From the NCBI GenBank assembly GCA_016199935.1, contig JACQFS010000152.1, forward strand, positions 1 through 41,288: DNA of 41,288 bases, written 5' to 3'. The position numbers and the translations under genes were made by a program. The notes under the pieces are model-generated. The model searched no databases, was not told the DNA's origin, and saw only the letters and a program-made list of their open reading frames with translations. Each line of letters starts with the position of its first letter. Position 1 is the first letter of the stretch. Positions 1-41,288 of this stretch are shown here, piece after piece. The stretch comes from Verrucomicrobiota bacterium (GTDB lineage: Bacteria > Verrucomicrobiota > Verrucomicrobiia > Limisphaerales > JACQFS01).

Positions 1-51
1 GAGTTCAGGCTTCAGCCTGCTCCCCGACAGCCAGAAGGCTGGACTCCAAAC
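1..51. repeat. Palindromic repeat abutting bioA
   Basis: Two hairpins lie in inverted orientation. The first has stem CAGGC/GCCTG around loop TTCA. The second, read on the other strand, has stem CAGCC/GGCTG around loop TTCT. The flanking feet (GAGTTC and GAGTCC) are alike. The stems differ by paired changes, so the structure is kept while the sequence drifts. The left edge is cut by the window. Read in the bioA frame the segment has no stop and encodes a peptide with the pattern E-x-x-L-Q-P-A...P-E-G-x-x-P, the same pattern that a related element encodes inside the histidine kinase at 19518-19589. Confidence 0.75.
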
Positions 52-615
52 TTGTTCGCCTCCCACCACGAGGGCGTGCAGGCGGACTACCTTTGCCTCG
101 CGAAGGGACTCACCGGCGGCTACCTGCCGATGGCCGCGACGCTCACGACGCAGGAGGTCTTCGCCGCGTTCCTCGGCCGCTACGAGGAGTTCAAAACTTT
201 TTTCCACGGCCACAGTTACACCGGCAACCAGCTCGGCGCCTCCGCGGCGCTGGCGAGTCTGGAAATTCTCGCGAGCCCGGCCAGCCTCCGCGCGCGCGCG
301 ACGTTGGAAAAAGTTTTGCGCGACGAAATGCAAACGCTCTGGCCGCTCGCGAACGTCGGCGACATCCGTCAGGTCGGGCTCATCGCCGGCGTCGAGTTGG
401 TGCGGGACTGGCGCACGCGCGAGCCGTTCGAGCTGCGCGCGCGCGCGGGTATTCGCGTGTGCGAGGCGATGGCGCGGCGCGGCGTGCTCACGCGGCCCAT
501 CGGCAACGTCGTGGTGCTCATGCCGCCGTATTGCACCTCGCCCGCGCAGGCGCGGCGGATGGTCGGCGCGCTGCGCGAGTCCATCGCGGAGGTGTTCGGA
601 AAGGCGCGCGCGTGA
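52..615 (+). CDS. bioA: Adenosylmethionine-8-amino-7-oxononanoate aminotransferase, C-terminal part
   Basis: This is the C-terminal 187 residues or so of BioA, the PLP-dependent class III aminotransferase that makes 7,8-diaminononanoate from 8-amino-7-oxononanoate with S-adenosylmethionine as amino donor, in cytosolic biotin synthesis. The PLP-lysine region reads CLAKGLTGGYLP, and FFHGHSYTGNQLG is the next hallmark block. A full BioA has about 430 residues, so the N-terminal half, including the Asp that holds the PLP ring, is missing here. Family homology starts abruptly at LFASHHEG, right where the palindromic repeat (1-51) ends. The TTG at 52 is just the first possible start in an open frame that continues to base 1, so it is not a credible native start. 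Either the repeat is inserted in frame within bioA, the gene is truncated, or a contig edge lies in a repeat. The stop overlaps the next gene's start. Confidence 0.85.
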   Translation: MFASHHEGVQADYLCLAKGLTGGYLPMAATLTTQEVFAAFLGRYEEFKTFFHGHSYTGNQLGASAALASLEILASPASLRARATLEKVLRDEMQTLWPLANVGDIRQVGLIAGVELVRDWRTREPFELRARAGIRVCEAMARRGVLTRPIGNVVVLMPPYCTSPAQARRMVGALRESIAEVFGKARA

Positions 616-1460
616 AGCCGGCCAATTCCACGCGGCTGCCGGCCTGGCTCGTGAGTGCCGCTTTGCTCGTCGTCGGTTTTCAATCGTTGGTCGCGGCGGG
701 AGCGGACTTCGCCGAAGTGCCGCTCGCGACCGGCAAGCTTTTCATCCCGACCAACTGGCCGCCGCGCGACGGCCGGGCCGACCTGCTCGTTTTCTTTCAC
801 GGCCATCCGCCGCTGGTCTGCTCGGACCTCGCGCGCAGCGGCAAGTCCGCCGCGCTCGTGGTGGTGAACTTCAACGGCCTCTCCGCCGCCTACGCCACGC
901 CGTTCAAGGACACGAATCTCTTCGGAAAAATTCTCGCCGAGGCGCGCGCGAAACTTGCGGAACGCGCGGGCCGCGAACTCGCGCCGGGCCGGCTCGGCGT
1001 CGCGTCGTTCAGCGCGGGCTACGGCGCGGTGCGGGAAATCCTGAAGCAGCCGCGTTACTTCGACTCCATCACCGACCTCGTGCTGCTGGACTCGCTCTAC
1101 GCCGGTTACGCGGAGCGCGACGGGCTCAAGGTCGTCGAGCCGGAGCACGTGCAGGATTTCATCCGCTTCGCGCGCTGCGCAGCCGACGGCCAGGCGAGGA
1201 TGGTGCTGACGCACTCCGCGCAGGTGCCGGGCGGCTACGCGAGCACGACGGAAACGGCGGACGCGATCCTCGCCGCGCTCGGCCTCGCGCGGAAGCCGGC
1301 GGACGGCGTGGACGCATCCGGCATGGGGCGCGACTCGACGGCGGACGCAGGCGGATTTCATCTGCGCGCCTTCAAGGGCACGGGCGCGCAAGATCACATG
1401 AATCATCTTCGCCACGCGGACGCCGCGCTCGCGTTGACTTCGTTGCCCGCGCGGGAGTGA
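612..1460 (+). CDS. Secreted alpha/beta-hydrolase-like protein
   Basis: A 282-residue exported protein, start GTG at 612 overlapping the bioA stop (GTGA), so the two are probably co-translated. The N-terminus is a signal peptide: basic residues, then the hydrophobic stretch LVSAALLVVGFQSLVAAG. The mature part shows hydrolase features: FFHGHPP after the first strands (oxyanion-type HG motif), a nucleophile-elbow-like S-F-S-A-G near residue 135, an Asp in LVLLDSLYAGY, and a late His in the DHMNHL segment. This suggests a serine esterase or peptidase of the alpha/beta fold; the elbow is not a canonical GxSxG, so the catalytic triad is inferred. The substrate cannot be told. Nothing ties it to biotin synthesis except position (a BioH-like role is conceivable, but BioH is cytosolic and this protein looks exported). 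Confidence 0.7.
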   Translation: MKPANSTRLPAWLVSAALLVVGFQSLVAAGADFAEVPLATGKLFIPTNWPPRDGRADLLVFFHGHPPLVCSDLARSGKSAALVVVNFNGLSAAYATPFKDTNLFGKILAEARAKLAERAGRELAPGRLGVASFSAGYGAVREILKQPRYFDSITDLVLLDSLYAGYAERDGLKVVEPEHVQDFIRFARCAADGQARMVLTHSAQVPGGYASTTETADAILAALGLARKPADGVDASGMGRDSTADAGGFHLRAFKGTGAQDHMNHLRHADAALALTSLPARE

Positions 1461-1466
1461 CGCGGG

Positions 1467-2999
1467 TCAGCCCGGCGCGAGGTGGCGTGACTGGCGCTTG
1501 AGCGCAGTGGTGCGGCGCGCGGCGCGGGTGGGTTTGGTCTCCGACGGAAGATGCGGCTGGAGAAACGCGGGCACGTCGTGCCGCCCGCCGCGCTGGTAAT
1601 CGCGCCAGAGGACGGTTGCGACTTCCGCCGCGGGTTGGCCGAGTTCGCGCGTGAGGAATTCAAAGAGCAACTCCGCGAGCCGCGCGAGCGCGATGCTGTC
1701 GGTGCGACCCACGCGCGCGAACAGCCAGTCGCTGAATCGGAGGAACGCGGCGAAAGGTGAAGCGGGGGGAAGCCAAACCAGCGGCGTGCTCTCGACGAAG
1801 TTGCCGCTGTTCGCCACGAGATCCCAGTAGCGCGCGAAGCGGCGGAGCCGTTGCATCGTGGCGAAGTCGAGCAGGCGGTTCTGCAAAATCTCGTAAGGCG
1901 GATGCGCGGTGTAAACCATCTGCCACTCCGCGTCGTGGCGGACGATGGGCGTGCCGCGCAGGCGTTTCAGAATGCCGACCTGAATTTCCTGCGGCCCGAG
2001 CGCGACGAGCCGGTCGAAGCCCGTGCCTAAACTTTCCAGCGTCTCGCCGGGCAGCCCCACGATGAGGTCTGCGTGAATGTGGACGCCCGTGTGGGCGCGC
2101 AGGAAATGGAAGTTGTCCGTGAGCTTCGCCACGTCCTGCCGGCGGCTGATGAGTTTGCACACCTCGTCGTTGAAACTCTGGATGCCGACCTCGAACTGAA
2201 GCGCGCCGGGCGGAAACTGCGCGATGAGCTCGCGCAGCGGCTCGGGCAGACGGTCGGGAATCATCTCGAAGTGGATGAACAGCCCGGGGCGCAGGCGTTC
2301 GAGGAAAAATTTCAGGATCGCGCGGCTGACGAGGAGGTTCAGGTTGAAGGTGCGGTCCACGAATTTGAAATTGTTCAGCCCGCGGTCGAGCAATCGCTGC
2401 ATCGCGGCGAGGAACGGCTCCAGCGGAAACTGCCGCACCGGAATGTCGAGCGACGACAGGCAGAACTCGCACGTGAACGGACACCCGCGCGACGCCTCGA
2501 CATACACGACGCGATGCGCGAGGTCGCCGTCGTCGTAGAGGTCGTAGGGCAGGGCGAGTCGTGCAGGATCGGGAAGTTCGGCGCAGATGATTTGTTCCGC
2601 GAGCCGCTCGCCGAGCAACAGCCGCTTGCACACTTCGGCAAATTTCAAATCCGCCTCGCCCGTGATGACGTGATCGGCGAGGCGCACGATCTCCTGCTGC
2701 TCCGTTTCGTAGCTCACCTCCGGCCCGCCGAGGATGATGATGAGGTCGGGCCGGATGCGCTTGAGCGCGGCGACGACCTCCGTCGTCTCGGTCACGTTCC
2801 AGATGTAGATGCCGAGGCCGACGATCTTTGGGTTGAGCGCGAGCAATTTTTCCGCGATGTCGAGCGGGCGCTGGTTGATGTCGAACTCGGCGAGACACGC
2901 GCGCGGACGAAGCTCGCCGAGGTTGGCCAGCAGGCAGCGCAGGCCGAACGAGGCGTGGATGAACTTCGCGTTGAGCGTGCTAAGGACGAGGTCCGGCAT
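1467..2999 (-). CDS. B12-binding domain radical SAM protein (DUF4080 type)
   Basis: About 510 residues. The N-terminal 130 residues look like a Rossmann-type cobalamin-binding domain ([12 protein letters not shown], then GLGIYIWN and [12 protein letters not shown], as in B12-binding radical SAM enzymes). The radical SAM core follows with the 4Fe-4S motif C-P-F-T-C-E-F-C at Cys173, Cys177 and Cys180. The C-terminal third fits the DUF4080 extension. Such enzymes run 5'-deoxyadenosyl-radical chemistry, often methylations, but the substrate of this family is unknown. I take ATG at 2999 as start because homology begins at [13 protein letters not shown]; a TTG seven codons upstream (3020) is possible. 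The gene is convergent with the hydrolase gene, six bases apart. Confidence 0.85.
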
Positions 3000-3053
3000 T
3001 GGCGCGGATGTTCGGCGCAAAGGCGCGGCGGGGCAAAGGCAAAGTGGTGCGGC

Positions 3054-3079
3054 GGAGTGCGGCGTTCACGCCGCGCTCC
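3054..3079. repeat. 26-bp REP-like palindrome
   Basis: A single hairpin: stem GCGGCG/CGCCGC, loop TTCA, with foot GGAG(T/C) mirrored at both sides. The outer arms match except one T/C position. The loop TTCA and the GGAG foot match the element inside the histidine kinase gene at 19518-19589. It sits between the divergent radical SAM and TetR genes, just upstream of the repressor operator. Confidence 0.65.
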
Positions 3080-3091
3080 AAAACCGCAGGA

Positions 3092-3117
3092 TTGACATTT
3101 CAAACGCCTGTTTGAAA
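3092..3117 (+). promoter_or_regulatory. Probable -35 box and TetR-type operator
   Basis: A consensus TTGACA (3092-3097) runs straight into a perfect inverted repeat, TTTCAAAC and GTTTGAAA with a 4-bp centre (3098-3117). The palindrome fills the region where the -35/-10 spacer would be, 12 bases before the ATG of the TetR-family gene. This is the classic layout of an autoregulated TetR repressor: bound dimer blocks RNA polymerase. A matching -10 box is poor (the bases at 3114-3119 fit only partly), so the exact promoter is uncertain while the operator is a strong prediction. Confidence 0.75.
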
Positions 3118-3129
3118 CTGGCGCTTGAA

Positions 3130-3795
3130 ATGATCAGCCAGCTCCTCGAACCCAAAGTGGACACGACGCAGGTCGCCACGCACCGCAAGCTGCTCGCCGC
3201 GGCGGCGGAGGTGTTTGCCGAGGTCGGCTTTCGCGCGGCGACGGTGCGGCAGATTTGCGAGCGCGCGGGGGCGAACATCGCGGCGGTCAACTACCACTTC
3301 GGCGACAAGGACGCGCTCTACGCCGAGGTGCTCAAGCGCGCCTACGCGCAGGCGCTCCAGAAGTATCCGCCCGATTTCGGCCTGCCCGCGCGCGCGACGC
3401 CGGAGCAGCGGCTGCGCGCGTTCGTGCGCGCGTTTCTGCTGCGCATTTTCGATGACGGCCCGCACTCGCACCACGGCAAGCTCATGGCGCGCGAGATGAT
3501 CGAGCCGACCGGCGCGCTCGATGGCGTGGTGCGCCACGGCATCCGGCCGCAGGCGGACACGTTGCACGACATCGTGCGCGAACTGCTCGGCAAGGGCGCG
3601 GGGGAGAAACAAATCCGCCTCTGCTCGATGAGCGTGGTGAGCCAGGCGCTGTTCTATCACCACTGCCGGCCGGTTGTGGCGCGCATGTTTCCGGACATGA
3701 AATTCACCGCGAAGCAAATCGAGGAACTCGCGGAGCACATCACGCGCTTTTCCCTTGCGGCGATCCGCGGCTACGCGGCGGCGGCAAGGAAGTAA
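3130..3795 (+). CDS. TetR-family repressor, CecR/CerR (DUF1956) type
   Basis: A 221-residue repressor. The N-terminal helix-turn-helix domain is typical TetR (AAAEVFAEVGFRAATVRQIC, then ANIAAVNYHFGDKDALY with the recognition helix). The C-terminal domain fits the CerR/YbiH family (DUF1956): FDDGPHSHHGKLMAREMIEPT and the long MSVVSQALFYHHCRPVV helix. E. coli CecR (YbiH) controls an HlyD-ABC exporter linked to antibiotic tolerance, and here the gene is followed at once by a permease (3 bases away), an ABC ATPase and an HlyD-like adaptor, so it very probably represses its own exporter operon through the palindrome at 3098-3117. ATG at 3130 is chosen because upstream in-frame codons run through the operator. 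The inducer is unknown. Confidence 0.88.
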   Translation: MISQLLEPKVDTTQVATHRKLLAAAAEVFAEVGFRAATVRQICERAGANIAAVNYHFGDKDALYAEVLKRAYAQALQKYPPDFGLPARATPEQRLRAFVRAFLLRIFDDGPHSHHGKLMAREMIEPTGALDGVVRHGIRPQADTLHDIVRELLGKGAGEKQIRLCSMSVVSQALFYHHCRPVVARMFPDMKFTAKQIEELAEHITRFSLAAIRGYAAAARK

Positions 3796-3798
3796 TTC

Positions 3799-4938
3799 AT
3801 GTTCCGACTCGCTCTGAAGATGTTGCTCGGCGACCGCGCGAAATACGCGATGCTCGTCGGCGGCCTCGGCTTCGCCACGTTGCTGATGATGCAGCAGTCG
3901 GCGGTCTTCGTCGGCCTCATGTCGTGGACCACGAGCCATCTGCGCAACATCCGCGCGCCCATCTGGGTTGGCGACACGAAGGTCGAGCAGGCCAACGAGG
4001 TGAAGGCCATGCGCGACACCGAGGTCAACCGTGTGCGCTCCGTCGCCGGCGTCGAGTGGGCCGTGCCGCTGTTCTTCACGATTCTCCAGTCGCGCCTCAC
4101 CGACGGAAATTTCAAGCCCGTCATGGTCGTCGGTCTCGACACCACGACGCTCATCGGCCGGCCGGCGTTGATGCTCAAAGGCCGCCTCGCCGACGTGCGC
4201 CTGCCCAACGCCGTGATCATTGACGACCTCGCCGTGCAGCGGCTCAGCATCGGACGCAAGAAGCCGCTCGACGTCGGCGACCAGTTTGAAATAAATGACA
4301 AGGAGGCGCGCATCGTCGGCATCTGCAAAGCGGAGCGGCATTTCTTCGGCTACCCCTACATCTTCACGACCTTCGACCAGGCGCGGCTCTTCTCGCCGAA
4401 GTCGCGCAAGATGCTCAGCCTCGTGCTCGCGTCGCCGAAGCCCGGCTTGAGCGCCGCGAAAGTCGCGGAGGCCATCCACCAGGAGACGGGGCTCGCCGCC
4501 TACGACGAGAACCGTTTCGGCTGGGCGACCATCTGGTGGTATGTCCGCAACACCGGCATTCCCGTGTCCTTCGGCACCACGATTCTCCTCGGCTTCATCG
4601 TCGGTATCGTGATTTGCGGGCAGACGTTTTACCTCTTCGTGGTGGACAACCTCCGCCATCTCGGCGCGCTCAAGGCGATGGGCGCGGGCAACCTCACCAT
4701 CGCCGCGATGCTGCTCGTGCAGGCGTTCACCGTCGGCTGCATCGGCTTCGGTTTCGGCGCGGGGCTGACGGCGGCGTTCGGCTTCGCAGTGCTCGACAAG
4801 GGGATGCCGCCCTTCCTGCTGCCGTGGCAACTGCCCGTCTTCACATTCGTCGTGGTGATGCTCATCTGCATGTTCGCGGCGCTGCTGGGGATTCTGCGCA
4901 TCTGGAAAGTGGAGCCGGCGATTGTGTTCCGCGGTTAG
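3799..4938 (+). CDS. ABC exporter permease, FtsX/DevC-like
   Basis: A 379-residue inner-membrane permease with the MacB/FtsX layout: one N-terminal transmembrane helix (about 20-40), a large periplasmic domain (about 45-245), then three C-terminal helices (about 250-275, 295-325, 345-370). The ending ILRIWKVEPAIVFRG is typical of FtsX/DevC permeases, and the whole resembles cyanobacterial DevC. It would form a homodimer with the ATPase encoded next and connect to the periplasmic adaptor. It starts three bases after the repressor stop, so the repressor and exporter are one transcription unit. The transported compound cannot be told; DevBCA and MacAB relatives export lipids, peptides or drugs. 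Confidence 0.85.
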   Translation: MFRLALKMLLGDRAKYAMLVGGLGFATLLMMQQSAVFVGLMSWTTSHLRNIRAPIWVGDTKVEQANEVKAMRDTEVNRVRSVAGVEWAVPLFFTILQSRLTDGNFKPVMVVGLDTTTLIGRPALMLKGRLADVRLPNAVIIDDLAVQRLSIGRKKPLDVGDQFEINDKEARIVGICKAERHFFGYPYIFTTFDQARLFSPKSRKMLSLVLASPKPGLSAAKVAEAIHQETGLAAYDENRFGWATIWWYVRNTGIPVSFGTTILLGFIVGIVICGQTFYLFVVDNLRHLGALKAMGAGNLTIAAMLLVQAFTVGCIGFGFGAGLTAAFGFAVLDKGMPPFLLPWQLPVFTFVVVMLICMFAALLGILRIWKVEPAIVFRG

Positions 4939-4941
4939 GAG

Positions 4942-5045
4942 GGAAATGACGAATGACGAATGACGAATGCCAACCGAAGAACGCGCGGCGCGTTTTCGTA
5001 ACGCCTGGTTCGGCCGCCATTCGTCATTCGTCATTTGTCATTCCC
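4942..5045. repeat. Inverted pair of heptamer tandem repeats
   Basis: Left arm: three tandem copies of AATGACG (4945-4965) plus AATG. Right arm: CATTCGT, CATTCGT, CATTTGT, CATT (5018-5042), the reverse complement of the left with one change. The arms can pair over about 27 bp around a 48-base loop. The structure lies in the gap between permease and ATPase genes of the exporter operon, so the transcript would carry a long hairpin there, which could limit read-through or affect relative expression. This effect is inferred. Confidence 0.8.
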
Positions 5046-5063
5046 TTCCCGCTCGCCGGAAAC

Positions 5064-5069
5064 AGGAGG
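5064..5069 (+). promoter_or_regulatory. Strong Shine-Dalgarno deciding a TTG start
   Basis: AGGAGG lies seven bases before TTG at 5077. This fixes the ATPase start at 5077 and rules against the TTG at 5035, which lies inside the inverted repeat arm and has no ribosome binding site. Confidence 0.8.
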
Positions 5070-5076
5070 GAGTTCC

Positions 5077-5886
5077 TTGAGCAAAGTGAACGGTGACATT
5101 CCATCCAACGGTCCGGCGAACGGCTCCGCGCCCAATGGCAACGGCCACACGCTCGCCGTCCACGTGCGCGGCGTGACCAAGACCTTCGGCAAGGGCGAGG
5201 CCGCCGTGCAGGCGCTCAAGGGCGTGGACTTCGACGTGCGCCAGGGCGAGTTGCTCATGATCGTCGGCCCGTCCGGCTGCGGGAAGACGACGCTCCTCAG
5301 CGTCATCGCGGGCACGCTGGAGTTTGAGAACGGCGAGATTGATGTGTTCGGTTCCTCGTTGCACAGCCTCAAGCCCCGTGAGGTCACCGCGTTCCGCAAG
5401 CGCACCGTGGGTTTCATTTTCCAGCAGTTCAACCTCATCCCCACGCTCTCGCTCGTCGAGAACGTCTCCGTGCCGCTGCTCATCAATGGCGTGAAGCGCC
5501 GCGAGGCGGAGGAGCGCTCGGCGGCAATGCTGGAGCGGCTCGGCCTGAAAGGCCGCGAGCACAAGCTGCCCACAGAGTTCTCCGGCGGCCAGCAGCAGCG
5601 CGTCGCCATCGCCCGCGCGCTCGTGCACGAGCCGCGCATGGTCATCTGCGACGAGCCGACCAGCGCGCTCGACAAGGACACCGGCCAGCAAATCATGGAG
5701 CAGCTCCGCGACATCGCGCGGCACCCGGAGCGCTGCGTCATCGTCGTCACGCACGACAACCGCGTGTTCAAATACGCCGACCGCATGACGGAGATGGAGG
5801 ACGGGCGAGTGCAGCGCGTGCATGACGTCGCCGCGCGCGGTGACCGCAGGTTTGATACTTCGTTTGGTGTAACCAGTGATGGCTGA
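5077..5886 (+). CDS. ABC transporter ATPase, LolD/MacB/DevA type
   Basis: A 269-residue nucleotide-binding subunit. Walker A GPSGCGKTT (about 64-72), Q-loop FQQFNLIPTLSLVENV, signature SGGQQQRVAIARAL, Walker B MVICDEPTSALD and switch His in VVTHD are all intact. The first 24 residues form a Gly/Asn/Pro-rich tail not normally seen in LolD/MacB ATPases. It should power the FtsX/DevC-like permease encoded upstream and work with the HlyD-like adaptor 12 bases downstream. The start is a TTG with an excellent Shine-Dalgarno; a rare start codon behind a strong site and a long hairpin suggests tuned translation. Confidence 0.92.
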   Translation: MSKVNGDIPSNGPANGSAPNGNGHTLAVHVRGVTKTFGKGEAAVQALKGVDFDVRQGELLMIVGPSGCGKTTLLSVIAGTLEFENGEIDVFGSSLHSLKPREVTAFRKRTVGFIFQQFNLIPTLSLVENVSVPLLINGVKRREAEERSAAMLERLGLKGREHKLPTEFSGGQQQRVAIARALVHEPRMVICDEPTSALDKDTGQQIMEQLRDIARHPERCVIVVTHDNRVFKYADRMTEMEDGRVQRVHDVAARGDRRFDTSFGVTSDG

Positions 5887-5898
5887 CGCATTTCTCCC

Positions 5899-6852
5899 AT
5901 GATCTTCAAACGCCTCTCCTTCTACCTCGCCATCACCGGCATCGCCGCCTCGGCCTACCTCGTTAACATACTGCGCAGCGCGCCGCCGCCGCCGCCGCCG
6001 GACAAGGAACCCGCCCGCTCGCCCTTCACCAACTCCGTCGCCGCCTCCGGCCTCGTCGAGGCCGCGCGGGAAAATGTCCGCATCGCGACCCAGCGCGCCG
6101 GGTTGGTGACGAAGGTCTTCGTGAAAGTCGGCGACACCGTGAAGGAGCGCGCCCCGCTGTTTCAACTCGACGACCGCGACACCCGCGCGCGCCTCGCCAG
6201 CGCGCGCGCGCAGGTCGCGGCGCTCCAGGCCGCGTTGCGCGCCGACGAGGTGATGCTTGCCGACGCCGAGGACCAGTGGCAGCGCGTCGAGAAGTTGAGC
6301 AAAGAGAACGTCGCCAGCGACGACGAACTCAAGCGCAAGCGATTCCAGCGCGACAACTGGACCGCCCGCCTCGCCAAGGACCGGGCCGACATTGATTCCT
6401 CCTCCGCCGCCGTGCAGCAGGCCGAGGTGGACCTCGAACTCCTCACCGTGCGCGCGCCGCGCGACGGCACCGTGCTCCAGGTCAACACCCGCGATGGCGA
6501 GCACGCCGCGCTCGCGCCCGCCGAGCCGCTGATGATCCTCGGCGAGACCGACGTGCTCCAGATTCGCGCCGACGTGGACGAGCAGAACGCGCCGCTCGTC
6601 CGCGCGGACCAGCCCGCCGTCGCCTACCTCAAGGGCGACACGAAGAGTCCGATCCGGCTCCAGTTCGTGCGCATTGATCCCTTCGTGATCCCGAAGCGCT
6701 CGCTCACCGGCGACAGCGTCGAGCGCGTGGACACGCGCGTGCTTCAGATCATTTTCCAGTTTGATCGCAAGGAAGTCGGCGTGCCCGTGTATGTCGGCCA
6801 GCAGGTGGACGTGTTCATCCAAAGGCCGATGGAGACCCGCGCGGGAAAATAG
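5899..6852 (+). CDS. Periplasmic adaptor (HlyD/DevB-like membrane fusion protein)
   Basis: A 317-residue membrane fusion protein. An N-terminal membrane anchor (FYLAITGIAASAYLVNILR) is followed by a run of six prolines as a spacer, a lipoyl-like half motif (ENVRIATQRAGLVTKVFVKVGDTVKERAPLF is split around a coiled-coil hairpin of about residues 95-175), the second lipoyl half (VRAPRDGTVLQVN) and a beta-barrel domain. It should bridge the inner-membrane ABC pair to the outer membrane. No outer-membrane TolC-like gene is present in the window, so the channel would come from elsewhere. It closes the repressor-permease-ATPase-adaptor operon. Confidence 0.88.
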   Translation: MIFKRLSFYLAITGIAASAYLVNILRSAPPPPPPDKEPARSPFTNSVAASGLVEAARENVRIATQRAGLVTKVFVKVGDTVKERAPLFQLDDRDTRARLASARAQVAALQAALRADEVMLADAEDQWQRVEKLSKENVASDDELKRKRFQRDNWTARLAKDRADIDSSSAAVQQAEVDLELLTVRAPRDGTVLQVNTRDGEHAALAPAEPLMILGETDVLQIRADVDEQNAPLVRADQPAVAYLKGDTKSPIRLQFVRIDPFVIPKRSLTGDSVERVDTRVLQIIFQFDRKEVGVPVYVGQQVDVFIQRPMETRAGK

Positions 6853-6911
6853 CGGAGCGGTTGTGGCGTCGCGTGTCTCACGTGATCCGTCGGCTCGGAA
6901 ACGGAGGCGTG

Positions 6912-6967
6912 GTAGCCGCCGGCTTTAGCCGGCGTCGGGGGGAACGCAAACTAAAGCTTGCGGCTAC
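6912..6967. repeat. REP pair (BIME-like) with GTAG feet
   Basis: Two hairpins face each other. Both begin GTAGC. The first has stem CGCCGGC/GCCGGCG and loop TTTA. The second, on the minus strand, has stem CGCAAGC/GTTTGCG (one G-U pair) and the same loop TTTA. Stem bases differ at paired positions while foot and loop are fixed. GTAG foot plus hairpin in inverted pairs is the layout of REP/BIME elements mobilised by RAYT transposases in other bacteria. It lies downstream of the exporter operon. Confidence 0.75.
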
Positions 6968-6977
6968 TCCCGTGGTT

Positions 6978-6994
6978 CGTAGCTCGTCCCTCCG
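6978..6994 (+). repeat. 17-bp dispersed motif, copy 1
   Basis: CGTAGCTCGTCCCTCCG occurs here and again at 22530-22546, both intergenic. It carries a GTAG and may be a decayed half of a REP-type element. Confidence 0.6.
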
Positions 6995-7292
6995 AAACGC
7001 GGGCTTGCAGTGAAAATAGTTTGGAATGTCCGCTGGCGCTTTTCCGAAAAGGCGCTATTCTCCCCACCGTGAAAGTAGCTGCGTTCCGACAATCCTTGGT
7101 GCTTCCCTCGCGCCTTTGGATGGCCGCTTTCACCTCTCTGCTCCCCCCGTTAACTGTAACTCCCGCGAAACCGGATCCGACGACAGTTTCTTGACCAAGC
7201 CCGATTAGTAGTGCGCTCGACGCCGGCCCACCACTCGTAATGGTGGTTTTGGCTTTACTTGAACCGTCGGTTCCCTTTTCCTGACGCCTAAT

Positions 7293-10200
7293 ATGTATCT
7301 CAAGAGCCTTACCGCGCTTGGCTTTAAGTCCTTCGCGGACAAGACCACCCTCAACTTTCAACCCGGCATCACCGCCATCGTTGGCCCCAACGGCTGCGGC
7401 AAGTCGAACGTCGCCGACGCCGTGCGCTGGGTGCTCGGCGAACAGTCCGCCAAGGCGCTGCGCGGCGGCGAAATGGCCGACGTGATTTTCAACGGCACCG
7501 ACTCGCGCAAGGCGATGGGCATGGCCGAGGTGTCCATCACGATCGGCGACGTGGACGCGGAGCAGTTGAGCGCTGCCGGCGTGACGATGGACTTCAACGA
7601 GATCACGCTCACGCGGCGCGTGTTCCGCGACGGCGGCTCGGAGTATTTCATCAACAAGGTTCCGTGCCGGCTCAAGGACGTCCAGCAGCTCTTCATGGGC
7701 ACGGGCGTCGGGCGCACGAGCTACAGCATCATGGCGCAGGGGAACATCACGCAGATCATTTCGAGCAAGCCCGATGATCGGCGCATGGTCTTCGAGGAAG
7801 CCGCGGGCATCACTAAGTTCAAGTCGCAGAAAAAAGAGTCGCTCCGCAAACTGGAACACACCGATCAGAATCTTCTGCGCGTGCAGGATCTCATCCGCGA
7901 GGTGAAGCGGCAGATTGGTTCGCTCCAGCGTCAGGCCGGCAAGGCGCGCCGCTACAAGCAGCTCGCGCAGGAACTCCAGCACCTCGACACGCAGCTCGCG
8001 CGGCATCAGTTCGACGTGCTCATGGGCGACATTCGCGGACGCGAGACGGAGCAGGACCGTTTGCGCGACGCCATCGAAGGCGCTCAGGAAAATGTGCTGC
8101 GCGGCGAAAACGAAATCGGCCAGCTCCGCAACCGCCTCTCCGAACTTGAACTGGAGATTCATGGGTCGCAGCAGCGTGGCCTCGAACTCAAGGCGCAGGC
8201 CGAGCGTAACGAGAGCCGCATCCATTTCAATCAGGAACGCCTGCACGAACTCGAACAGCAGAACGCCAAGGCGCTCACCGACATCACGCAGGGCGAGGAG
8301 CGCCGCTCCGCTGCCGAGCAGGAACTCGCCGCCGTCAGCGAGCGGCTCGCCGCGTCCGAGTCGCAACTCGCCGCGCACCGCAGCGCGCTCGAAGCGAAAA
8401 CGTCCGCACTGCAAAAGGTTGAGGACGGCTTGCGCGAGCATCAGGAGCAGGCCCGCGAGGCGCAGGCGCAACTCTTCGCCGTCGCGCAGTCGCTTACGCG
8501 CGCGCGGAATGAAATCAACGCGCTCGATTTGCAGAAGCAGGGCAACGTGGTGCGGCTGGAGAAACTTTCCGCCGAGAAGATCCAGCTTGAGGAGGAGCGC
8601 GGGCGGCTCGACGTGCGCCTCACCGAGTTCAACGCCAATGTCGAGGCCGAGAAGCTCAACGTCCAGACCACGCGCGGCACGGTCGAGCAGCGGCAGGCGC
8701 GGCTCAAGGAACTCGCGACGCAGTTGCAGCAGGTTTCGGCGGAACTCGACGGACTTCTGCATGGTCAGGCCGGGAAACGCTCGCAGCTCACCGTGCTCGA
8801 GCAGTTGCAGGAGTCGCACGAGGGCTTCGGTGCCGGTGCCCTCGCCGCGCTCAAGCAATCCCAGTCCGTGCTCGGCTCGCTCGCCGACAAGATTCGCGTG
8901 CCCGACCAGTATGTCACCGCGATTGAGGCCGCGCTCGGGTCGCAGCTTCAGTTGGTTCTCACGGAGCAGCCGGAATCCGCGCAACAAATCCTCGTGGACC
9001 TGTCGGCGAACAAGAAGGGCCGGGCGTCCATCGCGGCGCTTGGACTGCGGAATTCAGAATCCAGAATCCAGAATCCAGAATCCGTGCCCGCCGGTGCTGT
9101 CTCCGCGCTGCAAATCGTCGAAGCCGACGATTCCGTGAAGCCGTTGCTCGGCATTTTGCTCGGACGCACGCTCATCGTTCCCGATCTCGCCGCCGCGACC
9201 GCGGCGTGGCGCGAGACTTCCGGCGCGTTTGACTTCGTCACGCACACGGGCGAGTTGCTCAACCGTGCCGGCGTCTTCACCGGCGGCGCGGCCAGCAGTG
9301 CCAGCGGCAAACCCACCTCCTCCATCCTCAGCCGCAAGAACCAGCTCGCCGGACTCCGCAAGGAAATCGAGGCGCTTCAGGCGAAGATCGGCGACCTCAG
9401 CCGCAACAAGGGCGCACTCACGGGCGAGCAGACCGATTTGCAGTCGAGCCTCGCGCAGGCGCAGACGGAACTCCGCACGCAGGAGGTCGCCATCGCCACG
9501 CGTCAGGGCGAGTTCAACGCGCTCCAGACTTCGCTGCGCACGCTGCACCAGAAAATCGACACGGTCGTTTACGAAATCCAGAGCCTTGCCGACACCGACC
9601 GCGAGGGCATTGCGAAACGCGCCAAGCTCGCCGCCGAACTCAGTGACCTCGAAACCGGCGAACGCGAAAGCCAGCAGTCCCTCGCCGGACTCAACGCCGC
9701 CATCGAGGCGCTCCGTGTTGAGCGCGACACGGCCAATGCCGCGCTCACCGAGGCCAAGGTGAACCTCGCCGCCGAGGAGCAGCTTTGCGCCTCGTTCCGC
9801 GCCCAGCGCGCGCCGCTCGAGACGCGCATCGCCGAGCTGAACCAGATCATCACGCAGCGCAAGAGCGAGTGCTCCTCGTTCGTCACGCGCAAGGCCCAAT
9901 TCGAGACGGAGATCGCCGAGTCGCAGCAGCACATCATCTCGCTCACGCAGCAGCGCGAACAGGTCAGCCACCAGATCGCGGGATTGATGGAGCAAAAGTC
10001 CGCGCAGGACCAGGCCGTGCAGGCGCACGAGGAAAGTCTCCGCGAGGAACGCCGCACGCTCGCCGATTCCCAGCAGCAGCGCGGCAGCATCGAGGTCGAG
10101 CTCGCCCAGAAGAACATGCAGGTGCAGAACCTTCGCGAGCGCGTCCAGCAAAAGTATCAGGTGAACCTCGACGACATCCGCAGCGAGTGCATCACCATCA

Positions 10201-11048
10201 CGCTGGCCGACGAGGGCCCCGCGAAAATCCAGACGCTCACGCCGGAGGAGATGGCCGCCGCCGGCGCCGCGACCGATTGGGACGCCGTCGCTGCGCAGGT
10301 CACCGAGGTTCAGAAGCGCATTGACGAGATGGGCCCCATCAATCTCGTCGCCATCGAGGAATATGAGGAGGCCGAGCAGCGGCACAACTTCCTCACCACC
10401 CAGAACGACGACCTCGTGAAGGCGAAGGAGCAGCTCCTCGAGATCATCAGCCGCATCAACACCCAGACCCGCCAGATGTTCCTCGATACCTTCGAGAAGA
10501 TCCGCGAGAACTTCCGCGGCACCTTCACGGAGATCTTCGGCGGCGGCAAAGCCGACCTCATCCTCGTGGACGAGGGCGACGTTTTGGAGTCGGGCATTGA
10601 CATCGTTGCGCGCCCGCCGGGCAAGACGCTCCAGACCATCTCGCTCCTCTCCGGTGGCGAGCAGACCATGACCGCCGTCGCGCTGCTCTTCGCCATTTAT
10701 CAGGTGAAGCCCAGCCCGTTCTGCGTGCTGGACGAGTTGGATGCGCCGCTCGACGAGTCGAACATCAACCGTTTCCTCCGCATCGTGCAGCGGTTCCTCG
10801 TGCACTCGCAGTTCATCATCATCACGCACAACAAGCGCACCATCGGCATGGCCGACGTGCTCTACGGCGTGACGATGCAGGAACAGGGCGTGAGCCGGCT
10901 CGTGAGCGTGAAGTTCCACAAGACCGAGGAAACGCGCGAGGCCCAGCGCAACGCCCACATGCTCGTCCCGCCGCCGGCCAACGGCACCGTGGACGCCGCC
11001 GAGGACGCCCAGCACAAGCGCGAAGACACCATCGTCATGGCGAAATAA
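7293..11048 (+). CDS. smc: Chromosome segregation protein SMC
   Basis: A full-length SMC of 1251 residues. Walker A GPNGCGKSN (about 31-39), long heptad coiled coil (about 170-510), hinge (about 515-665; GASILSRK-like end GKPTSSILSRKNQL), second coiled coil (about 670-1000), and the C-terminal ATPase half with signature LLSGGEQTMTAVALLF and Walker B CVLDELDAPLDESN. With ScpA and ScpB it forms the bacterial condensin that loads near the origin and compacts sister chromosomes; neither partner is in this window. An unusual stretch at residues 587-598 in the hinge (pattern N-S-E-S-R-I-Q-N-P-E-S) is encoded by a heptamer tandem repeat at 9051-9085 and looks like an insertion. Confidence 0.97.
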   Translation: MYLKSLTALGFKSFADKTTLNFQPGITAIVGPNGCGKSNVADAVRWVLGEQSAKALRGGEMADVIFNGTDSRKAMGMAEVSITIGDVDAEQLSAAGVTMDFNEITLTRRVFRDGGSEYFINKVPCRLKDVQQLFMGTGVGRTSYSIMAQGNITQIISSKPDDRRMVFEEAAGITKFKSQKKESLRKLEHTDQNLLRVQDLIREVKRQIGSLQRQAGKARRYKQLAQELQHLDTQLARHQFDVLMGDIRGRETEQDRLRDAIEGAQENVLRGENEIGQLRNRLSELELEIHGSQQRGLELKAQAERNESRIHFNQERLHELEQQNAKALTDITQGEERRSAAEQELAAVSERLAASESQLAAHRSALEAKTSALQKVEDGLREHQEQAREAQAQLFAVAQSLTRARNEINALDLQKQGNVVRLEKLSAEKIQLEEERGRLDVRLTEFNANVEAEKLNVQTTRGTVEQRQARLKELATQLQQVSAELDGLLHGQAGKRSQLTVLEQLQESHEGFGAGALAALKQSQSVLGSLADKIRVPDQYVTAIEAALGSQLQLVLTEQPESAQQILVDLSANKKGRASIAALGLRNSESRIQNPESVPAGAVSALQIVEADDSVKPLLGILLGRTLIVPDLAAATAAWRETSGAFDFVTHTGELLNRAGVFTGGAASSASGKPTSSILSRKNQLAGLRKEIEALQAKIGDLSRNKGALTGEQTDLQSSLAQAQTELRTQEVAIATRQGEFNALQTSLRTLHQKIDTVVYEIQSLADTDREGIAKRAKLAAELSDLETGERESQQSLAGLNAAIEALRVERDTANAALTEAKVNLAAEEQLCASFRAQRAPLETRIAELNQIITQRKSECSSFVTRKAQFETEIAESQQHIISLTQQREQVSHQIAGLMEQKSAQDQAVQAHEESLREERRTLADSQQQRGSIEVELAQKNMQVQNLRERVQQKYQVNLDDIRSECITITLADEGPAKIQTLTPEEMAAAGAATDWDAVAAQVTEVQKRIDEMGPINLVAIEEYEEAEQRHNFLTTQNDDLVKAKEQLLEIISRINTQTRQMFLDTFEKIRENFRGTFTEIFGGGKADLILVDEGDVLESGIDIVARPPGKTLQTISLLSGGEQTMTAVALLFAIYQVKPSPFCVLDELDAPLDESNINRFLRIVQRFLVHSQFIIITHNKRTIGMADVLYGVTMQEQGVSRLVSVKFHKTEETREAQRNAHMLVPPPANGTVDAAEDAQHKREDTIVMAK
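9051..9085 (+). repeat. Heptamer tandem repeat inside smc
   Basis: Five 7-bp units in phase: AATTCAG, three copies of AATCCAG, and AATCCGT. The unit length is not a multiple of three, so each copy is read in a different frame, yet the whole keeps the gene open. It encodes a polar Ser/Asn/Gln-rich loop in the hinge, between the conserved GRASIAALGL and VSALQIVE segments. Confidence 0.85.
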
Positions 11049-11120
11049 GGGGTGACCACCACCGAACCGCGGGCGAGACGACGCGAGGAGGCGCCGGTCT
11101 CTCGCCAACCCCTCATTTTT
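11048..11120. terminator. Possible nested terminator after smc
   Basis: AGGGGT (11048-11053) can pair with ACCCCT (11108-11113), enclosing a second stem GGCGAGA/TCTCGCC (11072-11078 with 11100-11106). TTTTT follows at 11116-11120. It overlaps the end of smc and the last bases of the convergent membrane-protein gene. The long loop makes it weaker than a classic terminator. Confidence 0.4.
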
Positions 11121-11568
11121 CCAAATCGAACGCGCGCCAGAATTTCCAGCCGGAGTGCAGGAGGCACAGCGTTCCGAGCGCGAGCAACGAGGCGACCCAG
11201 AGGTAATAGCCAATGAGCAGGTCCTTGTCCGTGGCCCCGTAGCGAATCAGCGCGACGATGCCGCCGACCAAAACGGGCCAGCCGAAGTAGGCGCCCCAGC
11301 GCGGACGCATCCCCAGAACCAGCGGCACGAACAGGGCGAAGACGTTGGCCGTGATGAAGACGAGGCAACTGGGGTCGTGGATGCGATGCGGCGGCCAGCG
11401 CAGCAGGTCGGCACACTCACCGAACGCGAACCAGAACGCGCCCCATCCGAAAAATACGTCGCTGTTTGAACTGCCGATGCGCACGGCCGGCAGCAGGAAA
11501 GAAACGGCGAAGCAAAGCCACGCGAAATGTGAGGCGATACGCAGGGCGCGTTGGTTCAGAACTGGCAC
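11113..11568 (-). CDS. Small multi-pass membrane protein, unknown
   Basis: A 151-residue hydrophobic protein, GTG start at 11568. I do not recognise a family. It has four or five predicted membrane helices (about 14-30, 43-50, 68-86, 92-110, 120-138), an early WLCFAVSFLLPAVRIG segment typical of small integral membrane proteins with an N-terminal cytoplasmic tail, and a charged end (FWRAFDLEK). It stands alone on the minus strand between smc and the helicase gene, so the neighbours give no clue to function. Confidence 0.65.
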   Translation of the reverse strand: MPVLNQRALRIASHFAWLCFAVSFLLPAVRIGSSNSDVFFGWGAFWFAFGECADLLRWPPHRIHDPSCLVFITANVFALFVPLVLGMRPRWGAYFGWPVLVGGIVALIRYGATDKDLLIGYYLWVASLLALGTLCLLHSGWKFWRAFDLEK

Positions 11569-11723
11569 GCGCGGAGCGTTGCTTGGCGCGGTCGGGAATG
11601 CAAATGGATCACCCTGGGCCGCCTTGATCCGGTTGCGTCGGGTTTCGGGCTGGAGCCGGCGTGAAGTAAAATTTTTCCTTCGCGATTGTCACACGGGCAC
11701 TCGCCACTAAACTCCGCTCGCCG

Positions 11724-13763
11724 ATGTTCAACCTGAGTTCGCTCAACCCGCAGCAGCGCGAGGCGGTCGAGACCACCCGCGGCCCGGTGCTCATCCTCGC
11801 CGGCGCCGGCACGGGCAAGACGCGCGTCATCACCTGTCGCATCGCGCACATGATCGCCCGCGGCATCGCGCCGGGAAACGTCCTCGCCGTCACGTTCACC
11901 AACAAGGCCGCGCGCGAGATGCAGGAGCGCGTGCGCGAGATGCTGCCGAGGGAAACGCGGAGCGCGGAGCGCGGAGCGCGGAGTGAAGAAAAAAAAGCCG
12001 AACGCCCGACGCTCTGCACGTTTCACTCGTTGTGCGTGCGCATCCTGCGGCATCACATCGAGAAGCTCGGCTACAAGCGCAACTTCGTCATTTACTCCGA
12101 GACCGAGCAGCTCGGCGCGATCAAGAAAATCCTCAGTGCCATCAAGGGCGAGAAGGTGGACCCCGGCGCGGTGCTGGGGATGTTGAGCCGCTTCCGCAAC
12201 GGCGGCACGCGCGCGGCGGCGTTCGCGGACCCGAACGTCACGGCGCTCGCGGAGCACGTGCGCAAGAAATACGAGTCCGCCCTGCGCGCGTGCAACGCGG
12301 TGGATTTCGACGATCTGATTTTGCTGACACTGCGGCTCTTCAAGGAATTTCCCGACGCGCTGGAAGCCTGCCGCGCGAAGTATCGCTACGTGATGGTGGA
12401 CGAGTATCAGGACACGAACGCGACGCAGTTCGAGCTGGTGCATCTCCTCACGAAGGAGCATCGCAACCTCTGCGTCGTGGGCGACGACGACCAGAGCATC
12501 TACGGCTGGCGCGGCGCGGAGGTCGCGAACCTGCTGGACCTCGAGAAGCATTATCCCGAGGTGAAGGTCGTCAAGCTGGAGCAGAACTACCGCTCGACGA
12601 ACACGATCCTGCGCACGGCCAATGCGGTGATCAAAAACAACGCGCGGCGTCGCGGAAAATCGCTGTGGTCGCAGAAGGGCACGGGCGAGAAGATCACGCT
12701 GCACGCGTTTCAGGACGACGAGGAGGAGGCGCGCACCATTGTCGAGGAGATCGAATTTCAACGCCTCGCCAACCGCATTCCGTGGGGCGACCAGGCGATC
12801 CTGTTCCGCACCAACATCCAGTCGCGTCCGCTCGAAACCGCGCTGCGCAAGGGCGGCGTGCGCTATCACCTCATCGGCGGCCAGAGTTTTTTCGACCGGC
12901 GCGAGGTGAAGGACCTGATCGCGTATCTCAAGACGCTCATCAATCCGAACGACGACGTGAGCCTGCTCCGCATCGCGAACACGCCCGCGCGCGGCCTGAG
13001 CGACGTGACGATGGAGCGATTGCTCGGTGCGAGCCAGGAGCGGCACTGCTCGGTGTATGCGGCGATGCGGCACACGGACGTGCTGGCCAGTTTGCAGACG
13101 CGCACGCGCGACGCGGTCGAGTCGTTCACGCGCTGGATCGAGGCGACGCGCGCGCCGTTGCTCGCGGAACAGCCGGTGCAGTTGAAAGCGTGGGCCGATG
13201 CTTTTCTGAACGACACCGGCTATTACGCCGATCTGCGCAAGTCCGAGAAGGACGCCGAGACCGGCGAGGGCCGCGTGCGCAACCTGCGCGAGATGATCGC
13301 GATGCTCGACGAGGACGGCGTGCCCTCGGCGAAGCCGGCCGAGCGCCTCGACGATTTTCTGGAGAACATCACGCTCGAGAGCGAGCGCGAGGAGGACAAG
13401 GAGGCCGGCGACGCGGTGACGCTGATCACGATGCACTCATGCAAGGGCCTGGAGTTCCCGCACGTGTATGTCGTCGGCCTCGAGGACGGGCTGCTGCCGC
13501 ACTCGCGCTCGAAGGTGGAGGGGACGATGGACGAGGAGCGGCGGCTGTTCTACGTGGCGATCACGCGCGCGCAGTTGACGCTGACGATCAGCCATTGCGG
13601 CGGGCGGAAGAAATACGGTCAGCTCATGCCGTGTCACCCGTCGCCGTTTCTCAAGGAGCTGCCGGAGGAATTCGTCGAGCACGCGAACGCAAAGCCGAAG
13701 GAGCCGGTGTCGGCCGAGCAGGGGAAGAACCTCTTTGCGGCGATGCGCGCGGCCATCCAGTGA
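11724..13763 (+). CDS. uvrD: UvrD/PcrA-family DNA helicase
   Basis: A 679-residue superfamily 1A 3'-5' helicase. Motifs in order: Q motif LNPQQREAV (8-16), Walker A AGAGTGKTRVIT, motif Ia AVTFTNKAAREMQERV, CTFHSLCVRILR, motif II VDEYQDTN, motif III VVGDDDQSIYGWRGAE, motif IV LEQNYRSTNTIL, motif V TMHSCKGLEFPHVYV and motif VI ERRLFYVAITRAQ. It acts in nucleotide excision repair, mismatch repair or removal of RecA filaments. The C-terminal tail is short compared with PcrA/UvrD of about 720 residues, lacking the tudor-like RNA-polymerase-binding end. A heptamer repeat adds a charged loop at residues 78-87 between motif Ia and CTFHS. A possible promoter (TTGTCA at 11686, TAAACT at 11708, 16-bp spacer) lies directly upstream, which would leave a very short leader. 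Confidence 0.95.
   Translation: MFNLSSLNPQQREAVETTRGPVLILAGAGTGKTRVITCRIAHMIARGIAPGNVLAVTFTNKAAREMQERVREMLPRETRSAERGARSEEKKAERPTLCTFHSLCVRILRHHIEKLGYKRNFVIYSETEQLGAIKKILSAIKGEKVDPGAVLGMLSRFRNGGTRAAAFADPNVTALAEHVRKKYESALRACNAVDFDDLILLTLRLFKEFPDALEACRAKYRYVMVDEYQDTNATQFELVHLLTKEHRNLCVVGDDDQSIYGWRGAEVANLLDLEKHYPEVKVVKLEQNYRSTNTILRTANAVIKNNARRRGKSLWSQKGTGEKITLHAFQDDEEEARTIVEEIEFQRLANRIPWGDQAILFRTNIQSRPLETALRKGGVRYHLIGGQSFFDRREVKDLIAYLKTLINPNDDVSLLRIANTPARGLSDVTMERLLGASQERHCSVYAAMRHTDVLASLQTRTRDAVESFTRWIEATRAPLLAEQPVQLKAWADAFLNDTGYYADLRKSEKDAETGEGRVRNLREMIAMLDEDGVPSAKPAERLDDFLENITLESEREEDKEAGDAVTLITMHSCKGLEFPHVYVVGLEDGLLPHSRSKVEGTMDEERRLFYVAITRAQLTLTISHCGGRKKYGQLMPCHPSPFLKELPEEFVEHANAKPKEPVSAEQGKNLFAAMRAAIQ
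11957..11984 (+). repeat. Heptamer tandem repeat inside the helicase gene
   Basis: Three exact copies of GCGGAGC followed by GCGGAGT, in perfect 7-bp phase. It encodes an Arg/Ser/Glu-rich stretch (T-R-S-A-E-R-G-A-R-S) where related helicases have a short loop between motif Ia and the TFHS motif. Confidence 0.85.
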
Positions 13764-13770
13764 AAAGAAA

Positions 13771-13796
13771 CTGGCGGCCGATTGCTCGGCCGCCAG
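13771..13796 (+). terminator. Hairpin terminator after the helicase gene
   Basis: A perfect 11-bp stem (CTGGCGGCCGA paired with TCGGCCGCCAG) with a TTGC loop begins seven bases after the stop codon. No T-run follows, so termination may need Rho or the hairpin may protect the 3' end. Confidence 0.6.
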
Positions 13797-14064
13797 GCAA
13801 CAACTCAATTGAAGCGCGCAGCTCAGGGAGCCGCGCCAGCGGGCGGAGGGTAGTGGAGGAGTTCGCACCGACCGTGAAGGCCGGCGCGGAGGGCAACGCA
13901 TCCCATCCTGTTGTGGACGTTTGGCGTTAATCTCATGCTCTCCCTCTAGCAGCGGTGATGCCACGCGGCTTTTCCCGTGATTTCAGGGGAATGGCTGGCC
14001 GGATTGAGCCAGCGTGAAAGTTATTGCCCATCCGGCTGGCTCAAAACGTGTCGGACGGCGTGAA
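13797..14064. other. Intergenic region between convergent genes
   Basis: No gene seen. It holds the inverted repeat at 14004-14044 (TTGAGCCAGC and GCTGGCTCAA, 10-bp arms, 21-base spacer), which lies downstream of hscB and could form a terminator-like stem in that transcript. The rest shows nothing I recognise. Confidence 0.5.
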
Positions 14065-14691
14065 TCAAAATGTCATCTGCGCCTGCTGCTCCTGCAGTCG
14101 GTTCAGGAATCGCGTCAGGTAACTGTAGCTCCGCGAGATTTCCTCCAACGGCTCCAGCGGCAAGGCCACTCGTCGTTGGAGCGGAGGAATTCCGTCGGCG
14201 GCCGCCCACGTCTCATTCATCTGCTTCAACTCCGCGTCCAGCTTCACGCGGCGCGCGGCGAGCGTCGCCTGCATGGCGGAGAGTTTGTCCGCCCACGCCA
14301 TGCCGCGTTCGAACAGCTCCACCTTGATCAACGGCGAAATGGCGCGGGCCTTCTCGGCGAGGAACGCGGATGCCTCGCGGCAGAGGTGCTCGGCGGGGAT
14401 GATCAGGTCAACCAGGTCGGGAGCAATGGCGCGGACCGCGCGCGACTCGGCGCCGGTCTCCAGTGCGAGCAGGTGCGCAAGCCGGCTGTGGGTCTCGCGC
14501 AGACAACTGTGCGCGGCGTTCAGTTCGGCGAAGCGGACGTTGGCGATTGCTTTCGCGGCCGCGTCCGCCGTGGCGACGCGATCGGGATGGGCGGCGGCGG
14601 AGAGCGTGAGAAACTTCGCCTTGAGTGCGTCGGCATCGAGCCACGGGCGGCGGGGTTCTTGGAGCAAAGAAAAGTAGTCGTTCAAGGCCAC
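14065..14691 (-). CDS. hscB: HscB-like J-domain co-chaperone
   Basis: A 208-residue Hsc20/HscB protein, GTG start at 14691. The N-terminal J-domain has the invariant HPD at 35-37 (AAAHPDRVAT), which triggers ATP hydrolysis by an Hsp70 partner; the C-terminal half is a three-helix bundle of HscB type that holds the scaffold IscU. It is a little longer than E. coli HscB (171). The role is release of iron-sulfur clusters from the scaffold in the cytosol. HscA and IscU are not in the window, but the A-type iron-sulfur carrier is encoded two genes upstream in the same operon, which supports the assignment. Its start overlaps the end of the 67-aa membrane-protein gene by 10 bases. Confidence 0.85.
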   Translation of the reverse strand: MALNDYFSLLQEPRRPWLDADALKAKFLTLSAAAHPDRVATADAAAKAIANVRFAELNAAHSCLRETHSRLAHLLALETGAESRAVRAIAPDLVDLIIPAEHLCREASAFLAEKARAISPLIKVELFERGMAWADKLSAMQATLAARRVKLDAELKQMNETWAAADGIPPLQRRVALPLEPLEEISRSYSYLTRFLNRLQEQQAQMTF

Positions 14692-14885
14692 AATCCGATT
14701 GCCGTTTCCCAGAATTTTTTACCAAACAGGGCAGCCAAAATGCCCATCACCAAACCGGCCAAGCTCACGATGCCCCAATGAATCACGCTCTTCTCAATCC
14801 AAAGGAAATGGATGATAGCCCGGTAGAACCAAACAATGCTCCACAGATGAACGCAGTGAATCGAATGAACATACGATTCAGTCAT
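14682..14885 (-). CDS. Small membrane protein between iron-sulfur genes
   Basis: A 67-residue protein, not recognised. It has a first hydrophobic part (about 12-30, Trp/Phe/His rich) and a second clear helix (IVSLAGLVMGILAALFG) followed by KKFWETAIGLWP. The ATG at 14885 lies three bases after the iron-sulfur carrier stop, and the gene overlaps hscB by 10 bases, which argues for a real translated operon member. The DNA here is visibly richer in A+T than its neighbours. A shorter start within the frame is possible, since the first 30 residues look less protein-like than the last 37. Confidence 0.5.
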   Translation of the reverse strand: MTESYVHSIHCVHLWSIVWFYRAIIHFLWIEKSVIHWGIVSLAGLVMGILAALFGKKFWETAIGLWP

Positions 14886-14888
14886 CGT

Positions 14889-15281
14889 TCACGCGGAAAA
14901 ACTCTCCCCGCACGAGCAACTCGTCGCCGCGTTGGGATTCTTCACCTTGAAGCCGCCCTCGGTGAGCGACTCCACGTAGTCCAGCTCCGAGCCGGTGACG
15001 TAGAGCGCGCTCTTCGGGTCCACGACGACGCGGATGCCGGCGCTCTCGACGAGAAAGTCGCGGTTCGCCGGCCCGTCCTGAAGGTCCATTTTGTATTGGA
15101 GGCCGGAGCAGCCGCCGCCGATGACCGCGACGCGCAGCACGCCATTCGCGCGCCCCTGTTTCTGGAGCAGGCCGGAGACTTTGCGCGCGGCGTTCGCGGT
15201 GACTTTCACGAGGCGTTCATCGGCGACGCGGAAGCCGGGCGCGACGGGCGCGGCGGCGGGTTTGGCGGAGTTGGCAATCAT
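14889..15281 (-). CDS. A-type iron-sulfur carrier (IscA/ErpA/HesB family)
   Basis: A 130-residue HesB-fold protein. The three cluster-binding cysteines are present: Cys58 in GGGCSGLQY and Cys122/Cys124 in the C-terminal TSCSCGESF (usually C-G-C-G; here C-S-C-G). It receives [2Fe-2S] or [4Fe-4S] clusters and passes them to target enzymes. The first 20 residues are an extra Ala/Pro-rich tail compared with the usual 107-115-residue proteins. It is first in a minus-strand operon with the 67-aa membrane protein and hscB. IscA, ErpA and SufA cannot be told apart by sequence reading alone. Confidence 0.9.
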   Translation of the reverse strand: MIANSAKPAAAPVAPGFRVADERLVKVTANAARKVSGLLQKQGRANGVLRVAVIGGGCSGLQYKMDLQDGPANRDFLVESAGIRVVVDPKSALYVTGSELDYVESLTEGGFKVKNPNAATSCSCGESFSA

Positions 15282-15408
15282 GTCGGCGGCGGAAGTTAGG
15301 CGGGTGCGGTGGCAGCGTCAACCTGCTGCGACAAATGAAACCCCCCCGCCTTCACCGGGCACCGCGTGTTCTTGACCGGCGGCGCGTCTCCTTTCAGTCT
15401 TGAGCCAC

Positions 15409-16401
15409 ATGAAACATTCCCGCTACACGGCTGCTCGTTGGGCAGCGCTCGTCCTGTTTTGTCTCGTCCTCGCGCCGTGGTCGCGCGGAGCCGAGGTCAA
15501 CCTCCTCGCCTTCGGCGATTGGGGCCAGACCAACTCCCCCGCGCAGCAGGCGACCGCGAAGCAGATGGCCGCCTACGCGCGCGGCGGCGTGAAGTTCGAC
15601 GCGGCGCTGACGCTCGGCGATAATTTTTACAGCAAAATGCCCGGCGGCGTGGCGGACAAACGGTGGCAGGTCGAGTTCGAGCAGATGTATGACGCAAAGG
15701 CGCTCGCGATGCCGTTCTACGCCGCGCTTGGCAACCACGATTACGAGCCGGGCAAGACCGAGGCGGAACTGGCCTACGCGAAGCAGCATCCCGACAGCCG
15801 TTGGAAAATGCCCGCCAAGTGGTATCGCGTCGAGATTCCTGCGGACAAGCCGGTCGTGTCCGTGCTCGTGCTCGACAGCAATTATCCGCTGCTCCCGCCC
15901 AAGCGCGCGATGTCGAAGGCCGAGTGGGCCGCGCAGTTGGCGTGGATCAAGGCCGAGCTCTCGAAGCCGCGACCGGGCAAATGGGTCATCGCCACCGCGC
16001 ATCATCCGGTGTTCTCCAATGGCCAGCACGGCGACACCAAAAAAATTGCCGACGAGTGGGGGCCGCTCTTCACCGAGCACAAACTGGATTTCTTCCTGTG
16101 CGGCCACGACCACGATCTGCAGCACCTCGAAGTCGCGGGCTGGCCGACGAGCTTCATCCTCGCCGGCGGCGGCGGCGCGAAGATTCGCCCGATGAAACTC
16201 GACGCGCACGGGCCGTTCTCTCGCTCGCTCAACGGCTTCTTCCACCTCCAACTCACGGAGACGGAGGCGCACGGCAAGTTCATCGCAGTGGACGGAAAAG
16301 TCGTCCACGAGTTTACGCGCAGCGCCGCGGGCAAGGTGAAAGTCGTGGCGACCACGGGCAAAGACAAGGCGAAGGGCAAGGACGCGGGCGAGGACAAGTG
16401 A
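15409..16401 (+). CDS. Secreted purple-acid-phosphatase-like metallophosphoesterase
   Basis: A 330-residue exported phosphatase; ATG at 15409 is preferred over the upstream TTG because the signal peptide begins there (RYTAARWAALVLFCLVLAPWSRG). Metal-site motifs in order: GDWG (36-39), GDNFY, GNHDY, the His pair in ATAHHPVF, and GHDHDLQHL. This order and spacing resemble tartrate-resistant acid phosphatases (ACP5 type), with a dinuclear metal centre that cleaves phosphomonoesters, here in the periplasm or outside. The last 25 residues are Lys/Asp/Gly-rich and probably disordered. It is followed 10 bases later by the MetE-like gene, but a shared function is not evident. Confidence 0.85.
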   Translation: MKHSRYTAARWAALVLFCLVLAPWSRGAEVNLLAFGDWGQTNSPAQQATAKQMAAYARGGVKFDAALTLGDNFYSKMPGGVADKRWQVEFEQMYDAKALAMPFYAALGNHDYEPGKTEAELAYAKQHPDSRWKMPAKWYRVEIPADKPVVSVLVLDSNYPLLPPKRAMSKAEWAAQLAWIKAELSKPRPGKWVIATAHHPVFSNGQHGDTKKIADEWGPLFTEHKLDFFLCGHDHDLQHLEVAGWPTSFILAGGGGAKIRPMKLDAHGPFSRSLNGFFHLQLTETEAHGKFIAVDGKVVHEFTRSAAGKVKVVATTGKDKAKGKDAGEDK

Positions 16402-16411
16402 GTCTCATCGC

Positions 16412-17419
16412 ATGAAGGAACCGAGCATCAAGACCACGGTCGTCGGCAGCTACCCGGTGCCCGCGTGGCTTGCGGCGTTTCCCACGCAGACGGCGTTGCG
16501 CGACGCCATCCTCGTCGTGCTCAAGACGCAGGAACTCGCGGGCATAGACGTGATCGCGGACGGCGAGCTGTCGCGCTTCGACGTGAATCATCCCGAGACC
16601 AACGGGATGATCGAGTATTTCATCAAGCCGATGACCGGCATCGAGCGCGCGCTCACGCGGGAGGAATTGCTCGGCTTCCGGCGCGCGGCGGGTCTCACTT
16701 TTCGCACGCAGCCCGCGGGCATCGTGCGGCGCCAGATCACCGAGGGCACGCTCAACCTCCCCGCCGCGTGGGAATCCGTGAAGGGCCTGACGACGCGCCC
16801 GCTGAAGTTCACGCTCACCTCGCCCTACATGCTGGCGAAGACGCTTCAGGACAATCATTACCACGATGTGCGCTCTCTCTCCATGGCGCTGGCCGACGTG
16901 CTGCGCCGGCAGGTCGCGAATATCGACGCGGCGGTCGTGCAACTGGACGAGGCGAATCTCCCCGGCCATCCCGAGGACGCGGATTGGGCGCACGAACCCA
17001 TCAATCACGTTCTGAAATCCGTGCGCGGCGAGAAGGCGGTGCATCTTTGCTTCGGCAACTACGGCGGGCAGAGCATCCAGAAAGGCTTTTGGAAAAGCCT
17101 CATGCCCTTCCTCAACGCGCTCAACGTGGATCACTACGTCCTCGAGTTCGCGCGCCGTGGCTACGATGAACTGAAACAGTTCAAGGCGTTGCGCGACGAC
17201 ATCGCGCTCGGCATCGGCGTCATTGACATCAAGGACAACGAGGTGGAGTCCACGGACGAAGTGGCGAAGCGCATCGAGTTCGCCGTCAAGACGCTCGGTC
17301 CGAAGCGCATCAAGTGGGTTCACCCCGACTGCGGCTTCTGGATGCTCCCGCGCAGCGTGGCCGACCGCAAGATGGTTGCGCTCGTGGCGGGGCGAGACAA
17401 ATTCCTCGGAAGGCAATGA
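16412..17419 (+). CDS. MetE C-terminal-like zinc methyltransferase
   Basis: A 335-residue protein matching only the catalytic C-terminal barrel of cobalamin-independent methionine synthase. The zinc ligands are in place: His211 and Cys213 (VHLCFGNY), Glu245 (YVLEFARRG) and Cys307 (HPDCGFW). The opening TTVVGSYPVP is typical of the family. Full MetE has about 750 residues with an N-terminal folate-related half; stand-alone core enzymes occur in archaea and in many bacteria, where some use methylcobamide or other methyl donors. So methyl transfer to homocysteine or another thiol is likely, but the donor is unknown. The spacing of 10 bases to the phosphatase gene suggests co-transcription. Confidence 0.85.
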   Translation: MKEPSIKTTVVGSYPVPAWLAAFPTQTALRDAILVVLKTQELAGIDVIADGELSRFDVNHPETNGMIEYFIKPMTGIERALTREELLGFRRAAGLTFRTQPAGIVRRQITEGTLNLPAAWESVKGLTTRPLKFTLTSPYMLAKTLQDNHYHDVRSLSMALADVLRRQVANIDAAVVQLDEANLPGHPEDADWAHEPINHVLKSVRGEKAVHLCFGNYGGQSIQKGFWKSLMPFLNALNVDHYVLEFARRGYDELKQFKALRDDIALGIGVIDIKDNEVESTDEVAKRIEFAVKTLGPKRIKWVHPDCGFWMLPRSVADRKMVALVAGRDKFLGRQ

Positions 17420-17459
17420 CCGCCAACTCGGATGTTCGCCATTGTCGCGCTGTTTGCGG

Positions 17460-18497
17460 TCAGGGTTGGGGTGGAGGTTCGCCGGCGGCTTTATGTTCCG
17501 CCACGGCCTTTTCGAAATCCACCGTCTTCGCCAGATACAGCGTCAGCGCGAGCACGCTGAAGAGCGCGATCACGAAGCTCACGAGCGTCGAAGTCGCCGC
17601 GTCGTAGGTCCCGTGCAGCAACGCCGGCAGGCCGATGGCCACGATGAACAGCCCGCGTTTCCGTTTCGGATAGCGCAGGCCGAAGCTGATGAAGTAGGCC
17701 GCGATACCCGTCCAAACCGCGTGCAGAAACGGCAGCGAGGTCAGGCGCAGGACGTTGAGCAGGTAGTATTCGCCGATGCCGTGCGAGTAGCGAAGGTTGC
17801 GCCCCATTTGATAATCCACGCCCTCGTAGATGCCGAAGCCGAGCCCGCAGATCAGTCCGTAGAAAAGCATCGTCTGCGGCGGGTGCGGGTCGGCCTTGCG
17901 CCAGATGACAAAAAGCGCGAACTCGCGCGAGCGCGTCCATTCGTCAATCCAGCTCAGCGGTGGAATTTTATACGCCGCCAGCAGGACGGCGATGGAGATG
18001 AGGCCGGTGCCGAAAAAGCAGATGAGCGCCCGCTGCATCGTCACGCGCTCCGCCGGAAAGATGTAATAGAAGAAAACCGCCCACAGCGCGGAGAAATACA
18101 GTGCCAGCGCCCAGTAGGCCGACTTGATCTCGCCGCGGTCGCCGAACATCGCGAGGATCAGCAGCGGAAAAAGCCCGATGCCGACGATGGCGAGGAACTG
18201 CCGGTTCTCCAGCCAGCGGAAGCTCTTGAACTCGGACCACGGCACGAGCAGGTGCGGCACGAGCGCCTTCAAATCCTCGCGCGCCTTGGTCGTGAAATCC
18301 TCGACCGACGACCACGTGCCGCCGGCGGTCGCCGGGCGCTTCGCCCAGAATTCATGGAAGGCCATCGCCGTGCCGCCGCCCTCCGGTGAAATCATCGAGT
18401 CGGGCTTCACGGTTCCGTTCAGGTGAAGTTGCCGCAATTCCTCGTCGGTGTAGGGGCCGACGCGGCCGAGCTTTGCGTCGTCGTAGAAGTAACGCAT
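17460..18497 (-). CDS. GYF_2-domain PrsW-like intramembrane protease
   Basis: A 345-residue protein. The first 50 residues form a GYF_2 (DUF4339) domain: a YFYDD opening, VGPYTDEELRQLHLNG, then a Ser/Pro stretch. Then come about eight membrane helices with the PrsW-type conserved positions: Glu in GFGIYEGVDY, His in PFLHAVWTG, and His/Asp in LLHGTYDA. PrsW cleaves an anti-sigma factor inside the membrane in Bacillus; related proteins are metalloproteases of the CAAX-protease-like group. Coupling of a small peptide-binding GYF domain to the protease suggests substrate recognition or regulation by the domain; this is inferred. It stands alone between convergent and divergent genes. Confidence 0.8.
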   Translation of the reverse strand: MRYFYDDAKLGRVGPYTDEELRQLHLNGTVKPDSMISPEGGGTAMAFHEFWAKRPATAGGTWSSVEDFTTKAREDLKALVPHLLVPWSEFKSFRWLENRQFLAIVGIGLFPLLILAMFGDRGEIKSAYWALALYFSALWAVFFYYIFPAERVTMQRALICFFGTGLISIAVLLAAYKIPPLSWIDEWTRSREFALFVIWRKADPHPPQTMLFYGLICGLGFGIYEGVDYQMGRNLRYSHGIGEYYLLNVLRLTSLPFLHAVWTGIAAYFISFGLRYPKRKRGLFIVAIGLPALLHGTYDAATSTLVSFVIALFSVLALTLYLAKTVDFEKAVAEHKAAGEPPPQP

Positions 18498-18569
18498 GGC
18501 GGAGTTTTAGGTCGCGGCTTCCCAAAAGGCGAGCGAGGAAAACGGCCCGTGGGCGAGCGCCCGCGCTCC

Positions 18570-19259
18570 TCACGCCACCAGCTTGTAGCCCACGCCATGC
18601 ACGGTTAGCAGATGGCGCGGCTTGTCGGCATCGTCATCCAGCTTTTTGCGGAGCGAGACGATGACCTGGTCGAGCGTGCGCGTGGTGCCGTAGTAGCCGT
18701 AGCCCCACACGTCGTTCAGCAAACGGTCGCGCGACAAGACTTCGCCGGGGTGCGCGTGAAAAAGCTGGAGCAACTTCAGCTCCTTTGCCGTGAGTTCCTC
18801 GACGGACTTGCCGCGCCGCAACTGAAACGTTTTCGGGTCAATCGTCGCCGCGCCGATGCTGAACGCGGCGTCGCCATTGCCATTGCCCGCCGGTTGCGCG
18901 CGCCGAAGTAGCGCGTGGACGCGCGCGAGCAGTTCGCGCAGGCCGAACGGTTTCGTCACGTAGTCATCCGCGCCCAGTTCGAGGCCGATCACCTTGTCCA
19001 TCTCCTGGCTCTTGGCCGTAAGCATGAGGATCGGCACCCACGCGCCGTTCGCGCGGAGTTGCTTGCACACCTCGAAGCCGCTGAGCCCGGGCAGCATCAC
19101 GTCGAGCACCACGAGCGCCGGGCGGTGCTTCGCGGCGGCGGCAGCGGCCTCGTCGCCGCGACTGCACACGGCCACGTCGAAGCCCTCGCTCCGCAGCACT
19201 TCTTCGAGGCCGAGCAAAATGTTCGCGTCGTCTTCGACGATGAGGATTTTGGTTTTCAT
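18570..19259 (-). CDS. OmpR/PhoB-type response regulator
   Basis: A 229-residue DNA-binding response regulator. Receiver domain: acidic pair E9-D10-D11, phosphorylation site Asp53 in LVVLDVMLPG, Thr81 and Lys103 in VTKPFG. The C-terminal winged-helix domain (about 130-229) shows ELTAKELKLLQLF, VLSRDRLLNDVWGY and the recognition helix TRTLDQVIVSLRKKL. Its ATG overlaps the stop of the histidine kinase gene (ATGA), so it is the third gene of a minus-strand operon with the kinase and a CxxCH protein. ATG 19259 is chosen since the receiver domain starts there. Target genes cannot be named. Confidence 0.93.
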   Translation of the reverse strand: MKTKILIVEDDANILLGLEEVLRSEGFDVAVCSRGDEAAAAAAKHRPALVVLDVMLPGLSGFEVCKQLRANGAWVPILMLTAKSQEMDKVIGLELGADDYVTKPFGLRELLARVHALLRRAQPAGNGNGDAAFSIGAATIDPKTFQLRRGKSVEELTAKELKLLQLFHAHPGEVLSRDRLLNDVWGYGYYGTTRTLDQVIVSLRKKLDDDADKPRHLLTVHGVGYKLVA

Positions 19260-21574
19260 GATTTGGGAACGGTCGCTCCGTCGGTGATTGGCAGCGTGAG
19301 GGTGAAGCAGCTTCCGCCGCCCTCGCGCGGCGCGTAGGTCACGTCGCCGCCGTGCGCGCGGGCAATCTGGCGCGCGAGCGTCAGGCCGAGGCCGGAACCC
19401 TGGATTCCGCTGCCGAGCGAATCGTGTGCTCGGAAAAACTGCTCGAAGATTTTCTCCTCGCACCCGCGCGGCACGCCGGGACCACGGTCGAGGACGGAAA
19501 GCTCGGCGAACACGGCCGGAGCGCGGCCTTCAGGCCGCTTCAAAGCGCCGTCGTCACCGGACGTTGAAGCGGGCTGAAGCCCGCGCTCCATTCCGTTCCC
19601 CGCACCATTGCGCGTTGCCAGCGTCACGCTCACGGTGCGCGAGCCGTTGGAATATTTCTCCGCATTGGAGAGGAGATTCACGACGACCTGCGCGAGCGCA
19701 TCGCGGTCCGCCAGCACCGGCACTGGTCCCGACGGAGGCGTGAAGTCCAGGGTGAAGCCGGCCGACTCGAGATGCGCGCGATAGCCGCCCACCGTCTCTG
19801 CCGCGAGGGCGCCGAGATCGCACGGCTGCGGGTCGAAGCGCTTCTCGCCACGGTCCAGCTTGGCGAAATCCAGCACGTTGTTGATGAGCCGCGTGAGCCG
19901 CGCGGCCTCGGCGGTGATGATGCCGAGGTAATGCCGGTGCTTGTCCGGCGCGGCGCGGCCCTCGGCGAGCAGCTCGGAAAACATGCGGATCGAAGTCAGC
20001 GGCGTTTTCAGCTCGTGCGACACGTTGCTCACGAAATCCGTCTTGAGCCGCGCGAGCGCGAGCTGCCGCCGCACGTCCGCGACGATAAGCCAGCTCCCGG
20101 CGGTGATGGCGACGAGCAGCACCGCGACCAGCAGCCCGAGCGTGAGCCGCGCCGAGCGCGTGACGAGCCCGAGCTTGCCGGGGTCGCGCAGATACACGGC
20201 CATTTCCCAATGCGGCAGCGCCTCGCCGATTTCCGTCGCGACGAACGGTCGCTTCCACGCCGCGGTGAATCCGGCCGGCGACACCGCGACCGGCTTCGCG
20301 TTTTCATCGAGCAATGCCACCGCGAGGTCCGGCTCCAGCGCCGGCTCCACGCGCACGAGATTTTTCAACTCGGCGCGCAACGCCGCGAGATCGAGCAGCG
20401 CGCCGAACACAAGCTGAGGCGCGCGCGGCGGGCGATACCAGAGCATGAGGTTGAGCCGGTTCTGGAGGAAACGCGCAACCGTGCCCTCGGTCGCGTCGCC
20501 GACGAGTTGGCGGAACTCGGCCTCGGTGGAGGCGACCTTGGAGAGATTCTGCACTGTTGCGTTATTGTCGCCCTGTTGCGCGCCCTGACTAATGAAGGCT
20601 TGCTGGCCGGCATTGTTGGCGTTCAACGCCACGGGGTTCGCGTTGTTGGCGACGGCGGGCACGCCGCCGTTCAAAGTGAGCGCGTTCTGCGGGACTTGGG
20701 CGTTGATGATCGCCGCGCCGTTGGTGAATACCACGGCGCCGTTGTTGATCGGTGCTCCGTTGAACGTGATGGCGTTGTTGCCGCCGCCCAACACCACGGG
20801 CGTGACGGTCGGTTGGTTCGCGTCGTAGTTGAAGTTCGGCGGCGTGATCGACTGCGACTGTGGGACCACCTGGCGCTGCTTGTAGTTCCAACTGGAGTTT
20901 GAGGCGACGTTGATTGCGTTGCCGTTGCCCAGAGTCGCGGTGATGGTGCCGACGCTGTTGGGAACAAACGTGGCGTTCCCGTTGAGCGTCAGCGTCTGCT
21001 GGGCGGAGTTCGCGGCGAACAACTGCGATCCATTGTTCACGGTCCGCGCATTGTTGGCGTTCAGGTTCAGCGTGCCGCTGTTCACGCTCCCGATACCGAC
21101 ACTTGGGGAAGCGTTGTAGCCCCGTTCGTTCGCGAAGCCCTTGCCCGCGCCCAAGCCCCAATAGACTTCGGCGCTCATGCGGTTGCAGAGGAACTGGTCG
21201 TTCTCCGCGCGGAACTGCCGCGCCTCGGGCCGCGTCGTCGGCTCCGGGCAGAAAACCTGTCCGCCGAGCGAGACCACGAAACCAATCTGCGCCGCGGGCC
21301 AGAGCGCGCGGAGGCGGTCATCGAACTGCGGCGCGAGCGCGCTCGCGTTGGTGGCGGCGAGCAGCGACTCGACGTGCGTGGCGAACTCGCGCTGGCGCTC
21401 CTCGACGAGCACCGCCGCGTCGCGCGCGAGCGCATCGGCGACGCCCTGGCAGAGGAGCGATTGCTGGCGCTCGACGATGAACTGCTGGTCGTTGAGCGAA
21501 CGCAACGCCAGCCACGCCAGCACGAGGCTCGGCGTGACCACGGCCACCGCGAAGAGAATGGCGAGGCGTTTCAC
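19256..21574 (-). CDS. Sensor histidine kinase with Asn-rich sensor domain
   Basis: A 772-residue membrane kinase, GTG start at 21574. Membrane helix 1 about 4-26; periplasmic region 27-475; helix 2 about 476-498; HisKA with phosphoryl His520 (FVSNVSHELKTPL); HATPase with N box VVNLLSNAEKYS, G1 LDRGPGVP and G2 GSGLGLTLARQI. Two oddities. Residues about 152-345 of the sensor are a low-complexity Asn/Ala/Gly/Thr/Val-rich block with short N-G-containing strands, unlike the rest of the sensor, which resumes normally afterwards; it looks like an insertion of beta-helix or adhesin-like material. Residues about 662-686 in the ATPase domain, between the N box and G1, are encoded by a 72-bp palindromic repeat. 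All catalytic motifs remain, so the kinase may still work. It follows the CxxCH gene by four bases and overlaps the regulator gene. Confidence 0.92.
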   Translation of the reverse strand: MKRLAILFAVAVVTPSLVLAWLALRSLNDQQFIVERQQSLLCQGVADALARDAAVLVEERQREFATHVESLLAATNASALAPQFDDRLRALWPAAQIGFVVSLGGQVFCPEPTTRPEARQFRAENDQFLCNRMSAEVYWGLGAGKGFANERGYNASPSVGIGSVNSGTLNLNANNARTVNNGSQLFAANSAQQTLTLNGNATFVPNSVGTITATLGNGNAINVASNSSWNYKQRQVVPQSQSITPPNFNYDANQPTVTPVVLGGGNNAITFNGAPINNGAVVFTNGAAIINAQVPQNALTLNGGVPAVANNANPVALNANNAGQQAFISQGAQQGDNNATVQNLSKVASTEAEFRQLVGDATEGTVARFLQNRLNLMLWYRPPRAPQLVFGALLDLAALRAELKNLVRVEPALEPDLAVALLDENAKPVAVSPAGFTAAWKRPFVATEIGEALPHWEMAVYLRDPGKLGLVTRSARLTLGLLVAVLLVAITAGSWLIVADVRRQLALARLKTDFVSNVSHELKTPLTSIRMFSELLAEGRAAPDKHRHYLGIITAEAARLTRLINNVLDFAKLDRGEKRFDPQPCDLGALAAETVGGYRAHLESAGFTLDFTPPSGPVPVLADRDALAQVVVNLLSNAEKYSNGSRTVSVTLATRNGAGNGMERGLQPASTSGDDGALKRPEGRAPAVFAELSVLDRGPGVPRGCEEKIFEQFFRAHDSLGSGIQGSGLGLTLARQIARAHGGDVTYAPREGGGSCFTLTLPITDGATVPKS
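19518..19589. repeat. 72-bp palindromic element in frame within the kinase gene
   Basis: Two inverted hairpins: stem GCGGCC/GGCCGC and, on the other strand, stem GCGGGC/GCCCGC, both with loop TTCA, foot GGAGC and tail TTCAA. The 26-bp arms agree at 24 positions and the two differences compensate inside the stems. The total of 72 bp equals 24 codons, with no stop in the kinase frame; it encodes E-R-G-L-Q-P-A-S...K-R-P-E-G-R-A-P. Confidence 0.88.
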
Positions 21575-21578
21575 GGAT

Positions 21579-22481
21579 TCAGCGTAGCGGAACGGGCGCG
21601 GCTTTCAACCCGCCAGCGTGCCACTCCGCGAGCGCCTCGGCGACGAGCAGGTCGGGGAGATTTGGCGTGAGCGTGATGTTGAGGTTCGTCGCGGGCCCGG
21701 GCGGTGGGGTGGGGCGCGGACCCTGGATGGTGGGCGGCTTGGCCAAGTCTCGAAATTGTTTCTCCAGGATCTGGGTTTGCATTGCCCACAGGTTCGAGGA
21801 CATGAGCGTGTAGGAAAACGCCCCGAGCAGCGTGCCTTCCTTGACGCCGTGGCACTCGGCGCAGTTCGCCTTCGCGCGCAGCGCGCCGACGGCGAGCAGG
21901 CCGGCGACGGTCCCGGTCTGATGTCCCCGCACATCGTGGAGCGTGATCTCTTGCGGCATCGTCACCAGTTCGCTTCCCGCGCGCAGTTGGCCCACGGCCT
22001 TCGATTCCCCGGCGGTCAACGGCCGCTGGCGGAGCAGCGCTCGCAATTCCTTCTTGGACAGAACGGTTATCGAGAGATCAACGACCGGTCCGGACCGCTG
22101 GTAGGCGACCGGCTCGTTTTCCAAACCGATCAAGTCCGGGGCGTTGAAGTGATACGCCTCCCCTTTGAAGGTGAGAAAATCCTGAGGGGGCAGGTAGATC
22201 GTGCGACTTGCTCCGAACCCGGGCTTGCTCGCGAAATCCACCGAGTAGGAGTCATGCGCTGCGGCGAGGTTCGAGAATGTCCGCACGGAGCCTCGCACCG
22301 GCACGGAGCCGATGGTGACTGTTACCGGAGTTGGCGGCGAGATTTTCATAGGTGGTGGCGTCGGGTTCAAAAACTGGATTGTCGGGGACAGAATGAGCGG
22401 ATTGGGCTGAGATTGCGCGAGCAGGAGACTGGTCGTGGTGATCGCGGAAACGAGGACGACGATGCAGAGTTATGTTTTCAT
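21579..22481 (-). pseudogene. CxxCH (cytochrome c-like) exported protein gene with stop at codon 4
   Basis: From ATG at 22481 the frame reads M-K-T-stop (TAA at 22470-22472) and then continues as a good signal peptide (LCIVVLVSAITTTSLLLAQSQ) and about 260 further residues without another stop. A CAECH haem c motif lies about 57 residues... from residue 207 of this frame (Cys207, Cys210, His211), near the C-terminal third, after a beta-rich region with no recognised family. Without the stop this would be a periplasmic single-haem protein. The downstream part could be translated only from poor starts such as TTG 22370, which would lose the signal peptide. The stop codon may be a true nonsense change, a base error, or recoding. 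The gene lies four bases before the histidine kinase gene in the same operon, so a redox partner for the sensor is a fair guess. Confidence 0.7.
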
Positions 22482-22529
22482 GAACGCAATCTCGTCCGGC
22501 TGCGCGGAAAGACTGACGATGGGGACTCG

Positions 22530-22546
22530 CGTAGCTCGTCCCTCCG
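22530..22546 (+). repeat. 17-bp dispersed motif, copy 2
   Basis: Exact second copy of CGTAGCTCGTCCCTCCG (first at 6978-6994), in the 71-base gap upstream of the CxxCH gene and at the 3' side of the next gene. Possibly a decayed REP half-element. Confidence 0.6.
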
Positions 22547-22552
22547 GGGTGT

Positions 22553-23446
22553 TCAGCTCGTGAAGATTTTCGCCATGCGGTCGGCGAGGTCTTTCAATCC
22601 CTCGGGCGTGCCGCCGCCGCCCTGCTCGGCGATGCCCCAGCCGGTGTAGCCGATCTTGTCGAGCGCGGCCATGATCGCGGGCCAGTCGTTGGTGCCTTCG
22701 AGGAATTTGCTGCCGAAGCCGGCACCCGGTTTTTCCGGCGTCATGTTCTTCGTGTTGAACTCCTTGATGTGCACCTTGAGGATGCGTTTGCCGATCACGG
22801 GAATCCACTGCTCCGCCGGGCTGTAGCGGCCCACGTTGCCGATGTCGAAATGCCAGCCGACCCATTCGCTGTTGATGGCGTCGAGGAAATCCACGGCTTG
22901 CTGCGGCGTGGTGATGAAATCATTCCACACGTTCTCGATCGCGATCTTCACGCCGGTGTCCTTCGCGGCGGGGACGGCTTTCTTGATCTCAGCGACGGAG
23001 CGCGCGAAGCAGTCGTCGTAGCTCACGCCGTTTTTCGCGACGCCGGGGACGAGCAGCACGGAGGTCGCGCCGTAAGCCTTCGCGTCGTTGAGCGAGAGCA
23101 CGAGTCCGTCGAGACCGATTTTGCGTGTGGCCTCGTCGGGCGCGGAGAGGGGCTTGGCCCAGTGCGTGTGGACGCACACGCTCGCGGCCTTGAGTCCGGT
23201 CTCGGCGAGCGCGGCCTTTACTTCGTCGCGGTCCATCGCGCCCATCGGCTCGACGCCGAGGAAGCCGGCGGCCTTGACCAGCTTCATTTTTTCCAGCACG
23301 GAGCCCTTGACGCCGACGGTGCTCCACATGATGGCGCGTTTGAGGTCGCGCCGCTTCGCGGCGAAGGCGGCGGGGGTGATCGCAGCGGCGGCGAGTGCGG
23401 CGGCGGAGGCGTGGAGAAAATTGCGGCGAGTCAGGGTGGTGTTCAT
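22553..23446 (-). CDS. Exported sugar phosphate isomerase/epimerase-like protein
   Basis: A 297-residue TIM-barrel protein of the xylose-isomerase-like (AP endonuclease 2) superfamily. A twin-arginine leader opens it (TRRNFLHASAAALAAAAITPAAFA), so it should be exported folded through Tat, perhaps with its metal. Barrel metal and substrate motifs: AIENVWNDF (Glu), WHFDIGNVGRY (Asp, His region), VHIKEFN (His/Glu) and the late AEQGGGGTPEG. Family members isomerise or epimerise keto-sugars or inositols. It is the downstream neighbour of the Tat-exported Gfo/Idh/MocA gene (same strand, separated by a 140-base repeat-filled gap), so a joint periplasmic sugar-oxidation step is plausible. Similar protein at 29432-30340. 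Confidence 0.85.
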   Translation of the reverse strand: MNTTLTRRNFLHASAAALAAAAITPAAFAAKRRDLKRAIMWSTVGVKGSVLEKMKLVKAAGFLGVEPMGAMDRDEVKAALAETGLKAASVCVHTHWAKPLSAPDEATRKIGLDGLVLSLNDAKAYGATSVLLVPGVAKNGVSYDDCFARSVAEIKKAVPAAKDTGVKIAIENVWNDFITTPQQAVDFLDAINSEWVGWHFDIGNVGRYSPAEQWIPVIGKRILKVHIKEFNTKNMTPEKPGAGFGSKFLEGTNDWPAIMAALDKIGYTGWGIAEQGGGGTPEGLKDLADRMAKIFTS

Positions 23447-23454
23447 GGGTTTCC

Positions 23455-23585
23455 TTTTAACGCAAAGACGCCAAGGCGCAAAGACGCAATGAGAACTTCA
23501 AAGTGGGTGAAGCGTTGAAATTGTTTTGAGCATGGTGTCAGCGGCTTTGCCCGCGTCTTTGCGTCTTTGCGCCTTGGCGTTAAAA
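23455..23585. repeat. Inverted pair of octamer repeats
   Basis: Left arm (23455-23487): TTTTAA then units CGCAAAGA, CGCCAAGG, CGCAAAGA, CGC. Right arm (23553-23585) on the opposite strand: TTTTAA, CGCCAAGG, CGCAAAGA, CGCAAAGA, CGC. Same two units in a different order, so the arms are related by unit shuffling or conversion, not plain duplication. The pair fills the gap between two minus-strand genes; a 65-base spacer lies between the arms. Confidence 0.8.
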
Positions 23586-23586
23586 C

Positions 23587-24894
23587 TCAGACGAATTTCT
23601 TTTTCCCCGGCACCGCGATCGGCAGCACCGGCAGGTTCATGTCCCACGTGAGATTATCGGGCACGAGGTTCTCCTCCGAGTTGAGCGCCATTTCCCACGT
23701 GACCTCCAGGCCCGTGTAGGCGGCCATGCGGCCCATCAGGCCCATCATCGTGCTGGTGCACATGCGGTCGCCGTTGTTGAGCGGCGTGCCGGCGCGGATG
23801 CTCGCGAAGAATTCGTCGTGCTCCACCTGATACATGTTGGGCGTGGGGCCGGAGTATTGCCACGGGTTCTCGCCGGTGATCTCCACGGGCGCGCTGCCGC
23901 GGCGGCCGATGTAGGCATTCCCCTTCGAGCCGAAGATGTAGTCCTTGTTCTCGCCGTAGCAGCCGGTGATCTGGCGCTGGGCCATGAAGCCACGCACGCC
24001 GCTGGCCCACTCGTAATTCACCTCGATGTGATCGTAGATGTTGCCCTCGAAGTTCGGCGTCATGCGCCCACCGACGGCGGTGCATTTGGCGGGCGGCACG
24101 TCCTTCATCGCCCACGCCATCTTGTCCACGCTGTGGATCGCCTGCTCGACGAGGCCGTCGCCGCAAAGCCAGCCGAAGTTATACCAGTTGCGCACCTGCC
24201 ACTCGACGTCGCTCATGCCGGCGGGGCGCGTCTCGGGCGCGGGCATCGCCTTGACGGGGCCGGTGAGATAAGTGTGGTAGAGCGCCTTGATCTCGCCGAT
24301 GGCGCCGCCGTGGATTTTCTCAAACAGCGCGCGCCGCGCGTAGTCGTAGCGCCAGCAGAAACCCGCAACGACCGCGATCTGCTTCGCCTTCGCCACGCGC
24401 ACGCTCTCCATCACGGAGCGCAGGCCGGGCGCATCGGTGGCCATAGGTTTTTCGAGAAAGATGTGCTTGCCGGCTTCGACGGCGGCCTTGAAGTGCAGCG
24501 GGCGGAAACCCGGCGGCGTCGTGAGGATCACCACGTCCACGCCGGACGCGAGCACCTTCTGATACGCGTCAAGGCCGGTGAACTGCCGCTCCTTCGGCAC
24601 ATCGAACTTCGCGTCGTTCTTCAACTGCCCCTTGAGCGTGTCGAGGCTCTTCTCCAGCTTCTCGGGGAACGCGTCGCCCATCGCGTGCAGCACCACGTTG
24701 CTGTCCGCGCTGAGCGCCTGGTTCGCGGCGCCGGTGCCGCGGCCGCCGCAGCCGATGAAGCCGATCTTCAACTTCTCCGCGCTGCCGGCCGCGCTCGCGA
24801 CGAAGGGAAACGCGAGCGCCGTGGATGCGGCGGCGAGCGAGGAGCTTTTCAAAAAGTCACGACGGGTGGAGAGCGATTCGTTTGGCGGAGTCAT
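23587..24894 (-). CDS. Tat-exported Gfo/Idh/MocA oxidoreductase
   Basis: A 435-residue NAD(P)-dependent sugar dehydrogenase-like protein. Tat leader STRRDFLKSSSLAAASTALAFPF, then the Rossmann motif KIGFIGCGGRGTGAANQAL, the family signature EAGKHIFLEKPMATD (catalytic Lys of the E-K-P motif) and the C-terminal open beta-sheet domain. Members of this exported subgroup are very common in Verrucomicrobiota and Planctomycetota and some carry tightly bound NAD and act on glycosides. An in-sequence ATG at 24894 begins the leader; TATAAA lies 10 bases upstream on this strand, a possible -10 box. Likely in the same unit as the epimerase-like gene downstream. Confidence 0.9.
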   Translation of the reverse strand: MTPPNESLSTRRDFLKSSSLAAASTALAFPFVASAAGSAEKLKIGFIGCGGRGTGAANQALSADSNVVLHAMGDAFPEKLEKSLDTLKGQLKNDAKFDVPKERQFTGLDAYQKVLASGVDVVILTTPPGFRPLHFKAAVEAGKHIFLEKPMATDAPGLRSVMESVRVAKAKQIAVVAGFCWRYDYARRALFEKIHGGAIGEIKALYHTYLTGPVKAMPAPETRPAGMSDVEWQVRNWYNFGWLCGDGLVEQAIHSVDKMAWAMKDVPPAKCTAVGGRMTPNFEGNIYDHIEVNYEWASGVRGFMAQRQITGCYGENKDYIFGSKGNAYIGRRGSAPVEITGENPWQYSGPTPNMYQVEHDEFFASIRAGTPLNNGDRMCTSTMMGLMGRMAAYTGLEVTWEMALNSEENLVPDNLTWDMNLPVLPIAVPGKKKFV

Positions 24895-24998
24895 GGGTTG
24901 TTTATACGGAAACGATGGCGGGGGTATTCAGACGAGGCGAGCGGAAAACGCTTCGTGAAAAAATTGGCGACGGGTTTCAGAGAGCGGTTCACGGCTCG

Positions 24999-27900
24999 TC
25001 ACGGCCCGAGCAACACGCGGTAGAAGCGATGGCCGTAGGCGCTCGAGTTGCTGTCCGTCCACGTGAAGGGCAGCGCGGCCGGATTCGTGACGAGCAGATT
25101 GCTCCAGGCCGTCATGTTTGTCGTCGCCTGCACGATGTAGTCGGGGCCGACCTGGCCGGTGACGGTGAACCGCCACTGCCCGTTGCTCATCACGACGGCG
25201 GTGGGCTGCGGCGGGTTGGTCAGCGCGCCGACGAACACGGTGAACTGCTGTGTCGCGCTCAAAAGCGGCGAGCCGTTGTCGGCGACCTTGACGCTGATGA
25301 CATTCGTCGTGCCCGCTTGCGCGATGGGGGCGCGCCAGTTGAACACGCCGCTCGTGGCGTTGAGCGTTGCGCCAGTGGGAAAAGTCAGGAGCGAGTAGGT
25401 CAACGCCTGGGACGCGGGCACCTCGGGATCGGTCGCAGTGTTGGTGAACGCGATGATGACGCCCGGATTCACCGTGCGATTGGAAATGGAAGTCAGCACG
25501 GGCGGGTCGTTCACCGGCGTGAAATTGAGCGTGACGTTCGTGGTCGAGGTCAGCCCGCCGAGATGCGCGACGGTGTGGGTCTGGAGATACACGATGTCGT
25601 TTGAACTCAGCGGCACCTTGAACAGCGCGACCTCGTCAAGCGCGCCGTCGAGCCAGCGCTGGGTTCCGTTCGTGCCGTCGTGGCCGCCGAAGACGAGGTT
25701 GGTCTGCGCGATGTTGACGGTGATGCCGTTGCTGGTGGCCGCGAGCACGCCGTCGAACCAGAGGTTGAAATTTCCCTTGTTGCTGTTCGTTCGGTCGTAG
25801 GTCAGCGCGACGTGATGCCACTCGCCGGTGAGCGCGGTCGTCGGCCCGTTGAGTTCCATGTCAATGCCGTTGGTCACGTTGTAGAGCCGCACGCGCGCGC
25901 GGTTGTTGCCGCTGGGCAGGTAAAGCTGGAGCTCTTCATCGCCGCTGCCGTTGCCGTCGGACGGGCCGTCGTAAAAAAGGAAGTCATCGTTGGTCGAGCT
26001 GTCGCGCCGGAACCAGCACACGAACGTCCAGTCGGCATTGTTGAGGTTGTATTCGGTCGTCAGCATTTTCCGGTAGAGCCGCGCGGAGTTCGATGTGCCG
26101 TTGTCGGTGAGTTGCAGCGCCACGAGGCTGAAGGGCGCGAGGTCGGGCGGCGCGTCGTTCGTGACATACGCGTAGGCGCCGGTGCCGTCCTTGTCGAGCG
26201 TGCCGTCGCGGCCGTTGCCCGAGCGGTCGGAAGATTTTGCGTCACTCGTGGTGTCGCTCGGCTCGAAATCATAGTAGAGCAGCAGCGCCGGGTGGAAACC
26301 CTTGTCGCGCGCGGTGAAGGTGAACGTGGTCGGACCGTTGAAGTTCGTGGCCGGCGTGAACTGCACGGTGCGGTTCGTGAGCAACACCGCCGTGCCGTTG
26401 CTCGCCACCGTCACGGTGTAGAGGACGTTGCTGTCCGCCGTGCCGGACGGGCTCGCGTCGCTCGTGCGCGCCCAGAGGTCCACGTTGATCGCGGTGTCCT
26501 CGTTCGCGGTGTTCGTCGCGGTGGTGAGCGCGGGCGGCGGCTGCACGCTGATCGTGAACGTGTTCGTGAGCGACGCGCCGTCGGGGTCCGTGGTGACGAG
26601 CAGGTTGGTGACGACGCCGGACATGCCCGCGGCGGGCTTCACCGTGAGCGTGCGGTTTGTGCCGCTGATCGAAAAGGTGAGGCCGCTGTCGGGAATCACG
26701 TTGGTATTTCCGCTCACGAAATCGACCGTGAGGTTCGTGTGCGCTGTTTCCCAATCGAAAACCCAGAAGAGCATCGGCGTGTTCGTGGTGCTCATGTTCA
26801 TCGTGCGCGACACCAGCCCGCCGCTGAGCGGGATGCCGCCGGCGAAATTGATGTTGTTCGTGTTCGGCCCGACCGTGAGCGGGTTGCTGAAACCGCTGCG
26901 CACGAACGCGTGGCTCTCCTGAAACGCGCTCACGCTGTAACCGCCCGCCTTGAGCCCGACGAGATTGTAGAAGCCGTCGCTGTCGCTGTAGCAAAAATTC
27001 GTCGCGTCGGTGTAAACGCGCACACCCGGCTGCGGCAGTCCGTGAAGGAGCACCTGGCCGGCGATCGTGTAAACGGTCGGGCTGCCGATGCGCACGGTGA
27101 TGGACGCGCTTGCGCTGCCGCCCTTCAGGTCGCTGACGGTGCATTGCACGCGATACTCGCCGCTGCTGCTCCACGAGTGCGTCACGACGTTGCTGTTCGA
27201 CGTGCTGTAGTCGGTGTCGTCGAACGTCCACGAATACGCCAGCGCGTCGCCGTCCGGATCGCTCGCGGTGGCCGTGAAGGTCAGCGACACGCCGGTGGCC
27301 GCATTCGTCGCGGACGCAGCGACATCCACGATCGGATCCGCATTGCCCGCAAACGCCCCGTAGCGCACCACGACATCAATCCAGCCCGGCGTCCCGCTGC
27401 CCTTGCCGATGGGCGTGATGTGGATGTTGTAATTCGTGTCGGTGAAGGTGCGCCCGATGATGAGCGGCGAGTCGTCCTTGTCGTTGGTCGAACTCGGGTC
27501 GGAGCCGGGCGTGGTGTCGAGCAGCTCGGGCTTTTCGTTTCCGCTGCCGGCCCAGTTCACCACCACGCCGTTGTCGAGTGGCTTGCTGGATTTGGACGTG
27601 CGGTATTCGAGCCAGAAATATTCCTTGTCGTTGTTCAGGCTCGCATCGCGCGTGACGCGGACGCCCTTGAGGACGCCGATGGCCGGGGCCTCGTCGTGCG
27701 CGTAGAGGCGGTTGGTCGTCGTGCCGCTGCTCACGCCCACCCACTCGTTGCCGTCGCTGCCATTCGTGATCCAGCCGAGATATTTTTTCTGCGACGCGCC
27801 GTAGGTGTTCGCGGTCGAGGCGCTGCCCATCGTGTCCCACGGGTTGCCGTATTCATCGTTCGAGCCGCCGGGGTAGATGACAGTGCCGAAGGGAGCGTTG

Positions 27901-29315
27901 TAAAAATTCGCGTGGTTCAACCCGAAGTTATGGCCGAACTCGTGCGTGGCGATGTTCGCGGTGGAACTCTGCCCGGTCGTGTGCAACCACACGCCGCGCG
28001 CACCGACGTAGGCCAGCCCGCCGTAGCCCCACCCGCTCGCGCCGCCGCCGAAGCACACCGCGTCGAGGTCGTAATCGGTGAGCACATAGCCGTTGGTGGT
28101 GGCGGCGTTGCGCGCGTCGGTGCGGAGCGCATTGTCGTCGCCGTTGTAGGAGGCGTTGCTGCGCGGCATCCGGAAGACCGGCGTCACGTCGCTGCCCGCG
28201 CCGGTGAGCGCGACGGTCATGCGGCCGCAGGACCAGTTCGAGAACGATGTGTTCAGCGCCGTGATGACGTTCGTCCCTTCCGTGTCCGTGAACGGGTCGG
28301 TGGTGTAATCATCAAAGTCCACGCGGATGAGCAGAATCTTTCGCTCGCCGGTGTTCGCGTAGAGCGACTCCACTGTGCCGCCCTTGCCGTAGGCCGCGCC
28401 CGGCGGCAACGCATCCTCCGCGGCCGCGAGCGACGCGGCCAGTCGCGCGGCGTGGTCCGCGCTGCACAGAAAAGCAATCGTCCCGCCGGTGTCGAGCGCC
28501 ACCTCTTCATGGTTGGCCGTCGAGGCGAGGCCGGAGATCGAGCACACCGGGTCGGCGGGCAGCCCGACTTTTGCCCGCGCGGCCTCGGCAGCACTCAGCA
28601 CGCGCACCGGGGAATCATCCAGCGCCGCGTTGCTGCCGATGGCGATGCCGTTGAGCGGAAGGTTCCAGCGCGTCGGATGACCGAGCCGCCGGCCGAAGAC
28701 GTAGGCGTTGTAAGTTTGCCCATCGAGCGTGGCGTAGCGCGAGTTCGCCGGCCGCACGGCCGGTTGTCCCGGCTCCGGGAAGGCCGCCATCACCGTCAGA
28801 TCGCCGCGGCCGCTGATGGGCGTTTCCAAAAGCGCGGCGACCGCTGCAGGCATCTCCGTGCGGACGAAGTCGGGCACCGCGAGCGCCAGCGCGCGTTGCG
28901 GGTCGGCTTGAATGAGCTTGGTCAACTCGCTCCGCCGTTTTGTGGCGAGCCGCACGCCTTCGTCTTCCATCGCGGCGCGCTCGGCTCCAGTCGCCGCCGC
29001 GTTTCGTTTCACCCAATCCTTGAACGCCGCGAACGCCCGCTCCTCGACCGGCCCAGCCCAGCGCGCCTCGGGACGCACCACTGGCTTGCTGGGCGGGAGG
29101 GGCGATTGATTTGTCGTGGCAAGCGAAGCCGTGTTGGTGGGGAGCGCAATCGTCGAGGCCGCCGCCGGTTTCAGCGGCGAAGCGGACTTTGGCCCGGCCG
29201 CCGCTTCGAGTGCCGGGTTTTTCGCGCGCGAGCCCGGCTTTGATTTTGAAAACAGAACCACCCCGAGCAGGACTGCTGCTCCGACCAGAAGGACAATGAG
29301 GCGCGCTGCTTTCAA
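24999..29315 (-). CDS. Giant secreted zinc metalloprotease with PKD, cadherin-like and LamG modules
   Basis: A 1438-residue surface or secreted protein, start TTG 29315 (no closer ATG). Order: N-terminal membrane/signal segment (5-22); proregion (about 40-320); metzincin-type catalytic domain with zinc motif HEFGHNFGLNH (His458, Glu459, His462, His468) and Met-turn in WDTMGSAS (Met497); PKD-like domain (about 660-745, ASDPDGDALAYSWTFDD); carboxypeptidase-regulatory-like beta domain (about 748-830); tandem cadherin-like and LamG/concanavalin-like modules (about 900-1270); an Ig-like putative domain; and a C-terminal domain (GQWRFTVTGQVGPDYIVQAT to RFYRVLLGP) seen at the ends of many verrucomicrobial secreted proteins. 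It probably digests or binds extracellular protein or glycan. It is by far the largest gene and lies among exported carbohydrate genes. Confidence 0.88.
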   Translation of the reverse strand: MKAARLIVLLVGAAVLLGVVLFSKSKPGSRAKNPALEAAAGPKSASPLKPAAASTIALPTNTASLATTNQSPLPPSKPVVRPEARWAGPVEERAFAAFKDWVKRNAAATGAERAAMEDEGVRLATKRRSELTKLIQADPQRALALAVPDFVRTEMPAAVAALLETPISGRGDLTVMAAFPEPGQPAVRPANSRYATLDGQTYNAYVFGRRLGHPTRWNLPLNGIAIGSNAALDDSPVRVLSAAEAARAKVGLPADPVCSISGLASTANHEEVALDTGGTIAFLCSADHAARLAASLAAAEDALPPGAAYGKGGTVESLYANTGERKILLIRVDFDDYTTDPFTDTEGTNVITALNTSFSNWSCGRMTVALTGAGSDVTPVFRMPRSNASYNGDDNALRTDARNAATTNGYVLTDYDLDAVCFGGGASGWGYGGLAYVGARGVWLHTTGQSSTANIATHEFGHNFGLNHANFYNAPFGTVIYPGGSNDEYGNPWDTMGSASTANTYGASQKKYLGWITNGSDGNEWVGVSSGTTTNRLYAHDEAPAIGVLKGVRVTRDASLNNDKEYFWLEYRTSKSSKPLDNGVVVNWAGSGNEKPELLDTTPGSDPSSTNDKDDSPLIIGRTFTDTNYNIHITPIGKGSGTPGWIDVVVRYGAFAGNADPIVDVAASATNAATGVSLTFTATASDPDGDALAYSWTFDDTDYSTSNSNVVTHSWSSSGEYRVQCTVSDLKGGSASASITVRIGSPTVYTIAGQVLLHGLPQPGVRVYTDATNFCYSDSDGFYNLVGLKAGGYSVSAFQESHAFVRSGFSNPLTVGPNTNNINFAGGIPLSGGLVSRTMNMSTTNTPMLFWVFDWETAHTNLTVDFVSGNTNVIPDSGLTFSISGTNRTLTVKPAAGMSGVVTNLLVTTDPDGASLTNTFTISVQPPPALTTATNTANEDTAINVDLWARTSDASPSGTADSNVLYTVTVASNGTAVLLTNRTVQFTPATNFNGPTTFTFTARDKGFHPALLLYYDFEPSDTTSDAKSSDRSGNGRDGTLDKDGTGAYAYVTNDAPPDLAPFSLVALQLTDNGTSNSARLYRKMLTTEYNLNNADWTFVCWFRRDSSTNDDFLFYDGPSDGNGSGDEELQLYLPSGNNRARVRLYNVTNGIDMELNGPTTALTGEWHHVALTYDRTNSNKGNFNLWFDGVLAATSNGITVNIAQTNLVFGGHDGTNGTQRWLDGALDEVALFKVPLSSNDIVYLQTHTVAHLGGLTSTTNVTLNFTPVNDPPVLTSISNRTVNPGVIIAFTNTATDPEVPASQALTYSLLTFPTGATLNATSGVFNWRAPIAQAGTTNVISVKVADNGSPLLSATQQFTVFVGALTNPPQPTAVVMSNGQWRFTVTGQVGPDYIVQATTNMTAWSNLLVTNPAALPFTWTDSNSSAYGHRFYRVLLGP

Positions 29316-29431
29316 TTTCCAGGCAACGCTCCGCGCGGTGCGGATGGGCGGTGCAAGTGGCGGGAAATCTATCTTAAGGGAGGGGCGTTGTCTCGATTCA
29401 AATTCGGCCCGAAGTGGTGGTGCCGGACGCC

Positions 29432-30340
29432 TTAGCTCGCGAGGATCTTATCCAATTTCTCCGACACCTGCTTGAGCCGCGCGGCGGGTTCGAGGCCCGG
29501 CGGACGATACCCCGGCTCGCAGATCGCGAAGCCCTCGTAGCCCGTCTCGTCGAGCGCGCGCAGGATCGCGGGCCAGTTGTTGTCGCCTTCGAGATAGTCC
29601 ACCGCGAAGCCGGCCTTCTTGCCCTCGGTCTCGTGCTTCTTGCGGCTGTATTCCTTCACGTGGACGGTGACGATGCGTTTGCCGAGCACGCGAATCCAAT
29701 GCTCCGGCCAGCCGACATACATCATGTTCCCGATGTCGAAATGCACCGCGACCCACGGGCTGTGAAAGTCATCCACGTATTTCGCCAGCTCGATGGGGCT
29801 GAGGAGAAAATTATTCCACACGTTCTCGATGGCGATCTTCACACCGAGTTCGCCCGCGAGCGGGAGCGCCTCGCGGATGGCGGCCTGCGTGCGGTCCCAA
29901 TTCTCGGCGTAGCCCGTCTGTTCATCCACGCCGCCGGCGATGGCGAGCACGGCGCGCGCACCGTAACGCTTCGCGTCGCGCAACGCCTGCTTGAGCGCCT
30001 CGATGGCCTGCGCGCGCACGCTCGGGATGGGGCTGTTCAACTTGCGCGTCTGCGAGCCGATGACGACGCTCGGAATGACCAACCTCGCCGCGTCGCGCGC
30101 GCGGAGCACCTCGTCCTGGTCGAGCAGACCGTGCGGCTCCACCGCGGCGAAGCCGGCGGCCCTGATCATCTTGAATTTCTCAGCGATGGGCAGGTCTTTG
30201 CCGCCGGCGGGGAATGCCGAGAGCATATAGCCTTTGCGGATCCGTTGCGTGCGCGGCGCTTCGGCCGGAAAAAGTTTTGCGGCGAAAGGCGAGGCCGCGG
30301 CAAAGGCGGCGGCCGAGGCGAGGAAGGCGCGGCGGTGCAT
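29432..30340 (-). CDS. Exported sugar phosphate isomerase/epimerase-like protein
   Basis: About 302 residues. ATG 30340 is chosen because a twin-arginine leader starts there (MHRRAFLASAAAFAAASPFAAKLFPA); an upstream start six codons earlier (30358) exists. TIM-barrel metal motifs: AIENVWNNFLLSP, VHFDIGNMMY, TVHVKEYSRKKHETEG and the final ICEPGYRPPG. It is a paralogue of the protein at 22553-23446 (shared VEPxGxxDxDEV, VKIAIENVWN and GNxxxVGWPEHW-type blocks). A nearby LamG metalloprotease upstream and the PmoA-like gene downstream on the other strand place it in a glycan-related region. Substrate unknown. Confidence 0.85.
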   Translation of the reverse strand: MHRRAFLASAAAFAAASPFAAKLFPAEAPRTQRIRKGYMLSAFPAGGKDLPIAEKFKMIRAAGFAAVEPHGLLDQDEVLRARDAARLVIPSVVIGSQTRKLNSPIPSVRAQAIEALKQALRDAKRYGARAVLAIAGGVDEQTGYAENWDRTQAAIREALPLAGELGVKIAIENVWNNFLLSPIELAKYVDDFHSPWVAVHFDIGNMMYVGWPEHWIRVLGKRIVTVHVKEYSRKKHETEGKKAGFAVDYLEGDNNWPAILRALDETGYEGFAICEPGYRPPGLEPAARLKQVSEKLDKILAS

Positions 30341-30653
30341 GCCGGAGGTGTAGCGCAAACGCAGCCGCGCGCAAAGCGAATCAGGCGGTGTGGGGCGCAG
30401 CTAGTCATCGTGGGTTGCTTTCCGTTCACGGCGCGTTTACTCCCCCGAAAGCGGCGGAGGGCCGCCGCAGTCCAAGACGCTGACGCGGCAACGGGAGCGC
30501 CCGGCCGCGCGCCAGCGTCTTGGACTGCGCCAGTCCTCTGGCGCTTTGTCCGGCGCTCGTCACTCAACGTCTTAAACCTCGCCCGCTGCGATCGTTCCGC
30601 CTTTCCGTCTTGAATTCGGCGTGCCGCCGTCGAGTCTCAACCGCATCCGTCGC
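30341..30653. other. Divergent intergenic region with composite repeat
   Basis: This 313-base gap separates the divergent epimerase-like and PmoA-like genes. Its middle third is the 100-bp composite repeat at 30448-30547. I see no gene and no convincing promoter in the remainder, though both flanking genes must start from here. Confidence 0.5.
30448..30547. repeat. Composite inverted repeat with covarying hairpins
   Basis: Each arm carries AAAGC, a small hairpin, then GCAGTCCAAGACGCTG. The 16-bp block is identical and inverted at 30467-30482 and 30513-30528. The two small hairpins have different stems: GCGGCGG/CCGCCGC (30451-30468) and GCGCCAG/CTGGCGC (30527-30544), loops AGGG and TCCT (AGGA on the other strand). 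The stems stay paired although most stem bases differ, a sign that structure is under selection or is inherited as a mobile REP-type unit. Confidence 0.85.
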
Positions 30654-31628
30654 ATGAAAACTTTTCCACCGCTCGCGTTCGCCGTTGTCGCGCTGACTTT
30701 CGCCGCCACTGCGCAGACACCGCCGCCGTTTCAGCCCAAGCCCATCCCGCGGCTGCTCGCGATTCCGGAGCCCTACGACCAGGTTTCCATCCAGCGCGAC
30801 CGGCAGGAGATCGCGCGTTACCACTACGGCACGAACCTGCACCGGCCGTTTGTGTTTCCGCTCATCGGGCCGTCGGGCATTTCGCTTTCGCGCCTCGGGC
30901 ATCCGCGCGATCCGCAGACGCACAGCCACCACAATTCCTTCTGGGTCGCGCACCACGACGTGAACGGCACGACCTTCTGGGGCGACGCCGGGAAGAACGC
31001 CGGGCGCATCGTGCATCAGCGCATGGAGCCGTTGCTCGATGACGCGGGCGAGGTCGCGTCGGTCATCGCGAACAACGCGTGGATCAACGAATCGAACGTG
31101 GTCGTGATGTTCGAGCGGCGGCAGACGGCCATCCAGCTTTTGCCGGACAACGAATACTTCGTGCTGCTCGACCTCGAGTTCGCGCCGCCGAAAGGCGCGA
31201 AGGCGGTGACGTTCGGCAAAACGTCCTTCGGCCTCGCGGCGGTGCGCATGGCCAAGAGCATCGGCGTGCACGACGGCGGCGGCGTGATGCGCAACTCCGC
31301 CGGCGGCGTGAACGAGAAAGAAATTTTCTGGAAGCCCGCGAAGTGGTGCGACTACTCCGGCGTGATCGTGAGCAACGTCGTCGAGGGCATCACGCTCATG
31401 GATCACCCGCTGAACCCGAACCACCCGACCGTCTGGCACGTGCGCGACGACGGCTGGATGGGAACCGCGCTCACCTTCGACGCCCCACGCGTGATCGAGC
31501 CGGGCCAGACGCTGCACGTGCGATACGGATTGTATGTGCACCGCGGGATGCCGGCGGTGAACAAGCTGGAGGAGAGATGGCGGCAGTTCACGGAGCTGAA
31601 ACTGCCGGAGCCGGTGAAGAAGAAGTGA
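30654..31628 (+). CDS. PmoA-like (DUF6807) exported protein
   Basis: A 324-residue exported protein. Start ATG at 30654 carries a signal peptide (MKTFPPLAFAVVALTFAATAQT). The mature part has the PmoA-like/DUF6807 layout: FVFPLIGPSGISLSRLGHP, then THSHHNSFWVAHHDVNGTTFWGD rich in His, and later DHPLNPNHPTVWHVRDDGWMG. The name is misleading: these are not methane monooxygenases; they recur next to Gfo/Idh dehydrogenases and epimerases in Planctomycetota and Verrucomicrobiota and are thought to act in carbohydrate metabolism. The His-rich motif may bind a metal; that is inferred. First of a plus-strand series with the PIG-L and NagB-like genes. Confidence 0.8.
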   Translation: MKTFPPLAFAVVALTFAATAQTPPPFQPKPIPRLLAIPEPYDQVSIQRDRQEIARYHYGTNLHRPFVFPLIGPSGISLSRLGHPRDPQTHSHHNSFWVAHHDVNGTTFWGDAGKNAGRIVHQRMEPLLDDAGEVASVIANNAWINESNVVVMFERRQTAIQLLPDNEYFVLLDLEFAPPKGAKAVTFGKTSFGLAAVRMAKSIGVHDGGGVMRNSAGGVNEKEIFWKPAKWCDYSGVIVSNVVEGITLMDHPLNPNHPTVWHVRDDGWMGTALTFDAPRVIEPGQTLHVRYGLYVHRGMPAVNKLEERWRQFTELKLPEPVKKK

Positions 31629-31660
31629 GGACGGCCGCGCCTTGCGCGAAATTCCGTCTT

Positions 31661-31688
31661 TCATAATTCATCCCTCATCCTTCATCCT
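31661..31688 (+). repeat. Heptamer tandem repeat before the PIG-L gene
   Basis: Four 7-bp units in exact phase: TCATAAT, TCATCCC, TCATCCT, TCATCCT. They end ten bases before the ATG at 31698 and fill the place of a ribosome binding site, so the repeat probably forms most of the 5' leader. Confidence 0.8.
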
Positions 31689-31697
31689 TTCCGCGTC

Positions 31698-32495
31698 ATG
31701 CCCTCCGCGCTCGCCATCTTCGCCCATCCGGACGACATCGAATTCGTCGCCGCCGGCACGCTCCTTCAGCTCCGACGCCGCGGCTGGGAGACACACTACC
31801 TCAACGTCTCGACTGGCAACTGCGGCAGCGTGGAGTTCAGCGCGGCGAAGACGCGGCGCGTGCGGCTGGCGGAGGCCAAGAGCGCGGCGAAAATTCTCGG
31901 CGCACACTTTCACCCACCGATGGCGGACGATTTGGAAATCACCTACGACGTGAAATTGCTCCGCCGCCTCGCCGCCGTGGTGCGCGAAGTGAAAGCCAGC
32001 ATCGTCCTCACCCACTCGCCGCAGGATTACATGGAGGACCACATGAACACCTGCCGGCTCGCGGTGACGGCGGCGTTCGCGCATTGCATTCCGAACTTTG
32101 TCAGCTCGCCGAAACGCGCGGCCTACTTTCACGACGTGACGGTGTATCACGCCATGCCGCACAGCCTGCTTGATCCGTTGCGGCGGTTCGTGGCACCGGG
32201 GCAGTTCGTCAACACCACCGCCGTTCAAGCGACGAAGCTCAAGGCGCTTGCCGCGCACAAGAGCCAGCAGGGCTGGCTCGACGTGAGCCAGGGCATGAAC
32301 TCCTACCTGCGCTCGATGGACGAGATGTCGCGCGTCGTCGGCAGGCTCTCGAAAAAATTCCGGCACGCCGAAGGCTGGCGCCGCCATCTGCACTACGGCT
32401 TTGCCGGCCGCGATGTGGACCCGCTCGGCGACGCGCAGGGGAAGGATCACCTCGTCAACGGCGCCTACGAACTCGCGCTTGCCCGCGGAGCCTGA
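31698..32495 (+). CDS. PIG-L/LmbE family deacetylase
   Basis: A 265-residue zinc-dependent N-deacetylase. The zinc-site motif AHPDD (His10, Asp12, Asp13) opens the protein and the third ligand region reads [13 protein letters not shown]. No signal peptide, so it is cytosolic. PIG-L enzymes remove acetyl groups from GlcNAc attached to inositol, malate or chitooligosaccharides. The next gene is a NagB-like deaminase starting 37 bases later, so de-N-acetylation of an amino sugar followed by deamination is the likely pathway (as in nagA-nagB, with PIG-L replacing NagA). A heptamer repeat occupies the leader. Confidence 0.88.
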
Positions 32496-32532
32496 ATCTC
32501 CCAACACTCCACCATCACCTTTCAAAAATCCT

Positions 32533-33465
32533 ATGCCGCGTCAACTCAGCTCCCTAGCCCCCGCCTGGTGGGATTATACCACGCTCGACAAATCCATCAT
32601 CGCCGCCGCCGCGAAGCTCACGCCGGAGAAAATGTTCCGGCTCTCGCGGCCCGGCTTCCGCGTCGTGTTCTACGACACGCTCGAGGATTTTTACTGTGCC
32701 GAGGCGCTCGAATACATCCACGCGTGGAAGCAGGCCACGCCCGACAACCCCGCCGGCATCTGCGGCCCCATCGGCCCCACCGAGCAACTCCCGCTCGTCG
32801 CGCGCATCGTCAACGAGATGGGACTCAAGCTGCACCACGCGCATTTCTGGGGCATGGATGAATGGGTGATCAACGACAAGTCCGTGCCGGTGACGCATCC
32901 GTTGTCGTTCGAGAAGTGCGACCGCGAGATGTGCTTCAATCGCATTGACCGCCGGCTCGTGATGCCCGACGCGAACCTCCATTTCCCCAATGCCGACACG
33001 CGCAAGTATCGCGCGAGCTGGGAGGCCGGCGTGCGGTGCGTGGTGATGCAGGGCGGCCAGGGGGACATCAAGCACTGGGCCTTCAACGACCCGCTCCCGC
33101 GTTCGGGCAAATACAAGAACGCACCGCCTTCGCCAGCCGAGTATCGTAAGCTCGCCACGCGCGTTGTGAATCTGCATCCCGTCACGATCGCGCAGAACGC
33201 GCGCACCTCCGGCGGCGGCAACGTGACGCTCGTGCCCACCCAGGCCGTGACCGTCGGCCCGCACGAGACGTGGAAGGCGGAGAAGGTTTCCATCTGGCAC
33301 GCGGGCGCGCACGACAACCCGTTCGGCCAGCGGCTCACGGCGTTCATGATCGCGAATCGCATCGCAGACAGCGCCGTGCCGATGTCGCTGCTGGGCCAGC
33401 ATCCGAACGTGCAGTTCAATTATTTCCGCAAAGGCATCGGCACGTGCGATGTCGAAATGCATTGA
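32533..33465 (+). CDS. Glucosamine-6-phosphate deaminase-like (NagB-like) protein
   Basis: A 310-residue isomerase-fold protein related to NagB/6-phosphogluconolactonase. The catalytic signatures of NagB are recognisable: FWGMDEWV (Asp109 and Glu110, matching N-M-D-E-Y-V) and [14 protein letters not shown] (His181, matching G-x-G-x-D-G-H-x-A-F-N-E-P). It lacks the terminal lid helix of E. coli NagB, and is longer at the N-terminus. The likely reaction is conversion of glucosamine-6-phosphate to fructose-6-phosphate and ammonia, but the deviating active-site loop (I-K-H for D-G-H) suggests a variant substrate. ATG 32533 is chosen by homology; the frame is open upstream. Co-directional with the deacetylase. 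Confidence 0.82.
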
Positions 33466-33472
33466 GGCCGCC

Positions 33473-34201
33473 ATGAAAATTCTACGCCAGCTTGTCCTCC
33501 TCCTCGCGCTCGTCGCGACCACCGCGGCGGTGCTCCTGTGGCAACGCAGTGAACGTTTTGCGAAGGAGGCGGCGAGCCTCCGCGCGCAACTGGCTTTCGC
33601 GAAAGAGTTGTCCGCCGTCGAGGCCGCCGCGAAGGCGAAGCAAGCCGAGGCCGAGTTGCAGCGGTTGCGCGCCGAGGCGGAGGAGGTCCACAAGTTGCGC
33701 GGCGAGGTGAGCCAGCTCCGCGCGGGCGCGAAGGAGACGGAAAAACTCCGCACTGAAAATCAGCGGCTGCGCACCGAGAGCCAGCAGGCGCGCGCGGCGG
33801 CCGCGATGGCCGCGACGCCGGCACCGGCGCCGGCGTCCACGGATTTTCCAAAAGAGAGCTGGAGCTTTGCCGGGTATCAGACGCCTGAAGCGGCGTTCGT
33901 CTCCGCCATCTGGGCCATGCAGCAGGCCAATGCGAAGACGTATCTTGAGAGCCTTACGCCCGAGGAGCAGGCGAGGATGCTTCAGCGTTGGGAGGGCAAG
34001 ACCGAGGCCGAGATTGCCGCCAAGCTTCAGGGCGATGTCGCTCGCATCACCGGACTGCAGGTCGTGGACCGGCAGCAGGTCGCGCCGGATGAAGTGCGCG
34101 TGAGCGTGGTTATCGGAGGAACCGACCGCACCGAGAATGTTGGAATGAAACTCATCAACAACGAATGGAAGTTCGGCGGCTTCATCCGGCCGGCGAAGTG
34201 A
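33473..34201 (+). CDS. Coiled-coil membrane-anchored protein, unknown
   Basis: A 242-residue protein; ATG 33473 preceded by GAGG. An N-terminal membrane segment (LVLLLALVATTAAVLLW) anchors a coiled coil (about 22-115: alternating Ala/Lys/Glu/Leu heptads such as EAELQRLRAEAEEVHKLRGE), an Ala/Pro linker, then a small C-terminal domain (about 130-242, FAGYQTPEAAFVSAIWAMQQANAKTYL to the end) resembling NTF2/DUF4440-like folds. Homologues in Verrucomicrobiota often sit beside sigma-factor genes, but none is here. It starts eight bases after the NagB-like stop, so it shares the transcript. Function unknown. Confidence 0.7.
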   Translation: MKILRQLVLLLALVATTAAVLLWQRSERFAKEAASLRAQLAFAKELSAVEAAAKAKQAEAELQRLRAEAEEVHKLRGEVSQLRAGAKETEKLRTENQRLRTESQQARAAAAMAATPAPAPASTDFPKESWSFAGYQTPEAAFVSAIWAMQQANAKTYLESLTPEEQARMLQRWEGKTEAEIAAKLQGDVARITGLQVVDRQQVAPDEVRVSVVIGGTDRTENVGMKLINNEWKFGGFIRPAK

Positions 34202-34298
34202 ACGGGAGCATCCGGCCGATGGGGTCGTTGAAATCAGCATGGTTTCGCACGCGCGCGAAAAGCCGGACGGAATTGGTCCATATTTTCCGGGAACAAAT

Positions 34299-34326
34299 TT
34301 GACCCTCGATTCACAACCTGATAAAC
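34299..34326 (+). promoter_or_regulatory. Weak candidate promoter for the PEP-CTERM gene
   Basis: TTGACC (34299-34304) is followed by GATAAA (34320-34325) at a spacing of 15, or TAAACA at 17. Neither combination is close to consensus. It lies about 40 bases before the ATG at 34366 and in an A+T-richer stretch than its surroundings. Confidence 0.3.
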
Positions 34327-34365
34327 ATTCACGCAGTCGAAAGATCACTCAGACCACCAGAATTT

Positions 34366-35010
34366 ATGAAAAAGCTGTTCCTCGCACTCACCCTGCTCGC
34401 CACGCTCGCGCTGATTCCGGCGCGAGCCGCGCTCCTCAACGTCGGCCCGTTCGCTGGCACGCTGTCCGAGTATTGGGAGTCGTTCCCCACCGGTTTCCCC
34501 AACAGCCCCGTGCCGATCATGGGTGGCGCGGCGACGCTCACGCTCGCCAGCGTGAACTCGGATGTCATCGGCACCTCGGGATTCTCGCCGAACATCACGG
34601 GCAAGTCGCTGGGCCATCTCGCGTCCGGCACGCCCTCGACCATCGCGTTCTCGACGCCGGTCATCCAGTTCGGCGCGTATTGGAGCACCATCATTGACGG
34701 CACGGCCTTCGTGAACTTCTACGACGAGAACAACCAGTTGATCGGTGGCACGCAGGTGTTCGCCACGCCAAATCTTTCCGACGTGTGGCAGGGCTGGGCG
34801 TCGAGCTTGGCCATCAAGTCGTTGACGTTTGATTTCGTCAACGCGCAGCAGCGCGGCGGCGTGCTGGAGATTGACGGCCTCCAGGCCGTGCCCGTGCCCG
34901 AACTCTCCACCTGGCTCGCGGGCGCGCTGCTCCTCGGCGCGATGACCTGGCGCGGCGTCCGCGAAGTGCGCGTGCGCAAAGTGGCGATGGCACCCGCCGC
35001 CCGCCGCTGA
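34366..35010 (+). CDS. PEP-CTERM-like exported protein
   Basis: A 214-residue secreted protein. Signal peptide MKKLFLALTLLATLALIPARA; a beta-rich mature part (lots of T/S/N/G; STIAFSTPVIQFGAYW); and a C-terminal sorting-signal-like end: VPVPELSTW (176-183), a hydrophobic helix LAGALLLGAMTW, then a basic tail VREVRVRK. The canonical signal is V-P-E-P-S-T; here the fourth position reads L and an extra Pro precedes. The tail after the basic cluster is longer (VAMAPAARR) than usual. An exosortase gene (36799-38394) lies 1.8 kb away, so this is a likely substrate. The gene is six bases upstream of the TPR protein gene. It may help build an exopolysaccharide-linked surface layer; this is inferred. 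Confidence 0.8.
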   Translation: MKKLFLALTLLATLALIPARAALLNVGPFAGTLSEYWESFPTGFPNSPVPIMGGAATLTLASVNSDVIGTSGFSPNITGKSLGHLASGTPSTIAFSTPVIQFGAYWSTIIDGTAFVNFYDENNQLIGGTQVFATPNLSDVWQGWASSLAIKSLTFDFVNAQQRGGVLEIDGLQAVPVPELSTWLAGALLLGAMTWRGVREVRVRKVAMAPAARR

Positions 35011-35016
35011 ACGCGC

Positions 35017-36738
35017 ATGGGGGAAACGCCGACACCGAAGATTTCCCCGCGCAAGGCCGCCCGGATTTCCCGACGCAAACGCTGGCTCTGGTTCGGAGCC
35101 GGCGTTTTGCTTTTGGTGGTGGTCGGCCTCGCGGCCGCGAGGCTCTACCCGCGTTTCAAACAGGGCCGGATGCTCGACACCGCGCACACCTCACTCGCCG
35201 CCGGCGACTACCGCGGCGCGACGCTCGCCGCGCGGCAGGTGCTCTCCGCCAATCCCGTGAACCTCGACGCCGCGAAGATCATGGCGGAGGTGGCGGACCA
35301 CGTTCACTCGCCGCAGTCGCTTTACTGGCGTCGCCGCGTCGCCGAACTGGAGCCGGGCGTGCTCGACAATTATTTCCGCTGGCTCGCCGCCGCGGCGCAG
35401 CAGGGACAGTTGCCCTCGGCCGAGCTGGCGGTCGCGACCATTCCCGAAAACCTGCGCGCCACCGCCCTTTATCACGAGATGGCCTCGACCATCGCCGCGC
35501 TGCGCGGTGACAACGAGGGTGCCGTGCGCGAACTCAACGAGGCAATGCGCCTGCGGCCGGATGATCCGCGTCTTCGTCTCAGTATCGGCACGTTGCAACT
35601 CCAGTCCTCGAACGCCGCCGCGCGCGCCGCGGCGACGGACGCGTTGAAGCAGTTGCTCGACTCTCCGCTCCGCGCCGACGCGCTTCGAGCGCTCGTGGGC
35701 GAAGCGCGGCGTGCGCGCGATTTCGCCCGCGCGCTGGGCCTCGCTCGCGATTTGCGGGCGATGACGAACGCGCCCTTTGGCGATCAGTTGCTTTTCCTCA
35801 CCACGCTGCGCGAAGCCAAATCGGCGGATTACGATGCGGAGTTGCGCGCGCTCGAATCGTTGGCGGAAAAGAATCCGCGCCACGTGCTCGACCTCGCCAC
35901 GTGGCTCAACACCGGCGGCCTCACGGACATCGCGGACGCGTGGCTCGCGCGGCTGCCGGCGGAGTTGCGATCACAAGCGCCGGTGCAGATGGCCCGCGCG
36001 GACACGCTTTACCTCCGGCGCGACTGGAAGGCGCTGGCGGAGTTGCTCGATCGCTGCGCGTGGGACGAGGGTGACTTCCTGCGCTTCGCGATGCTCGCGC
36101 GGGCGCATCGCGAGCTCGGCGACGGCGCGGCTTCGGTGCGCGAGTGGAACGCGGCGCTCGCGCTGGCCGGTTCGCGCGCGGAGGCGCTTTACACCCTCAG
36201 CCATCACGCGACGACCTGGGGCTGGACGAAGGAAAACGCCGATGTGCTCTGGACCATCGCGCGCGGCCGCGACAATCCTCGGCCGGCGCTGGTGCAGTTA
36301 AATCGCCGCGCCTTCGCCGACGGCGACGCGGCCGGCATGTTGCGCCTCGCACAACGTCTTCAAGAAATCGCGCCCGATGACGATGACAACCGCAACAACG
36401 TCGCGAACCTCTCTCTGCTGCTCGGCGTGAACCTCCCCGAATCCGCGAAGCTCGCCGAGCAGCTCCACGCGAAATCGCCGACCAACGCCGCGTTCGCCAC
36501 CACGCTCGCCTTAGCGCTGCACGCCCAGGGCCGCACCGCCGACGGACTGAAGGTCCTGCGCGCGTTGCCGCCCACCGCGTTGAACGATCCCTCGCTGGCC
36601 GCCTACTTCGGCATTCTGCTCGCCGAGTCGGGCGCGATGGACGAGGCGCGCCGCGCACTCGCGCTCGCGGAGAAGGCGAAGCTGTTGCCGCAGGAGAAAG
36701 CGCTCGTCGAGAGCGCGCGCAAGAAGGCGGGGATGTAG
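35017..36738 (+). CDS. Membrane-anchored TPR protein
   Basis: A 573-residue protein with one membrane helix (about 23-42, after a basic Lys/Arg-rich start) and a long alpha-alpha solenoid. TPR-like helices are seen at AAGDYRGATLAARQVLSANPVN, RGDNEGAVRELNEAMRLRPDD, YLRRDWKALAELLDRCAWDEG and HAQGRTADGLKVLRALPP. The solenoid would lie in the periplasm by the positive-inside rule. TPR proteins of this kind accompany PEP-CTERM/exosortase systems (PrsT-like proteins). It starts six bases after the PEP-CTERM-like gene and ends 60 bases before the convergent exosortase gene, which supports a shared pathway. Confidence 0.85.
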   Translation: MGETPTPKISPRKAARISRRKRWLWFGAGVLLLVVVGLAAARLYPRFKQGRMLDTAHTSLAAGDYRGATLAARQVLSANPVNLDAAKIMAEVADHVHSPQSLYWRRRVAELEPGVLDNYFRWLAAAAQQGQLPSAELAVATIPENLRATALYHEMASTIAALRGDNEGAVRELNEAMRLRPDDPRLRLSIGTLQLQSSNAAARAAATDALKQLLDSPLRADALRALVGEARRARDFARALGLARDLRAMTNAPFGDQLLFLTTLREAKSADYDAELRALESLAEKNPRHVLDLATWLNTGGLTDIADAWLARLPAELRSQAPVQMARADTLYLRRDWKALAELLDRCAWDEGDFLRFAMLARAHRELGDGAASVREWNAALALAGSRAEALYTLSHHATTWGWTKENADVLWTIARGRDNPRPALVQLNRRAFADGDAAGMLRLAQRLQEIAPDDDDNRNNVANLSLLLGVNLPESAKLAEQLHAKSPTNAAFATTLALALHAQGRTADGLKVLRALPPTALNDPSLAAYFGILLAESGAMDEARRALALAEKAKLLPQEKALVESARKKAGM

Positions 36739-36745
36739 CCGGGCA

Positions 36746-36777
36746 GGGGAGAAGGGGAGAAAGGGAGCGCGGGAGAA
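36746..36777 (+). repeat. Octamer purine-rich tandem repeat
   Basis: Two exact copies of GGGGAGAA followed by the related AGGGAGCG and CGGGAGAA, in 8-bp phase, in the gap between the convergent TPR and exosortase genes. It belongs to the same class of short tandem repeats seen elsewhere in the window. Confidence 0.65.
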
Positions 36778-36798
36778 GGACCACGGCAACCGCGATTG

Positions 36799-38394
36799 CT
36801 ACTGCTTCGTCCGCGCCACAATCATTTCCTCAATCCCCCGCCGCAGCGTCGCCTCCGTCTCCGCAATCTCGCCGTGGCCGCTCACGACGAACTCGAGCGT
36901 CTGCTGGCCGAGAGCGCGGCGCTGGCCTTCCCACACGGCCTTGAGCCGCGCAGAGGAGGGAGTGAAACCGCTGAGCAGCGACGGCGACGTGGACGCGACG
37001 CGATCCTCCCACAAACAGAAGAACACGTGGAGCGGACGCCCGCCATCGTCGAACACGAGCGCGCGAAACGGCAGGTCGAGTCCGTCCGCGCGGATCGTGC
37101 GCACGCCGAGATCGGCGGTGAGCTTGCGACCGCTCGCGGGCAGGCAGTAGTCGGGCCGGTGCGCGCGGGCGAGCGCGCGCGTGTGGACCGGGCCGGGTTG
37201 CCAGCGGAAGAAAAACATAGTCCACCGGCTGCCGTCGGCTTCCTGCCACCGGCCGGCCCCGCCTTCGTCAGCGGCGATTTGCGCGCGGGTGCTCTCCTCC
37301 AGTTTCACGTCTTCGAAGAGCGTGTGCGCGCGCGGCCACTTCACGTCCCACGAAGTGGTCGCGATAAGTTTGGATTCGCGCGAGCGATACCACGCCTCGA
37401 CCGCGAGCAGGCTGAAGATGATCCAGCCCGCCGTGCCGATGAGCAGCGCGCGGGGCAAAGCCGCGACGAGGCGTGGCTGTTCCGGCCGAAGCGCGTCGGG
37501 AGTTTCGCTGGTCGAAATGTCCGCGTCCGCGACGTGCGCAGCCTTCTGCCGTTTCTCGAGCCACGCGCCGAAAATCCACAGCGTGAAGAAACACGCGACG
37601 AGAATCGTGAACCCCGCCGGGTCGTGAAATTTTTCCAACGCCTTCAGCCCGTGCCGCGCGGCGATCCACGCAAGCGTGAAGCTGCGCGCGACGTTCAGCG
37701 TGAAGGCCAGCCCGAGTCCCGCCGCAAGAAAGCCCGCGCGCATCAGCCAGCCGAAGCGATACAGCTCGCCGAGAAACACCGAGACCATGAGCGTGGATTG
37801 GAGCGAGCGCACGCCGCTGCACGCCTCGTCCACGCCCACGACGCCCGCACCGATCTCGATGAGGTTGCCGCTCTGCACCGCCGGGATGCCGATGATCGCG
37901 AGCAACTCGACGGTGATGCCGGCGACGCTGCGCATGAGCTGCTCGACGAACTGGTGCTCCGCCTCGCGCGGCCACGGCACGGCGGTGAAGATGAACAGCA
38001 CGGGCAGCGCGAAATGTTTCACCCAGCCCGCGCCGCCCGCGCGCCCCAGCAGCGCGAGCGTGAAGGCGCACACCTGCGCCGCGAGCGCCCAGTTCACGAC
38101 GCCCCAGTCCGCGTTGGCCTCCTGCATCAGGCGCGTGAGCAGGAACAGCGGCGCGAGCAACGCAAGCACGAGCAGCGTGGCGCGGGAGTTAGCCGGCGGG
38201 TTGGGCGCGGGACGGTCGAGCCAGCGGCGGCGGAAAAGTTCCAGCGCGAGCACGGGCACGAACCATCCGAAGGTGTATTGCGTGTTGTGCGTCCAGTCCG
38301 GCCGGAGCTGGTTCACGAGCAACGCCCACGCGCCGGCGACGAGGATGACGGCGGGCCAGTTCATGCGGCGGTGGACGGCGATTGCACGCGCCAT
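36799..38394 (-). CDS. Exosortase with fused EpsI-type domain
   Basis: A 531-residue membrane enzyme. Residues 1-280 hold about eight membrane helices with the exosortase catalytic set: Cys192 in VDEACSGVRSLQ, Arg237 in NVARSFTL, His257 in KFHDPAG. After another membrane helix (about 317-335), residues about 340-525 form an EpsI-like domain whose typical H-x-P-x-x-C-L-P motif is seen at HRPDYCLPASG (His412, Cys417). Exosortases cleave PEP-CTERM tails at the membrane and hand proteins to the surface, usually with exopolysaccharide genes; no glycosyltransferase locus is visible here. The substrate-like protein is encoded at 34366-35010. ATG 38394 is taken; a Met at codon 11 is an alternative. 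Confidence 0.9.
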   Translation of the reverse strand: MARAIAVHRRMNWPAVILVAGAWALLVNQLRPDWTHNTQYTFGWFVPVLALELFRRRWLDRPAPNPPANSRATLLVLALLAPLFLLTRLMQEANADWGVVNWALAAQVCAFTLALLGRAGGAGWVKHFALPVLFIFTAVPWPREAEHQFVEQLMRSVAGITVELLAIIGIPAVQSGNLIEIGAGVVGVDEACSGVRSLQSTLMVSVFLGELYRFGWLMRAGFLAAGLGLAFTLNVARSFTLAWIAARHGLKALEKFHDPAGFTILVACFFTLWIFGAWLEKRQKAAHVADADISTSETPDALRPEQPRLVAALPRALLIGTAGWIIFSLLAVEAWYRSRESKLIATTSWDVKWPRAHTLFEDVKLEESTRAQIAADEGGAGRWQEADGSRWTMFFFRWQPGPVHTRALARAHRPDYCLPASGRKLTADLGVRTIRADGLDLPFRALVFDDGGRPLHVFFCLWEDRVASTSPSLLSGFTPSSARLKAVWEGQRRALGQQTLEFVVSGHGEIAETEATLRRGIEEMIVARTKQ

Positions 38395-38482
38395 GCGTAA
38401 AATGGAAGGCGGGCCGGCACAAGCTTCGAGAGTTGGAAATGCGCCGGGCGCTTGCTACAGTGCGCCCGCGTTTTCAAAATCT

Positions 38483-38686
38483 ATGGCCACCTACATTTAC
38501 GAAACTATTCCGAAGAACTCCAAGGACAAGCCGCGCCGCTTCGAGCTCGAGCAGAAGATGAGCGAGCCGGCGCTCACGAAAGATCCGAAGACCGGACTGC
38601 CCGTGCGCCGCGTCATCACCGGCGGCAGCGGCATCGTCACGCACGGCGCGAGCATCCTCTCGATGAGCCGGTCGAAGCGGCGCTGA
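38483..38686 (+). CDS. FmdB-like small protein without cysteines
   Basis: A 67-residue protein. Its layout follows FmdB-type zinc ribbons: the opening M-x-x-Y-x-Y-E, a hydrophilic turn where the first Cys pair should be (IPKNSKDKPRRFEL), then the block EPALTKDPKTGLPVRRVITGGSGIV, which matches the common P-x-x-C-P-x-C-G-x-x-V-x-R-x-I-S-G-G pattern with both Cys replaced. All four zinc ligands are therefore lost, and there is no Cys in the protein at all. If the match is right, it keeps the fold without zinc. Short but with a clear reading frame and a start 88 bases from the exosortase start, on the opposite strand. Confidence 0.7.
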   Translation: MATYIYETIPKNSKDKPRRFELEQKMSEPALTKDPKTGLPVRRVITGGSGIVTHGASILSMSRSKRR

Positions 38687-38725
38687 GCGGCCTCAGCTTT
38701 TCGATGATCCGGCTCAGTCGCGCCC

Positions 38726-39271
38726 TCACTCCGCCTTGCCGCTGAAGTGATCCGCCTTGTCGCGGAAGAGGACGTTGAACGTGGTCATCGTGCCGTAGCA
38801 GCGGGAGATGTATTGCTGTAACTCCACCTTGTCGCCGTCGGTGAGCTGCGGGTGGCCGTTGAGCTTCTGCTCGAGCACGCGGAGTTGGTTGCGCATCATC
38901 ACGATCTTGTGGAAGAAAACTTCGAGCGGCACTTCCTTCGCTTGAAGCGACGTGTCCGCGGGATGCAGCACGAGCCGGCCGCCGTGCCAGCGGACGCCGA
39001 GCTTCTCGATCTCGACGTCGGTCTTTTCGAGGCCGAGCGCGGCCACGGTTTCGAGCACGGTCTGTTTCAGGAAATATTCGAGCGGCACGGTCAGGCCCGT
39101 GACGCTCGCGGCCGGCTCGTCGGGTTCGAGGCCGGAGGTCTCGGGCGCGACGCTCCGATGCCCGTCGGCAAAGGCGATCTCCGCCGCGTGATGGGTGAGG
39201 CTGAGGACGGAGCCGGAGCCGTATTGCGGATGACGGACCCGCATGCCGATGCGGATGGATTCAATCTTCAT
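38726..39271 (-). CDS. Small protein with UvrD-C-like tudor domain
   Basis: A 181-residue protein, ATG 39271 (the frame is open further upstream, but homology starts here). The N-terminal 45 residues (RIGMRVRHPQYGSGSVLSLTHHAAEIAFADGH, shortened) read like the tudor-like beta-barrel found at the end of UvrD/PcrA and in CarD/TRCF relatives: V-x-H-P-x-x-G-x-G-x-V. That end is missing from the helicase encoded at 11724-13763. The remaining 130 residues are helical and contain no recognised motif (FFHKIVMMRNQLRVLEQKL). A role in RNA polymerase or helicase binding is a guess from the domain only. Confidence 0.6.
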   Translation of the reverse strand: MKIESIRIGMRVRHPQYGSGSVLSLTHHAAEIAFADGHRSVAPETSGLEPDEPAASVTGLTVPLEYFLKQTVLETVAALGLEKTDVEIEKLGVRWHGGRLVLHPADTSLQAKEVPLEVFFHKIVMMRNQLRVLEQKLNGHPQLTDGDKVELQQYISRCYGTMTTFNVLFRDKADHFSGKAE

Positions 39272-39309
39272 GCGCCAAGCAGGCCACAGCCGCCGCGCCG
39301 GGAGAAGTG

Positions 39310-39357
39310 CAAAGCGGTGACAAACGCTTTGACAAATTTTTTGAAACGCGCTGGATT
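39310..39357 (+). promoter_or_regulatory. Candidate promoter with operator-like palindrome
   Basis: TTGACA at 39329-39334 with TGGATT at 39352 (17-bp spacer; the -10 is poor). CAAAGCG and CGCTTTG (39310-39316 and 39325-39331) form a perfect 7-bp inverted repeat with an 8-base centre, overlapping the -35 box. It lies 50 to 90 bases before the Gfo/Idh start and could bind a repressor. Confidence 0.35.
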
Positions 39358-39401
39358 GGCCGCGTCGCAATTCACCACCAACCACGCACTCCCGTTTCAT
39401 C

Positions 39402-40424
39402 GTGAAAAAATACAACGTCGGCATCATCGGTCACGGCTGGGTCGCCACCGCGCACATCCCGGCCATCAACGGCACCACGCAGGCGCAGGTCACGGCGATT
39501 TATTCCTCGCGCGAACTCGACGCCGCCGCGTTGAGCGCGAAATACGGCGGCCCCGTTTCCACCTACACCGATCTCGACGCGATGCTGGCCGATCCCAGCA
39601 TTCACGCCGTCTCGATCTGCTCGTATCCGTATCAGCACGCGGACCACGCGGTGAAGGCCGCGCGCGCGGGCAAGCACCTCATCATCGAGAAGCCGCTCGC
39701 GCTTTCGTGGAAGGACTGCCTGCGCATCGAGGCCGCGGCGAAGGCGGCGAAGGTGAAAAGCTGCGTCTGCTTCGAGTGCCGCTACTCGAACCAGTTTCAA
39801 GTGACCAAGTCGGTGATTGATCGCGGACTGCTCGGCGACCTGCACTACGGCGAGGTGGATTATTATCACGGCATCGGGCCGTGGTATGGGCAGTTCCGCT
39901 GGAACGTGAAGAAGAAGGCCGGCGGCAGCGCGCTGCTCACGGCCGGCTGCCACGCGCTCGACGCGTTGCTCATGTTCATGGGCGACGACGTGGAGAGCGT
40001 CATGGCGCTCTCGACCAAATCCAGCAGCAAAATTTTCAAGCCTTACGAATTCGACACCACGAGCGTGACCATCCTCAACTTCAGGGGCGGGCGCGTGGGC
40101 AAATGCGCCGCCGTCGTGGACTGCCTCCAGCCGTATTATTTCCACACGCACCTCTGCGGCAGCCAGGGCAGCCTGCTCGACAACAAGTTTCACTCGATGA
40201 AACTCCACACGAACAAACACGCGTGGAGCCAGCTCTCGATGAAGATGCTCGACTCCGGCGACGTGTCCGACCATCCCTACCTCTCGCAGTTTCAGGCGTT
40301 CTTCAACGCGCTGGATGCGGGAAAGGAAATGCCGCTGACGAGCCTGGGCGACGCGATGAAATCGCACCGCGTCATGTTCGCCGCCGATGAGTCGGCGAAG
40401 ACGGGGAAGCCGGTGAAGCTCTGA
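39402..40424 (+). CDS. Cytosolic Gfo/Idh/MocA oxidoreductase
   Basis: A 340-residue dehydrogenase, GTG start at 39402, without an export leader. Rossmann motif YNVGIIGHGWVATAHIPAI; family signature AARAGKHLIIEKPLALSW with the E-K-P lysine; then the alpha/beta domain (CRYSNQFQVTKSVIDRGLLG, DYYHGIGPWYGQFRWN, GSALLTAGCHALDALL, where the conserved Asp and His lie). It should oxidise a sugar, inositol or sugar acid with NAD. It is followed 15 bases later by the TIM-barrel epimerase-like gene, making a typical dehydrogenase-isomerase pair. Compare the exported counterpart pair at 22553-24894. Confidence 0.9.
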   Translation: MKKYNVGIIGHGWVATAHIPAINGTTQAQVTAIYSSRELDAAALSAKYGGPVSTYTDLDAMLADPSIHAVSICSYPYQHADHAVKAARAGKHLIIEKPLALSWKDCLRIEAAAKAAKVKSCVCFECRYSNQFQVTKSVIDRGLLGDLHYGEVDYYHGIGPWYGQFRWNVKKKAGGSALLTAGCHALDALLMFMGDDVESVMALSTKSSSKIFKPYEFDTTSVTILNFRGGRVGKCAAVVDCLQPYYFHTHLCGSQGSLLDNKFHSMKLHTNKHAWSQLSMKMLDSGDVSDHPYLSQFQAFFNALDAGKEMPLTSLGDAMKSHRVMFAADESAKTGKPVKL

Positions 40425-40439
40425 ACCGCTGGATCGCGC

Positions 40440-41288
40440 GTGCCCCTCGCGGCCTTTCCCAAATGTTTCATCCACGACCTCTGCGTCGCGCGCACGATGA
40501 CGGTCGGGCAGTGGATTGATCGCGCGGCGCGCGAACTGGACATCGACGGCCTCGAATTCTACTGGGGCTTCACGCCGGCGGAGGACGACGCGGCGCTGAA
40601 GCAACTCCGCGCGCAAGCCGAGGCGCACGGTTTGTCGGTGCCGATGATGTGCTACTCGCCGGACTTCACGATGCCCGACGCGGCCGGACGTGTGCGAGAA
40701 GTGGAGAAGGAAAAGCGCGCCATCGAAGTCACCGCCACGCTCGGCGGGAAATTCTGCCGCGTCCTCAGCGGCCAGCGCCGTGCGGAAGTGTCGCGCGCCG
40801 ACGGCGTGAAGTTCGCCGCCGACTGCATCACCTCGCTCCTGCCGCACGCGGAGCGGCACGGCGTCACGCTCGTGCTGGAGAATCACTACAAGGACGGCTT
40901 TTGGCAGTTCCCCGAGTTCGCGCAGAAGCTGGACGTGTTCCTCGAACTGCTCGCCGCCATCCCGCGCAGCCCGTGGTTCGGCGTGAATTACGATCCCTCC
41001 AACGCCATCATCGCCGGCGACGATCCGCTCGCGCTGCTCGAAGCCGTGAAGGATCGCGTGGTGACCATGCACGCGAGCGACCGCTACTTCGAGGGCGGCA
41101 CCATCGAGGACTTGCGCAAACACGAGGCGCACCCGCACGCCGGCTACGCGCCGATTCTGAAGCACGGCGTCATCGGCCGCGGCCTGAACGACTACGACCG
41201 GATTTTCTCCATCCTCAAGCGCGCCGGTTTCCACGGCTGGATCAGCATCGAGGATGGCGAGGACGCGGCGTGCGGCATGGAGCATCTG
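40440..41288 (+). CDS. Sugar phosphate isomerase/epimerase-like protein, 3' end cut
   Basis: At least 283 residues of a cytosolic xylose-isomerase-like TIM barrel; the frame is open to the end of the window, so the C-terminus is missing. Start GTG at 40440, 15 bases after the dehydrogenase stop. Motifs: LDIDGLEFYWGF, TLVLENHYKDG (Glu ligand), WFGVNYDPSNAIIAGDDP (Asp), VVTMHASDRYF (His) and GWISIEDGEDA (Glu). The metal-ligand order E-D-H-E is typical of the family. With the upstream Gfo/Idh protein it likely oxidises and isomerises one sugar. It lacks the Tat leader of its paralogues at 22553 and 29432. Confidence 0.85.
   Translation, partial: MPLAAFPKCFIHDLCVARTMTVGQWIDRAARELDIDGLEFYWGFTPAEDDAALKQLRAQAEAHGLSVPMMCYSPDFTMPDAAGRVREVEKEKRAIEVTATLGGKFCRVLSGQRRAEVSRADGVKFAADCITSLLPHAERHGVTLVLENHYKDGFWQFPEFAQKLDVFLELLAAIPRSPWFGVNYDPSNAIIAGDDPLALLEAVKDRVVTMHASDRYFEGGTIEDLRKHEAHPHAGYAPILKHGVIGRGLNDYDRIFSILKRAGFHGWISIEDGEDAACGMEHL

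Follow-up and report, generated by a model that had tools for sequence, protein, structure and literature searches.

A stretch of 41,288 nucleotides from a Verrucomicrobiota bacterium (contig JACQFS010000152.1), hereafter the window, carries an exporter operon in which a tandem seven-base repeat and its inverted counterpart lie between two genes, and seven-base repeats of other words recur along the same DNA. What is the element in the operon, and do the repeats have a common cause, as the earlier note had proposed? The operon is laid out as follows.

3799..4938, plus strand: MacB/FtsX-type ABC permease gene (PF02687, PF12704)
4944..4971, plus strand: left arm, AAATGACGAATGACGAATGACGAATGCC, heptamer GAATGAC repeated 3.6 times
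4972..5014: loop of 43 bp, rich in GC and in part self-complementary
5015..5043, minus strand: right arm, CGCCATTCGTCATTCGTCATTTGTCATTC, inverted counterpart of the left one
5077..5886, plus strand: ABC-transporter ATPase gene (PF00005)
5899-6852: HlyD-type fusion protein gene, next after the ATPase (PF13437/PF16576)

In the element at 4944-5043, arms of 28 and 29 bp flank the 43-bp loop. The AATGACG repeat first noticed here is exact, with 3.6 copies at 4945-4969 and its inverted arm at 5018-5043. The arms were said to split the exporter operon; they do stand between two exporter genes, but neither gene is interrupted. The permease stop codon (4936-4938) ends 5 bp upstream of the element, and the TTG start of the ATPase gene (5077, picked by eye), preceded by AGGAGG, lies 33 bp beyond it. 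As RNA, the pair is predicted to form a hairpin of -70.7 kcal/mol (z -7.2). The loop matches no loop of the other copies among those listed, and Rfam returned no match above the gathering score within the window.

Further arrays in the window were located as follows.

9050..9083, plus strand: lone heptamer array GAATCCA x4.9 inside smc, reads RNSESRIQNPES
11956..11983, plus strand: CGCGGAG x4, a lone array within a gene for a UvrD/PcrA/Rep helicase
23455..23585: octamer-armed sister palindrome, ACGCAAAG
31667..31689, minus strand: imperfect heptamer array directly before a PIG-L gene

Both intragenic repeats were recovered as first described, AATCCAG in smc with 4.9 copies and GCGGAGC in uvrD with 4.0 perfect copies. 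The smc array falls within the hinge domain, in a stretch that varies, and nothing further is claimed for it because comparison with a solved Smc hinge (5h69) gave no clear net insertion. The uvrD array occupies a loop that exceeds those of PcrA and Rep by 13-14 residues; it has no GAA word and may reflect plain slippage. TCATCCT before the PIG-L gene is present in 3.3 copies but is imperfect (87%); on the minus strand and with adjoining bases it reads AAGGATGAAGGATGAGGGATGAATTATGAAAGA, close to the YGAANNN rule set out below. Two octamer repeats had also been reported: that at 23455-23585 is a genuine ACGCAAAG inverted pair, but that at 36745-36779 is weak (74% match). The former nearly fills the gap (23447-23586) between two co-directional minus-strand genes (22553-23446 and 23587-24894), and its family is paired elsewhere in the genome too.

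Words of other lengths were noted in passing. Inverted pairs of the octamer ACGCAAAG/GCGCAAAG occur in the window (23455-23585) and at loci L161 (807-949), L172 (9858-10009) and L163 (9192-9341), the last with a period-10 pair (TGCGCGAATT) nested within its octamer arms; in a relative (G021, locus L189) the octamer is CGCAGAGG, likewise paired. Period-10 words, ACACGGATGG / CATCCGTGTC, form a third class beside 7 and 8, with arrays at L167 (15135-15161), L172 (7042-7068 and 13720-13747) and L174 (1680-1707), and some are inverted pairs. At L115 (19807-19872) a perfect 8-bp tandem repeat, TTGCGCGG, is present in 8 copies and has no inverted partner.

Period 7 is in excess across the genome. In a sample of 36 stretches (717 kb of 5.03 Mb, window included) that had not been selected for repeats, we counted period-k segments with few mismatches allowed, at scores of at least 12 and at least 17. 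Lag 7 yielded 33 and 17 segments at the two cut-offs, compared with 8 and 0 at lag 6, 8 and 3 at lag 8, 6 and 3 at lag 10, and at most 2 at lags 5 and 11; the anticipated genome-wide excess over lags 6 and 8 (33 segments versus at most 8) is therefore borne out. The signal consists of long runs only, with plain average identity at lag 7 not raised (0.258 versus 0.257 at lag 8). Within the window, runs of at least 14 matches occur three times at lag 7, once each at lags 3 and 6, twice at lag 14, a harmonic of 7, and at no other lag up to 24. The excess is weaker in 302 kb from 20 relatives, where lag 7 gave 6 segments and lags 8 and 14 gave 4 each. A chance origin of the heptamer repeats was ruled out by this excess, together with an expectation of about 0.01 matches like the AATGACG pair per window.

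The arrays do comprise several motifs, but "unrelated", as they had been called, describes them only in part. GAA or TTC is carried by 24 of the 33 lag-7 units, against about 14.5 for GC-matched genomic 7-mers, and the arrays average 44% GC against 64% for the genome. GAATGAC is the commonest word, and a wider vocabulary (GAAATCC, GAAACTC, GAACTTT, GAACACT and others) shares the form Y-G-A-A-N-N-N, with YGAA kept at period 7. Three YGAA at spacing 7 were found 56 times, compared with 3 for the reversed pattern and 8, 1 and 13 at spacings 6, 8 and 9. Since the rule was derived from this genome, other genomes provide the weightier test: in 97 genomes of the order, among them the present one, the four-fold YGAA pattern totals 3525 against 1014 for the reversed control, with at least 5 matches and more than twice the control in 41 genomes and the reverse in 6.

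Different words mix freely within one array (e.g., CGAATGACGAAACCCGAATGCCGAA). Between adjacent units, mismatches amount to 2-3% at the two A of GAA, 8% at the G and 10-19% over the three bases that follow. The choice of GAA as anchor biases the contrast somewhat, and a few other trimers that overlap the core (AAT, AAC) give a similar one. A fixed core with free neighbours is not predicted by slippage of local DNA; slippage alone fits poorly.

Two other patterns were observed in relatives. Congeners G036 and G080 carry the reversed pattern AAGYNNN at period 7 (201 and 214) far above YGAANNN, contributing 415 of the 1014 control counts, and perhaps follow another heptamer grammar. In genome G013, long TGAAACC/TGAAGCC arrays at loci L199, L204, L205, L208, L210 and L214 lie in or beside a repeat like CCTCCCATTCCGCGTGGGAACTGGA; arrays there may expand within another repeat.

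GAATGAC forms a palindrome family of about 47 loci in this genome, 32 of them usable as left/right inverted pairs, with 2 to 5 units in each arm. An inverted partner within 200 bp (p<=0.01) accompanies 14 of the 33 lag-7 arrays, and the other 19 have none; the corresponding counts are 0/8 for period 6, 6/8 for period 8 (mostly ACGCAAAG) and 3/6 for period 10. Loops range from 13 to 155 bp and are not homologous to one another except where the heptamer words run on into them. The two arms of one element resemble each other no more closely than arms taken from different elements (mean score 41.5 versus 41.8, p 0.63; a test of low power, the arms varying little), so neither compensatory pairing nor recent snap-back copying shows. 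A snap-back origin of each pair, which would predict arms that best match their own partner, was rejected on this observation. By eye, no target-site duplication or fixed insertion motif was recognised, and the PSD1 insertion described below likewise showed no such duplication.

Some copies are associated with other repeats. In the loop of L082 (2558-2712) another highly repeated palindrome is nested, with exact matches of 28-33 bp at many genome sites. L078 and L097 share TGAGCCTCCTCACGTCGGCTGCT in the right flank, immediately next to the heptamer arm; it appears to be a REP-like repeat that adjoins the element.

The placement of the arrays is strongly biased. With genes called by a simple codon-usage caller, whose calls are approximate, 13 of the 33 lag-7 arrays fall in ORFs, against 76% of random positions, and 9 of the 47 GAATGAC loci lie inside ORFs, in frame. 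Among the 38 intergenic GAATGAC loci, 34 sit between co-directional genes (33 as called plus the window's own copy, hand-corrected), 3 between convergent and 1 between divergent genes, compared with 278, 70 and 70 for background gaps (34/38 versus 278/418 co-directional, p 0.001). A stop codon lies within 25 bp of the element start in 30 of 33 tandem cases and a start codon within 15 bp of the element end in 21 of 33. The gap minus the element has a median of 15 bp, versus 67 bp for tandem gaps at large (p 1.5e-4). This junction-filling pattern is what insertion into tight operon junctions would give. The enrichment sought at gene junctions and in protein linkers holds.

Within genes, copies occupy protein linkers. 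At L106 a full palindrome lies in frame within a PSCyt2/PSD1 gene, where paralogs of the same genome have only four residues. A second linker of the PSD1 protein family holds GAATGAC arrays in L085 and L102 and GAAACTC arrays in L169 and L174. All six lone GAATGAC arrays in ORFs run in the stop-free direction and read IRHSSFVIR; the opposite direction contains TGA in every frame when long enough. This orientation indicates that intragenic copies are filtered for translatability. Other insertions were observed at comparable places: on the reverse strand of L102 (3853-4032) an unrelated in-frame 84-bp palindrome, CCGGAAAAATCCACAGGAGG...CTCCTGTTCAATCCGAATCCGG, occupies the same site as the L106 palindrome, and the DUF1549 gene of L175 has an extra-long linker, DVGSSRRKEALTSS...STRKDGEPPHVGAY, where paralogs hold heptamer arrays; the latter looks like another repeat inserted in frame.

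The family is patchily spread. Of 58 genomes of the order, counting the present one, 8 contain an exact GAATGAC triplet. The inverted pair was found in records of Pirellula, Phycisphaerales, Planctomycetaceae, Chthoniobacter and Prosthecobacter, in many cases with identical outer words (AATGACGAAATTCGAATGACG); in the draft genome of Chthoniobacter flavus Ellin428 it stands at L137 1380-1443. Counts of the wider pattern differ sharply within genera (167 versus 0, 77 versus 0 and 78 versus 5), and G013/G068, G091/G055 and G069/G014 pair array-rich with array-free congeners. No empty site was seen at the nucleotide level among the compared genomes, which belong to other families of the order, and an alignment of G013 with G068 did not span the arrays.

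We consider it somewhat more probable than the reverse that the element at 4944-5043 belongs to a dispersed, non-coding family of intercistronic palindromes with arms of heptamers, which spread by insertion and afterwards drifted in unit number. In the copies observed, a full element has two inverted arms of 2-5 heptamers (GAATGAC or variants that repeat YGAA every 7 bp) and a short loop, mostly unrelated to other loops, between them; such copies sit in tight co-directional junctions immediately after a stop codon or, in frame, in permissive linkers of proteins. The inserted DNA may be a short hairpin copied from another site, and its arms may come from a genome-wide pool through recombination between arrays instead of moving as one intact unit. 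Unit number would then drift by slippage or unequal recombination, with YGAA retained. In mRNA the hairpin, by analogy with REP/BIME elements, could partly insulate the upstream from the downstream gene, here the permease from the ATPase; given the predicted stability of the window hairpin, the two messages may have separate fates.

Plain replication slippage, in which the polymerase contacts about 7 nt and 7-nt duplications arise anywhere and expand, offers a simpler account. This polymerase-footprint model was proposed with Mrazek's 2007 survey, as cited in PMC4679880 and PMC4692102; heptamers are reported as the commonest long simple sequence repeat (SSR) in most bacterial genomes. It would explain the constant period, the different motifs and the variable copy number, and the GC-rich lone arrays CGCGGAG (uvrD) and CCGGCAG are compatible with it. 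The AT-richness of the arrays, their excess of GAA/TTC, the retention of YGAA in mixed words, the inverted partners of 14 of 33 arrays and the presence of the same GAATGAC pair in other phyla all argue against slippage, which we regard as unlikely. Less likely again are REPIN/TIR-like elements moved by an IS200/IS605-type Y1 transposase (RAYT or TIRYT). The inverted pairs, variable spacer and combination of intercistronic with in-frame intragenic sites match REPs of PVC bacteria (PMC3733652), this genome has four Y1 genes, one of them 0.85 kb from a GAATGAC copy, and array number correlates with Y1 gene number (rho 0.50; about 0.35 after genome size in 60 genomes). However, none of the four Y1 genes is flanked by heptamer arrays: the nearest has a different, GTAG-type palindrome (GCTCCGTAGGAGC) at its flanks, and the other three have no heptamer array in the flanking kilobases examined. 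Moreover, genome G017 (89% complete) has 329 YGAA matches but yielded no gene of the Y1 or RVT_1 family, and G076 and G029, likewise without a Y1 gene, have 26 and 19. A Y1 transposase as a necessary driver is not supported by G017, although the moderate correlation would still allow Y1 some part.

The arrays could also be selected binding sites, with a protein or RNA that recognises YGAA at 7-nt intervals and arrays kept at gene junctions for regulation or chromosome organisation. Such sites would fit the conserved core with free NNN and the position of arrays just after stop codons and close to starts; in Beggiatoaceae, TAACTGA heptamers likewise cluster at start codons. We rate this reading slightly below the transposase: within a single genus the count drops from 167 to 0, some copies are found in unrelated genes, no co-variation links the two arms of an element, and the same core could be retained by a selfish element. 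A reverse transcriptase that adds repeats from a template, in the manner of telomerase, could produce a constant period and repeated words, but is highly improbable. RVT_1 genes were found neither here nor in G017 and G013, which are array-rich as well, and this candidate is not supported; G068 and G055 have RVT_1 genes but no arrays, and the many words per genome would require many templates. The idea of a common mechanism survives as a genome-wide period-7 phenomenon with several motifs, but not as slippage alone or as a template activity of the reverse-transcriptase type. Beyond the insertion-spread family favoured for this element, we tentatively raise the possibility, which we think doubtful, that Verrucomicrobia and Planctomycetes share an undescribed palindrome class with one 7-base grammar, YGAANNN, spread by neither slippage, Y1 nor reverse transcriptase, whose YGAA core would be read every 7 bases.

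Known heptamer repeats include the STRRs of Calothrix, GGGAATC in Xanthomonas and Nostoc (PMC4692102) and TAACTGA in Beggiatoaceae (PMC4679880). The likeness to cyanobacterial STRRs drawn at the outset is apt: tandem 7-bp units exceed other periods genome-wide, and the arrays share with heptameric SSRs and STRRs the several words, the mostly intergenic location near start codons and the patchy spread across lineages; inverted repeats were noted for Xanthomonas heptamer arrays as well. Unlike those repeats, many words here obey one rule, YGAANNN, different words can share an array, and GAATGAC copies mostly form inverted pairs that fill co-directional gaps. Like REP, BIME and REPIN elements (GTAG and CGTC families, PMC3733652; REPINs, PMC3116915), the elements are dispersed, palindromic, placed behind genes and paired in inverted orientation with a variable spacer, and intragenic GTAG palindromes are already known from Opitutus terrae (PMC3733652). 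In contrast to REPs, 20-40 bp imperfect palindromes with an unpaired GTAG or CGTC end tag, each arm here alone is a direct tandem repeat, CGTC lies inside the paired heptamer arm, and a dedicated transposase was not found here. Nor do the inverted arms enclose shared internal sequence as in a MITE, the loops being mostly non-homologous.

Rickettsia palindromic elements (RPE) likewise lie in frame in unrelated proteins and leave the protein unbroken, as the L106 palindrome does relative to its PSD1 paralogs, a minority situation with 9 of 47 loci in ORFs. RPE families are conserved over their whole length, whereas the present copies are mostly intergenic and have only their arms in common. Heptamers as the leading class of long bacterial SSRs and the polymerase-footprint idea are known; the YGAANNN rule and the palindrome form appear to be new. 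In the literature covered, which leaves preprints and most subscription journals outside its scope, we encountered neither the rule nor intercistronic palindromes with heptamer arms, and the motif letters were not found in literature on PVC bacteria.

Why heptamers dominate bacterial long simple repeats has been answered with a standing guess, polymerase-footprint slippage. The fixed GAA core, inverted pairing and operon-junction placement point instead to sequence-specific spread. Because counts differ as much as 167 versus 0 within a genus, the responsible genes should be findable by gene-content comparison. As hairpins between co-transcribed genes and as peptides added to proteins, these elements may bear on operon expression and on the annotation of many uncultured genomes.
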